Origin: Aquificales bacterium
GTDB taxonomy: Bacteria > Aquificota > Aquificia > Aquificales > QOAS01
Assembly (NCBI GenBank): GCA_027036735.1
Contig: JALWDU010000045.1
Location: 1-40,299, forward strand
Length of the DNA: 40,299 nt
Reading direction: 5' to 3'
The notes beneath the pieces were generated by a model. It saw nothing but the letters and a program-made list of their open reading frames with translations. It had not been told where the DNA came from and made no database searches. Within the stretch, counting starts at the first letter, position 1, and the number at the start of each line of letters is the position of its first letter. This document shows positions 1-40,299 of this stretch, piece by piece. The position numbers and the translations under genes were made by a program.

Positions 1-2
1 TG

Positions 3-782
3 GTAAGCCTCATAGCCCCCATAGGTAAGGGGCAGAGGGGTCTCATAGTGGCTCCGCCGAAGGCGGGTAAAACCACCCTACTCCAAAAGATAGCGACCGC
101 GATAATACGCAACCACCCGGAAGTTCATCTGATGATACTCCTTATCGACGAGCGTCCCGAAGAGGTTACCGAGATGAAGCGCATCGTCGGTGAGGGGGCG
201 GAGGTTATAGCCTCCACCTTCGACGAGCCGCCCGAAAAGCACATGCACGTAGCGGAACTGATGATTGAACGGGCTAAGCGTATGGTGGAAATGGGCAAGG
301 ATGTTGTTATACTCCTCGACTCGCTTACGCGTCTCACCAGGGCATCCAACGCGGTAACTCCGCCCAGCGGTAGGGTGCTTTCGGGTGGTATAGAGGCAAA
401 CGCCTTCCTGCGCCCCAAAAAGTTCTTCGGTGCGGCGCGTAATATCGAGGGCGGCGGAAGCCTCACCATCCTGGCAACCGCCCTTATAGAGACCGGTTCG
501 AGGATGGATGACGTAATTTACGAGGAGTTTAAGGGAACCGGTAATATGGAGATACACCTCGACCGCAGGCTCTACGAGAGGAGGGTCTTCCCCGCCATTA
601 ACATCGAAAAGTCGGGAACCCGTAAGGAGGAACTGCTCCTCGAACCTTGGGAGCTCCAAAAGATATGGGTGCTCCGGAAATTCCTCTCCACCATGGACGC
701 CGTCGAGGCTATGGAGTTCCTCCTCGACAAACTCCGCAAGTTCAAAACCAACAAAGATTTCCTAAAGGCGATGAACGCCTGA
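3..782 (+). CDS. rho: Transcription termination factor Rho (C-terminal part, 5' end outside window)
   Basis: Rho is the hexameric RNA-dependent ATPase helicase that ends transcription in the cytoplasm. The frame is open from base 3 and reads [24 protein letters not shown], so the ORF-track start at 48 (a GTG) is internal and the gene begins upstream of the window. Visible parts are the Walker A loop PPKAGKT, the Walker B stretch [11 protein letters not shown], the arginine-rich region that follows, and an R-loop-like [12 protein letters not shown]. The N-terminal RNA-binding OB domain is missing only because of the window edge. The downstream HD gene starts 27 bp after the stop codon, so the two may be co-transcribed. 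The Walker A codons contain the palindrome CCGCCGAAGGCGGG, which also forms intergenic terminators in this window. The identification is very secure. Confidence 0.97.
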
Positions 783-809
783 TTTTCCCTCCCCTTAAAG
801 TTTTCCCTT

Positions 810-2048
810 ATGCAAATCCCCTTTTTGGAAAGGTATATAGACGACCTGTTTCGGTTGGCGGTAATACAGCGCTGGAACGACCACCCGAGACCCTTCAACA
901 TCACCGAGCTCGACAAACAGGGGCATAAAACGATTGTTGCCTACCTCTTTGCGAAGATAGAGGAGACCGAAAGAGGGAAATCGGTAAATTGGAACGGACT
1001 TATTGAGGGTCTAATATTCGAAGCCTTCCAGAGGTCGGTCTTTACTGATTTGAAACCCCGTTTGTTTCACAAGCTCCTAAAGACCAAAAGGGAGAAATTG
1101 AACGAACACCTCTTCAAGACCTACGAGGGGTATTTAAGGAACTTCGACGACCGACTTTGGGAGGACTTTAAAAAATACTTTTCCGACGATAGTTTTTTGA
1201 GTTTTGAAAAGCACGTTATAAGGGCTTCCCACTTCATACCCACCTATTGGGAGTTTCAGTTCATCTATCCCCTCGCGAGGGCTATGCCGAACGCCGACCG
1301 CGTAAAGGAGGAGTTGGAAAACACTCTCGAGGATTTTCACCACCTAATCGGCATTCAGAGGTTTCTACTAAGGCGCAAGCTCTACAGCTTTATAAACCTC
1401 TGCGGACAGCTTCGCTTTCAAAAGAGGTGGATTTCGGTCGAGAGGATACCCCAAACCTCGGTGATGGGGCACCTCTTCTTCGTGGCGACGCTTGTTTATC
1501 TCTTGATGAGATTTATAGCCCGCGAAGCGGGGATTCCTATTTCCGATAGGGCTTATTATTCGACCTTCTTCGCCGCCCTCTTCCACGACCTACCCGAGAT
1601 AATCACGAGGGACATAATTTCCAACCTAAAAGATATCCTCGGGAGGGAGGAGATTAGGAAAATCGAGGTCGAGGGATTGGAAAACGAGGTTCTCAGTCTC
1701 CTCCCGGGATATATAGCCGACGAGATAAGGGTCTTTTTGGCACTCGTTCCCCCCGATAGGTCTTTGGATATAGACGAATTTGCCGATAGGGTTTTCAAAA
1801 GTGGCAAACTCCATTTGGTGGAGGGTGGAGACCTCTCCTTTTTGGGTGAGGATGACGGTTATCCCATCTGGGGGACTCTGATAAAGTTTGCCGACCTCCT
1901 ATCGGCGTATTACGAAGCCCACTACACCCTAAAGCACGGAATTAGGAACGACGAGCTCGAAAAAGCCCTCCAGGGGTTGAGGGAGAAACTGATAACCCAC
2001 CCCTTGGCGGAGAGGTTTGAATTTTTAAAGTCCCTCGTGGGGGATTGA
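810..2048 (+). CDS. Tandem HD-domain protein (YfbR/HD_3-like phosphohydrolase)
   Basis: A 412-residue soluble protein. The C-terminal half has a complete HD signature: His221 (MGHLFF), His259-Asp260 (ALFHDLPEI) and Asp362 (IKFADLL). The HDLPEI-TRDI pattern resembles the YfbR nucleotidase group (HD_3). The N-terminal half (about residues 35-90) carries GHKTIVAYLFAKIEE followed by GLIFEAFQRSVFTDLKP. This aligns by eye with the C-terminal domain but lacks the HD pair, so it looks like a degenerate duplicate. The likely activity is metal-dependent phosphohydrolysis of a nucleotide or related phosphoester; the substrate cannot be read from sequence. No clear Shine-Dalgarno precedes ATG 810. It follows rho closely on the same strand. 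Confidence 0.8.
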   Translation: MQIPFLERYIDDLFRLAVIQRWNDHPRPFNITELDKQGHKTIVAYLFAKIEETERGKSVNWNGLIEGLIFEAFQRSVFTDLKPRLFHKLLKTKREKLNEHLFKTYEGYLRNFDDRLWEDFKKYFSDDSFLSFEKHVIRASHFIPTYWEFQFIYPLARAMPNADRVKEELENTLEDFHHLIGIQRFLLRRKLYSFINLCGQLRFQKRWISVERIPQTSVMGHLFFVATLVYLLMRFIAREAGIPISDRAYYSTFFAALFHDLPEIITRDIISNLKDILGREEIRKIEVEGLENEVLSLLPGYIADEIRVFLALVPPDRSLDIDEFADRVFKSGKLHLVEGGDLSFLGEDDGYPIWGTLIKFADLLSAYYEAHYTLKHGIRNDELEKALQGLREKLITHPLAERFEFLKSLVGD

Positions 2049-2084
2049 TGGAAACGGAAATACCAATTTATTAAATAAACTTTT

Positions 2085-2283
2085 TTACAGCTCCAAAAGT
2101 TTATTTATTTCTTCTTTATCGACTTCCGGAGATTTCTCGGCTTCTTTGAGATGTTTAACAAAAAGTGAGTCCTCAATTTCCTCCAAAATTTCCTTTAATA
2201 GTTGGTTTTTTTTTTATCAAATACTCTTTAAGTATTTCTTTAATTTGTTCCTCCGGCAGTTCAATTTCAACTTTTATACCCAT
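2085..2283 (-). pseudogene. Antitoxin-like gene, probably frameshifted
   Basis: Reading minus from ATG 2283 gives MGIKVEIELPEEQIKEILKEY and continues to EEIEDSLFC, stopping at 2155 (42 residues). The same protein continues naturally in the next frame as LFVKHLKEAEKSPEVDKEEINKLLEL and stops at 2085. The shift falls in a six-base A tract (2160-2165 on plus), where one extra base breaks the frame. The rebuilt protein of about 65 residues is charged and helical with a short N-terminal beta strand, typical of small type II antitoxins. It begins head to head with a broken RelE-like toxin on the plus strand. A genuine shorter ORF, programmed slippage or a sequencing indel in the A tract are alternatives. 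It is too short for the ORF track. Confidence 0.55.
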
Positions 2284-2533
2284 AGTCAAAAAAGATATTG
2301 AAAAAAATTTCGGATAAAAGGGTTTAAAAAAGTTAAAAGAATTTCTTTCCCACCTTGAAAGTGTAGAATCCTTAAATCAGTTGGAAGGGGTGGATATAAA
2401 GCCTTTAAAAGGGGTTAAAAACTATTACCGCATTCGTGTGGGAAGCTATAGGTTGGGTTTTAAAAAGGAGGGCAATAGGTTAATAATCCTTCGTTTTATG
2501 CACCGTAAGGACATATACAAGGATTTTCCGTAA
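2282..2533 (+). pseudogene. RelE/ParE-family toxin remnant with in-frame stop
   Basis: From codon 2282 the plus strand reads IVKKDIEKNFG, then TAA (2315-2317), then KGLKKLKEFLSHLESVESLNQLEG and on to YYRIRVGSYRLGF and ILRFMHRKDIYKDFP, stopping at 2533. This is 84 codons including both stops, the usual length of RelE/StbE toxins. The C-terminal YRIRVGSYR and HRKDIYK-FP motifs are characteristic of that family. The first codon is ATA rather than ATG, and the internal TAA removes about 12 residues, so the gene looks inactive. RelE toxins cleave mRNA on the ribosome. The pair is arranged head to head with the antitoxin-like gene instead of in the usual tandem order, which suggests rearrangement before or during decay. 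Confidence 0.65.
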
Positions 2534-2566
2534 AAATTAGAAATAGTGAAATAAAAAGAAACCCAT

Positions 2567-4177
2567 TTAAAGTTTTATCTGCTTGAGGCTGATAATTTCG
2601 GGTATCTGACGGAGGAGCTCGAGAGCCTCTTCCGGTGCGGGTTCGTCGAGGTTTAGAACCCCTATAGCCCTTCCGCCCCTCTTTTCCCTACCGAGTTTAA
2701 AGCCGGCTATGTTTATGTTGAACTTACCGAGGATATTGCCTATCTTGCCGATGACGCCGGGAATATCGCGGTTTTCGAAGACGAGCAGAACACCCTCCGG
2801 TTCGACGTAGACCTTAAAGCTGTCTATCTGAACGAAGCGCGGCAGGTATCCCTCGAGGACGCTACCGGCGACGCTTCTCTTACCCTGGTCGGTGTAGACG
2901 GTCACCTTAACGAGGTGCTTGAAGTCGGGACTGTCCTCGCTGGCGACCTCCTCCACCTTTATACCCTTTTCGCGGGCTATGAAGGGCGCGTTTAGTATAT
3001 TGACCGGGTAGTCAACGGTTTCTTTCAGGATACCGCTAAGAACCGCTGCGGTAATCGGCTTTACGTGTTCGGCTATATCGCCGTAGACCTCTACTTTGAC
3101 CTCCCTCGGGTGGATACCAGCCCACTGGACGATAAACTGCCCCATCTTTTCGGCAAGGTCGAGAACCGGTTTTATAAGCCCCAGCGCCGAGAGGTCGGGG
3201 AAGGGTGCGTTGACGACGTGCTCGGGGGTCTCGCCCTTGAGCGCCTTTAACACCTGCTGGGCTACCATAACGGCGACGTTGGTCTGCGATTCCCTCGTGT
3301 TTGCGCCGATGTGGGGCGACAGCGAGAGGTTTATCTTACCCTCCTCCCAAAGTTGGAGAAGTGCGTCTATAAACTCCTTGGGCGGGGGTTCCGGTTTGAA
3401 CACGTCGAGGGCTATCCCCTTAATCTTTCCGGTTTTGGCAACCTCCACGAGGTCGTCCTGATTTATTATTCCCCCCCTCGCGCAGTTTACTATGTAAACC
3501 CCATCCTTCATGAGTTCCAATTCCCTCTTGGATATCATGTTGAGGGTTTCCTCTGTGAGGGGGGCGTGTATGGTCAGAACGTCTATCTCCCTTAACATGT
3601 CGTCGAGGTTGTCGACCAGCTTAACGCCGAGGCGTTCCGCCTTTTCGGGGGGGATATAGGGGTCGTAGGCGTAGACCTCCATACCGAAGGCTTTAGTCCT
3701 TATCGCTATCTGGGAGCCTATATTTCCCAAACCTATAATTCCGAGCTTCTTGCCGAAGAGCTCTTCGCCCATAAACTTTTTGCGCTCCCATTTGCCCTGG
3801 GCGACCGATTGGTGGGCTTTGTGCCCGTTCCTCATGATGGTGAGCATGTGCATCATGGTGAGTTCGGTCGCCCCTATGGTGTTGGCGCCGGGTGTGTTGA
3901 CGACCAGTATTCCCCTTTTGGAACACTCCTCCAAATCGACGTTATCGACGCCCACACCAGCCCTTCCGACAACCTTCAGGTTTTTGGCGCGTTCTAAAAG
4001 CTCCTTGTTTACGGGGGTGCGGCTTCGGGTAATAATCGCGTGGTAGGGTTCTATAATCTCGAGAAGTTCCTCGAAGGGTATTTCCGGTCTGTAATCGACT
4101 TCCACTTCGGGGTCGTTTTGGAGTATCTTAATCCCCTCTTCGGCTATAGGGTCGGTGATGATAACCTTATAGGTCAT
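2567..4177 (-). CDS. serA: D-3-phosphoglycerate dehydrogenase
   Basis: SerA oxidises 3-phosphoglycerate with NAD+ in the first step of serine synthesis, in the cytoplasm. The protein has 536 residues, the usual length of the long, ACT-containing class. In order it shows a substrate-binding lobe (RAGVGVDNVD, about 72-81), the Rossmann loop GLGNIGSQ (about 149-156), the active-site segments NCARGGIINQDDL and SPHIGANTRE (about 232 and 292), an intervening ASB-type domain, and a C-terminal ACT domain (IPGVIGKIGNILGKFNINIAGF). The ACT domain is the usual seat of serine feedback control. It lies last in a minus-strand run, 76 bp after the Ppx/GppA gene. No strong Shine-Dalgarno precedes the ATG. 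Confidence 0.96.
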   Translation of the reverse strand: MTYKVIITDPIAEEGIKILQNDPEVEVDYRPEIPFEELLEIIEPYHAIITRSRTPVNKELLERAKNLKVVGRAGVGVDNVDLEECSKRGILVVNTPGANTIGATELTMMHMLTIMRNGHKAHQSVAQGKWERKKFMGEELFGKKLGIIGLGNIGSQIAIRTKAFGMEVYAYDPYIPPEKAERLGVKLVDNLDDMLREIDVLTIHAPLTEETLNMISKRELELMKDGVYIVNCARGGIINQDDLVEVAKTGKIKGIALDVFKPEPPPKEFIDALLQLWEEGKINLSLSPHIGANTRESQTNVAVMVAQQVLKALKGETPEHVVNAPFPDLSALGLIKPVLDLAEKMGQFIVQWAGIHPREVKVEVYGDIAEHVKPITAAVLSGILKETVDYPVNILNAPFIAREKGIKVEEVASEDSPDFKHLVKVTVYTDQGKRSVAGSVLEGYLPRFVQIDSFKVYVEPEGVLLVFENRDIPGVIGKIGNILGKFNINIAGFKLGREKRGGRAIGVLNLDEPAPEEALELLRQIPEIISLKQIKL

Positions 4178-4253
4178 AAGGTCTCAATTTTATTCCCGCA
4201 AAGGTGTTGCCCCTTCCCCTGTCCCCCAAAAGGTGCGAAGGGAGGGAAAACCC

Positions 4254-5174
4254 CTATTGGGGGTCGTTTCGTTTCTCCTTTAGGAGGAAATTGGCTATTA
4301 TCGCCCCGTGCTTGACCGCCCAGTCGCTGACGACTATTTCCTCCTTTTGGAAAAGCTCCAGCGTGCGCCAGAATATCGCCGCGCCGGCGACAATCGCCTC
4401 CGCCCTCCTGTCCTCTATTTGGGGGATTTTCCTCCTCTCCTCCACGCTCATGGAGGACAGCTTTTCAAACCAGTATTTGACCCTCTCTTTGGTTAAAAGC
4501 TTTCCGTTTACCTCTTTCGGGTCGTAGGGGTATATCCCGTATTCGAGGGCGGCTATCGTTGTTATGGTTCCTCCCAGACCTATGAGGGTATCGACCGGTC
4601 TTGCGACCTTTGAAATTTCCCCATCGAGGAATTCGATTAGTTTTTTCAATTCCTCCGCCGTAGGCGGGTCGTATTTTAAAAAGGTTTCGGTGAGGTTTAC
4701 AATCCCGAAGGGGAGCGATACGACCTCTTTCGGCTCATCTCTCTCACCGAAAATGTATTCGGTGGAGCCTCCCCCTTGGTCTACGACGCAAACCCTACCC
4801 TCGGGGTGGACGGCGTAGTAGGCACCCAGATAGGCGTATCTCCCCTCCTCCTCCGGGGGAATTACACGGATTTCTATTCCCAGCTTTTGGACTTCGCTCA
4901 AAAACCTGTCCCTATTTTGGGCTACCCTTAAGGCTTCCGTTCCCAGTGCGAGGCACTTATCGACTTTATATTCCTCGCAGAGTTTTTTGTATCTCTTTAG
5001 AACCTCGAGGGTTTCTTTAATAGCCTCCTCCGAAAGGAGTTTGGTCTGCTTTACCCCCCTTCCGAGGGCGGTTATATGCCCCTCCTCGTAGAGTATCTCG
5101 AAGGTATTCCCTTTAATCTCCGCTATCGTTATCCGGGTGGAGTAGGTTCCTATATCTATAACGGCAACCCTCAT
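4254..5174 (-). CDS. Ppx/GppA family exopolyphosphatase / pppGpp phosphohydrolase
   Basis: A 306-residue member of the Ppx/GppA group in the actin-like ATPase fold. The N-terminal phosphate loop reads IDIGTYSTRITIAEI, a variant of the usual DIGSNSxRL. The glycine-rich loop VVDQGGGSTEY (about residues 140-150) and the region EEEGRYAYLGAYYAV (about 107-121) are typical, as is the second-lobe loop LIGLGGTITTIAALE. The length matches the short two-domain form that lacks a C-terminal HD extension. These enzymes hydrolyse polyphosphate or remove the gamma phosphate of pppGpp; sequence alone does not separate the two. It starts 13 bp after the pilD stop, consistent with co-transcription. Confidence 0.88.
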   Translation of the reverse strand: MRVAVIDIGTYSTRITIAEIKGNTFEILYEEGHITALGRGVKQTKLLSEEAIKETLEVLKRYKKLCEEYKVDKCLALGTEALRVAQNRDRFLSEVQKLGIEIRVIPPEEEGRYAYLGAYYAVHPEGRVCVVDQGGGSTEYIFGERDEPKEVVSLPFGIVNLTETFLKYDPPTAEELKKLIEFLDGEISKVARPVDTLIGLGGTITTIAALEYGIYPYDPKEVNGKLLTKERVKYWFEKLSSMSVEERRKIPQIEDRRAEAIVAGAAIFWRTLELFQKEEIVVSDWAVKHGAIIANFLLKEKRNDPQ

Positions 5175-5187
5175 AAGGGAGGGGATT

Positions 5188-5970
5188 TTAAGCCCCCCCG
5201 TAGAGGAAGTTTAAAAGACCCAGCTTTTTGCAGACCAGACCCACCACCGCACCGAGGGCGAGGAAGGGAACGAAGGGAACGGCAAACTGGAGGGAGCGGT
5301 TTCTGACCACCTGCGGGAGGAAGAAGAGAAGCGCGAATATTGCACCTAAAAAGAGGGAGCAGTAAACGCCGACGTAGCCCTCAAACGCCCCAATCATAGC
5401 CAAGACCTTCGCATCCCCCAGCCCGAGGGGAACTATTCCCTTTAGGAAGTAGTAGAGCAGTATCAAAAGAACCACGACGCCCGCCCCTATCAGCGCGGCT
5501 ATAAAGCTTTCGGTTGGGGTTATGTCGGGGCGGAAGAAGGAGAGCACCAAGCCCACCACCAGCCCCCCGAGGCTGAGGGTGTCGGGAACCTCGAAGGTTT
5601 TCCAGTCGATGAGGGAAATGACGAGGAGTATGTAAACCATCAGGGTATAGGAGAAGACTGTCAACCAACCTTGGTCGGAGTATAACAGATAGACCACCAC
5701 CGGTGTTATTCCGCCGAGGAGTTCCACCAAGGGGTAGCGGAGGGGTATCCTCCACCCGCAGTGGCGGCATCTACCCTTCAAAACCAGGTAGGAGATAAGG
5801 GGTATGTTGTCGTACCACTTAATGGGGGTTTTGCAGTTGGGGCAGTAAGACCTCCCCTTGAGGATACCTGTGAGGTTCTCCCTTTCCGAAAAGCGGTAGA
5901 TGAGGACGTTTAAAAAACTCCCAACGGCTAGACCCAAAACGAAGAGCGCAAAAAGGGTTAGGTATTCCAT
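5188..5970 (-). CDS. pilD: Type 4 prepilin peptidase / N-methyltransferase
   Basis: A 260-residue inner-membrane aspartyl protease that cleaves and N-methylates type IV prepilins or type II secretion pseudopilins. The N-terminal methylase part begins with the GSFLNVLIYR signature and carries the zinc motif CPNC...CRHC (residues about 43-71). The protease part has the two catalytic aspartates in LIDWKTFEVPD and GLGDAKVLAMIGAF. Several hydrophobic helices span the rest. No pilin genes are in the window, but a PilZ-domain protein lies about 7 kb away. It sits 35 bp after amt on the same strand. Confidence 0.95.
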   Translation of the reverse strand: MEYLTLFALFVLGLAVGSFLNVLIYRFSERENLTGILKGRSYCPNCKTPIKWYDNIPLISYLVLKGRCRHCGWRIPLRYPLVELLGGITPVVVYLLYSDQGWLTVFSYTLMVYILLVISLIDWKTFEVPDTLSLGGLVVGLVLSFFRPDITPTESFIAALIGAGVVVLLILLYYFLKGIVPLGLGDAKVLAMIGAFEGYVGVYCSLFLGAIFALLFFLPQVVRNRSLQFAVPFVPFLALGAVVGLVCKKLGLLNFLYGGA

Positions 5971-6005
5971 AAAAACAAAATAGGTTAAGGAAAAAGGGAA
6001 AACCT

Positions 6006-7235
6006 TTAACGGTCGGCGTAAGCCTTTTCCCCGTGGAGGTTTTTGTCGAGACCTTCGATTTCGACCTCTTCGGGAACGCGCAAGCCGCCGAAGATTGCGC
6101 CGACGACCTTAAGCAGTATCCAGCTGACAACGGCGGTATAGACGATAACTACAACCGTTCCCACTATTTGGGGAACTATCAGGGAAGCGCCGCCGTAAAA
6201 GAGACCGTTGGCGTCGCCGACAGCCTTGGAGGCGAAGAGCGCTATGGCGAGGGTTCCGGTTATACCGCCAACGCCGTGGACGCCGAAAACGTCGAGGGCG
6301 TCGTCGTAGCCGAATTTAGCCTTAGCCCAAACCACCGCGAGGAAGCATATTACTCCGCCGATGAGACCTATTAGGAACCCGCCCAGTATATCGACAAAAC
6401 CGGCGGCGGGGGTAATGGTGGCAAATCCGGCGATAATACCGGTCATGAAACCCAAGGTGGTGGGTTTTCCGAATTTAAACCACTCGAGAGCAGCCCAAAC
6501 CAGTGCCGCGACGAAGGCGGCTATAACGCTGACGAATGCCGCGTTTACCGCCTGGGCGTTGAGCGCGAGCGCCGAACCGCCGTTGAAACCGAACCAACCG
6601 AAGGCGAGAAGACCGGTTCCGACCGCAACCAAGGGGAGGCTAGCCGGCTGGAGAATAGCCTCTTTCCTCTTTCCGAGGACGTAAGCTCCGACGAGGGCGG
6701 TAATACCCGATGTTGCGTGAACCACCAGACCGCCCGCAAAGTCGTGAACTCCCAACTTGGAGAGGAAACCGCCGCCCCATATCCAGTGGGCTACCGGCAC
6801 ATAGACGAAGGTAAGCCAGAGCGCTCCGAAGAGTAGCCATGCGGAGAACTTTATCCTCTCAATCCACGCACCGGCAATTAGTCCCACCGTTATGGCGGCG
6901 AAGGTCATCTGATAGAAGGCGAAGAGGTAGGCGTATAGGTTGCTTGCCACGTCGGAGGGACTGCTCGGCGAGTAACCCATTAGGAAGACCTGCTTCAGAG
7001 TTCCGATAATCCCGCCGATATCACCCTCAAAGGCGAGCGAATAGCCGTAGGCTATCCAGAGGATTCCCGCCAGGGCAAACGAGCCCATCACCATGAAAAT
7101 GGTATTGAGCATGCTACGGGTTCGGGTCAGTCCGCCGTAAAAGACGGCGAGCCCGGTAAAGCCCATGACAAAAACCAACGCCGTGGCGACCAAAATCCAG
7201 AGGTTGTCAACCGGAACAATTGTGCTCTGCGTCAT
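6006..7235 (-). CDS. amt: Ammonium transporter
   Basis: A 409-residue Amt/MEP/Rh channel of the inner membrane that conducts ammonium for nitrogen assimilation. About eleven hydrophobic helices are visible. The paired pore histidines lie in GGLVVHATSGITALVG and DVFGVHGVGGITGTLA, both in their standard contexts, and the TRTRSMLNT loop after the second helix is typical. No cleavable signal is obvious before the first helix. No glnB/glnK gene is adjacent, which is unusual because the two are commonly paired. The upstream region holds two perfect inverted repeats that could be operators, so regulated expression is likely. Confidence 0.96.
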   Translation of the reverse strand: MTQSTIVPVDNLWILVATALVFVMGFTGLAVFYGGLTRTRSMLNTIFMVMGSFALAGILWIAYGYSLAFEGDIGGIIGTLKQVFLMGYSPSSPSDVASNLYAYLFAFYQMTFAAITVGLIAGAWIERIKFSAWLLFGALWLTFVYVPVAHWIWGGGFLSKLGVHDFAGGLVVHATSGITALVGAYVLGKRKEAILQPASLPLVAVGTGLLAFGWFGFNGGSALALNAQAVNAAFVSVIAAFVAALVWAALEWFKFGKPTTLGFMTGIIAGFATITPAAGFVDILGGFLIGLIGGVICFLAVVWAKAKFGYDDALDVFGVHGVGGITGTLAIALFASKAVGDANGLFYGGASLIVPQIVGTVVVIVYTAVVSWILLKVVGAIFGGLRVPEEVEIEGLDKNLHGEKAYADR

Positions 7236-7244
7236 AAAGATGAA

Positions 7245-7272
7245 TTTTCAAAAGTGGAAACCTTTTTGAAAA
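7245..7272. promoter_or_regulatory. Inverted repeat just upstream of amt
   Basis: TTTTCAAAA and TTTTGAAAA form perfect 9-bp arms separated by 10 bp, ending about 10 bp before the amt start codon. A site here would overlap the core promoter or leader. It could also form a weak A/T hairpin. The function is inferred. Confidence 0.35.
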
Positions 7273-7291
7273 CACCCTTAAGGGTAATTGG

Positions 7292-7309
7292 GTTTACAAG
7301 AATGTAAAC
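7292..7309. promoter_or_regulatory. Operator-like palindrome GTTTACA-N4-TGTAAAC upstream of amt
   Basis: GTTTACA and TGTAAAC are perfect 7-bp arms with a 4-bp spacer, in the 119-bp space between hisS and amt. The size and symmetry suit a dimeric helix-turn-helix regulator upstream of the amt promoter. The regulator is unknown. Confidence 0.45.
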
Positions 7310-7320
7310 ATTAACCGTGC

Positions 7321-7344
7321 AAAAAAATAAATCCCCGAAGGGGA
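7321..7344 (-). terminator. Intrinsic terminator after hisS
   Basis: On the minus strand the sequence is CCCCTTCGGGG followed by ATTTATTTTTTT. The stem is short but stable, and the U-rich tail begins straight after it. It lies 11 bp past the hisS stop and separates hisS from amt. Confidence 0.7.
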
Positions 7345-7354
7345 AAAGGGAAAA

Positions 7355-8602
7355 TCACCCACTTTGGGTTTTCAAAATTTTTACTATCTCCTCCAGGGGG
7401 AGCCTTATCTCCTCCCTCGTGTGGAGGTTTTTGAGGGGAAAGAGCTCCTCCTTTAGTTCGTTTTCACCGACCACAATTGTGTAGTCCGCCCCTATCTTGT
7501 TGGCAAACTCGAACTGCTTCCTAATTTTGCCCTCCCTGTAGGAGAGTTCCGTCCTTATACCCTCCTCGCGCAAGCGGTGGGCTAGCTTTAAAGCCTCCTC
7601 CCTTTCTCGGTCGCCCCCGAAGGGGATAACCAATACCAGCGGCGGACGCTTGGGAAGCTCCTTTACCAGGAGCATAAGCCTCTCCACACCGGCGGCAAAA
7701 CCGAGGGCGGGCGTGGGGGGTCCCCCTAACTCCTCCACCAGGTAGTCGTATCTACCCCCCGCTATAACGGTTTTTCCGAGCTCTTCGGATACGCATTCGA
7801 AAACGGTTTTGCTGTAATAATCCAGTCCCCTAACGAGGTAGGGATTTTCGACAAATTCCACACCGAGGGCTTTCAGATACTCCTTCACCTTTTGGTGGTG
7901 GGTTTTGCACTCCTCGCAGAGGTAATCGGTAATTTTGGGGGCGTTTTTCGCTATGAGCTTACACCCCTCCACCTTGCAGTCCAAGATTCTTAGGGGATTT
8001 CTCTCCAATCTTCTCTGACAGTCTTCGCAGAGCTCCTCCCTGTGTTCCTTCAAATATTGCAATAAGGCTTCCCTGTATTTGGGTCGGCACTTTTTACACC
8101 CGAGGGAGTTTATCTCAATTGTGGCGTCCACCTTTAGGGCTTTGAGGATATCGTCCGCTATTTTGATTATTTCGGCGTCCGCCAAGGGGTTCGAAGTTCC
8201 CAAAACCTCCGCCCCTATCTGGTGAAACTCCCTATACCTACCCTTTTGGGGTCTCTCGTGTCTAAACATAGACCCCTCGTAGTAGAGCTTTTTATAAGTT
8301 CCGTCGGCGTAAAGCTTGTTCTCTATGTAGGCTCGCACCACCCCCGCCGTTCCCTCGGGACGGAGGGCTATATCCCTTCCACCCTTGTCCTGGAAGGTAA
8401 ACATCTCTTTTTCCACTATGTCGGTAGCCTCTCCAATCGAGCGTGCGAAGAGCTTCGTATACTCCACCGTCGGGAGAATTATCTCCTCGAAGTTATTCCT
8501 CTCGAGGATACCCCTGGCGGTATCGACCACGTAGCGGTATTTCCTCGCCTCTTCCCCTATGAGGTCTCTGAAACCCCTAACGGTTTTAACCTTCTCCGCC
8601 AT
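7355..8602 (-). CDS. hisS: Histidyl-tRNA synthetase
   Basis: A 415-residue class II aminoacyl-tRNA synthetase that charges tRNA-His. Visible signatures are motif 1 around EEIILPTVEYTKLF, motif 2 RPEGTAGVVRAYIENKLY, the second half FRHERPQKGRYREFHQIGAEVLG, and the histidine-specific GLDYYSKTVFE (about residue 270). A cysteine-rich insert (CKKC...CEDC...CEEC, about 170-240) lies between, as in many bacterial HisRS. The C-terminal anticodon-binding domain begins near PPLVLVIPFGG. A TTGATA-N18-TAATTA promoter ends 9 bp before the ATG and there is no Shine-Dalgarno, so the message may be leaderless. Confidence 0.97.
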   Translation of the reverse strand: MAEKVKTVRGFRDLIGEEARKYRYVVDTARGILERNNFEEIILPTVEYTKLFARSIGEATDIVEKEMFTFQDKGGRDIALRPEGTAGVVRAYIENKLYADGTYKKLYYEGSMFRHERPQKGRYREFHQIGAEVLGTSNPLADAEIIKIADDILKALKVDATIEINSLGCKKCRPKYREALLQYLKEHREELCEDCQRRLERNPLRILDCKVEGCKLIAKNAPKITDYLCEECKTHHQKVKEYLKALGVEFVENPYLVRGLDYYSKTVFECVSEELGKTVIAGGRYDYLVEELGGPPTPALGFAAGVERLMLLVKELPKRPPLVLVIPFGGDREREEALKLAHRLREEGIRTELSYREGKIRKQFEFANKIGADYTIVVGENELKEELFPLKNLHTREEIRLPLEEIVKILKTQSG

Positions 8603-8611
8603 TTTAAGGGT

Positions 8612-8641
8612 TAATTAGTTTAAGACCCGACGTCGTATCAA
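8612..8641 (-). promoter_or_regulatory. Predicted sigma-70-type promoter of hisS
   Basis: On the minus strand TTGATA (8641-8636) is followed after 18 bp by TAATTA (8617-8612). The hisS ATG begins 9 bp downstream of the -10 box, which puts the start site within a few bases of the codon. Confidence 0.5.
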
Positions 8642-8656
8642 ATTTTTAGCCACTTA

Positions 8657-8709
8657 TTGTCATAAATATTTAGTCTTTCCATATAAAGTTTTTAATGCCT
8701 ATTAAAAAC
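8657..8709 (+). promoter_or_regulatory. Promoter with operator-like palindrome for the two-gene membrane operon
   Basis: TTGTCA (8657-8662) lies 18 bp before ATATAA (8681-8686), a plausible promoter. Immediately downstream, GTTTTTAAT-GCCT-ATTAAAAAC (8688-8709) is a perfect 9-bp inverted repeat covering the predicted start site, where a repressor would block initiation. A strong ribosome site (GGAGG) follows before ATG 8726. Confidence 0.45.
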
Positions 8710-8725
8710 TTACGGAGGTAGGGAG

Positions 8726-9256
8726 ATGAGAAAAACCCTGACTGTCGCCGTTTTGGTGACAATCGTCGGCGTGCTGCTCGGAATGGGTATCGGCGGATTT
8801 ATCACCTACACCTCGGCGGTGCAGACGGTTAAAAGCCTGCCCGGTGCGCCGATAGTGGTGGGTGCAAAATACGACGCCGATAAAAACGCCCTCGTTATGG
8901 ACGTATTTAATCCCGGCGGGTTGCCCATCTTTATCGAGACCACCGGACTGGTATTCAAACCCAAAAGCGGCAACGGATACGCCATTGCAAACCTACCGGC
9001 GAACGTGAAGGTCGACGGCGGAACCATCGCGAGGTTGGTTATCAACCTCAAGGAGTCCAGCAAGGGTAAGGTTCAAATCGGAGACATCATAAGCGGAACA
9101 CTCGTCTACCACTACCCCTATATACCGCAAGTCTATACAACCACCTATAGGCTAACCGTCGGAAAGCCTGTTTCCCAAAACCCCGCGGAGGTTATGAGGA
9201 AAGCCGCCGAGGAGGCTAAAAAAGAACGAGCCACCAAAGGAGGTGAGGAAAAATGA
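8726..9256 (+). CDS. Membrane-anchored protein of unknown function with LEA-like beta domain
   Basis: I do not recognise a named family with certainty. The 176-residue protein has one N-terminal hydrophobic helix (about residues 6-30) that should anchor it in the inner membrane. A beta-rich domain facing the periplasm follows (about 40-150). The stretch ALVMDVFNPGGLPIFIETTGLVF recalls the LEA_2/WHy fold, in which a beta strand with an Asn-Pro turn is typical. The tail is a charged helix (EVMRKAAEEAKKERATKGGEEK). The start is fixed by ACGGAGGTAGGGAGATG. The stop overlaps the next start by 4 bp (ATGA), so the two genes are translationally coupled. Confidence 0.6.
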   Translation: MRKTLTVAVLVTIVGVLLGMGIGGFITYTSAVQTVKSLPGAPIVVGAKYDADKNALVMDVFNPGGLPIFIETTGLVFKPKSGNGYAIANLPANVKVDGGTIARLVINLKESSKGKVQIGDIISGTLVYHYPYIPQVYTTTYRLTVGKPVSQNPAEVMRKAAEEAKKERATKGGEEK

Positions 9257-9783
9257 GCTTCTGGTTTACCCTCCTTTTGACGGGATTTTTGGTTGTAGCC
9301 GTCCTCCTGTGGGTGGGTGTTTCCATAATCTCACCCGAGGTGGGTCTCATACTGCTCGCCTCTCTGGCGTTCGGCATGTTCGCCTTCAGGTTGCTGTCGG
9401 CTTACACCCTCGTGATGGCGGTAGCCGACGCCTTTAGGGAGAGGGGAGAAATTAAAGACCTCCAAAAGGTAGCCCAAAAGAGTGGAAAAACGGAAGAGGA
9501 GCTAAAACAAGTTCCCCTTTCGGTGGCGCTGGCGCTCGTTATGGCGGCGCTCGAACCTTACCGCTACACCTACTACTTTGGGTTTGTGATAGTGTTGCTC
9601 TTCGCCTTGGCGGTGAACACCCTGCCGACCTTTGCCGACCTGAAAACCCTAATGGAATCTGTCTTCTGGGGTGCGGCTCTCACCACCTTTATAGTGTGGG
9701 CGTTTGAAACCTTCGCCGAAGCCGCGGTCGCAGAGGTTGCCGAACTAGAGGAAAAACAAAACCCCGCCGAAGGCGGGAAGTGA
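9253..9783 (+). CDS. Integral membrane protein of unknown function
   Basis: A 176-residue protein with about four hydrophobic segments (residues near 3-26, 28-52, 103-124 and 134-156). A charged loop between helices 2 and 3 (RERGEIKDLQKVAQKSGKTEEELKQV) should be cytoplasmic. I do not recognise the family. It overlaps its upstream partner by ATGA, and the two probably form a membrane complex. Its last codons (NPAEGGK) and its stop codon lie inside the terminator, so the C-terminus is partly set by the hairpin sequence. Confidence 0.6.
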   Translation: MSFWFTLLLTGFLVVAVLLWVGVSIISPEVGLILLASLAFGMFAFRLLSAYTLVMAVADAFRERGEIKDLQKVAQKSGKTEEELKQVPLSVALALVMAALEPYRYTYYFGFVIVLLFALAVNTLPTFADLKTLMESVFWGAALTTFIVWAFETFAEAAVAEVAELEEKQNPAEGGK

Positions 9784-9789
9784 TTTTTT
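9763..9789 (+). terminator. Intrinsic terminator overlapping the stop of the membrane operon
   Basis: CCCGCC-GAA-GGCGGG (9763-9777) is followed by AAGTGATTTTTT. The TGA stop codon lies between the stem and the T run. On the minus strand the same stem is followed by GGTTTTGTTTTT, so it can also end vapC transcription. Confidence 0.8.
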
Positions 9790-9791
9790 CA

Positions 9792-10232
9792 CTAACTTTT
9801 CCGATTTTCCTGTCTTTTTAAGAAATCTTTAACGTTAATCACCGCAATATCCGGCGAATAAAAGCCTTTATCGTTGGTAAGTATTAAATCGCACCGCATC
9901 TTTTTAGCCAAAACATATTGGATGGTATCCTCTAAATCCTTAAAATTTGAATCCTGTTTCATAAGCTCTATAGCCCTTTCCACTTCGTGATTTGAAAAGG
10001 GAACTATCGAACACATCTTGGACAATCTTTCGATAAAGACTAAAGCCTCTTTTCCGAACTTTTTCCTTAAGACATAATAAACGGTCGTTATAAGGTCGCA
10101 ACTTGTGTAAATCTCTACATCGCTTTCCAATAATGTTTGGATAGTTTTTATCGAAAACTCCCTTAAAGGTCTGCTTACATCAAAGAGGTCTATAAGAACA
10201 TTGGCGTCTACAAAAATTCTCTTACAGTTCAC
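9792..10232 (-). CDS. VapC-type PIN-domain toxin
   Basis: A 146-residue PIN-domain ribonuclease, the usual toxin of VapBC modules. The acidic residues that bind metal lie in IFVDANVLIDLF (near the N-terminus), in NFKDLEDTIQYVLA (about 95-108) and in LILTNDKGFYSP (about 115-126), so the active site looks intact. The GTG start at 10232 is supported by AAGGAGG nine bases upstream, inside the antitoxin gene. The two genes overlap by 11 bp, as expected for a coupled antitoxin-toxin pair. RNA target unknown. Confidence 0.85.
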   Translation of the reverse strand: MNCKRIFVDANVLIDLFDVSRPLREFSIKTIQTLLESDVEIYTSCDLITTVYYVLRKKFGKEALVFIERLSKMCSIVPFSNHEVERAIELMKQDSNFKDLEDTIQYVLAKKMRCDLILTNDKGFYSPDIAVINVKDFLKRQENRKS

Positions 10233-10479
10233 CTCCCATTTCCTCCTTAATATCCTGAATACGTTTGTTTCCTACAACCCCCCTAAGGTTTTCCGTCATC
10301 TCTACAAGTTCCTTAAAGGCTTTCAATCTCTCTTCCTTTCGGAGCTCTTTAAGTTTTTCCTTCACAAGTTCTTCTATTATTTGGCTCTGACTTTTTTTAA
10401 ACCGTTTGCTCAAAAGTCGAAGGACTCTATCCACTTCGGGAGATACACTTATGGTTTTTCTAACCTTTTTGGTTTTCAT
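10222..10479 (-). CDS. VapB-type ribbon-helix-helix antitoxin
   Basis: The ORF track begins at 10515, but Met at 10479 is the better start: it gives MKTKKVRKTISVSPEVDRVLRLL, a ribbon-helix-helix DNA-binding fold with the beta strand (RKTISVS) close to the N-terminus. The earlier residues (MIFAYTFVSIFF) are hydrophobic and out of place. The 85-residue protein continues as a charged helical tail that would hold the toxin. It probably autoregulates the module. It overlaps vapC by 11 bp and lies 48 bp after the relE-like gene, so the two toxin-antitoxin modules may share a transcript. Confidence 0.75.
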   Translation of the reverse strand: MKTKKVRKTISVSPEVDRVLRLLSKRFKKSQSQIIEELVKEKLKELRKEERLKAFKELVEMTENLRGVVGNKRIQDIKEEMGGEL

Positions 10480-10527
10480 AAAAAAAATACTTACAAAGGT
10501 GTATGCAAAAATCAACGCATATTAGAC

Positions 10528-10797
10528 CTATTTATAGGCATCCCCACGGGGTGCTATATTCACCACGGCGATAATCCGCTCTTCGGGAAGGATTGCGAAT
10601 ATAACCCTAAAATCTCCAACCTTCAATCGGTAGAAGCCTTTAAGTTTTCCCGTTAGTGGTTTAACATCCCTCCCATATTTGGGATTTTCCACTTCCGATA
10701 ACCCTTTGAGGGCTTCTTTAATTCTCCTTTTGGTAACCGCATCGAGTTTTTTGTATTTCTTTTCCGCAACTTTGGAGAGTTTAATCGTCCAACTCAT
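10528..10797 (-). CDS. RelE/ParE-family toxin
   Basis: An 89-residue protein that matches the RelE/ParE fold throughout: N-terminal helices (LSKVAEKKYKKLDAVTKRRIKEAL), the central VKPLTGKLKGFYRLKVGDFRVIFAI and the end IIAVVNIAPRGDAYK. The YRLKVGDFRVIF and PRGDAY motifs are family hallmarks, and the length is complete. RelE members cleave mRNA at the ribosome, while ParE members poison gyrase. The PRGDAYK ending favours the RelE side but does not prove it. It overlaps the antitoxin gene by 17 bp. Confidence 0.85.
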   Translation of the reverse strand: MSWTIKLSKVAEKKYKKLDAVTKRRIKEALKGLSEVENPKYGRDVKPLTGKLKGFYRLKVGDFRVIFAILPEERIIAVVNIAPRGDAYK

Positions 10798-11044
10798 CTA
10801 AGGTTTTCCCGCCACCCCTTTGTATCTCTTCGAGTCCTTCCTTACACTCTTCCAAAAAACCGGGAATGGATAGAAGTTCGAGAGTCTCCTTATGGCGTTC
10901 GATGTATTCGTCCACCAGTTCGTTGAGAATCTCGTTGATGCTCCTCCTCTCGTAACCCGCTAAGGCGCGCAGGAGGCGGGCTTTCTCCTCGTCGAGGCGC
11001 AAAGTGGTGGCTACCCTTCGCATAACCCTCAAATCTAGTATCAT
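10781..11044 (-). CDS. RelB/ParD-type ribbon-helix-helix antitoxin
   Basis: An 87-residue partner of the downstream RelE-like toxin. The stretch MRRVATTLRLDEEKARLLRALAGYERRSINEILNELVDEYIERH is a ribbon-helix-helix domain. The acidic, flexible C-terminus (GLEEIQRGGGKTLDELDD) is the usual toxin-neutralising tail. A start at Met8 (11023) would give 80 residues and is equally plausible, because neither ATG has a good Shine-Dalgarno. It is the first gene of the toxin-antitoxin block and follows a terminator hairpin on the tadA side. Confidence 0.72.
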   Translation of the reverse strand: MILDLRVMRRVATTLRLDEEKARLLRALAGYERRSINEILNELVDEYIERHKETLELLSIPGFLEECKEGLEEIQRGGGKTLDELDD

Positions 11045-11053
11045 GATGTCATA

Positions 11054-11077
11054 AAATCAAACCCCGCCGAAGGCGGG
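11054..11077 (-). terminator. Intrinsic terminator after tadA
   Basis: On the minus strand CCCGCC-TTC-GGCGGG is followed by GTTTGATTTTA. The stem and the three adjoining bases (19 bp, 11059-11077) are identical to the terminator at 9759-9777, in the same orientation exactly 1300 bp away. Confidence 0.65.
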
Positions 11078-11079
11078 CA

Positions 11080-11523
11080 TTAATCCTTCTTTCTCAATTC
11101 TTTAAAGAAATCCCCGAGCAGTTTGGAACACTCTTCGCAGGGGATACGCTCCCAAGGAATTTTATACTCCTCCGCTATAAAAAAACGGCTCACCACCGCC
11201 CCGTGCTTTGGGTTGTAGGCGCCAAAGTAGAGTTTTCTAAACCTCGCCAGGGCTATAGCCCCCGCGCACATGGGACAGGGTTCGAGGGTGACGTATATCT
11301 CGCACTCGCGGAGGGTTTTTATTCCCACCCTTTTGGAGGCTTCGGAAATGGCGAGCATCTCCGCATGGGCGGTTATATCGGACAGTTCTTCCACCCGGTT
11401 GTGGGCTTTTGCAACAACCTCACCCCTTAGGGTTATCACACACCCGACCGGAACCTCCCCCTTTCGGAAAGCCTTTTTCGCCTCCTCCACCGCGAGGGAG
11501 AGGAAATATTCCCTTTCCCCCAT
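11080..11523 (-). CDS. tadA: tRNA-specific adenosine deaminase
   Basis: TadA converts the wobble adenosine of tRNA-Arg(ACG) to inosine, using zinc. The ORF track begins at 11844, but the first 107 residues lie antisense to proC and look like no domain. Met 11523 gives MGEREYFLSLAVEEAKKAFRKGEVPVGCV, the normal family N-terminus, and a 147-residue protein of usual length. The deaminase signature is complete: HAEMLAI (zinc His and catalytic Glu, about residues 53-59) and TLEPCPMCAGAI (two zinc cysteines, about 80-90). It diverges from proC with only 18 bp between the start codons. Confidence 0.93.
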   Translation of the reverse strand: MGEREYFLSLAVEEAKKAFRKGEVPVGCVITLRGEVVAKAHNRVEELSDITAHAEMLAISEASKRVGIKTLRECEIYVTLEPCPMCAGAIALARFRKLYFGAYNPKHGAVVSRFFIAEEYKIPWERIPCEECSKLLGDFFKELRKKD

Positions 11524-11541
11524 TAGGTGAGAATAATCCCT

Positions 11542-12339
11542 ATGCAATCTACGGTGGGTTTTATCGGATTCGGAAACATGGCGAGGGCTATAGCCGAAGG
11601 TCTCACCCGCGCCGGATTTCCCAAAGAAAAGATTCTCGCCTCCGTGAGGAGCGAAAAGAGTAGGGAAAAACTCCAAAAGGAGGGGTTTAAAGTCCTTCCC
11701 CCCGAGGAGGTTTTCGAAAAATCCCAAATCCTCTTTTTGGCTACCAAACCCAAAGACCTCCCCGCGGCGGTAAAGCCCTTTAAAGACCTTCCTCAAAAGG
11801 GAGAAAAAATTTTTATTTCGGTCGCCGCGGGTGTTTCCCTCCAAAAGCTCAAAGACCTCTTGGGGGAAGACTCAAAAATAGTCCGCACCATGCCGAACGT
11901 AAACGTCGCCGTCGGCAAGGGGGTGTGGGGGGTCGCCTACTCGGAAAATCTCACCCCCGCGGAGCGGGGAAGGATTAAAGAACTATTGGAAAAAACCGGC
12001 TTGGTGGTGGAGCTGGACGAAAGTCTGATGGACGCCATAACCGCCCTGGCGGGAAGCGCACCCGCCTTTATATCCGAAATAATCGATGCATTCGCCGAGG
12101 CTGGGGTAAAGCTCGGCTTCAAATACCCCGAAGCCCTAAAGATAGCCCTCTACACCTTTACGGGAACACTACAACTTATAGAGGAGAATAACGAACACCC
12201 CATACTGCTTAGGGATAAAGTGACCTCCCCCGCGGGGACTACGATTTACGGACTTTCGAAACTCCACTCGGAAGGGGTAAAGGGAAAACTTATAGAGGTG
12301 ATAGAAGAGGCTTACAAACGGGCGAGGGAATGGGATTAG
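11542..12339 (+). CDS. proC: Pyrroline-5-carboxylate reductase
   Basis: ProC reduces pyrroline-5-carboxylate to proline with NAD(P)H. The 265-residue protein opens with the Rossmann motif TVGFIGFGNMARAIAEGL. It later shows VRTMPNVNVAVGKG and the C-terminal signature AGSAPAFISEIIDAFAEAGVKLG and DKVTSPAGTTIYGL, all standard. The ORF track starts at GTG 11527; I prefer ATG 11542, since AGGTGA lies 11 bp upstream and the family normally starts only a few residues before the first beta strand. The last 4 bp overlap the convergent PilZ gene at a shared TTAG. Confidence 0.95.
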   Translation: MQSTVGFIGFGNMARAIAEGLTRAGFPKEKILASVRSEKSREKLQKEGFKVLPPEEVFEKSQILFLATKPKDLPAAVKPFKDLPQKGEKIFISVAAGVSLQKLKDLLGEDSKIVRTMPNVNVAVGKGVWGVAYSENLTPAERGRIKELLEKTGLVVELDESLMDAITALAGSAPAFISEIIDAFAEAGVKLGFKYPEALKIALYTFTGTLQLIEENNEHPILLRDKVTSPAGTTIYGLSKLHSEGVKGKLIEVIEEAYKRAREWD

Positions 12340-12938
12340 GACCCCTTTCCCTTACCCTTTTTCTGTAAAAGCTCAACAATCTTTTTATAGACCTTTAAAA
12401 CCCTTTCATCCCTATAGGTGAACTCGCAAGAAATTTCGTTTCGCTCGGGGTTAGCCGAAACCACGTTTGCCCAAAATGTTACGGGCTGTTCCTCATCCGG
12501 CAAAAAAATCTTCAAAAAAACTTTGGAGGATTGGGCAGTTAGCAAACTTTTCGGTATCGGAAATTCGAATTTAATCCTACATCCTCCAAGGGAGAAGTCA
12601 ACCAATTTCCCGTTTAACCCTTTTACAGAAGCTTTAATATTCAAATCTTTTGTTTTCAAACGGGGATAGCGTCTCAGTTCTATCCAACCTTCCTTTATAA
12701 GGAAGGAATAGGTATCCTCCCCTATTTTTTCAATCGGTTTGGTTAAAAAAGAGAATGTTGCTCCTCCACTGTTGAAATAAAATTGATAAAGTTTATCGAA
12801 ATCTATCCTGTATCCGTCCAAAATTTTTGCCTTTAAGGTATTTATTCCAATTTCTATAGGCTTATAAAAAAAAATATGTGTGGGATTATCCGCCTCATGG
12901 GCTATATGAAAGTTCAAAGTAGGTATTTTGTCGGGCAT
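12336..12938 (-). CDS. PilZ-domain (YcgR-like) cyclic-di-GMP receptor
   Basis: A 200-residue cytoplasmic protein with a C-terminal PilZ domain. The two c-di-GMP contact motifs are present: RRYPRLKT (RxxxR, about residues 88-92) and DFSLGGCRI (D/NxSxxG, about 115-123). The N-terminal half (GINTLKAKILDG to GEDTYSFLIKEGWIELR) resembles the YcgR N-terminal domain. Proteins of this layout tune flagella, pili or polysaccharide output in response to c-di-GMP. The basic tail ends KKGKGKGS. The start at 12938 overlaps the predicted start region of lolA on the other strand by about 33 bp, so one of the two starts may be placed too far upstream. Confidence 0.82.
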   Translation of the reverse strand: MPDKIPTLNFHIAHEADNPTHIFFYKPIEIGINTLKAKILDGYRIDFDKLYQFYFNSGGATFSFLTKPIEKIGEDTYSFLIKEGWIELRRYPRLKTKDLNIKASVKGLNGKLVDFSLGGCRIKFEFPIPKSLLTAQSSKVFLKIFLPDEEQPVTFWANVVSANPERNEISCEFTYRDERVLKVYKKIVELLQKKGKGKGS

Positions 12939-13511
12939 ATCGCAAATTATATTCTACCCCTCCTGGCGGTGTTGTTGCTTCTCCCGAAGGGGGTTTTAAG
13001 GGCTTCGGAAGCCCACCGCGAGGAAGTTAAGGGTTTTCTACCCCAATTGGAGTGTTTTCAGGTCGACTTCACCCAAAGGGGTGTCTTCTGGAACGAGACC
13101 GAAAACTACAACGGGACTCTGACCAAATTGGGAAACCGCCGTTGGGAGATTGTCTACTACACAAATCCGCCCTTTGTGGTGTCGGCGGAGGGCGACTACG
13201 TCGTCTTGGGCTATGTGGGGGAGAAAAAGGAGCGGCTCGACCTCAGGGAATATCCCAACCCCGTTTTGGAGGTTCTCCTCCACCTCGACCGCCCGTGGGA
13301 AATCTTTTCCGTGAAAGCCCTCGGCGGGAACCGATACCTGTTGACCCCAAAGGGTGAGTTGGGGCAGTATGTCCGGAAGGCTATTCTTGAAACCGATGGG
13401 GCGGGTTTTGTCAAACGCCTGGAGGTCTACGGGGGGAGGAACAACTATCTCGTGTTTGAGGTTTTGAAAATAAAACCCTCCTGCGGCGGAAATAAAATAG
13501 GAAAACCCTAA
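12906..13511 (+). CDS. lolA: LolA-like outer-membrane lipoprotein carrier
   Basis: LolA shuttles lipoproteins across the periplasm. After an N-terminal hydrophobic signal (ANYILPLLAVLLLLPKGVLRA), the mature part reads VKGFLPQLECFQVDFTQRGVFWNETENYNGTLT, the usual start of the LolA beta fold. It continues with RRWEIVYYTNPPFVVSAEGDYVVLGY. The total of 201 residues fits the family. Starts at 12876, 12897 and 12906 are all possible; 12906 gives the most normal signal peptide, but none has a clear ribosome site. purC starts 1 bp after the stop, so the two are co-transcribed. LolB and LolCDE are not in the window. Confidence 0.8.
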   Translation: MKVQSRYFVGHIANYILPLLAVLLLLPKGVLRASEAHREEVKGFLPQLECFQVDFTQRGVFWNETENYNGTLTKLGNRRWEIVYYTNPPFVVSAEGDYVVLGYVGEKKERLDLREYPNPVLEVLLHLDRPWEIFSVKALGGNRYLLTPKGELGQYVRKAILETDGAGFVKRLEVYGGRNNYLVFEVLKIKPSCGGNKIGKP

Positions 13512-13512
13512 T

Positions 13513-14226
13513 ATGGAGAAGCGGGAGAAACTTTACGAGGGAAAGGCTAAGATAGTTTACGCCACCGACGAGCCCGACAAGGTCGTCATCTACTTCAAGG
13601 ACGACACCACCGCCTTCGACGGGGTGAAAAAGGAGGAGATAGGCGGTAAGGGCGTAATAAACAACGCCATTTCCTCGCTCATATTCGAACTGCTAAACAA
13701 AAGGGGGATACCCACCCACTACATAAAGAAACTCTCCGCCCGCGAGATGCTCGCCAAAAGGGTAGAGATTATCCCCGTCGAGGTGGTTGTGAGAAACTTC
13801 GCCTCAGGAAGCTTTACGAGACGCTACGGTATCCCCGAGGGGACTAAATTGGAAAAACCCCTCGTGGAAACCTTCTGGAAAAATGACGAGCTCCACGACC
13901 CGCTGGTGTGCGCCGAGCACATAGAGCTTTTGAAACTCGCCGACCTGCGCGATGTCGAGGAGATGAAGAAAATAGCCCTGCAGGTCAACGAGATACTGAA
14001 AGCCTTCTTCGCCGCCAAAAATATACTGCTGGTCGACTTCAAATTGGAGTTCGGAAAGACACCCGACGGGAAGCTGGTTTTAGCCGACGAGATTTCCCCC
14101 GACAGCTGCCGCCTCTGGGACGCCGAAACCAAAAAGAAACTGGACAAGGACGTCTTTAGGCACGATTTGGGAGACCTAAGGGAGGTTTACAACGAACTCC
14201 TGAAACGCCTTCAGGAGGAGGGTTAA
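13513..14226 (+). CDS. purC: SAICAR synthetase
   Basis: PurC joins CAIR and aspartate with ATP in purine synthesis. The 237-residue protein begins EKLYEGKAKIVYATDEPDKVVIYFKDDTTAFDG, the ATP-binding signature. It has VEVVVRNFASGSFTRRYG (about 90-108) and the C-terminal DEISPDSCRLWD (about 193-204), all family hallmarks. Start ATG 13513 follows the lolA stop by one base. No Shine-Dalgarno is obvious, so translational coupling is likely. A terminator hairpin follows directly, which closes the lolA-purC unit. Confidence 0.97.
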   Translation: MEKREKLYEGKAKIVYATDEPDKVVIYFKDDTTAFDGVKKEEIGGKGVINNAISSLIFELLNKRGIPTHYIKKLSAREMLAKRVEIIPVEVVVRNFASGSFTRRYGIPEGTKLEKPLVETFWKNDELHDPLVCAEHIELLKLADLRDVEEMKKIALQVNEILKAFFAAKNILLVDFKLEFGKTPDGKLVLADEISPDSCRLWDAETKKKLDKDVFRHDLGDLREVYNELLKRLQEEG

Positions 14227-14229
14227 CCG

Positions 14230-14249
14230 AAACTCCCTTTGGAGTTTTT
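14230..14249 (+). terminator. Intrinsic terminator after purC
   Basis: AAACTCC-CTTT-GGAGTTT is a perfect 7-bp stem that ends in a run of five T, starting 3 bp after the purC stop. Confidence 0.75.
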
Positions 14250-14338
14250 AAACATTTTTCCTTCAAATGTTCCTTTTCCCTTAGTGGGTAAGTATTTCGG
14301 AACCCCCGCGGTTGGGGATAGGGTTTAATTAACACCTT

Positions 14339-16621
14339 GTGAAGGTCTTCGAAATTCTTCCAAATTCGACCTTTGACGGGAAAAGGGGAAAGGTTGTTTA
14401 CAAACCCTCCTTTGGGAGTGTGAGGGAGGAAGACCTCGTAAGGGTTGAAGAGACCGACCTAAATCTCCCCTTTGAGGTCTTAAACCCCATTCAGAGCGTC
14501 TTTTACAGGCACTATAAAGGTGGGAACGCACTCGTTTCGGCGCCCACCTCCGCCGGGAAGACCGGTATAGCGCTCATCTTCTTCCACAACCGGAGCGGAA
14601 GGATAGTCTACACCGCCCCCACCAAGGCGCTCGTAGGCGAAAAGGCTAGGGAGCTAAAGGCTATATTCGGGGAGGTCGACATAAGGACGGGGGACGTTAT
14701 AGAGGAGTTCAAACCGGTGCGCTCCCGCGTTGTGGTCTCCACCTACGAAAATTTAGCCCTCGCCTTTAGAAACAACGCACCGTGGACTGCCGATATCGAG
14801 GCGGTTGTCGTTGACGAAGTTCACGCCCTCCTGGGAAACCGCGGTCTGGTGGTCGAGGAGATAATTACCGAACTGCTCCTTAGGGGGATAGACACCCTTT
14901 CACTCTCGGCTACCGTCCCCGGTGCGGAGCGGCTCGCCCGCTGGCTGAAGGCGGAGCTCCTTATAAAGAGTTCCTGGCGACCGGTTCCCCTCGAGAGGGA
15001 GATAAGGAGCCTCAAACACTTCAAGGAATGGATAGACCCGAGGGAACTCGAGGAGGTAAAGGCTGACGAGCGCTTTGCCCTAAAAATCCTCACCGCCCTC
15101 TTCGAGCTATCGAAGCCGGACGAAAAGGTTATCGTCTTCGTTCCGAAAAAGACGATTGGCTGGAAGATGCTCGAATACGCCAACCGCGAGAGGCTCGAGA
15201 TTGCCAACAAGACCGCCCCCTTCGAGGTAAAGAGGGAGGGGTGGGAGATAGCCTTTCACAACGCCGACGTGCCGAAGGAGGAGAGGGAGGAGATAGAGCG
15301 GGCTTTCAGGGAGGGGGAACTCAACAAACTGATAGCCACCCAAACGCTCGCCTACGGGGTGAACCTCCCCGCCGACAGGGTGATAATCGGCGTTAGGGGC
15401 TTTAGAAGCCCCTCCAGCGGGGAGTTTGTGATAATTCCCGACGTCCTCGACATACTCCAAGAGGAGGGTAGGGCTGGACGCTTCGGGATTAAGGAAAAGG
15501 GGTATTCCCATATCTTGGTCTACGGTTCCAACCTCTCCCGCGTGGAGGAGAGGTTAAAGAAAGCCCTCGAGGGTGAGTTCGAACCCTACCTCCAGAGGGA
15601 GGTCTCGAAAAACTTCTCCACCCAAGGGTTGGGAGATGAGGCTTTTGGAAAACTCACGCTGTTTCTATTGGTCGCACTCCTCCACAGGGGGGAGAGGTTT
15701 AAGGAATTTCTAAGGGAAACCTTTTCCCTCCGCAGGCTCGCCGACCACCCGGTCGTTGCGGAGGCTCTCGAGTGGCTCCTCGAGAGCGGCTATGCCGACA
15801 GCTCCTTTAAGCTCACCGAAAAGGGGCTCTTTTGCGTAAAAAGTGGAGTCCCCCCTGTAAACTTCGAGGAATACCTCCGCAGAAGGGAATTGCCCCTTCC
15901 CACCCTCGCGAGGATTAGACCCCTCCTATACACCAAGAGGCTCGACGGAATTTTCTACTTCGCCCGTTCGAGGGAGAGGTTTGAGGAAGACCATCGGAAG
16001 GTTTCGGAGATATTAATCCCCTGCGGGGGTGAGTGTTTCGAGGACAACACCGACCAGCTCCTATTTTTCGCCGAGGGCTACACTTTCTACTACCCCAACA
16101 TATCCAACCCGCCGGGCGATTTCTCCTACCTCGGGAGCGATGCCCTGCACCTGCTCAGAACCCTTTTGGAACTGCGCCGTATTGGGGTCGAAAACCTATC
16201 CAACGAAACCCTGCTGAGAATTACCCACTCCCTCAAATACGGGCTAAAAATGGAATTCGCACCCCTGGGGGGGATAAAGGGGATAGGCCACATAAGGGCA
16301 AACCTCCTAAAGGAGCACCTCCAAACGGAGTCTATTAAAGGTTTGGATTTCACCCAAAGGGTTGGGGAACTCCTCGAGGGATACTACGACGAAGGGGTTT
16401 TAAGGGAGGCGCTTACCGAACTTTTAATGGAACTTAGAAATCTCACCGAACCGAGGGCGAGGAGGGAGGCTAATGCCGTTTTGGGGTATCTGAAGAGAAA
16501 CCGAAACTCCCTGCTGGTGGACGACCGGATACTTCGCACCTTCGGGCTGTTCCGATACGGGAGGAACTCCCTCGGTTGGAAGAGGGAGGAACTTTTAAAC
16601 CGCCTGTTGGAGGAAGGTTGA
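14339..16621 (+). CDS. Ski2/Hel308-like superfamily 2 DNA/RNA helicase
   Basis: A 760-residue helicase with a full SF2 motif set in Ski2-family style: Q-like NPIQSVFYRHY, motif I VSAPTSAGKTGIA, Ia TAPTKALVGEK, motif II VVDEVHALLG, motif III LSATVPGAERLARWL, IV VIVFVPKKTIG, the FHNADVPKEEREEIERAFREG region, motif V ATQTLAYGVNLPADRV and motif VI QEEGRAGRFG. A helical C-terminal half follows, with a possible helix-hairpin-helix (GIKGIGHIRANLLKEHL). The layout is closest to archaeal Hel308, which acts on stalled replication forks, but the C-terminal domains are not a clear match, so the substrate is uncertain. The start is GTG 14339. murI begins on the base after its stop. Confidence 0.85.
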   Translation: MKVFEILPNSTFDGKRGKVVYKPSFGSVREEDLVRVEETDLNLPFEVLNPIQSVFYRHYKGGNALVSAPTSAGKTGIALIFFHNRSGRIVYTAPTKALVGEKARELKAIFGEVDIRTGDVIEEFKPVRSRVVVSTYENLALAFRNNAPWTADIEAVVVDEVHALLGNRGLVVEEIITELLLRGIDTLSLSATVPGAERLARWLKAELLIKSSWRPVPLEREIRSLKHFKEWIDPRELEEVKADERFALKILTALFELSKPDEKVIVFVPKKTIGWKMLEYANRERLEIANKTAPFEVKREGWEIAFHNADVPKEEREEIERAFREGELNKLIATQTLAYGVNLPADRVIIGVRGFRSPSSGEFVIIPDVLDILQEEGRAGRFGIKEKGYSHILVYGSNLSRVEERLKKALEGEFEPYLQREVSKNFSTQGLGDEAFGKLTLFLLVALLHRGERFKEFLRETFSLRRLADHPVVAEALEWLLESGYADSSFKLTEKGLFCVKSGVPPVNFEEYLRRRELPLPTLARIRPLLYTKRLDGIFYFARSRERFEEDHRKVSEILIPCGGECFEDNTDQLLFFAEGYTFYYPNISNPPGDFSYLGSDALHLLRTLLELRRIGVENLSNETLLRITHSLKYGLKMEFAPLGGIKGIGHIRANLLKEHLQTESIKGLDFTQRVGELLEGYYDEGVLREALTELLMELRNLTEPRARREANAVLGYLKRNRNSLLVDDRILRTFGLFRYGRNSLGWKREELLNRLLEEG

Positions 16622-17401
16622 ATGCGCGTTGGCGTCTTCGATTCCGGTCTGGGCGGTCTCACCGTTTTGTCCGCTCTCCTCGAGGTCTCGTCGGGTGTCG
16701 AATTCTTCTATTTGGGCGACACGGCGAGGGTGCCCTACGGGATACGCTCCGCCGAGACGGTGGTAAACTACGCCCTCGAGTGCGCCGCCTTTCTGCACCG
16801 CTTCGACATAGACTTGCTCGTAGTGGCTTGCAACACCGCTTCGGCGAAGGCGACAAAAGCCCTTCGGGAGAGATTTCCCCAAACGGAGGTCTACGAGGTT
16901 ATAACACCCGCGGTGGAGGAGGTGTTAAAACTAAACCCCCCGAGGGTGGGGGTAATAGGGACACCCGCAACGGTGGGAAGTAATGTTTATAAAAACCTCC
17001 TATTGGAGGGAAATCCAAACCTGAAAGTCCTCCAAAGGGCGACCCCCTTGCTCGTTCCCCTCGTGGAGGAGGGGATAACCGAAGGCACCGTTGCGGAGAC
17101 CGTTTTAAGGCACTACCTCGAGGGGTGGAGGGGGGAAATAGATACCCTCTTATTGGGTTGCACCCACTACCCCCTTTTGGAGGAAACGATAAAAAAACTC
17201 TACCCCGGGTGGGGAATCGTAAACAGTGCAAAACCCCTCGCGGGGAAACTCTCGAAACGTCTAACCCTCGGAGGGGAAAACAAAATACGCCTCTTTTTCT
17301 CCGACAGGAGCGCCTTTTTGGAGGAGATGGTTAAGAGAATTCCCCTAAAGGGGAAGTTGGAGGGAGTGGAAGTCTTTAGTTGGGAAGGGGTGATTATTTG
17401 A
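16622..17401 (+). CDS. murI: Glutamate racemase
   Basis: MurI makes D-glutamate for peptidoglycan by a two-cysteine, cofactor-independent mechanism. The 259-residue protein starts MRVGVFDSGLGGLTVLSAL and contains VVACNTASAKATKALRE (first catalytic Cys, about residue 71) and LLLGCTHYPLLEETI (second Cys, about 182). Both cysteines are in their standard context. ATG 16622 immediately follows the helicase TGA, so the two genes are in one transcript even though their functions differ. The last 8 bp overlap the convergent peptidoglycan-binding gene. Confidence 0.97.
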   Translation: MRVGVFDSGLGGLTVLSALLEVSSGVEFFYLGDTARVPYGIRSAETVVNYALECAAFLHRFDIDLLVVACNTASAKATKALRERFPQTEVYEVITPAVEEVLKLNPPRVGVIGTPATVGSNVYKNLLLEGNPNLKVLQRATPLLVPLVEEGITEGTVAETVLRHYLEGWRGEIDTLLLGCTHYPLLEETIKKLYPGWGIVNSAKPLAGKLSKRLTLGGENKIRLFFSDRSAFLEEMVKRIPLKGKLEGVEVFSWEGVII

Positions 17402-18488
17402 TGTTTTTAATTTCGCAGGCGGTGTAGTTTTGGGCGAGTTTCTTGAGACCCATAACCTCGAGGGTTTCAATCGAGATATTGCCGGCGGGTAGGTTGTGGT
17501 CGACCTGGAACTTAACAACCGCCGCCATGGTGGCGTCGTCGAGTTTACCGGTGATTTTGCCGTTGTAGTAGCCGAGCTCCTTAAGTCTAGCCTGTATCTG
17601 CTTGATTTCGTTCGGCTTTAGGTTCACGTCGCAAAGTATGGCGTCCCATATAACCTCGGGACCTTTAACCATAAAGGTTTTCTTGACTATATCGTATTTG
17701 GGGGGAACGGGTTTCTTCTCGCAAGTTGCGTCCCTTTTGAGTTCGTAGACCTTTACGGTCTTATATTGGGCGGGAACCAAAACCTTCTTGCATTTGGGCG
17801 GTTCGACCAATACCTTCCTGGTAACGGTTACGTATTCGGCGGGAACCTCTATCTTACAGTAAGCGCCGTCCTTGTAAGTCCATATAGCCCTGGGGGGTGC
17901 AATCATTATTCTTTCGGTTTTGGTCTCGTATTTGGCGGGAATGACCTCTATCTTGTGGTAGGCGGGTCTAATCAGAATTTTTTTGACCTTTTCGACGAAC
18001 TGCGCGGGGTGGGTGACAACCTTATAGCCGCCGTCCTGTTTTACATACTTGATAATCAGGGCTTTGTAGGTGGGGGGTTTAACCAGCTTACCGTAACAGC
18101 AACCGACGGGTGCGTTTTGGGGATAGCTGACGACGGGGGATTGCTCGGCGAGCAGAGACCTTATTATCTTCAGCAACTCTTGGGGAGACTTCTGTTTGTA
18201 GGGACCCCAGTCGACGAAGGTCTTTTCGCTCTTTTCTACGATAAAGCTACCCGGCTTTTGGTTTTTTTTCGGAGCGGGAGCGGCTTCTTCTTGGGGTTTT
18301 GCGGGTTGTTGGGGTTGGGCTTTCTCGGCGGGTGCGGTTTGTCCGCCGCACACCAGGTTGCCGTTTTCGTCCAAAACGGCGTATGCGTCGTTATCGCAAG
18401 AGGGGAGAATTTCTATGGCGTTTGCGGTACCTATACCGGTGAGCGCACCGGCAAAAATCGCTCCTATCAGCAGTTTTTTTCTTCTCAT
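17394..18488 (-). CDS. Secreted repeat protein with C-terminal peptidoglycan-binding domain
   Basis: The ORF track begins at TTG 18548; ATG 18488 is preferred because it gives MRRKKLLIGAIFAGALTGIGTANA, a normal signal peptide ending near ANA. After a Pro/Ala/Gln-rich linker (EKAQPQQPAKPQEEAAPAPKK), about residues 140-290 hold degenerate repeats of the form PAxYxxxxxxxLVxPP, such as RPAYHKIEVIPAKYETKTERIMIAPP and PKCKKVLVPAQYKTVKVYEL. The last 65 residues (PNEIKQIQARLKELGYYNGKITGKLDDATMAAVVKFQ) are a PG_binding_1 domain. It probably anchors to the wall in the periplasm. Several cysteines (CC, C...C) in the repeat zone may form disulfides. No enzyme domain is seen. Confidence 0.75.
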   Translation of the reverse strand: MRRKKLLIGAIFAGALTGIGTANAIEILPSCDNDAYAVLDENGNLVCGGQTAPAEKAQPQQPAKPQEEAAPAPKKNQKPGSFIVEKSEKTFVDWGPYKQKSPQELLKIIRSLLAEQSPVVSYPQNAPVGCCYGKLVKPPTYKALIIKYVKQDGGYKVVTHPAQFVEKVKKILIRPAYHKIEVIPAKYETKTERIMIAPPRAIWTYKDGAYCKIEVPAEYVTVTRKVLVEPPKCKKVLVPAQYKTVKVYELKRDATCEKKPVPPKYDIVKKTFMVKGPEVIWDAILCDVNLKPNEIKQIQARLKELGYYNGKITGKLDDATMAAVVKFQVDHNLPAGNISIETLEVMGLKKLAQNYTACEIKNIK

Positions 18489-18582
18489 AGCATTATATAA
18501 GGTTATCCCGAAGGGCTCTTTTTGCAATGTTCCTTGTAAAGAAAGCAAGTAAAACTTTAGGGAGAGTAAGGGATTTTTGGGG

Positions 18583-18669
18583 TGGTGCGGGCGCCGGGAG
18601 TCGAACCCGGACGGCCATACGGCCAGCGGATTTTAAATCCGCCGCGTCTGCCAGTTCCGCCACGCCCGC
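18583..18669 (-). tRNA. tRNA-Leu (anticodon UAA)
   Basis: On the minus strand the 87-nt sequence runs from GCGGGCG to CGCCCGC-A-CCA, with a 7-bp acceptor stem. The anticodon stem GCGGA/TCCGC encloses the loop TTTAAAA, so the anticodon is UAA. A long variable arm (TGGCCGTATGGCC) follows, and the T arm is CCGGG-TTCGACT-CCCGG. The long arm and anticodon identify leucine. The CCA end is encoded. It lies 94 bp upstream of the secreted repeat protein gene on the same strand. Confidence 0.96.
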
Positions 18670-18748
18670 TTCCAAAGGAAGAAATTTTATAACCTCTCCC
18701 CGGCGAGGGCAACACTTTCTTGCCAACCAAACTTGTCAATTATATCTT

Positions 18749-18765
18749 TTGACCTCCGCGAGGTC
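18749..18765 (+). promoter_or_regulatory. Palindrome overlapping a possible -35 box upstream of grpE
   Basis: GACCTC-CGC-GAGGTC (18751-18765) is a perfect 6-bp-arm inverted repeat about 20 bp before the grpE ATG, overlapping TTGACC (18749-18754). It does not match the CIRCE heat-shock operator. It could be an operator or a chance hairpin. Confidence 0.3.
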
Positions 18766-18785
18766 GAATTTAACTTTAAAACCCT

Positions 18786-19364
18786 ATGGCGGAGGAGAAA
18801 AAAGAAAATAGACTTTTGGAGGAGGAAAAGGAGAAACCCCAAGAGGGAGGGGAAAGCGTAGCCCCTAAAGTGGAGGAGCTTAAAGAATACATCTCCACCC
18901 TCGAGGAGAAGGTCAAAAAGCTCGAAAACCTCGCAAAGGTTAGCAACGAGCGGTATATCTCCCTTCAGAGGGAGCTCGAATTCGTCCGAGACCGCCACAG
19001 GAGGGAGCTCGAAGAGAAGACCCTCTACGGGATTGAGAAATTCGCAAAAGACCTCCTCGAGGTGGTTGACAACTTCGAGAGGGCTTTAAAGCACATGGAG
19101 GGAATGGAAGGTTGCGGTGAAGCCCTAAAGGGGGTGGAGATGATTTACAACCAACTCAAAAGGGTCTTGGAAAAACACGGGGTCGTCCAGATAGAGGTTG
19201 AAAAGTTCGACCACTCCCTTTGCGAGGCTGTCGGAACCGTTCCCACCGATGAGGTGGAAGAGAACACCATTCTCGAGGTGGTTCAAAAGGGGTATAAACT
19301 CCACGACAGGGTTTTGAGACCGGCAAAGGTGATAGTCGCCGTCCCCAAAGAGGAGGTAACCTAA
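18786..19364 (+). CDS. grpE: Nucleotide exchange factor GrpE
   Basis: GrpE releases ADP from the chaperone DnaK in the cytoplasm. The 192-residue protein has a charged N-terminal tail, a long coiled coil (about residues 28-80, VEELKEYISTLEEKVKKLE), the signature core IEKFAKDLLEVVDNFERALK (about 82-101) and the C-terminal beta domain VEKFDHSLCEAVGTV and VVQKGYKLHDRVLRPAKVIVA. The length is normal. dnaK, dnaJ and hrcA are not adjacent. No Shine-Dalgarno precedes the ATG. It converges on rpmF with 13 bp between stops. Confidence 0.96.
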   Translation: MAEEKKENRLLEEEKEKPQEGGESVAPKVEELKEYISTLEEKVKKLENLAKVSNERYISLQRELEFVRDRHRRELEEKTLYGIEKFAKDLLEVVDNFERALKHMEGMEGCGEALKGVEMIYNQLKRVLEKHGVVQIEVEKFDHSLCEAVGTVPTDEVEENTILEVVQKGYKLHDRVLRPAKVIVAVPKEEVT

Positions 19365-19377
19365 AGGGGAAGGGGAA

Positions 19378-19569
19378 TTAAACCTCCTCCTCGACGGGGA
19401 GCTCCTGCCTTCCCTTATACTGACCGCAGAAGGGACAAACCCTGTGGGGTTTTATTAGCTCCCCGCAGTTGGGACAGGGAACGAGATTTTTGGGTTTAAC
19501 CTTGTTATACCAATGGGCTTTCCTCATAGCGGTTTTAGCCTTCGATTTCCTCGCCTTGGGAACTGCCAT
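19378..19569 (-). CDS. rpmF: Ribosomal protein bL32
   Basis: A 63-residue protein of the large ribosomal subunit: MAVPKARKSKAKTAMRKAHWYNKV, then a zinc ribbon CPNC...CPFC (about residues 32-48). All four zinc cysteines are present (C+ form). Start fixed by TTTAGGAGGAGAGAGATG. It is the last gene of a minus-strand series, 57 bp after pncB. The common partners plsX and fabH are not present here. Confidence 0.97.
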   Translation of the reverse strand: MAVPKARKSKAKTAMRKAHWYNKVKPKNLVPCPNCGELIKPHRVCPFCGQYKGRQELPVEEEV

Positions 19570-19626
19570 CTCTCTCCTCCTAAAGGGTAATTTTCAGAGC
19601 AACCCAATTATTGTAGCATAGAGGCT

Positions 19627-20940
19627 TTATTCCCCTTGCGGTTTGGGTAGGAAATTTTCCGGTTCGAGGCGGGCGTCTATCTGCACCTCGTAGGGAACTT
19701 TTTCCAAACCCTTTAACCCCTCGGGGAGCCTTTCGAAATCGCTTAGAAACCTCTCGCGGGCAACCTTCCAATCTCCCAAATCCTTAACCGGTTTACCATC
19801 CCTCAATACCAACTCCACGAGTGGTTCACCCTCCGCCTCCTCCCCGTAGAGGGTTACAAAGTCGTAATCCATCCTCCCGTTGGAGTAGAAGCGGAAAACC
19901 TGCTTCTTAAAGGGGTAGGTCTTCTTTCCCTCGCTCAGCTTAAACTTCGGCTCTCCCGCGTATTCGACCAGTTTGTAGGCTATGTCCAGATAGGGCTTGT
20001 CGGCGGAGGTGACATACCTCGTCCCAACCCCAAAGCCGTCTATCGGCAGCCCCCTCCACTCGGCTATTTTGTATTCGTCCACCCCTCCGCTGACGATAAT
20101 TTTTACGTCCTTTAATCCCTCCGCGTCGAGCAGTCTCCTAACCTCTACGACCAACTCGGGTATATCGCCGCTGTCTATCCGAACGCCGAGGGGTTTGTAA
20201 CCCTCCTTGGAGAGCCCAACCACCAGCTTAGCCGCCTCCAGAACGTCGTAGGTATCTATCAGATAGACCGCATTTTGCGGGTAGTGGCGGTAGAACTCCC
20301 TAAAGGCTTCCTCCTCGCCGAAGACCATAACGTAGGAGTGAGCCATCGTTCCGCTGACGGGCAGGTTGTAGAGCATTCCCGCCTCGAGGTTTGAGGTCGC
20401 GTTCCAACCGCAGGTGAGCGCCGCCTTAGCCGCCGCGTTTGCCGCCTCAAATCCGTGAGCCCTGCGGCAACCGAAATCGACCAGAATCTTACCCCCGGCT
20501 GCCGAGTAGATGCGGGCGGCTTTCGAGTTTAAAAGGGTCTCCAGGTGAACCGCATTCATGACGAAGGTTTCCAATATTTGGGCGGAGGGCAAATCGGCTT
20601 CCACCTGGAGGATAGGTTCTTCGTTAAAAACTATCCTCCCGTCGGGAATGGCGTAAATGTTTCCCCTAAACTCGAACTGTTCGAGCCAATCTAAAAACCA
20701 ATCCTTGAAGAGGTTTAGGGATTTCAAATATCTAAGTTGGTCTTTGGAGAATCTAAATTCCCCTATGAGGTCTAAAACCCTCTTTACCCCACCGGCGACG
20801 AGAAAATTCCTAACCTCGGGGAGTTTCCTAACGTAGAGGGAGAAAACAGCCCGTTCGGTTTTCCCCCTCTCGAGGTAGACCTGCGCCATGGTAAGTTCGT
20901 AGAGGTCGGTTTTAAGCCCGTGAGGTTTCAGACAATCCAT
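19627..20940 (-). CDS. pncB: Nicotinate phosphoribosyltransferase
   Basis: The enzyme makes nicotinate mononucleotide from nicotinate and PRPP in NAD salvage. The 437-residue protein has the usual N-terminus HGLKTDLYELTMAQVYL, the segment DFGCRRAHGFEAANAAAKAA (about 155-175), the active-site region LPVSGTMAHSYVMVFGEE (about 193-210) with the catalytic histidine, the PRPP-binding part PLGVRIDSGDIPEL and the glycine-rich VSGGVDEYKIAEW and GFGVGTRYVTS. It follows the ThiF/MoeB-like gene, from which a terminator hairpin separates it, so it may have its own promoter. Confidence 0.94.
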   Translation of the reverse strand: MDCLKPHGLKTDLYELTMAQVYLERGKTERAVFSLYVRKLPEVRNFLVAGGVKRVLDLIGEFRFSKDQLRYLKSLNLFKDWFLDWLEQFEFRGNIYAIPDGRIVFNEEPILQVEADLPSAQILETFVMNAVHLETLLNSKAARIYSAAGGKILVDFGCRRAHGFEAANAAAKAALTCGWNATSNLEAGMLYNLPVSGTMAHSYVMVFGEEEAFREFYRHYPQNAVYLIDTYDVLEAAKLVVGLSKEGYKPLGVRIDSGDIPELVVEVRRLLDAEGLKDVKIIVSGGVDEYKIAEWRGLPIDGFGVGTRYVTSADKPYLDIAYKLVEYAGEPKFKLSEGKKTYPFKKQVFRFYSNGRMDYDFVTLYGEEAEGEPLVELVLRDGKPVKDLGDWKVARERFLSDFERLPEGLKGLEKVPYEVQIDARLEPENFLPKPQGE

Positions 20941-20954
20941 AGTTTTATTTAAAT

Positions 20955-20980
20955 AGAAGAGAAGCCCGCCTTCGGCGGGG
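20955..20980 (-). terminator. Intrinsic terminator-like hairpin after the ThiF/MoeB-like gene
   Basis: On the minus strand CCCGCC-GAA-GGCGGG is followed by CTTCTCTTCTATTT, a pyrimidine-rich but imperfect tail, in the 43-bp space before pncB. Sixteen bases (CCCCGCCGAAGGCGGG) match the hairpins at 9762 and 11062. Confidence 0.55.
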
Positions 20981-20983
20981 ATT

Positions 20984-21733
20984 TCAGCGGGCGCAGACCT
21001 CGCATTGGGGGTTTTTGCTTATCTTTATGGGGACGCATTGGTAGTTTCGGAGGTCTACGACGAGCGTTTTGCCCTCGAGGTTGGCGCCCTTGTTCGCCAC
21101 CAAATTGACAACTTCCTGCACCTGAACGGAGGCGACTACCGCCACCGTAGTGACCGCCGTCGCCACCGAACCGCCCCCCAACTCCTTGAGGGCTTCCAAC
21201 TCGCCCGGAAAGAGGCACTCCAGACAGGGGATTTCCTCCTCCTCCCGCTTGAAGAAGGGAAAGCTGGCGACCCAACCCTCCCAGCTCCCCACGCCCGCCG
21301 CTATGAAACCCTTACCCGCCTTGTAGCAGAGGCGGTTCAAAAGCTTTTTGGTCTCGAAGTTGTCCGTGCAATCGATGACGATATCGACGCTGTTTACGAG
21401 AAGTCCGCCGGTGGTTCGGTTTACGCGGGTATCGAACGCCTCGATATTGGCGTCGGGGGCTATCTTCAGAAGCTTGTTCCTCGCCACTATCACCTTCGAC
21501 TTACCCACATCCGACAGGTCGTAGAGTATCTGCCGGTTGAGGTTGGAGCGCTCCACCCGGTCGTGGTCGACCAAAAGCAGATTTTTAGCGCCCAGACGCA
21601 CCAATTCCTGCGCCACAAAAGACCCCAAGCCGCCCAAACCGACTATTAGAAACCTAAGCTCCCGCAGTATCTCCATTCCCTCCTCCCCGAGGAGGAGGGT
21701 GTTGTAATCCTTCCCGTTTAAGGAGGAATTCAT
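20984..21733 (-). CDS. ThiF/MoeB/HesA-family E1-like adenylyltransferase
   Basis: Enzymes of this family adenylate the C-terminal glycine of a ubiquitin-like sulfur carrier (MoaD or ThiS). The ORF track starts at 21805, inside gmhA; Met 21733 (MNSSLNGKDYNTLLLGEEGMEILREL) fits the family N-terminus and gives 249 residues. Visible are the nucleotide loop LIVGLGGLGSFVAQEL, DHDRVERSNLNRQILY with the conserved Arg, the CTDNFETK segment and two zinc pairs, IPCLECLF (about residue 176) and PQCEVCAR at the C-terminus. It lacks a rhodanese domain. No moaD or thiS is nearby, so the thiamine versus molybdopterin role is open. Confidence 0.86.
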   Translation of the reverse strand: MNSSLNGKDYNTLLLGEEGMEILRELRFLIVGLGGLGSFVAQELVRLGAKNLLLVDHDRVERSNLNRQILYDLSDVGKSKVIVARNKLLKIAPDANIEAFDTRVNRTTGGLLVNSVDIVIDCTDNFETKKLLNRLCYKAGKGFIAAGVGSWEGWVASFPFFKREEEEIPCLECLFPGELEALKELGGGSVATAVTTVAVVASVQVQEVVNLVANKGANLEGKTLVVDLRNYQCVPIKISKNPQCEVCAR

Positions 21734-21785
21734 CACCAAACCATTTTTTGGAAAAAGGGAGGGAAAATCAACACCGAAAGGGGCT

Positions 21786-22367
21786 TCAATCCGCTTCCTC
21801 CCCAAAGAGGAGGTGTTCGAGTAGGTCGCACAAGGTGTGTCCCAATGTTATGTGACACTCCTGTATGCGGGGAGTCTCGTAGGAGGGAACCACAAAGGGG
21901 TAATCGACGAGACCCTTTACCGTTCCCCCATCTCTGCCCAAAAAAGCCGCCGTCAGCGCCCCCTTTTCCTTCGCCTTTAGGAGGGCTTTGCGAACATTTT
22001 CACTCCTACCGGAGGTCGAAATTCCTATAACCACATCTTCCGGTTTAACCAACGCCTCCACCTGACGGGCGAATATTTCCTCAAAGCCGTAATCGTTCCC
22101 AAGGGCGGTTAAAACGGAGGTATCGGTCGTCAGCGCGACAGCCCTCAAGGGGGGTCTATCCTTTGAAAACCTGCCGATAAGCTCGGCGGCTATGTGCTGG
22201 GCGTCGGCGGCGCTCCCCCCGTTTCCGAAGAGATAGACCGTCCCACCCCTTTTGAGCCTCTCGGCAACCTCCCCCGCGAAGCGGACTATATCCTCCAAAT
22301 ACTTTTCCACAAATGCGAGCTTTATTTCGGCGCTCTCCCTGAAGGCGGTTAAAATGCGCTCCCTCAT
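21786..22367 (-). CDS. gmhA: Sedoheptulose-7-phosphate isomerase (phosphoheptose isomerase)
   Basis: GmhA converts sedoheptulose 7-phosphate to D-glycero-D-manno-heptose 7-phosphate, the first step to the heptose of the lipopolysaccharide inner core. The 193-residue SIS-domain protein shows YLFGNGGSAADAQHIAAELIGRF (about residues 46-68), GISTSGRSENVRKAL (about 114-128) and ECHITLGHTLCDLLE near the C-terminus. These carry the zinc and catalytic His/Glu residues of the family. It follows the heptosyltransferase gene by 19 bp, so the pair forms a heptose module. Confidence 0.94.
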   Translation of the reverse strand: MRERILTAFRESAEIKLAFVEKYLEDIVRFAGEVAERLKRGGTVYLFGNGGSAADAQHIAAELIGRFSKDRPPLRAVALTTDTSVLTALGNDYGFEEIFARQVEALVKPEDVVIGISTSGRSENVRKALLKAKEKGALTAAFLGRDGGTVKGLVDYPFVVPSYETPRIQECHITLGHTLCDLLEHLLFGEEAD

Positions 22368-22386
22368 CGGGAATAAACTTTAAAGG

Positions 22387-23385
22387 TCAGTCTTTCCCCA
22401 AGAGGGAAAAAACTCTCTCCGCCACCCCTTCGGGAGGAATGTCGAGACATTCGAAACCCCTCGGGCAGGAGTCCCTCCCGTGGATGTGGCAGGGGGAACA
22501 GGAGAGGTTTTTAAAAAGCACCTCCCCCTCGTCGGGGTAAGGGGCAAAGCCCAAACAGGGGTGGGTTCCGCCGTAGATTGTTAGCACCTTGGTGCTTACC
22601 GCCCGCGCCATGTGGGTCGCACCGCTGTCGTTCCCGACGAAGAGCTTCGCACCCCTCATAACGTGGAGGCTCTCGTTTAGGGAGAGTTTCCCGCAGAGGT
22701 TTAGGACACCTCTCCAATCCCTCGATAGGTCGTAGTCCCTTCTATCCCCCACGAGGATGACCTTTATACCTTCCTCCGAAAGGATTTTTGCGAGTTTCTC
22801 GAAGTGGGGATAAGCCTTACTCCTGTATCGGGCGCCTATGCCGAGGACTACGTATTCGTCCCCCTTTAGGTCAAACTTTGAAAGTATTTCCCCCGTTCGG
22901 TTTTTGTCCAAAACAATCCTCGGTCGGGGGTTCTTAACGTCTATACCCAACCCCTTTAGGGTCTCGGCGTAAAGTTCGACCACATTTAGGGGTTTTTCCT
23001 TTAGTTTTTTCGCCAACCCAAGACGGTTTAAAAAGACGCAGACCCTCCTCCTGAGGGAGCGTTTTTTATACCCGACCTTTACCCCGGCGGGGATAAGCCT
23101 CGAGAGCAAAACACTCTTGGGGTTTGAGTGCAAATCCAAAACCGCAAAGGGTGAGAGTTTCGAAAGCTCCTTTGAGAGGTCTAAAATGGGGCGCAAACCC
23201 CTAAGGGAATCCCTCCGAACCTCGACCACCGATAGGCGGCTGTCCTCTTTGAAGAGTTCCCCGTAAGGGGCGTAGGTGAGTAAAACCGGTTTGAAACCCG
23301 CCCCCACGAGGGGGTCGATGAGGGAGGAGGTGAGGACTACATCCCCGAGGGAGGAAAAGCGGAGGAGAAAGACCCTTTTTGGCAT
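22387..23385 (-). CDS. ADP-heptose:LPS heptosyltransferase (glycosyltransferase family 9)
   Basis: A 332-residue GT-B enzyme that adds heptose to the lipopolysaccharide inner core at the cytoplasmic face. The N-terminus RVFLLRFSSLGDVVLTSSLIDPL is the family 9 signature. The C-terminal nucleotide-sugar site reads FVGNDSGATHMARAVSTKVLTIYGGTHPCLGFAPY. The cysteine-rich tail (LSCSPCHIHGRDSCPRGFECL) is common in these enzymes. Whether it is heptosyltransferase I, II or another member cannot be told. It lies 2 bp after the KhtT-like gene and upstream of gmhA. Confidence 0.9.
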   Translation of the reverse strand: MPKRVFLLRFSSLGDVVLTSSLIDPLVGAGFKPVLLTYAPYGELFKEDSRLSVVEVRRDSLRGLRPILDLSKELSKLSPFAVLDLHSNPKSVLLSRLIPAGVKVGYKKRSLRRRVCVFLNRLGLAKKLKEKPLNVVELYAETLKGLGIDVKNPRPRIVLDKNRTGEILSKFDLKGDEYVVLGIGARYRSKAYPHFEKLAKILSEEGIKVILVGDRRDYDLSRDWRGVLNLCGKLSLNESLHVMRGAKLFVGNDSGATHMARAVSTKVLTIYGGTHPCLGFAPYPDEGEVLFKNLSCSPCHIHGRDSCPRGFECLDIPPEGVAERVFSLLGKD

Positions 23386-23387
23386 TA

Positions 23388-23879
23388 TTACTGCTTTTTA
23401 ACGCCGAAGGTTTTGATGAAGTTTTCGACCTGTTCGCGGTTGCCGACCACTATGAGGATATCCCCCGGTTGGAAGCGGAAATTTTTGGGGTCGGGGGCGG
23501 GTATCATCTCGTCGTTTCTCACAACCCCGAGGACGATAACGCCGGTTCTCTTCCTCACATCCGCCTCGGCGAGGGTCTTGCCCACTAGCTCGCTGTCGGG
23601 GGGTAGCTCGACCCACTCCATAACGAGCTGTTTGAGGATAAGTTCCATCTTGTCGCCGGTAACCGGTTGGTAGAACGCTCCGGCGAGCACCATACCCATT
23701 TCGCGGGCTTCCTGGTCGGTAAGGGTTACGGTGCACTCGACGTCGCCGTCCTCGTCGAGGACGTAAATCTCCCTCTTACCCGAGTGGTGTATGATTACGG
23801 AGACGATTTGTCCCGAAGATAGCTTTATCGAAAACCTCTTCCCTATACCGGGAAGCTCCGTCTGTTTGAAAAATTCCAT
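23388..23879 (-). CDS. KhtT/TrkA-C-type cation antiporter regulatory protein
   Basis: A 163-residue soluble protein. The N-terminal half (TELPGIGKRFSIKLSSGQIVSVIIHHSGKREIYVLDED) matches the KhtT/YhaT group. The C-terminal half (SELVGKTLAEADVRKRTGVIVLGVVRNDEMIPAPDPKNFRFQPGDILIVVGNREQVENFIKTF) is an RCK_C/TrkA-C domain, which binds nucleotide-type ligands. Such proteins gate K+/H+ antiporters such as KhtU, usually encoded next door, but no antiporter gene is adjacent here. A TTGAAA-N17-TAATAT promoter ends 8 bp before its ATG with no Shine-Dalgarno, so the mRNA may be leaderless. It is first in a long minus-strand series. Confidence 0.82.
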   Translation of the reverse strand: MEFFKQTELPGIGKRFSIKLSSGQIVSVIIHHSGKREIYVLDEDGDVECTVTLTDQEAREMGMVLAGAFYQPVTGDKMELILKQLVMEWVELPPDSELVGKTLAEADVRKRTGVIVLGVVRNDEMIPAPDPKNFRFQPGDILIVVGNREQVENFIKTFGVKKQ

Positions 23880-23887
23880 AAAAGGTT

Positions 23888-23916
23888 ATATTAGGCTTGA
23901 CATTTAACCCTTTCAA
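23888..23916 (-). promoter_or_regulatory. Predicted sigma-70-type promoter of the KhtT-like gene
   Basis: On the minus strand TTGAAA (23916-23911) and TAATAT (23893-23888) are 17 bp apart, and the ATG lies 8 bp beyond the -10 box. The 108-bp space is shared with tig on the other strand. Confidence 0.55.
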
Positions 23917-23987
23917 CGGAGCGGACAAGCCTATCCAACCCTTTTGAGTATGCTTATTTATTTCTGACCTACAAAAGGGAGGAAAAG

Positions 23988-25334
23988 ATGAAAACGGCAC
24001 TAAAAGAGGACAAGGGATTGTATAGAGAGCTCACCATAGAGGTTGAGGGTCCCGAGGTTAAAAACGCCCTCGAGGAGATTTATCAATACCTCTCCTACAC
24101 CGCAAATATACCCGGCTTTAGGAAGGGAAGGGTTCCCCGCAAGATTTTGAGGAAACGCTTTGGGGGTTTCATTAGGGAAAGGATAGCCGACAAGGTGTTG
24201 GACAAATACCTCAAAAAAGCCCTCGAGGAGCACGGCGTCAAACCGGTAGCCGACATCTTCATAACCGACATAAAGCTCGACGAGGAGAAACCCGCCGTTG
24301 TGGTGGTGGTCAAATTCGAAGTTCCCCCCGAGATAGAGCTCAAAAACCTCGAGGAGATAACCGTCGAGGTTCCCAAAGCCGAATTTTCCCAAGAACAGGT
24401 CGAAAACTACATAAACCAACTCAGGGAGCAACACGCCGAGTGGAAGACCGTGGATAGGGAGATTAAAGAGGGCGACCTCGTAGAGGTGGAATACGAGATT
24501 ACCGACCTCGAGAGCGGTCAAAAGGAGACCGGCGAAACCGCCGCCGTTATCGGCGAGGGTCTCTTTAGGAAGGAGATAGAGGAAGCCCTAAAGGGTAAAA
24601 AGGCGGGCGACGAAATAGAGCTCAAAGCCCTACCCATATACGACCAAGAGGGCAAAGAGGTCGGCAAGGTCGACATCAAGATAAAGGTAAAGGCTGTTAA
24701 GGAAAAAGTTCTCCCCGAACTCAACGACGAGTTTGCCAAAAAGCTCGGTCTGGGCGAAACCTGGGAGGAAGCCCGCAAGAAGATAGAGGAGCAGCTCAAA
24801 GAGCAGTTTGAAAAGGCTAAAGAGGGTCAGAGGTTGGAAAAACTGCTCGCCAAACTGGTCGAGGAGCACAAGTTCGACATACCCGAAACCCTCGTGAGGA
24901 GGGAACTCGACGCGCTCCTAAGGCAGAGACTCCAGGAACTCCAGGCTTACGGAATAAACCCCAAACAGGTAAACCAGCAGCAGCTCGTTAACGAACTGAT
25001 GCCTATCGCCATTTTCAACGTCGCAAGCCGTCTGATACTCGACAAGCTCGCCGACGAGCTCGGAATAGAGGTCTCCGACGAAGATGTAAACGCCGAAATC
25101 GAAAGGATGGCTAAAAGCTTCAACGTTCCCGTTGAGGAATTGAAGAAATCCCTCCAAGAGCAGGGACTTATAGAGGCTGTAAAAGCCGACCTGAGGAGGA
25201 ACAAAGCCCTCGAGGAAGCCGCCAAGAGGGTCAAATTCGTAGAGGTCGAACCCAAAGAGGAGAAGGAAGAAAACCAACCTTCCGAGGGTGCGGGTGAAAA
25301 AGCGGAATCCGAAGAGGAGAGAACGGAAAAATAA
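23988..25334 (+). CDS. tig: Trigger factor
   Basis: Trigger factor is the ribosome-bound chaperone that meets nascent chains. The 448-residue protein has the three usual parts: the ribosome-binding domain with the GFRKGRVPRKIL signature (about residues 41-52), an FKBP-type peptidyl-prolyl isomerase domain (EGDLVEVEYEITDLESGQKETGETAAVIGEGLF, about 160-195) and a long helical arm domain to about 420. A very acidic tail (EPKEEKEENQPSEGAGEKAESEEERTEK) follows. Start supported by GGGAGGAAAAGATG. clpP and clpX, frequent neighbours, are not here. Confidence 0.97.
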   Translation: MKTALKEDKGLYRELTIEVEGPEVKNALEEIYQYLSYTANIPGFRKGRVPRKILRKRFGGFIRERIADKVLDKYLKKALEEHGVKPVADIFITDIKLDEEKPAVVVVVKFEVPPEIELKNLEEITVEVPKAEFSQEQVENYINQLREQHAEWKTVDREIKEGDLVEVEYEITDLESGQKETGETAAVIGEGLFRKEIEEALKGKKAGDEIELKALPIYDQEGKEVGKVDIKIKVKAVKEKVLPELNDEFAKKLGLGETWEEARKKIEEQLKEQFEKAKEGQRLEKLLAKLVEEHKFDIPETLVRRELDALLRQRLQELQAYGINPKQVNQQQLVNELMPIAIFNVASRLILDKLADELGIEVSDEDVNAEIERMAKSFNVPVEELKKSLQEQGLIEAVKADLRRNKALEEAAKRVKFVEVEPKEEKEENQPSEGAGEKAESEEERTEK

Positions 25335-25395
25335 TTCCGCTAAGGTAGCAATAAAGAATGAAACCAAAAAGAGGAGGGTTAATTTTTCCCTCCCC

Positions 25396-25935
25396 TTAAC
25401 GGAGTTTTAAATACTCTTCCGAATACTTCCTGTAGTTGAGCGCGTTTTCCCTTATTTTCTCTATCTCTTCGGGCGAAAGTTCCCTTTTAATCTGCGCCGG
25501 TCTACCCATCAGAAGCACTCCGGGGGGAAACTCCTTTCCGGGGGGAACAAGCGTTCCCGCCGCTATAAGGGTGTTGTCGCCAATCTTTGCCCCGTCGAGG
25601 ACTACCGCACCTATACCTATAAGGACGTTATTCCCTATCTTCGCGCCGTGGACTATCGCCCCGTGGGCTATCGAGACGTAATCGCCAATCTCCACGGGGA
25701 AACCGTCGCTCATATCGGGCTTGGTGTAGTGGGTGACGTGTATAACCGCGTTGTCCTGGATATTGGTATACCTACCTATCCTTATATAGTGGACGTCACC
25801 CCTCACGACCGCGCCGAACCAAACGGAGGAATACTCCCCTATCTCCACGTTCCCTATAACGGTTGCCGTTTCGGCCAAAAACACCGTGGGGTCTATCTTC
25901 GGATACCAACCTCTGTAGGGTTTTATCAGAGCCAT
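25396..25935 (-). CDS. Gamma-class carbonic anhydrase-like protein
   Basis: A 179-residue left-handed beta-helix protein. Hexapeptide repeats run from about residue 18 to 140 (TATVIGNVEIGEYSSVWFGAVVRGDV and onward). The histidines that bind zinc in gamma carbonic anhydrases are present in NAVIHVTHY and VSIAHGAIVHGAKIG. A C-terminal helix (SPEEIEKIRENALNYRKYSEEYLKLR) closes the trimer in this family. The likely reaction is CO2 hydration, useful to an autotroph, though many members of this group are inactive or act on other substrates. It converges on tig with a 61-bp gap. Confidence 0.88.
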   Translation of the reverse strand: MALIKPYRGWYPKIDPTVFLAETATVIGNVEIGEYSSVWFGAVVRGDVHYIRIGRYTNIQDNAVIHVTHYTKPDMSDGFPVEIGDYVSIAHGAIVHGAKIGNNVLIGIGAVVLDGAKIGDNTLIAAGTLVPPGKEFPPGVLLMGRPAQIKRELSPEEIEKIRENALNYRKYSEEYLKLR

Positions 25936-26002
25936 AAACCTTAAAAGGTAATCTGTTTTTCGCTATGGCAAACCTAAAAAGGTCTTATAGTCTCAATAAC
26001 CT

Positions 26003-26791
26003 ATGATAGACACCCACGCGCATTTGGATATGCTCCCCCCCGAACTGTTCGAGGCTACCATAAAGTGTCTCGAGCACGGGGATTGTCCCGAAGGGGTGGA
26101 GATTCCCCTATCGGCGGTTATAACGGTCGGTTGCGATAGGGATGAGATACCGAAAGCCCTCTCGATAGCCAACAAATACGAAAAGGTCTGGGCGGCTATC
26201 GGCTACCACCCCTACGAGGCGGATAGGGTCTCCGACGCCGATATAGGGGAACTCAAAAGCCTCGCCGAAGGCGAGGATAAGGTCGTCGCCATAGGCGAAT
26301 GCGGTCTCGACTACTACCGCGATTACGCCTCCAAGGAAAACCAGTGGAAAATCTTCGAAAGGCAGCTCGAGGTCGCCAAGGAGCTCGGTCTTCCCGTCGT
26401 GGTGCACTCCCGCGACGCCGACGAGGACACCGTCGCCATACTGAAAAACTCCGGCGTTGAGAGGGGGGTAATCCACTGTTTCACCGGAACGGAAAAGCTC
26501 CTAAAGGGGGCTTTGGATATAGGCTTTTATATCTCCCTTTCGGGGATAGTTACCTATAAAAACGCAAAAGACCTCCAGGAGTTGGCTAAAAAGATACCCC
26601 TCGACCGCCTCCTGGTGGAAACCGACAGCCCCTACCTTGCACCTGTCCCCAAAAGGGGGAAGAAAAACATGCCACCCTACGTGTTCTTTACATTGAAGTT
26701 CCTCTCGGAGCTATTGAATGTTCCCCTCCCCATGTTGGACAGAATTACCACCACCAACGCGGTTAGGCTTTTCGATATAAACCCCTTTTAG
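26003..26791 (+). CDS. tatD: TatD-family metal-dependent DNase/hydrolase
   Basis: A 262-residue TIM-barrel hydrolase of the TatD family, with 3'-5' exonuclease activity reported for relatives. The metal ligands are in place: MIDTHAHLD at the N-terminus, AIGECGLDYYRDYA (about 95-108), LPVVVHSRDAD (about 132), IHCFTGT (about 155) and LLVETDSPYLAP (about 207). The start at 26003 gives the canonical first strand. A TATAGT box lies 11 bp upstream and there is no Shine-Dalgarno. gcvPB follows after 26 bp on the same strand. Confidence 0.94.
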   Translation: MIDTHAHLDMLPPELFEATIKCLEHGDCPEGVEIPLSAVITVGCDRDEIPKALSIANKYEKVWAAIGYHPYEADRVSDADIGELKSLAEGEDKVVAIGECGLDYYRDYASKENQWKIFERQLEVAKELGLPVVVHSRDADEDTVAILKNSGVERGVIHCFTGTEKLLKGALDIGFYISLSGIVTYKNAKDLQELAKKIPLDRLLVETDSPYLAPVPKRGKKNMPPYVFFTLKFLSELLNVPLPMLDRITTTNAVRLFDINPF

Positions 26792-26817
26792 GTTCTCCCC
26801 ATATCATTTTCCCCTTT

Positions 26818-28260
26818 ATGGAAAAACTCCTCTTCGAACTCTCCAAAAGGGGTAAGAGAGCCGTTTCCCTCCCCAAGTGCGACGTTGAGGAGGTAAACCC
26901 CGAAGAGGTCATTCCCGAAGAATACCTCCGAAAGGACATCGACCTACCCGAAGTCTCCCAATTGGAGGTGGTTAGGCACTTTACCCGCCTATCGCAGTTA
27001 AACTATTCGGTTGACACCAACTTTTACCCCCTCGGGTCTTGCACCATGAAATACAACCCGAGGGTGAACGAAACGGTCGCATCCCTTGAGGGTTTTGCGA
27101 ATATCCACCCCCTCCAAGAGGAGGAAACGGTTCAGGGTATCCTCGAGGCGGCATATCTCCTAAAGGAATACCTCAAGGAGCTCGGAGGCTTTGCCGATGT
27201 ATCCCTCCAACCGGCGGCGGGTGCCCACGGCGAGCTTTTGGGGCTTCTGCTGATAGCCGCCTACCACAGGGATAGGGGCAACACCCAAAAGGATACCGTC
27301 CTCATACCCGACAGCGCCCACGGGACGAACCCCGCCTCCGCCGCGATAGCCGGTTTTAAGGTTAGGACTGTAAAGAGCGACAAAAACGGGGAACTCGATT
27401 GGGAAGACTTTAAAAAGAAGTTGGACGACCGCGTAGCGGCTCTGATGATTACAAACCCCAACACCCTTGGGATTTTCGAGAGACGCATAAAGGACATGGC
27501 GGACGCCCTCCACGAAAGGGACGCGCTTCTGTATATGGACGGCGCGAACTTCAACGCCCTAGTGGGTAGGATGCGCCCCGGCGATTGGGGGGTGGATGTG
27601 ATGCACTTCAACCTACACAAGACCTTTTCCACACCCCACGGGGGCGGGGGTCCCGGAAGCGGTCCCGTCGGCGTGAGCGAAAGGCTAAAGCCCTACCTGC
27701 CCGTCCCCCAGGTGGAGTTCGACGGGGAGAGATACTACCTCAATTGGGATATACCCAAATCGGTCGGGAAACTCCTCGCCTTCTACGGACACGTGGCGGT
27801 ATGGGTGAGGGCGCTCGCCTACATACTCGCCTACGGAAGGGAGATTTACAGGGTAGCCGACCACGCGATTTTAAACGCCCGTTATCTCCGTAAGAAACTC
27901 GAAGGTCTCTTTAACGACCCCTACAAACACGTCCCCTGTATGCACGAATTTGTCCTTTCGGCTACAAACCTCAAGAAATACGGCGTCAAAGCCCTCGACG
28001 TGGCTAAGAGAATGCTCGACTTCGGCGTCCACCCGCCGACGATGTATTTCCCCCTAATAGTCCCCGAGGCTCTCATGATAGAACCGACCGAAACGGAGGA
28101 GAAGGAAACCCTCGACCGGTTCGCCGAAATATGCAAAACCATAGTGGAGGAGGCAAAAACCGACCCCCAAAAGGTGAAAAACGCACCCTATACCACCCCC
28201 GTGAGGAGGATAAAGGAAGCCGAAGCCAACAGAAAACCCATCTTGAGGTTTCCCAAATAA
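26818..28260 (+). CDS. gcvPB: Glycine decarboxylase (P-protein) subunit 2
   Basis: The P-protein decarboxylates glycine with pyridoxal phosphate and passes the aminomethyl group to the lipoyl H-protein. Here it is the 480-residue C-terminal half of the split form. The PLP-binding lysine lies in HFNLHKTFSTPHGGGGPGSGPVG (about residues 261-283). GSCTMKYNPRVNE (about 72-84) and DGANFNALVGRMRPGDWGVDV are typical. The partner gcvPA, gcvH and gcvT are not in the window. In autotrophs the system may also run toward glycine synthesis; this is inference. No Shine-Dalgarno is visible before ATG 26818. Confidence 0.95.
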   Translation: MEKLLFELSKRGKRAVSLPKCDVEEVNPEEVIPEEYLRKDIDLPEVSQLEVVRHFTRLSQLNYSVDTNFYPLGSCTMKYNPRVNETVASLEGFANIHPLQEEETVQGILEAAYLLKEYLKELGGFADVSLQPAAGAHGELLGLLLIAAYHRDRGNTQKDTVLIPDSAHGTNPASAAIAGFKVRTVKSDKNGELDWEDFKKKLDDRVAALMITNPNTLGIFERRIKDMADALHERDALLYMDGANFNALVGRMRPGDWGVDVMHFNLHKTFSTPHGGGGPGSGPVGVSERLKPYLPVPQVEFDGERYYLNWDIPKSVGKLLAFYGHVAVWVRALAYILAYGREIYRVADHAILNARYLRKKLEGLFNDPYKHVPCMHEFVLSATNLKKYGVKALDVAKRMLDFGVHPPTMYFPLIVPEALMIEPTETEEKETLDRFAEICKTIVEEAKTDPQKVKNAPYTTPVRRIKEAEANRKPILRFPK

Positions 28261-28436
28261 TTCCCTCCCCTTTAAGGGCTTTTCTTTTCCCAAACCCTCA
28301 CCCGTTCCAAAATTGACACTCAACCCGTTAAAGCGGGATTTCCCTCCCCAACCCCTAAAAGTTTTTCTCAAAAAACCGACACCTTTTGAGGGAAAACAAG
28401 AGAAAAACAGACCTCTATAGGGAAAAGGCGAGTTTT

Positions 28437-29204
28437 TTATCCCTCGAGTGGTTTGGCAAGAACCTTTCCCAAACCCATAGTGGTCTTTCTGCCTATACCG
28501 CTCCAATTGGAGAAGTTTAGCAATATGGAAAACCACCTCCTGGCTTCCCTATCCCTCACCAACGAGAGGTTAAAAACCGCAAAACCCCTAAAGGCGGTCA
28601 GTTTCCCGCCGTTTGAAAACTCCACCTTTTGGGACTTTAGGGAAAAGGAGGAAACCTTTACGAGGTTGTAAAAGGGCCTTAGGTCTACCCCTACCGGTGT
28701 GGGGGAAAAGGCGTTCCACCTCTTTACGAGACCCTTAAACACCAACTCCGGAAGGGGAAAAGGGAGGTCTATATCGTTCCTCCTAAAGGTGGTCGGACTC
28801 AAAAATCTAACCAACCACCTTTGGGTTTCGAATGTGTCTTCTTTCAAACTTTGGTAGGTGGCGATATATTTCTCCCCAACGGGGAGTATTGAAAGGTCGG
28901 TTATTCCCACCCCTCCCAAAAAGAGGTCTTCCTTATCCCCCAAAATTATCCCCGATAGGAGTTTGGCTAAAAGTTTTTCCTCCAAGAGGTTGATTTCGAG
29001 GTGCAGAACCTCCGTAGGTTTCTCCCCGAACATCTCCCCACAGCTTAGGGAGTAGGGTTTAACGTTCCCATAACGGGTGTGAAGTTCCTCCGCAAGCTCC
29101 CCGCCGAGGAGTTTGAAAAAAAGCCCGTGGAGGGTGTCCGGTTTTATCTCCCTCCCTCTTATGGGTTTTTCCAATTTCAAGCGCAAAACCACCTTTGAGG
29201 GCAT
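28437..29204 (-). CDS. cas6: CRISPR-associated endoribonuclease Cas6 (orphan)
   Basis: Cas6 cuts the CRISPR precursor RNA within each repeat. The 255-residue protein ends with the family's glycine-rich loop GIGRKTTMGLGKVLAKPL. It has a candidate general-base histidine in KPDTLHGLFFKLLGG (about residues 22-36) and a second RAMP-like ferredoxin half. The length is normal and the frame is intact. No other cas gene or repeat array is in the window. It lies 14 bp after arsC on the same strand, so the two are probably co-transcribed. It may serve an array elsewhere on the chromosome. Confidence 0.85.
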   Translation of the reverse strand: MPSKVVLRLKLEKPIRGREIKPDTLHGLFFKLLGGELAEELHTRYGNVKPYSLSCGEMFGEKPTEVLHLEINLLEEKLLAKLLSGIILGDKEDLFLGGVGITDLSILPVGEKYIATYQSLKEDTFETQRWLVRFLSPTTFRRNDIDLPFPLPELVFKGLVKRWNAFSPTPVGVDLRPFYNLVKVSSFSLKSQKVEFSNGGKLTAFRGFAVFNLSLVRDREARRWFSILLNFSNWSGIGRKTTMGLGKVLAKPLEG

Positions 29205-29218
29205 TTTTATTTCCCACT

Positions 29219-29650
29219 TTAGGCGGAATGTTTGTTTTTCAACTCCCCCAAAAGGGTTAAGACCTTTTCCTCAATCCTTTTAAAGGTCTCCTCAAAAGCC
29301 CCCTTTCGGGTTTGGTAATCCCCCTCCACCTTTGCGGGGTCGGGCAAAGCCCAAGATACCACTTTTGCATCGGGAATATAAGGGCATTCCTCCTCCTCGC
29401 AGAGGACAAAGACCAAATCGAGTTCCCGCAAAGGGATTTCGTTTAAATGTTTAGACCTCAAATTGGAGGTGTCTATTCCTTTTTCCTCCAGAACTTCTAA
29501 AGCCAAAGGGTGAACGTATCCGCTCGGCTTGGAACCCGCCGAATAGAATTTAATCCCCTCCAAACCGAGACGCTTTGCGTGATGGCGCGCCAGCGCTTCG
29601 GCAATCTGACTGCGAGCCGAATTTCCCACGCAGATAAAGGCGATTTTCAT
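29219..29650 (-). CDS. arsC: Arsenate reductase (thioredoxin-type, low-molecular-weight phosphatase fold)
   Basis: A 143-residue protein of the ArsC/LMW-PTPase fold. The N-terminal loop CVGNSARSQ is the CX5R phosphate loop (Cys7). Two further cysteines in VLCEEEECPYIP (about residues 84-89) match the shuttle pair of thioredoxin-coupled arsenate reductases. The DPAKVEGD motif supplies the general-acid aspartate. The three-cysteine set favours arsenate reductase over tyrosine phosphatase. No arsR or arsB is directly adjacent; an ArsB/NhaD-type permease lies 3.4 kb away. It diverges from holB across a strong hairpin. Confidence 0.85.
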   Translation of the reverse strand: MKIAFICVGNSARSQIAEALARHHAKRLGLEGIKFYSAGSKPSGYVHPLALEVLEEKGIDTSNLRSKHLNEIPLRELDLVFVLCEEEECPYIPDAKVVSWALPDPAKVEGDYQTRKGAFEETFKRIEEKVLTLLGELKNKHSA

Positions 29651-29673
29651 TAAGTCTCTATTAAAGGTATAAG

Positions 29674-29700
29674 CCCGCGCGAAGCGCGGGGGTTTAATTT
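29674..29700 (+). other. Strong hairpin with T-rich tail in a divergent promoter region
   Basis: CCCGCGC-GAA-GCGCGGG is a perfect 7-bp stem followed by GGTTTAATTTAATTT, between the divergent arsC and holB starts. No gene ends here, so as a terminator it could only act on a holB leader transcript. It belongs to the same hairpin type as the intergenic terminators. Confidence 0.6.
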
Positions 29701-29709
29701 AATTTGGGT

Positions 29710-30687
29710 ATGCTGACGGTCGGACACGGGAGGCAAAAGCGCTTCCTCGAAAAATCCCACCTCCAGGGAAGGGTCGCCTCCGCCTACGCCTTCATAGGGC
29801 GGGAGGGGATAGGGAAGAGGCTCCTCGCCCTCGAATTCGCCCGCGGACTGCTATGCAAAAACTACCAACCCTTTGGGTGTGGGGAGTGCAAAAGTTGCCG
29901 TTTGGTGGATAACTTTATAAAGTCCCTCCGCGAGGGGGAGACCGATAAATTCGCCTACCACACCACCGACGAGGGGGGAAAAAAGCACTTTGCCTTCCTC
30001 ATAGGGGAACACCCCGACCTAATCCTCGTCCCACCCGACGGAAACCAGATAAAGATAGACCAAATTAGGGAACTCCAGGAGTATGTCGCCCTAAAACCCA
30101 CGGGGAGGCATAAAGTTGTAATAATCGACGACGCGGGGAAGATGAACCCCCAAGCCCAAAATGCGTTACTCAAAACCCTCGAAGAACCACCCCAAGGGGT
30201 TGTCTTTATCCTAATAGCCACCAATAGGGGCGAACTTCTCCCGACCATCCTCTCGAGGTGTCAGGTGGTCGAATTCCAACCCCTAAAGAGGGAGGAGGTC
30301 GAAAAGGTTCTCACCTCGGTGGGTAGGGATATACCCCAGACCCTCCGAGAGTTGGCGAAATCGAAGGGGAGCCTTGCGGTGCTAAGGCTAACCGAGGAGG
30401 GGGAGGCGGTCGGCGAAATGCTGGCGCTCCTAGGCGACCCGAAGGCGCTCACCTACGGGCAAATAATCGACCTCTCGGAGGAGTTCGAAAAACTCCCCAC
30501 CGAGGTAAGGGAAACCTTCCTAAACCTCTTGGAGGAGCTTCTGACCGACAAACTCCTAAGGGGTGAGATAGATACGAAAACCTTTGAGGGTGCGAGCCGC
30601 TATATCTCCGAAACCAAAAGGGGTCTAAAGAGGGGAATAAAACCCAAATTGGCGATGGAGAATATCCTCCTAACCCTAAAGGGTTAG
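29710..30687 (+). CDS. holB: DNA polymerase III delta' subunit
   Basis: HolB is part of the clamp loader. The track start is TTG 29704; ATG 29710 is preferred. In the 325-residue protein the P-loop is GREGIGKRLLALEFARGLLC (about residues 28-47). A zinc module FGCGECKSC (about 54-62) follows, then LKPTGRHKVVIIDDAGKMNPQAQNALLKTLEEPPQGVVFILIATN and the sensor LLPTILSRCQVVEFQPL. A typical delta' has a degenerate Walker A; here GREGIGKR lacks the final Thr/Ser, in keeping with that. It converges on the Toprim gene with a shared TTAG. Confidence 0.92.
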   Translation: MLTVGHGRQKRFLEKSHLQGRVASAYAFIGREGIGKRLLALEFARGLLCKNYQPFGCGECKSCRLVDNFIKSLREGETDKFAYHTTDEGGKKHFAFLIGEHPDLILVPPDGNQIKIDQIRELQEYVALKPTGRHKVVIIDDAGKMNPQAQNALLKTLEEPPQGVVFILIATNRGELLPTILSRCQVVEFQPLKREEVEKVLTSVGRDIPQTLRELAKSKGSLAVLRLTEEGEAVGEMLALLGDPKALTYGQIIDLSEEFEKLPTEVRETFLNLLEELLTDKLLRGEIDTKTFEGASRYISETKRGLKRGIKPKLAMENILLTLKG

Positions 30688-31046
30688 CCGCCGAAAATCA
30701 TCTCTCCCAAATGTTCCACCTCCTCTATTCCCAACCGCCTTAGGTATTCCCTAAAGCTCCCGTCCACCTCTATGTTGTATCTCTTTAAAACCTCCGAGAG
30801 TTTCTTAAAAATCTTCTCCCCCTGCTTGTCGATATCGGTGAGGAGAACAACCTTTTCCGTTTCGGGTGGAAGCTCCTCGACGAGGTCAAAGTAATTCTTC
30901 CCCGACAGGGTATAGACATTTTTTATCCCAAACCTCTTTAGGACAAAAAAGTCCCTCTTACCCTCCACGAGGACGGGGTATTTTTCCGAAACCTCCCTCA
31001 GGCGGGTAACAAATTCCTTGAAAATCTCCCTTTGAGGGTTCTCCAT
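30684..31046 (-). CDS. Small Toprim-domain protein (archaeal UPF0292-like)
   Basis: A 120-residue stand-alone Toprim domain. The catalytic glutamate lies in YPVLVEGKRDFFVLKRFGI (about residues 24-42) and the DxD pair in KVVLLTDIDKQGEKIFKKL (about 65-83). These residues bind Mg in primases, topoisomerases and RNase M5. The size and layout resemble the small primase-like UPF0292 proteins known mainly from archaea, more than bacterial RNase M5, which is longer. The function is not known. It is third in the radC-alr operon, 10 bp after alr. Confidence 0.78.
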   Translation of the reverse strand: MENPQREIFKEFVTRLREVSEKYPVLVEGKRDFFVLKRFGIKNVYTLSGKNYFDLVEELPPETEKVVLLTDIDKQGEKIFKKLSEVLKRYNIEVDGSFREYLRRLGIEEVEHLGEMIFGG

Positions 31047-31056
31047 ACCGAAAAAT

Positions 31057-32091
31057 TTACCCCTTTAGGTATCGCTTTACCCTCTCACCTATGCGGGTCA
31101 TTATCTCGTAGGGGATGGTCCCGCATAGGGTTGCCAGGTCGGAGAATTTCCGCCGACCGTTAACTATCTCTACGTATTCCCCTACGCGGGGTTTTACATT
31201 TCCGAAAACCACCGCGGTTAAATCCATCGTTATATTTCCCGCAACGGGGTAGGGTTTGCCCCTGTAATAGACCACCGCACGGTTCGATAGGCACCTCATA
31301 AACCCGTCGGCGTAGCCAAAGGATATAACCCCCACATAGGAGGGTTTTTTCAGCCTATACCTGCACCCGTAGGAGATGCAGCTTCCCTTCGGCAGTCGGC
31401 GGACTTCCAAAATCCTCGCCCCTATGCGGGAGGGAAATTTCAGCTTTAAAACCCCTTTGAGGTCTCTGCTTCCGTATTCCCCGTATAGGGATAGTCCAAC
31501 CCTAACCAAATTGGCGAAGGGAACCTTATAGGAGAGCCCCGCGCTGTTTTGGAGGTGGACGTATTTAACCCTAAGGGGTCTTACGAGTTTCCTAAAAACC
31601 TCTATCTGTTTGAGGGTGAAATGTCTATCCACCTCCGCCGACGGAAAGTGGGTCATAACCCCCTGCGGTGGAAAAACCCTTAAAAGCCCGTAAGGGGGTT
31701 TTAAAAATCCGAGCCTCCCCATACCGGTGTCCACGTTGAGGTGGTAGGGAATTCTATTCCTCACCGCGAGGAGGAGTTGCCGCCTATCGGACACCACGGG
31801 GGTTAGTCCGTATTTTTCCACCAAGGGGAGTTCCTCCTTAAAAAATCCCGACAAGAGGAGTATCGGTTTTTTCACCCCTAAAAGGCGGAGTTTTTTCCCC
31901 TCCTCCGGTGTGGCTACCGCCAAAAATTCGACCTCCTCGAGGCGGTCAAAGAGCGGGGCGACGAGGTGGGCGCCGTGCCCGTAGGCGTTGGCTTTTACAA
32001 CCGCAATAATTCTTTTCCCCGCGAAGCGGGCTATTTCTCTTACGTTTGAAACCAGAGCGTTGGCGTCTATCTCCCAAAAGGCGCGGGGCAT
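31057..32091 (-). CDS. alr: Alanine racemase
   Basis: Alr supplies D-alanine for peptidoglycan by a PLP-dependent reaction. The 344-residue protein shows the PLP lysine in RIIAVVKANAYGHGA (about residue 33), the N-terminal TIM barrel, HLNVDTGMGRLGF (about 118-130) and the C-terminal domain with the second catalytic tyrosine in VGVISFGYADGF, followed by VAGNITMDLTAVVFG. It is slightly shorter than typical (about 360-370). It begins 18 bp after radC. Together with murI it covers D-amino-acid supply in this window. Confidence 0.95.
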   Translation of the reverse strand: MPRAFWEIDANALVSNVREIARFAGKRIIAVVKANAYGHGAHLVAPLFDRLEEVEFLAVATPEEGKKLRLLGVKKPILLLSGFFKEELPLVEKYGLTPVVSDRRQLLLAVRNRIPYHLNVDTGMGRLGFLKPPYGLLRVFPPQGVMTHFPSAEVDRHFTLKQIEVFRKLVRPLRVKYVHLQNSAGLSYKVPFANLVRVGLSLYGEYGSRDLKGVLKLKFPSRIGARILEVRRLPKGSCISYGCRYRLKKPSYVGVISFGYADGFMRCLSNRAVVYYRGKPYPVAGNITMDLTAVVFGNVKPRVGEYVEIVNGRRKFSDLATLCGTIPYEIMTRIGERVKRYLKG

Positions 32092-32109
32092 AGCTCGAAA
32101 AACTAAAGA

Positions 32110-32787
32110 TTAAAGCAACCCCTCCGCTTTGAAGGAGTAATATCCGCCCTCCCCCAGGATTACGTGGTCTAAGAGTTCCAAACCGAGGAGCTCGGCACCT
32201 TCCCTAACGCGGTCGGTGAATTCGATATCCTCCGCCGAGGGTTCGGGTGAGCCGTCGGGGTGGTTGTGGACGAGTATAAAGAAATAGCCCCCGTTTGCCA
32301 CAACGGGGTGCAAGACCTCCCTCGGGGGTGCGTATACCGCATTTAGGTGTCCCAGGGCTACCAAATCGACCGAAAGGAGTCTCTGCGAACCGCTAAGGGT
32401 GAGGACGAACAGGTGTTCCTTCCTCCCCTTTATGAGGGGTCTAACTATCTCCTCCACCTGCGAGGGGGAGGTTATTTTCGGTTTCTCCCCCTTTTGGTTT
32501 CTCCTGCATAGTTCCAAAACCGCCTTTACGGTCAGAGCCTTAACCCTACCCACACCGGGGATTTTCGAAAGCTCTTCCAACCCCATTTGGGCGAGTTTCT
32601 CGAAACCCAACTCCGCGAGGGTTTCCCCAATCTCCAACACGCTAAACCCCTTTGTGCCGCTACCCAGTATTACCGCCCACAGCTCCCCCTCGGTGAGCCT
32701 TTCGGAGCCTAACTTCTGAAGTTTCTCCCTCGGCAGTAGTTCCTTCGGAAACTCCCTTACCGGTTTCGGCTTTTTTCTATAAACCAT
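32110..32787 (-). CDS. radC: RadC/YeeS-family JAB-domain protein
   Basis: A 225-residue protein with an N-terminal helix-hairpin-helix region (ELSKIPGVGRVKALTVKAVLEL, about residues 72-93) and a C-terminal JAMM metalloprotease-like domain with the metal motif HNHPDGSPEPSAEDIEFTDRV (about 172-192). The two His, Ser and Asp are intact. Despite the name, a DNA-repair role is not supported in well-studied bacteria, and the function is uncertain. It is first in an operon with alr and the Toprim gene. A 243-bp stretch with interleaved inverted repeats precedes it. Confidence 0.93.
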   Translation of the reverse strand: MVYRKKPKPVREFPKELLPREKLQKLGSERLTEGELWAVILGSGTKGFSVLEIGETLAELGFEKLAQMGLEELSKIPGVGRVKALTVKAVLELCRRNQKGEKPKITSPSQVEEIVRPLIKGRKEHLFVLTLSGSQRLLSVDLVALGHLNAVYAPPREVLHPVVANGGYFFILVHNHPDGSPEPSAEDIEFTDRVREGAELLGLELLDHVILGEGGYYSFKAEGLL

Positions 32788-32879
32788 TTGTAGGAATAGA
32801 GTTTTTCATAAATACCTTACGGGTTTGTTTTTTTTGTGAAAACCCACCCGATGGAGTGCTCGGAAATTACCCCCCCTTC

Positions 32880-33015
32880 TGTGCAATCCTCTAAAATCCA
32901 CTAATGGTGGAAGGATTTGGATATTTACCCTCCAAGGGGGGGATTTGAAACCTCAACCGTTAAATCCTGCACAAATTGGGTTTCCCCTATCCCGGAACTC
33001 CCCCATTTTAGAGGA
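32880..33015. repeat. Interleaved inverted repeats in the radC upstream region
   Basis: Two pairs of arms cross. TCCTCTAAAAT (32887-32897) pairs perfectly with ATTTTAGAGGA (33005-33015). TGTGCA (32880-32885) pairs with TGCACA (32968-32973). Within lie AAATCC/GGATTT and CCAC/GTGG hairpins. The outer 11-bp pair would also fit the ends of a 129-bp miniature element. No coding frame is convincing. The region follows the permease gene and precedes radC on the minus strand. Confidence 0.4.
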
Positions 33016-33030
33016 GGTGTTACAAATTCC

Positions 33031-34101
33031 TTAAAACCCCTCAAGTAGCGCAAACAGACATATACCCATTACGAGGAAAAGGAGGTTTAACGACCAAAAT
33101 AGGAACCAAAAAATCCCCCTATCCAACCCGCTTTTGAGGTAAAGCCTTATTCCAATCAGATTTGCGAGGGAGGCTACGGGCGTTCCAAAACCCCCCACGT
33201 TGGAGCCCAGAAGTAGGGGTTTCCAAAGGGGGGTGAGCTTAGCCAGTATCACCGCAACGGGGACGTTGCTCACAACCTGCGAGAGGAGAACGCTCCCCAT
33301 AAACACTCCAAAGGGTGAGGGGGAAAGGAGTTCCACCTTAATAAGGGAGGAAAAGGCAAAAAACACCAAAAAGGTTAAAAGCAGGTTGCAATCGACCCTT
33401 AAGGTCTCCCAATAAAGAAGTCCCACGAGCGGAACGGCAATCAGACCCCACAGGGGAAGTATCTTGAAGAAAACCCCCAAAAAGAGGAAAAAAGCAACCG
33501 TAGAGACCAAAAGGGGGCGAAGGTTTAAAACAAAACCGCCCTTTGGAGACTCCGCCTTTCCCATACCCCGAGGGGCTAATATCGATAAAAAGACCAATAG
33601 GGGTAAAAACAGGGGAACCACCGCCGAGAGGAAATCCCTCAAGGTTAGCCCGTAGTGGTGGACGAGGTAGATATTTTGCGGGTTGCCGAAGGGTGAGAGC
33701 GCCGAACCGATGTTGGCGGCGAGTATCTCCAAAACCACCAATAGGGGTATAAGACCTCTGTTCCTCTTCAGGAGCAGGGTAACGGGGACGACCGTCAGGA
33801 GTGCGGCGTCGTTGGTGACAAACATAGAGAGGACGGCGGTATAGAGCACCAAAAGGGTGGGAAAGGGTTTAAAGTCCTCCAATCGGAGCGCCAAAAACTC
33901 CAAAACCCCCGAAAGTTCGAAACCTTTCACCGCCACCAAAAGGGTAAACAGGAGTGCGAGAACCCTCCACTCGTCGGGTGAAATTCTGGGAGGTTCCCCC
34001 CGCCAAAGGGAGAGTGCGACGGTGCCGACCGCAAAGAGGAGCAGGAAAAACTCCCTTAGCAGAAACGAGCGGAGGGACATAAAGTTAGAAATTACTAACA
34101 T
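33031..34101 (-). CDS. ArsB/NhaD-type ion transporter permease
   Basis: A 356-residue inner-membrane protein with about ten hydrophobic helices, of the ion-transporter superfamily that includes ArsB, NhaD and SLC13 carriers. The re-entrant signature appears twice, as FVTNDAALLTVVPVTLLL with ANIGSALSPFGNPQNIYLVHHYG, and as LSQVVSNVPVAVILAKL with GSNVGGFGTPVASLANLIG. This inverted duplication is typical. The substrate cannot be read; Na+/H+ exchange or arsenite export are possible. It is shorter than ArsB (about 430). The start may be 34101 or Met8 at 34080; neither has a ribosome site. Confidence 0.8.
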   Translation of the reverse strand: MLVISNFMSLRSFLLREFFLLLFAVGTVALSLWRGEPPRISPDEWRVLALLFTLLVAVKGFELSGVLEFLALRLEDFKPFPTLLVLYTAVLSMFVTNDAALLTVVPVTLLLKRNRGLIPLLVVLEILAANIGSALSPFGNPQNIYLVHHYGLTLRDFLSAVVPLFLPLLVFLSILAPRGMGKAESPKGGFVLNLRPLLVSTVAFFLFLGVFFKILPLWGLIAVPLVGLLYWETLRVDCNLLLTFLVFFAFSSLIKVELLSPSPFGVFMGSVLLSQVVSNVPVAVILAKLTPLWKPLLLGSNVGGFGTPVASLANLIGIRLYLKSGLDRGIFWFLFWSLNLLFLVMGICLFALLEGF

Positions 34102-34199
34102 TTGGAGGAAAAACTATTTCTTTCTGCCAAAGGTTGGGACTCACGATACTCCGAACAAAGGTTTTTTAAATCAAAATTTCAAATTGGGAGGTCGAAAAT

Positions 34200-34472
34200 A
34201 TGGCTACGGCTATGGAATTGGAAGTTGCAAAAGATACATTTGAGAAGGAGTTTCCCAATGTTGAAGAAAAGCTTTCCAAACAACTAGCCACAAAGGAGGA
34301 CATTTATAAAGTCAAAGAGGAACTTTTTCAGGCAAAGGAGGAGTTAAAACGGGACATTAACAGAATCGAAAAGGAACTTTTAACCGTAAAAATTCTCCTA
34401 TGGGTGGTAGTTGTGCTTACAGCCGCCTCTTTCTTTCCCCAACTTCTCCATCTGCTACGCTTTATTAAATAA
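34200..34472 (+). CDS. Small coiled-coil protein with C-terminal membrane anchor
   Basis: A 90-residue protein of unknown function. Residues 5-65 are a heptad-rich coiled coil (TKEDIYKVKEELFQAKEELKRDINRIEKELLTVK). Residues 66-84 (ILLWVVVVLTAASFFPQLL) form one membrane helix, so it is tail-anchored. The ATKEDIxxVKEEL pattern recalls DUF1640/CCDC90-like bacterial proteins. Start supported by GGGAGG eight bases upstream. It is a single gene, divergent from the permease and followed by a terminator. Its A-rich codon use is slightly unlike that of its neighbours. Confidence 0.65.
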   Translation: MATAMELEVAKDTFEKEFPNVEEKLSKQLATKEDIYKVKEELFQAKEELKRDINRIEKELLTVKILLWVVVVLTAASFFPQLLHLLRFIK

Positions 34473-34493
34473 CTTTAAAAAATTTGGAAAATC

Positions 34494-34519
34494 CCCGCCG
34501 CGAAGCGGCGGGCTTCTTT
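34494..34519. terminator. Strong bidirectional terminator hairpin
   Basis: CCCGCCGC-GAA-GCGGCGGG is a perfect 8-bp stem followed by CTTCTTTGTCTTT on plus, and by GATTTTCCAAATTTTTT on minus. It lies between the convergent ends of the coiled-coil gene and the HdrB-like gene and can serve both. Confidence 0.75.
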
Positions 34520-34523
34520 GTCT

Positions 34524-35390
34524 TTAGTGGGAGGCATTAACGGAAATTTTGTCGACGGGAATTATGTGGAAGGCGAGCCCCGACTGTTTGGCGTCGTAAC
34601 CGAGGGCGTAGGCGAGCAGTTCGGGCAGATAAATGGAGGGAACTTTATCCTCTGTGGGAGCCATATCCTGGTAGATATCCTGCGCCTTGAAGCAGAGCGG
34701 ACAGGGAGTGACGAGCATTTCCGCCCCCGCCCTTTTTGCCCCTTGGGGGGCTTTTACCACCTTTTTGAGGGCTATATCCTTGTTGGTGTAAAAGGAGTGG
34801 TATCCGCAACAGACGTCGCTACCCTCGTAGTCCTTAACCGGTTCCGCCCCGAGGGCTTCGATTAATTCCTCCAACCCTTGGGGGTTTTCGCTGTCGACCA
34901 CCGCCACCTCTTTGGGATACTTGATATGACACCCGTAGTAGGTCGCTATCTTCCAACCCTTTAGGGGTCTCCTTACCCTCTCCCTAATGGTGTCGATACC
35001 TACCTCCTCAACGAGGTAGGGGAGAATGTGCCATATCTTTGCGGTTCCTTTATATTCGAGTCCCTCCTCGGCGAGGAGTTTGTTTATCTCCTCCCTGAGT
35101 TCGGGGTCGCTATCCAACGCGTGTTTGGTCTTTGCCAGAACCATATAGCAGGTGTTGCAGGAAACGAGCAGGTCGAGACCTTCCTTCTCGGCGAGGGCTA
35201 TATTCCTGGCATTTATCGAATAAACCAAAAAGCGGTTGCTCTCCTCTATTGTGTTTCCGCCGCAACAGGTAGTCCTCTCGAGGAGCTTTATGTCAACGCC
35301 CAAGTCGGCGAATACCTTTTTTAGGGTATCGAACATATGGGCGTCGGGACCCTGAAAACAGCACCCCTGATAGAAACCTATCGTTTTCAT
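34524..35390 (-). CDS. HdrB-like CCG-domain subunit of succinate dehydrogenase/fumarate reductase (SdhE/SdhC-like)
   Basis: A 288-residue protein with two complete CCG motifs. The first is CCFQG (residues 10-11), TTCCGGNT (about 42-43) and SCNTC (about 78-81). The second is YYGCHIKYP, SDVCCGYH and PCPLC. In HdrB of methanogens these bind an unusual iron-sulfur cluster that reduces disulfides. In non-classical type E succinate:quinone reductases (archaea, some bacteria) a similar subunit replaces the cytochrome b anchor. Its place in an operon with sdhA and sdhB supports that role. No membrane helix is seen. Start supported by AAGGAGGG. It is last in the operon. Confidence 0.88.
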   Translation of the reverse strand: MKTIGFYQGCCFQGPDAHMFDTLKKVFADLGVDIKLLERTTCCGGNTIEESNRFLVYSINARNIALAEKEGLDLLVSCNTCYMVLAKTKHALDSDPELREEINKLLAEEGLEYKGTAKIWHILPYLVEEVGIDTIRERVRRPLKGWKIATYYGCHIKYPKEVAVVDSENPQGLEELIEALGAEPVKDYEGSDVCCGYHSFYTNKDIALKKVVKAPQGAKRAGAEMLVTPCPLCFKAQDIYQDMAPTEDKVPSIYLPELLAYALGYDAKQSGLAFHIIPVDKISVNASH

Positions 35391-35504
35391 AACAAAACCC
35401 TCCTTGGGTTGGTGTTTGATGGTTCCCCTGCGGTGGAACCCCTTACCTCTTTAATACCTCCTATAGGTCTGCAAATGCAAGGGCTAACCCCATAGGGGTG
35501 GTTA

Positions 35505-35903
35505 TCAACACCTCACCTCCTGCGTAAAGGCGATTATTCCCCCCTCGAGGGAATAGGCGTTTTCAAAACCAACCCTTCGCAAAAAGGCGGTCGCCACCAG
35601 AGACCTAACCCCCGCACGGCAGGCTACGACGATTTTGTAGTCCCCGTAGGAGGCGAGCTTTTCTATGTTTTCCCTTTCGAAGAGTCGGTTCATAGGTATC
35701 CTCAAGGTGTTTTCGTAGGTAAATCCGACCAAAGATGTTTCTTCGGGAGTCCTTATGTCCACTATTAGGACCTTTTCCCCCTTCCTTATCCAGTGGAGGA
35801 GCGCCGGGGGTTTCACCCTGCAGGGTTGCTTTGCCAAATATTCGGAGGTGAAAAAGGAAAAGAAATCTTCGAGTCTTTCAACCTCTCGCCAGTCTATTTT
35901 CAT
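35505..35903 (-). CDS. Rhodanese-domain sulfurtransferase
   Basis: A 132-residue single rhodanese domain with about 35 extra N-terminal residues. The core runs from VLIVDIRTPEE (about residues 45-55) to the active loop VVACRAGVRSLVA (catalytic Cys about 94) and FENAYSLEGGIIAF. The CRAGVRS loop is the six-residue type linked with sulfur, not arsenate or phosphate, substrates. It lies between sdhB (9 bp upstream) and the HdrB-like gene in the same operon. A role in iron-sulfur cluster supply or disulfide chemistry of the CCG subunit is possible but unproven. Confidence 0.86.
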   Translation of the reverse strand: MKIDWREVERLEDFFSFFTSEYLAKQPCRVKPPALLHWIRKGEKVLIVDIRTPEETSLVGFTYENTLRIPMNRLFERENIEKLASYGDYKIVVACRAGVRSLVATAFLRRVGFENAYSLEGGIIAFTQEVRC

Positions 35904-35912
35904 AACCCTACC

Positions 35913-37031
35913 CTACTTAGTTCCGAAAAATTCCGAGAGCTTTTTCCAAAAGCGGGTGAAGAAGTCTTCCCTCTGCTCCTCGAACCGCTCGGTTATCTTG
36001 GTGCATACGTCGGCGTTGAAGACCTCCTCGACCCTCTTGTCTATCCTCCTAACGTGGTGGAAGTCTATATCCAGGTGGGGTTTCTTCTCCTTCATAACCT
36101 CCAAGATGAGGTCTCTGAATTCCAACAGTCCCGGCAAGGGTTTGGGAACCTCCCAGACCTCCGCGCCGCGCTCCCTGAACTTGTTTATCAAAGGTGTGGG
36201 GTCTACGCCGTAAACCTCCTCCGGCAAAGAGAGCCTGTTTATCTGACCGGTGGCGTATATCCAATCGACGAAATGTTGGAGTTTCTTGACTCCGGGGTAG
36301 TCCTTAAAGCCGTATTCGGCGGCTATACCGCGGACGTTTTGAATGTCCTCGGCGGGTCTCACCCCTTTGGGACATACGTATATACACTTCTGACACTGGA
36401 CACAGCTCCAGATATCCCCCACATCCATGGCGTTTTTAACCATTTCCCTCTTGTGCTCTTCCTTCACGCGGCTGTCGACGACGTAGCGGTAGACCCTCGA
36501 AAAGGCGTAGGGACCCGCGTATTTGGGGTCGTCCATAACGGCTTCGCAGCTGCCATAGCAGGCGAAGCACAGAATGCAGTTTGTGGGTCTTTCGTATTGT
36601 TTGACCTCCTCAGGGGGAATTCTGTACTCCTTCTCGGGGATGGGTTCTTTGGGTTCGCACCAGGTTTGGAGCTTTTTGAGACTCTCAAAGGGTTGGTCGT
36701 GGTCTACAACCAAATCCCTTATGGGTTTTAGGAAATTTAGGGGTTCGACCGTTATAGGTTTCCCATTTGCCTTTTCGACCAATTCCTTAAAGGGGGTTTT
36801 ACAGGCGAGGCGGGAAATTCCGTTAACCTTAACGGCACAGGAACCGCAAACCGCCGCGCGGCAGAAGAACCTAAATCCCAAAGTGGGGTCTAAATTCTCC
36901 TGTATGTAAAAGAGGGCGTCGAGCAGAGTCTGTGCTTTGTCGACGGGAACCTCGTATTCCCTGTAGTAAGGTTTTTCGTCCCTTTCGGGGTTGTATCTGT
37001 AAACCCTTAAAACAGCCCTTTCAACGGTCAT
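35913..37031 (-). CDS. sdhB: Succinate dehydrogenase/fumarate reductase iron-sulfur subunit (type E-like)
   Basis: The electron-transfer subunit of the complex. The [2Fe-2S] motif is FFCRAAVCGSCAVKVNGISRLAC (about residues 54-76). The second cluster motif is CILCFACYGSC (about 146-156). The third is CVQCQKCIYVCPKG (about 204-217). Classical SdhB has C-x5-C-x3-CP in the third motif and carries a [3Fe-4S] cluster. Here a cysteine falls within that x5 gap, as in archaeal type E enzymes where a [4Fe-4S] is proposed. At 372 residues it is much longer than the usual 230-260, because of a C-terminal extension of about 130 residues. Start supported by AGGAGG. Confidence 0.92.
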   Translation of the reverse strand: MTVERAVLRVYRYNPERDEKPYYREYEVPVDKAQTLLDALFYIQENLDPTLGFRFFCRAAVCGSCAVKVNGISRLACKTPFKELVEKANGKPITVEPLNFLKPIRDLVVDHDQPFESLKKLQTWCEPKEPIPEKEYRIPPEEVKQYERPTNCILCFACYGSCEAVMDDPKYAGPYAFSRVYRYVVDSRVKEEHKREMVKNAMDVGDIWSCVQCQKCIYVCPKGVRPAEDIQNVRGIAAEYGFKDYPGVKKLQHFVDWIYATGQINRLSLPEEVYGVDPTPLINKFRERGAEVWEVPKPLPGLLEFRDLILEVMKEKKPHLDIDFHHVRRIDKRVEEVFNADVCTKITERFEEQREDFFTRFWKKLSEFFGTK

Positions 37032-37043
37032 AACGGAGACCTC

Positions 37044-37664
37044 CTAAAGGTTTTGAGCCAAAAGCCCTTCGAGGTTTAAAACCACTCCCTCCAAAACCTC
37101 GAAGGGGTAATCCCAATTTGCCACCACCCAAGGTTGGTTATCCTTCGTTGCAACCAACACCTTTTTTGGGTCGGTTTGAACCCATATCACCCTTTCAACG
37201 CCGGCTTTTAACAAATCCTCGGTTTTGGCATTTATGTAGGATTGCCCAAAGCGTTTTTCGAAATCTTCCAAATCCACCTTTGTGTCGACCTCTATGACAA
37301 CCTTGGGTGGAATATCGATGTAGCCCTTCGGAAGGGGTTTTTTTATGTCCTCTTTCCTCCAAATGGCTATGTCGAGGTTATACCACCCACCTTGAGGTAG
37401 TTTGAAGCCTACTTCGTTTGTGGCTACAAAGTAATCCCTACCCAGATGTTGCCAGAGGTAGGCGGCGATTAATTGAACCAAAACCCCTTGCAAAAACCCG
37501 CTACCCATAACGGCCTCCAAAGGGAGTTCGCCGCTCAAGACCCTTTTGTAGTCTCTGTAATAGATAGGTCTCTTTCCCCTCCTCTCGTAGGTGAGGAGTT
37601 TTAAAAGTTTCCTCCTTTCGGTGTTATTCCTTTCGGTCTTCCCTTTAAGTTTTGCCGTTTTCAT
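37044..37664 (-). CDS. Uma2-family (DUF820) putative PD-(D/E)XK nuclease
   Basis: A 206-residue protein. The N-terminal 45 residues are basic (MKTAKLKGKTERNNTERRKLLKLL). The core matches the Uma2 fold: GFLQGVLVQLIAAYLWQHLG, VGFKLPQGGWYNLDIAIWRKED with the catalytic-type Asp, PPKVVIEVDTKVDLEDFEKR with the Glu, and KTEDLLKAGVERVIWVQTDPKKV. Uma2 proteins are widespread and often multicopy in some phyla; their role is not settled. It lies between sdhA (51 bp) and sdhB (12 bp), in the same direction, which is an odd place for a nuclease gene and suggests insertion into the operon. Confidence 0.78.
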   Translation of the reverse strand: MKTAKLKGKTERNNTERRKLLKLLTYERRGKRPIYYRDYKRVLSGELPLEAVMGSGFLQGVLVQLIAAYLWQHLGRDYFVATNEVGFKLPQGGWYNLDIAIWRKEDIKKPLPKGYIDIPPKVVIEVDTKVDLEDFEKRFGQSYINAKTEDLLKAGVERVIWVQTDPKKVLVATKDNQPWVVANWDYPFEVLEGVVLNLEGLLAQNL

Positions 37665-37715
37665 ACACTCCCTCCGGAGGCTTTAGGAAAAGAAATACCC
37701 CCTTAGGGGGAAAGG

Positions 37716-39416
37716 TTAATATTTCCTCTCCTGCGGTTGCCATTTGGTTATAACGACCTCCTTCCACCCGTGTTGGAGGGTTCCGTCCTCTTTTCTCCTC
37801 ACAACGGAGTGTTTGAGGTAGTTTTCGTCGTCCCTATTGGGGTAATCGAGTCTGTAGTGCGCACCGCGGGACTCTTTGCGCTCTATGGCGCAGAGGGCGG
37901 TCACCTCCGCGAGGTCGAGAAGGTTCAAAAATTCCAAGGTCTGTATTAGGTTTAGGTTGAAACGCTTCGACCTATCGGTGACGGCGAGACCGCTCTTAGC
38001 CCTCTCTTTTAGCTCCCTTATCCGCTCGAGAGCCTCAACCATCGGCTTCTCTTCGCGGAATATACCCACCTTCGAAGCCATTACATCGCCCATCTCCCTG
38101 CGGAGGTCGGCGAGCTTCTCTTTAGGCTCCTTGTCCATCAGGGAGCTTATAAACTCCTCTTCCCTTTTTACATATTCCCCACCTTCGGTGGGAAGGTGTT
38201 CCACACCCACAACATACTCGGCGGCGTGTTCGGCGGTTATCTTACCGAAGACGAGGATATCGAGAAGCGAGTTTCCGCCGAGTCGGTTTGCCCCGTGAAC
38301 CGATATGCAGGCGGCTTCACCGGCGGCGTAAAGCCCCTTTATTTCGGTCTGCCCGTATTTGTCGGTGTCTATTCCACCCATCGAGTAGTGGGCGGTCGGT
38401 CTAATGGGAATGGGCTCTTTTACCGGGTCAACACCTTCGTAAACCCTTGCGTGCTCCACCGTTTGGGGTAGGCGCTCCATAAGTTTCTTCTCGCCCAGGT
38501 GCCTTAGGTCTAGGCAGATGTAGTCGCCCTTCTCTCCGCAACCGCGCCCCTCGAGAATCTCCCTTTCAATCGAGCGCGCGACTATATCCCTCGGCGCGAG
38601 CTCCATCTTCTCGGGGGCGTATTTTTTCATAAAGCGTTCGCCGTCCTTGTTAATCAGATATCCGCCCTCACCCCTCGCACCTTCGGTTATTAGTATTCCG
38701 GTCTTCCTCAAGCCGGTGGGGTGGAACTGGACGAACTCCATATCCTTAAGAGGCAGACCCGCCCTCAAAACGGCAGCGGTTCCGTCCCCCGTATTCCCCA
38801 AAGCGTTGGAAGTCCTGTTCCAATACATACGGGCGTGACCGCCGGTGGCGAGGATGACCGCCTTAGCCTTGATAAAGTGGACACCCCCGTTCCTTATATC
38901 CCATGCGGTTACGCCCAAAACCCTTTCCCCGTTGTGGATTACGTTTAATAGAAACCACTCGTTGAGGAACTCCACCCCCTGCTTTAGGGTTTGGTCGTAG
39001 AGGGTGTGGAGTATCACCAGCCCTGTCCGGTCGGCGGCGTAGCATGTTCTGGGGAATGAAGCACCACCGAAGGGTCTCTGCGCTATCCTTCCGTCGGGTA
39101 ATCTCGAGAAGGGAACCCCCCTATGCTCTATGTCGTAGATTATCTCGGGTCCCATTTTGGTCATAATCTCGACCGCATCTTGGTCGGCGAGGTAGTCGGA
39201 ACCCTTTACGGTGTCGAAGGCGTGCTTTTCGGGGCTGTCCTCGGCTACGTTTGCCAGAGCGGCGTTAATTCCGCCTTCGGCGGCACCGGTATGGGAACGG
39301 ACGGGATAGACTTTCGTCATAACGCCCACTTTTAGGTTGGGATTTTGGGAAGCCCAGAGGGCGGCGTAAAGACCCGCTCCGCCCGCACCGACGATAAGAA
39401 TGTCGTATTCGAGCAT
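37716..39416 (-). CDS. sdhA: Succinate dehydrogenase/fumarate reductase flavoprotein subunit
   Basis: The catalytic subunit that interconverts succinate and fumarate with covalent FAD. The 566-residue protein has the N-terminal dinucleotide fold DILIVGAGGAGLYAALWA, the flavin-linking histidine region VRSHTGAAEGGINAAL (about residues 43-58), the substrate-site segments QRPFGGASFPRTCYAADRTG and EFVQFHPTGL, and the C-terminal HGANRLGGNSLLDILVFG. The track start is TTG 39422; ATG 39416 is preferred, with GGGAGG ten bases upstream. In a reductive TCA cycle it would act as a fumarate reductase; direction cannot be read. It is first in the five-gene operon. Confidence 0.95.
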   Translation of the reverse strand: MLEYDILIVGAGGAGLYAALWASQNPNLKVGVMTKVYPVRSHTGAAEGGINAALANVAEDSPEKHAFDTVKGSDYLADQDAVEIMTKMGPEIIYDIEHRGVPFSRLPDGRIAQRPFGGASFPRTCYAADRTGLVILHTLYDQTLKQGVEFLNEWFLLNVIHNGERVLGVTAWDIRNGGVHFIKAKAVILATGGHARMYWNRTSNALGNTGDGTAAVLRAGLPLKDMEFVQFHPTGLRKTGILITEGARGEGGYLINKDGERFMKKYAPEKMELAPRDIVARSIEREILEGRGCGEKGDYICLDLRHLGEKKLMERLPQTVEHARVYEGVDPVKEPIPIRPTAHYSMGGIDTDKYGQTEIKGLYAAGEAACISVHGANRLGGNSLLDILVFGKITAEHAAEYVVGVEHLPTEGGEYVKREEEFISSLMDKEPKEKLADLRREMGDVMASKVGIFREEKPMVEALERIRELKERAKSGLAVTDRSKRFNLNLIQTLEFLNLLDLAEVTALCAIERKESRGAHYRLDYPNRDDENYLKHSVVRRKEDGTLQHGWKEVVITKWQPQERKY

Positions 39417-39506
39417 TGGCAAAAAACCTCCCTTTATTGGTATGGGAAAAGCTCAAGCCCCTTAAATGTTATCAATTTTCTAACCACCCCAAAAGGGTTA
39501 TTCGGT

Positions 39507-39561
39507 AGTATAAGTCACCGTAAGAGGTGTAAGCAATTGTTATCCGTTTTCGGGGCAATTG
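39507..39561 (-). promoter_or_regulatory. Predicted promoter of the sdh operon with paired GCAATTG sites
   Basis: On the minus strand TTGCTT (39536-39531) is 18 bp from TATACT (39512-39507), a plausible promoter for sdhA. GCAATTG occurs at 39533-39539 and 39555-39561, 22 bp apart, about two helical turns, with the first copy overlapping the -35 box. The second copy lies upstream. Confidence 0.4.
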
Positions 39562-39600
39562 ATACTAAATGTCAATCCCCTTTGGTTAAGATTAAGAGTT

Positions 39601-40278
39601 ATGCTCAATAGACCCTACACGATTATCACCTCCGAGGTTACGGTCGACGGAAAACTCACCCTCTACAAGGGGGCTTCCTCCAAGGAGCTGATGACCCTTA
39701 TGGATATAGAGGCTTACAAGTATCTCCACCAGATAAGGGCTAAAGTCGACGCCATAATGGTCGGTTGCGAAACCGTTAGAACCGACAACCCCTCCTTAAC
39801 CGTTAGGTATGTCGAAGGTAAAAATCCCATAAGAATAATCCCCTGCGGGAGCGGGAATATACCGACCGACGCCAATATCTTTTCCAAAGACGCCGAAACC
39901 TGGATTTTGACCACCAACAGGATGCCGGAGGAGACCCGCAGGGCTATAGAGGAAAAGGGGCACAAAGTTTTCGTCTTCGACGGCGACAGGTTAGACTTCA
40001 AGGAACTGTGGAAGTTTCTTTACGAGAAGGGTATCAGGAGCATCCTCGTGGAAGGTGGTTCGACCGTAAACTGGCAACTGGTTAAAAACCACCTGGTGGA
40101 CGAGATAAGGCTTATACACCTCCCCGTTATAGTGGGGGGAGAGGATATTCCCACTTTGGTAGGAGGAGAGGGTTTTAAATCCCTATCGAAGTTGTTGCAT
40201 TTAAGGCTTAGGGCTCACTTCGTGAGGGGAAGGCAACTTATCACCGAATGGGAGGTGGTCAAGAGCAAGAGGGACTGA
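39601..40278 (+). CDS. Stand-alone riboflavin-pathway reductase (RibD C-terminal/archaeal RIB7-like)
   Basis: A 225-residue reductase domain that, in the RIB7/RibD_C family, reduces the ribosylamino-pyrimidinone phosphate of riboflavin synthesis with NADPH. The track start (39559) is TTG; ATG 39601 gives MLNRPYTIITSEVTVDGKLTLYKG, the normal family start. Further motifs are RAKVDAIMVGCETVRTDNPSLTVR (about residues 46-69), GIRSILVEGGSTVNWQLV (about 147-164) and LIHLPVIVGGED. The deaminase half of bacterial RibD is absent, so it resembles the separate archaeal enzyme. A TAAGAT box lies 8 bp before the ATG, and no Shine-Dalgarno is seen. Confidence 0.88.
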   Translation: MLNRPYTIITSEVTVDGKLTLYKGASSKELMTLMDIEAYKYLHQIRAKVDAIMVGCETVRTDNPSLTVRYVEGKNPIRIIPCGSGNIPTDANIFSKDAETWILTTNRMPEETRRAIEEKGHKVFVFDGDRLDFKELWKFLYEKGIRSILVEGGSTVNWQLVKNHLVDEIRLIHLPVIVGGEDIPTLVGGEGFKSLSKLLHLRLRAHFVRGRQLITEWEVVKSKRD

Positions 40279-40299
40279 TTTGGGTCTCCTTTAACCTTA

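Follow-up and report, generated by a model that had tools for sequence, protein, structure and literature searches.

The window, a stretch of 40,299 nucleotides from an Aquificales bacterium (contig JALWDU010000045.1), belongs to a metagenome-assembled genome of 1.35 Mb in 110 contigs, and the operon studied here is located on contig 45. As this genome is 95.65% complete and fragmented, absences from it are good but not absolute evidence. Five open reading frames (ORFs) on the minus strand, from 39416 to 34524, were assigned to families using Pfam and NCBIfam (Table 1), and they reproduce the operon sdhA-uma2-sdhB-rhodanese-hdrB-like claimed in an earlier reading of the sequence alone (the sequence-only reading). 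The hdrB-like gene is referred to as sdhE below. The intergenic gaps from sdhA to sdhE are 51, 12, 9, and 114 bases, and the start codon of sdhA (ATG at 39416) is preceded by GGAGG. Relatives of sdhA, sdhB, and sdhE recur throughout the rest of the genus at 83-99% identity (83-98% for SdhB and SdhE), so a chance arrangement is not an issue.

Table 1 Coordinates of the five ORFs of the operon in the window.
Feature	Position	Strand	Family match and properties
sdhA/frdA, flavoprotein, 566 aa	37716..39416	-	TIGR01812, 809 bits; SHTGA and HPTG motifs; no Tat leader
Uma2 ORF between sdhA and sdhB, 206 aa	37044..37664	-	PF05685, 32 bits
sdhB/frdB, 372 aa	35913..37031	-	TIGR00384, 219 bits; Fer2_3 and Fer4
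rhodanese-type sulfurtransferase, 132 aa	35505..35903	-	PF00581, 38 bits; active loop CRAGVRS
sdhE, 288 aa	34524..35390	-	PF02754 x2; two CCG domains; HdrB fold

The SdhA protein opens with MLEYDILIVGAGGAG, which leads straight into the FAD fold and leaves no room for a Tat leader; it should therefore be cytoplasmic. We take H42 in the SHTGA motif to be the covalent-FAD histidine, and the HPTG motif is located at H232.

SdhB consists of a [2Fe-2S] domain and two CxxCxxCxxxC motifs, the second of which contains the extra cysteine that had been claimed for the third cluster motif of the protein (Cys213 in C210VQC213QKC216IYVC220P, CVQCQKCIYVCP; pattern CxxCxxCxxxCP). As this motif has four cysteines, the second Fe-S centre of SdhB is probably a [4Fe-4S] cluster. 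In the type E operons of Chlorobiota, Spirochaetia, and Eggerthellaceae (L118, L123, L144-L146, L151), the third motif of SdhB departs from CxxxxxCxxxCP, and the cluster ligands of these proteins may differ. P221 is followed by 151 residues, compared with about 20 in short SdhB/FrdB, and the estimate of a C-terminal extension of about 130 extra residues was thus right. The AlphaFold2 model of SdhB (pLDDT 85.9) matched classical SdhB/FrdB with a TM-score of about 0.9 across its first 240 residues (about 0.92 to E. coli FrdB across the core) and resembled HdrC weakly; the second half also matched the HdrC family TIGR03290 (E 5.7e-7). The extension (222-372) is all helical in the model, with low confidence at its end. 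In the window's genus, the C-terminus of the protein forms an aromatic amphipathic helix (EQREDFFTRFWKKLSEFF) of modest strength (moment 0.59-0.66; p 0.004-0.024 by per-sequence shuffling); in Desulfurobacteriaceae, the signal is weak and shows no clear helix. The helix of the genus is a possible, though not a strong, candidate for a membrane-surface helix.

The two full CCG motifs attributed to the last subunit are both complete in SdhE: the ligand sets C10, C42C43G, C78xxC81 and C154, C194C195G, C230xxC233 were invariant in 52 compared sequences. The AlphaFold2 model of SdhE (pLDDT 90.9) had a TM-score of 0.90 to HdrB, and no strong membrane or amphipathic helix was found in the protein. No type E complex II was found by sequence in the PDB, where the top matches were HdrB for SdhE and classical SdhB for SdhB. 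The sole other CCG protein in the genome is GlcF-like, and an HdrB paralogue is absent.

Type E complex II is defined by a second [4Fe-4S] cluster, two CX31CCGX34CX2C repeats, the lack of heme, and amphipathic attachment (PMC2680327, PMC3578206). SdhE has two complete CX~31CCGX~34CX2C motifs in place of a heme b anchor, and the third motif of SdhB has the fourth cysteine. A cytochrome b or membrane-anchor gene had been described as missing; indeed, the genome, at its 95.65% completeness, gave no match to Sdh_cyt (PF01127), the heme b or SdhC/D anchor of types A-D, and SdhA, SdhB, and SdhE contain no transmembrane-like segment (maximum KD19 1.41). We propose that SdhE would act as both the quinone-side subunit and the monotopic anchor. 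A small coiled-coil protein with one C-terminal transmembrane segment is encoded at 34200-34472 on the plus strand, convergent with sdhE, and has a counterpart only in the nearest relative (G111). It was rejected as the missing anchor because of its opposite strand and this narrow occurrence.

Uma2 was found at the locus in two and the rhodanese in five of the seven genomes of the genus. No rhodanese was seen at the operon in other families, and the operons of Desulfurobacteriaceae and of two genomes of the genus (G110 and G108) lack it. Thus, neither is a core part of the enzyme; Uma2 was rejected as an accessory subunit and the rhodanese as a required one, and the accessory genes of the sequence-only reading are not conserved enzyme components. 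Identity between the window and its nearest relative drops to 68% at the rhodanese (35505-35903 and L031:9140-9541) but is 97-99% for sdhB, sdhE, and sdhA around it, a pattern suggestive of local gene replacement. In one genome of the genus (G108, L162:6915-7844; L035:5919-6869), sdhE is located apart from sdhAB and convergent to a polyprenyl synthase-like gene, and a ferrochelatase-like ORF follows sdhB.

We compared the operon across 136 Aquificota genomes. The window's family (f1) has one genus in the collection (n = 7); it shares its order with f2, which was assigned to Aquificaceae by exclusion, and with f3, identified as Hydrogenothermaceae by matching named loci, and its class with f5, Desulfurobacteriaceae. 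Most Desulfurobacteriaceae genomes carry two back-to-back sdhABE operons. Their copy 1 encodes a 371-aa SdhB with 53-57% identity to that of the window, and copy 2 a 321-aa SdhB with about 40% identity. SdhB-SdhE pairs with SdhA mostly elsewhere were found in f3, and a short SdhB without an adjacent SdhE in f2. Because this short FrdB also has the extra cysteine, that residue was rejected as a diagnostic of type E. In one genus of Desulfurobacteriaceae (g26), an additional SdhA with 49% identity to that of the window is encoded next to Sdh_cyt-like small membrane ORFs (G123:C2:201197-203073, L182), a second kind of complex II. A locus titled Gammaproteobacteria bacterium (L084, QOAS01000150.1) has an operon 84-93% identical to that of the genus, and its title is probably a mislabel.

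Outside Aquificota, SdhABE operons were detected in Chlorobiota, Bacillota, Spirochaetota, and Eggerthellaceae; the comparison drew on 78 bacterial loci. Type E complexes have also been described in cyanobacteria and green sulphur bacteria. They are published for Wolinella and Campylobacter (PMC2680327) and for Nitrospina (PMC3578206), and bacterial type E is common. The traits pointed out in this bacterium are real, but reading them as archaeal is only partly right, and type E in a bacterium is no surprise.

Phylogenetic trees were constructed from bacterial sequences, with four HdrB sequences as the outgroup for SdhE. The window was nearest to Desulfurobacteriaceae copy 1 for all three subunits, with SH-aLRT 99 for the joint clade in the SdhA tree, 100/100 in the SdhE tree, where genus g26 was included, and weaker support (80-88) in the SdhB tree. 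All bacterial type E SdhE formed one clade against HdrB (100/100), and the window/copy 1 branch was nested within it. On this placement, the protein is a type E SdhE and not an HdrB, despite its HdrB fold. In the full-length SdhB tree, f2 FrdB and the window branch formed a group (84/86). This grouping was rejected, as the core-only tree separated f2 FrdB from all SdhE-linked SdhB including that of the window (SH-aLRT 97); absent C-terminal columns probably produced it. The SdhA of f2 likewise formed a separate clade. The designation "type E-like" was thus borne out by both the SdhE and SdhB trees.

The stem of the window/copy 1 SdhE branch measured 0.96 changes per site, which places SdhE in an unusually divergent branch; the rest of the operon appears mostly ordinary. 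Its neighbour was Chlorobiota (94/88), but long branches meet there, as the program warned, and the exact neighbour is not to be trusted. Seventeen SdhE positions are fixed in this branch and rare elsewhere. Among the branch-specific features are an extra C11 beside the ligand C10; Y158, four residues past the ligand C154, which is Arg in all 34 other bacterial type E sequences sampled and Lys in HdrB; and F234, directly after the ligand C233, which is His or Gln in other sequences. The share of positions within four residues of a ligand is 9 of 17 for this set and 20 of 60 for the other conserved positions (p 0.12), so this clustering is not evidence in itself.

The closest known system is the frdABC/fdrABC operon of Desulfurobacterium and Thermovibrio (371-aa FrdB), which agrees with that of the window in its three subunits and their order (identities: SdhA 71-74%, SdhB 53-57%, SdhE 57-63%) and shares the SdhB extension and the SdhE branch. 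It is paired back to back with another type E operon of the ordinary form, whereas that of the window is the only one and contains the inserted Uma2 and rhodanese genes. The type E complexes of Sulfolobus/Acidianus and Nitrospina are alike in their published features, namely the extra SdhB cysteine, two full SdhE CCG motifs, and no heme anchor. The 8-methylmenaquinol:fumarate reductase MfrABE of Wolinella and Campylobacter also has an SdhABE set without heme, and fumarate reduction would be common to both; however, SdhA of the window has no Tat leader, and all three subunits fell well short of the cut-offs of the MFR equivalogs (611/1100, 168/600, and 180/500 bits). In methanogen TfrAB, the CCG domains are fused in TfrB, whereas here they form a separate protein, and the SdhB match spans only positions 6-222 of the TfrB model (488 positions; 152 bits against a cut-off of 385).

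The genome encodes one SdhB and one SdhE, so the set in the window must serve the reductive TCA (rTCA) cycle. An ATP-citrate lyase Citrate_bind domain (288 bits) and MqnA- and MqnD-type proteins of menaquinone synthesis (268 and 137 bits) were detected. At low H2, the products of two adjacent fdrABC operons and other rTCA enzymes were more abundant in D. thermolithotrophum HR11; the authors assigned menaquinol as the donor by inference from proteomics, and the genus reportedly contains MK-7H6 (PMC12724263). That paper leaves unstated which operon of the pair corresponds to copy 1, the match of the window. The frdAB genes of T. ammonificans (Theam_1270-1275) are present in its genome and proteome (PMC5441870). 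Given the single SdhB and SdhE, the lack of Sdh_cyt, the ATP-citrate lyase and MqnA/D proteins, and the published Desulfurobacteriaceae operon with its proteome data (PMC12724263), menaquinol:fumarate reduction for the rTCA cycle is the most likely function and the best account. We therefore consider the operon likely to encode a type E (SdhABE) complex II that acts as a cytoplasmic, monotopic menaquinol:fumarate reductase of this cycle. SdhE, HdrB-like with two CCG domains, would oxidise menaquinol at the membrane surface and pass electrons through two Fe-S centres of SdhB to its [2Fe-2S] cluster, and from there to the FAD of SdhA, where fumarate would be reduced to succinate. The electron partner had been called not evident; the menaquinone genes and the published menaquinol-linked orthologues (PMC12724263) supply part of an answer and point to menaquinol.

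Because Tyr158 and Phe234 replace the Arg and His/Gln of other bacterial type E proteins and Cys11 is added, the donor of the window's SdhE could differ. The lack of a strong membrane helix in SdhE and the modest amphipathic end of SdhB also weigh against this account. It is possible, though rather unlikely, that SdhE of the window and Desulfurobacteriaceae represents a functionally distinct sub-type of complex II, its site rebuilt at these three residues after duplication to accept electrons from a different carrier, such as a soluble donor or another quinone, and that this sub-type has become the only complex II of the window's genus.

Less probable still is a soluble fumarate reductase nearer TfrAB or HdrBC, in which a thiol pair, ferredoxin, or sulfurtransferase-linked persulfide would feed the divergent SdhE. 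The HdrB fold with intact ligands of both clusters, the HdrC-like second half of SdhB (TIGR03290 and HdrC chains among the structure matches), the branch-specific changes next to the clusters, and the rhodanese in five of seven genomes are compatible with it, but in Desulfurobacteriaceae, which share the SdhE branch, the operon has no rhodanese, and the clustering of changes was not significant. In addition, HdrB paralogues are missing from the genome, where the other CCG protein is GlcF-like, and SdhE is nested in type E SdhE; unlike that of methanogen HdrBC, from which the tree separates it (100/100), the CCG protein of the window is joined to SdhA and the [2Fe-2S]-containing SdhB of a complex II module.

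The enzyme could hardly run forward as a succinate dehydrogenase, given the ATP-citrate lyase and menaquinone genes, the rise of related operons with rTCA enzymes at H2 limitation (PMC12724263), and the low-potential quinone, which favours fumarate reduction. That the complex is a variant of the soluble, NADH-dependent FrdABCDE known from Hydrogenobacter/Aquifex is scarcely credible, even though phylum and cycle are shared and f2 FrdB has the extra cysteine: the window's SdhB lies outside the short FrdB clade (f2, assigned to Aquificaceae by exclusion) in the core-only tree, f2 SdhA is separate, and in Aquifex, FrdC/D/E are different proteins encoded at dispersed loci (PMC10052474), whereas SdhE here is within the operon.

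Returning to the menaquinol:fumarate reductase, bacterial type E complexes are already known, and what is mildly interesting is a divergent SdhE as the only SdhE of a genus. Desulfurobacteriaceae have the divergent copy next to an ordinary one, and the window's genus keeps the divergent one only. This contrast is a natural comparison for the SdhE residues that set the electron donor, and it bears on how electrons are fed into the reverse Krebs cycle of autotrophic Aquificales and Desulfurobacteriaceae.
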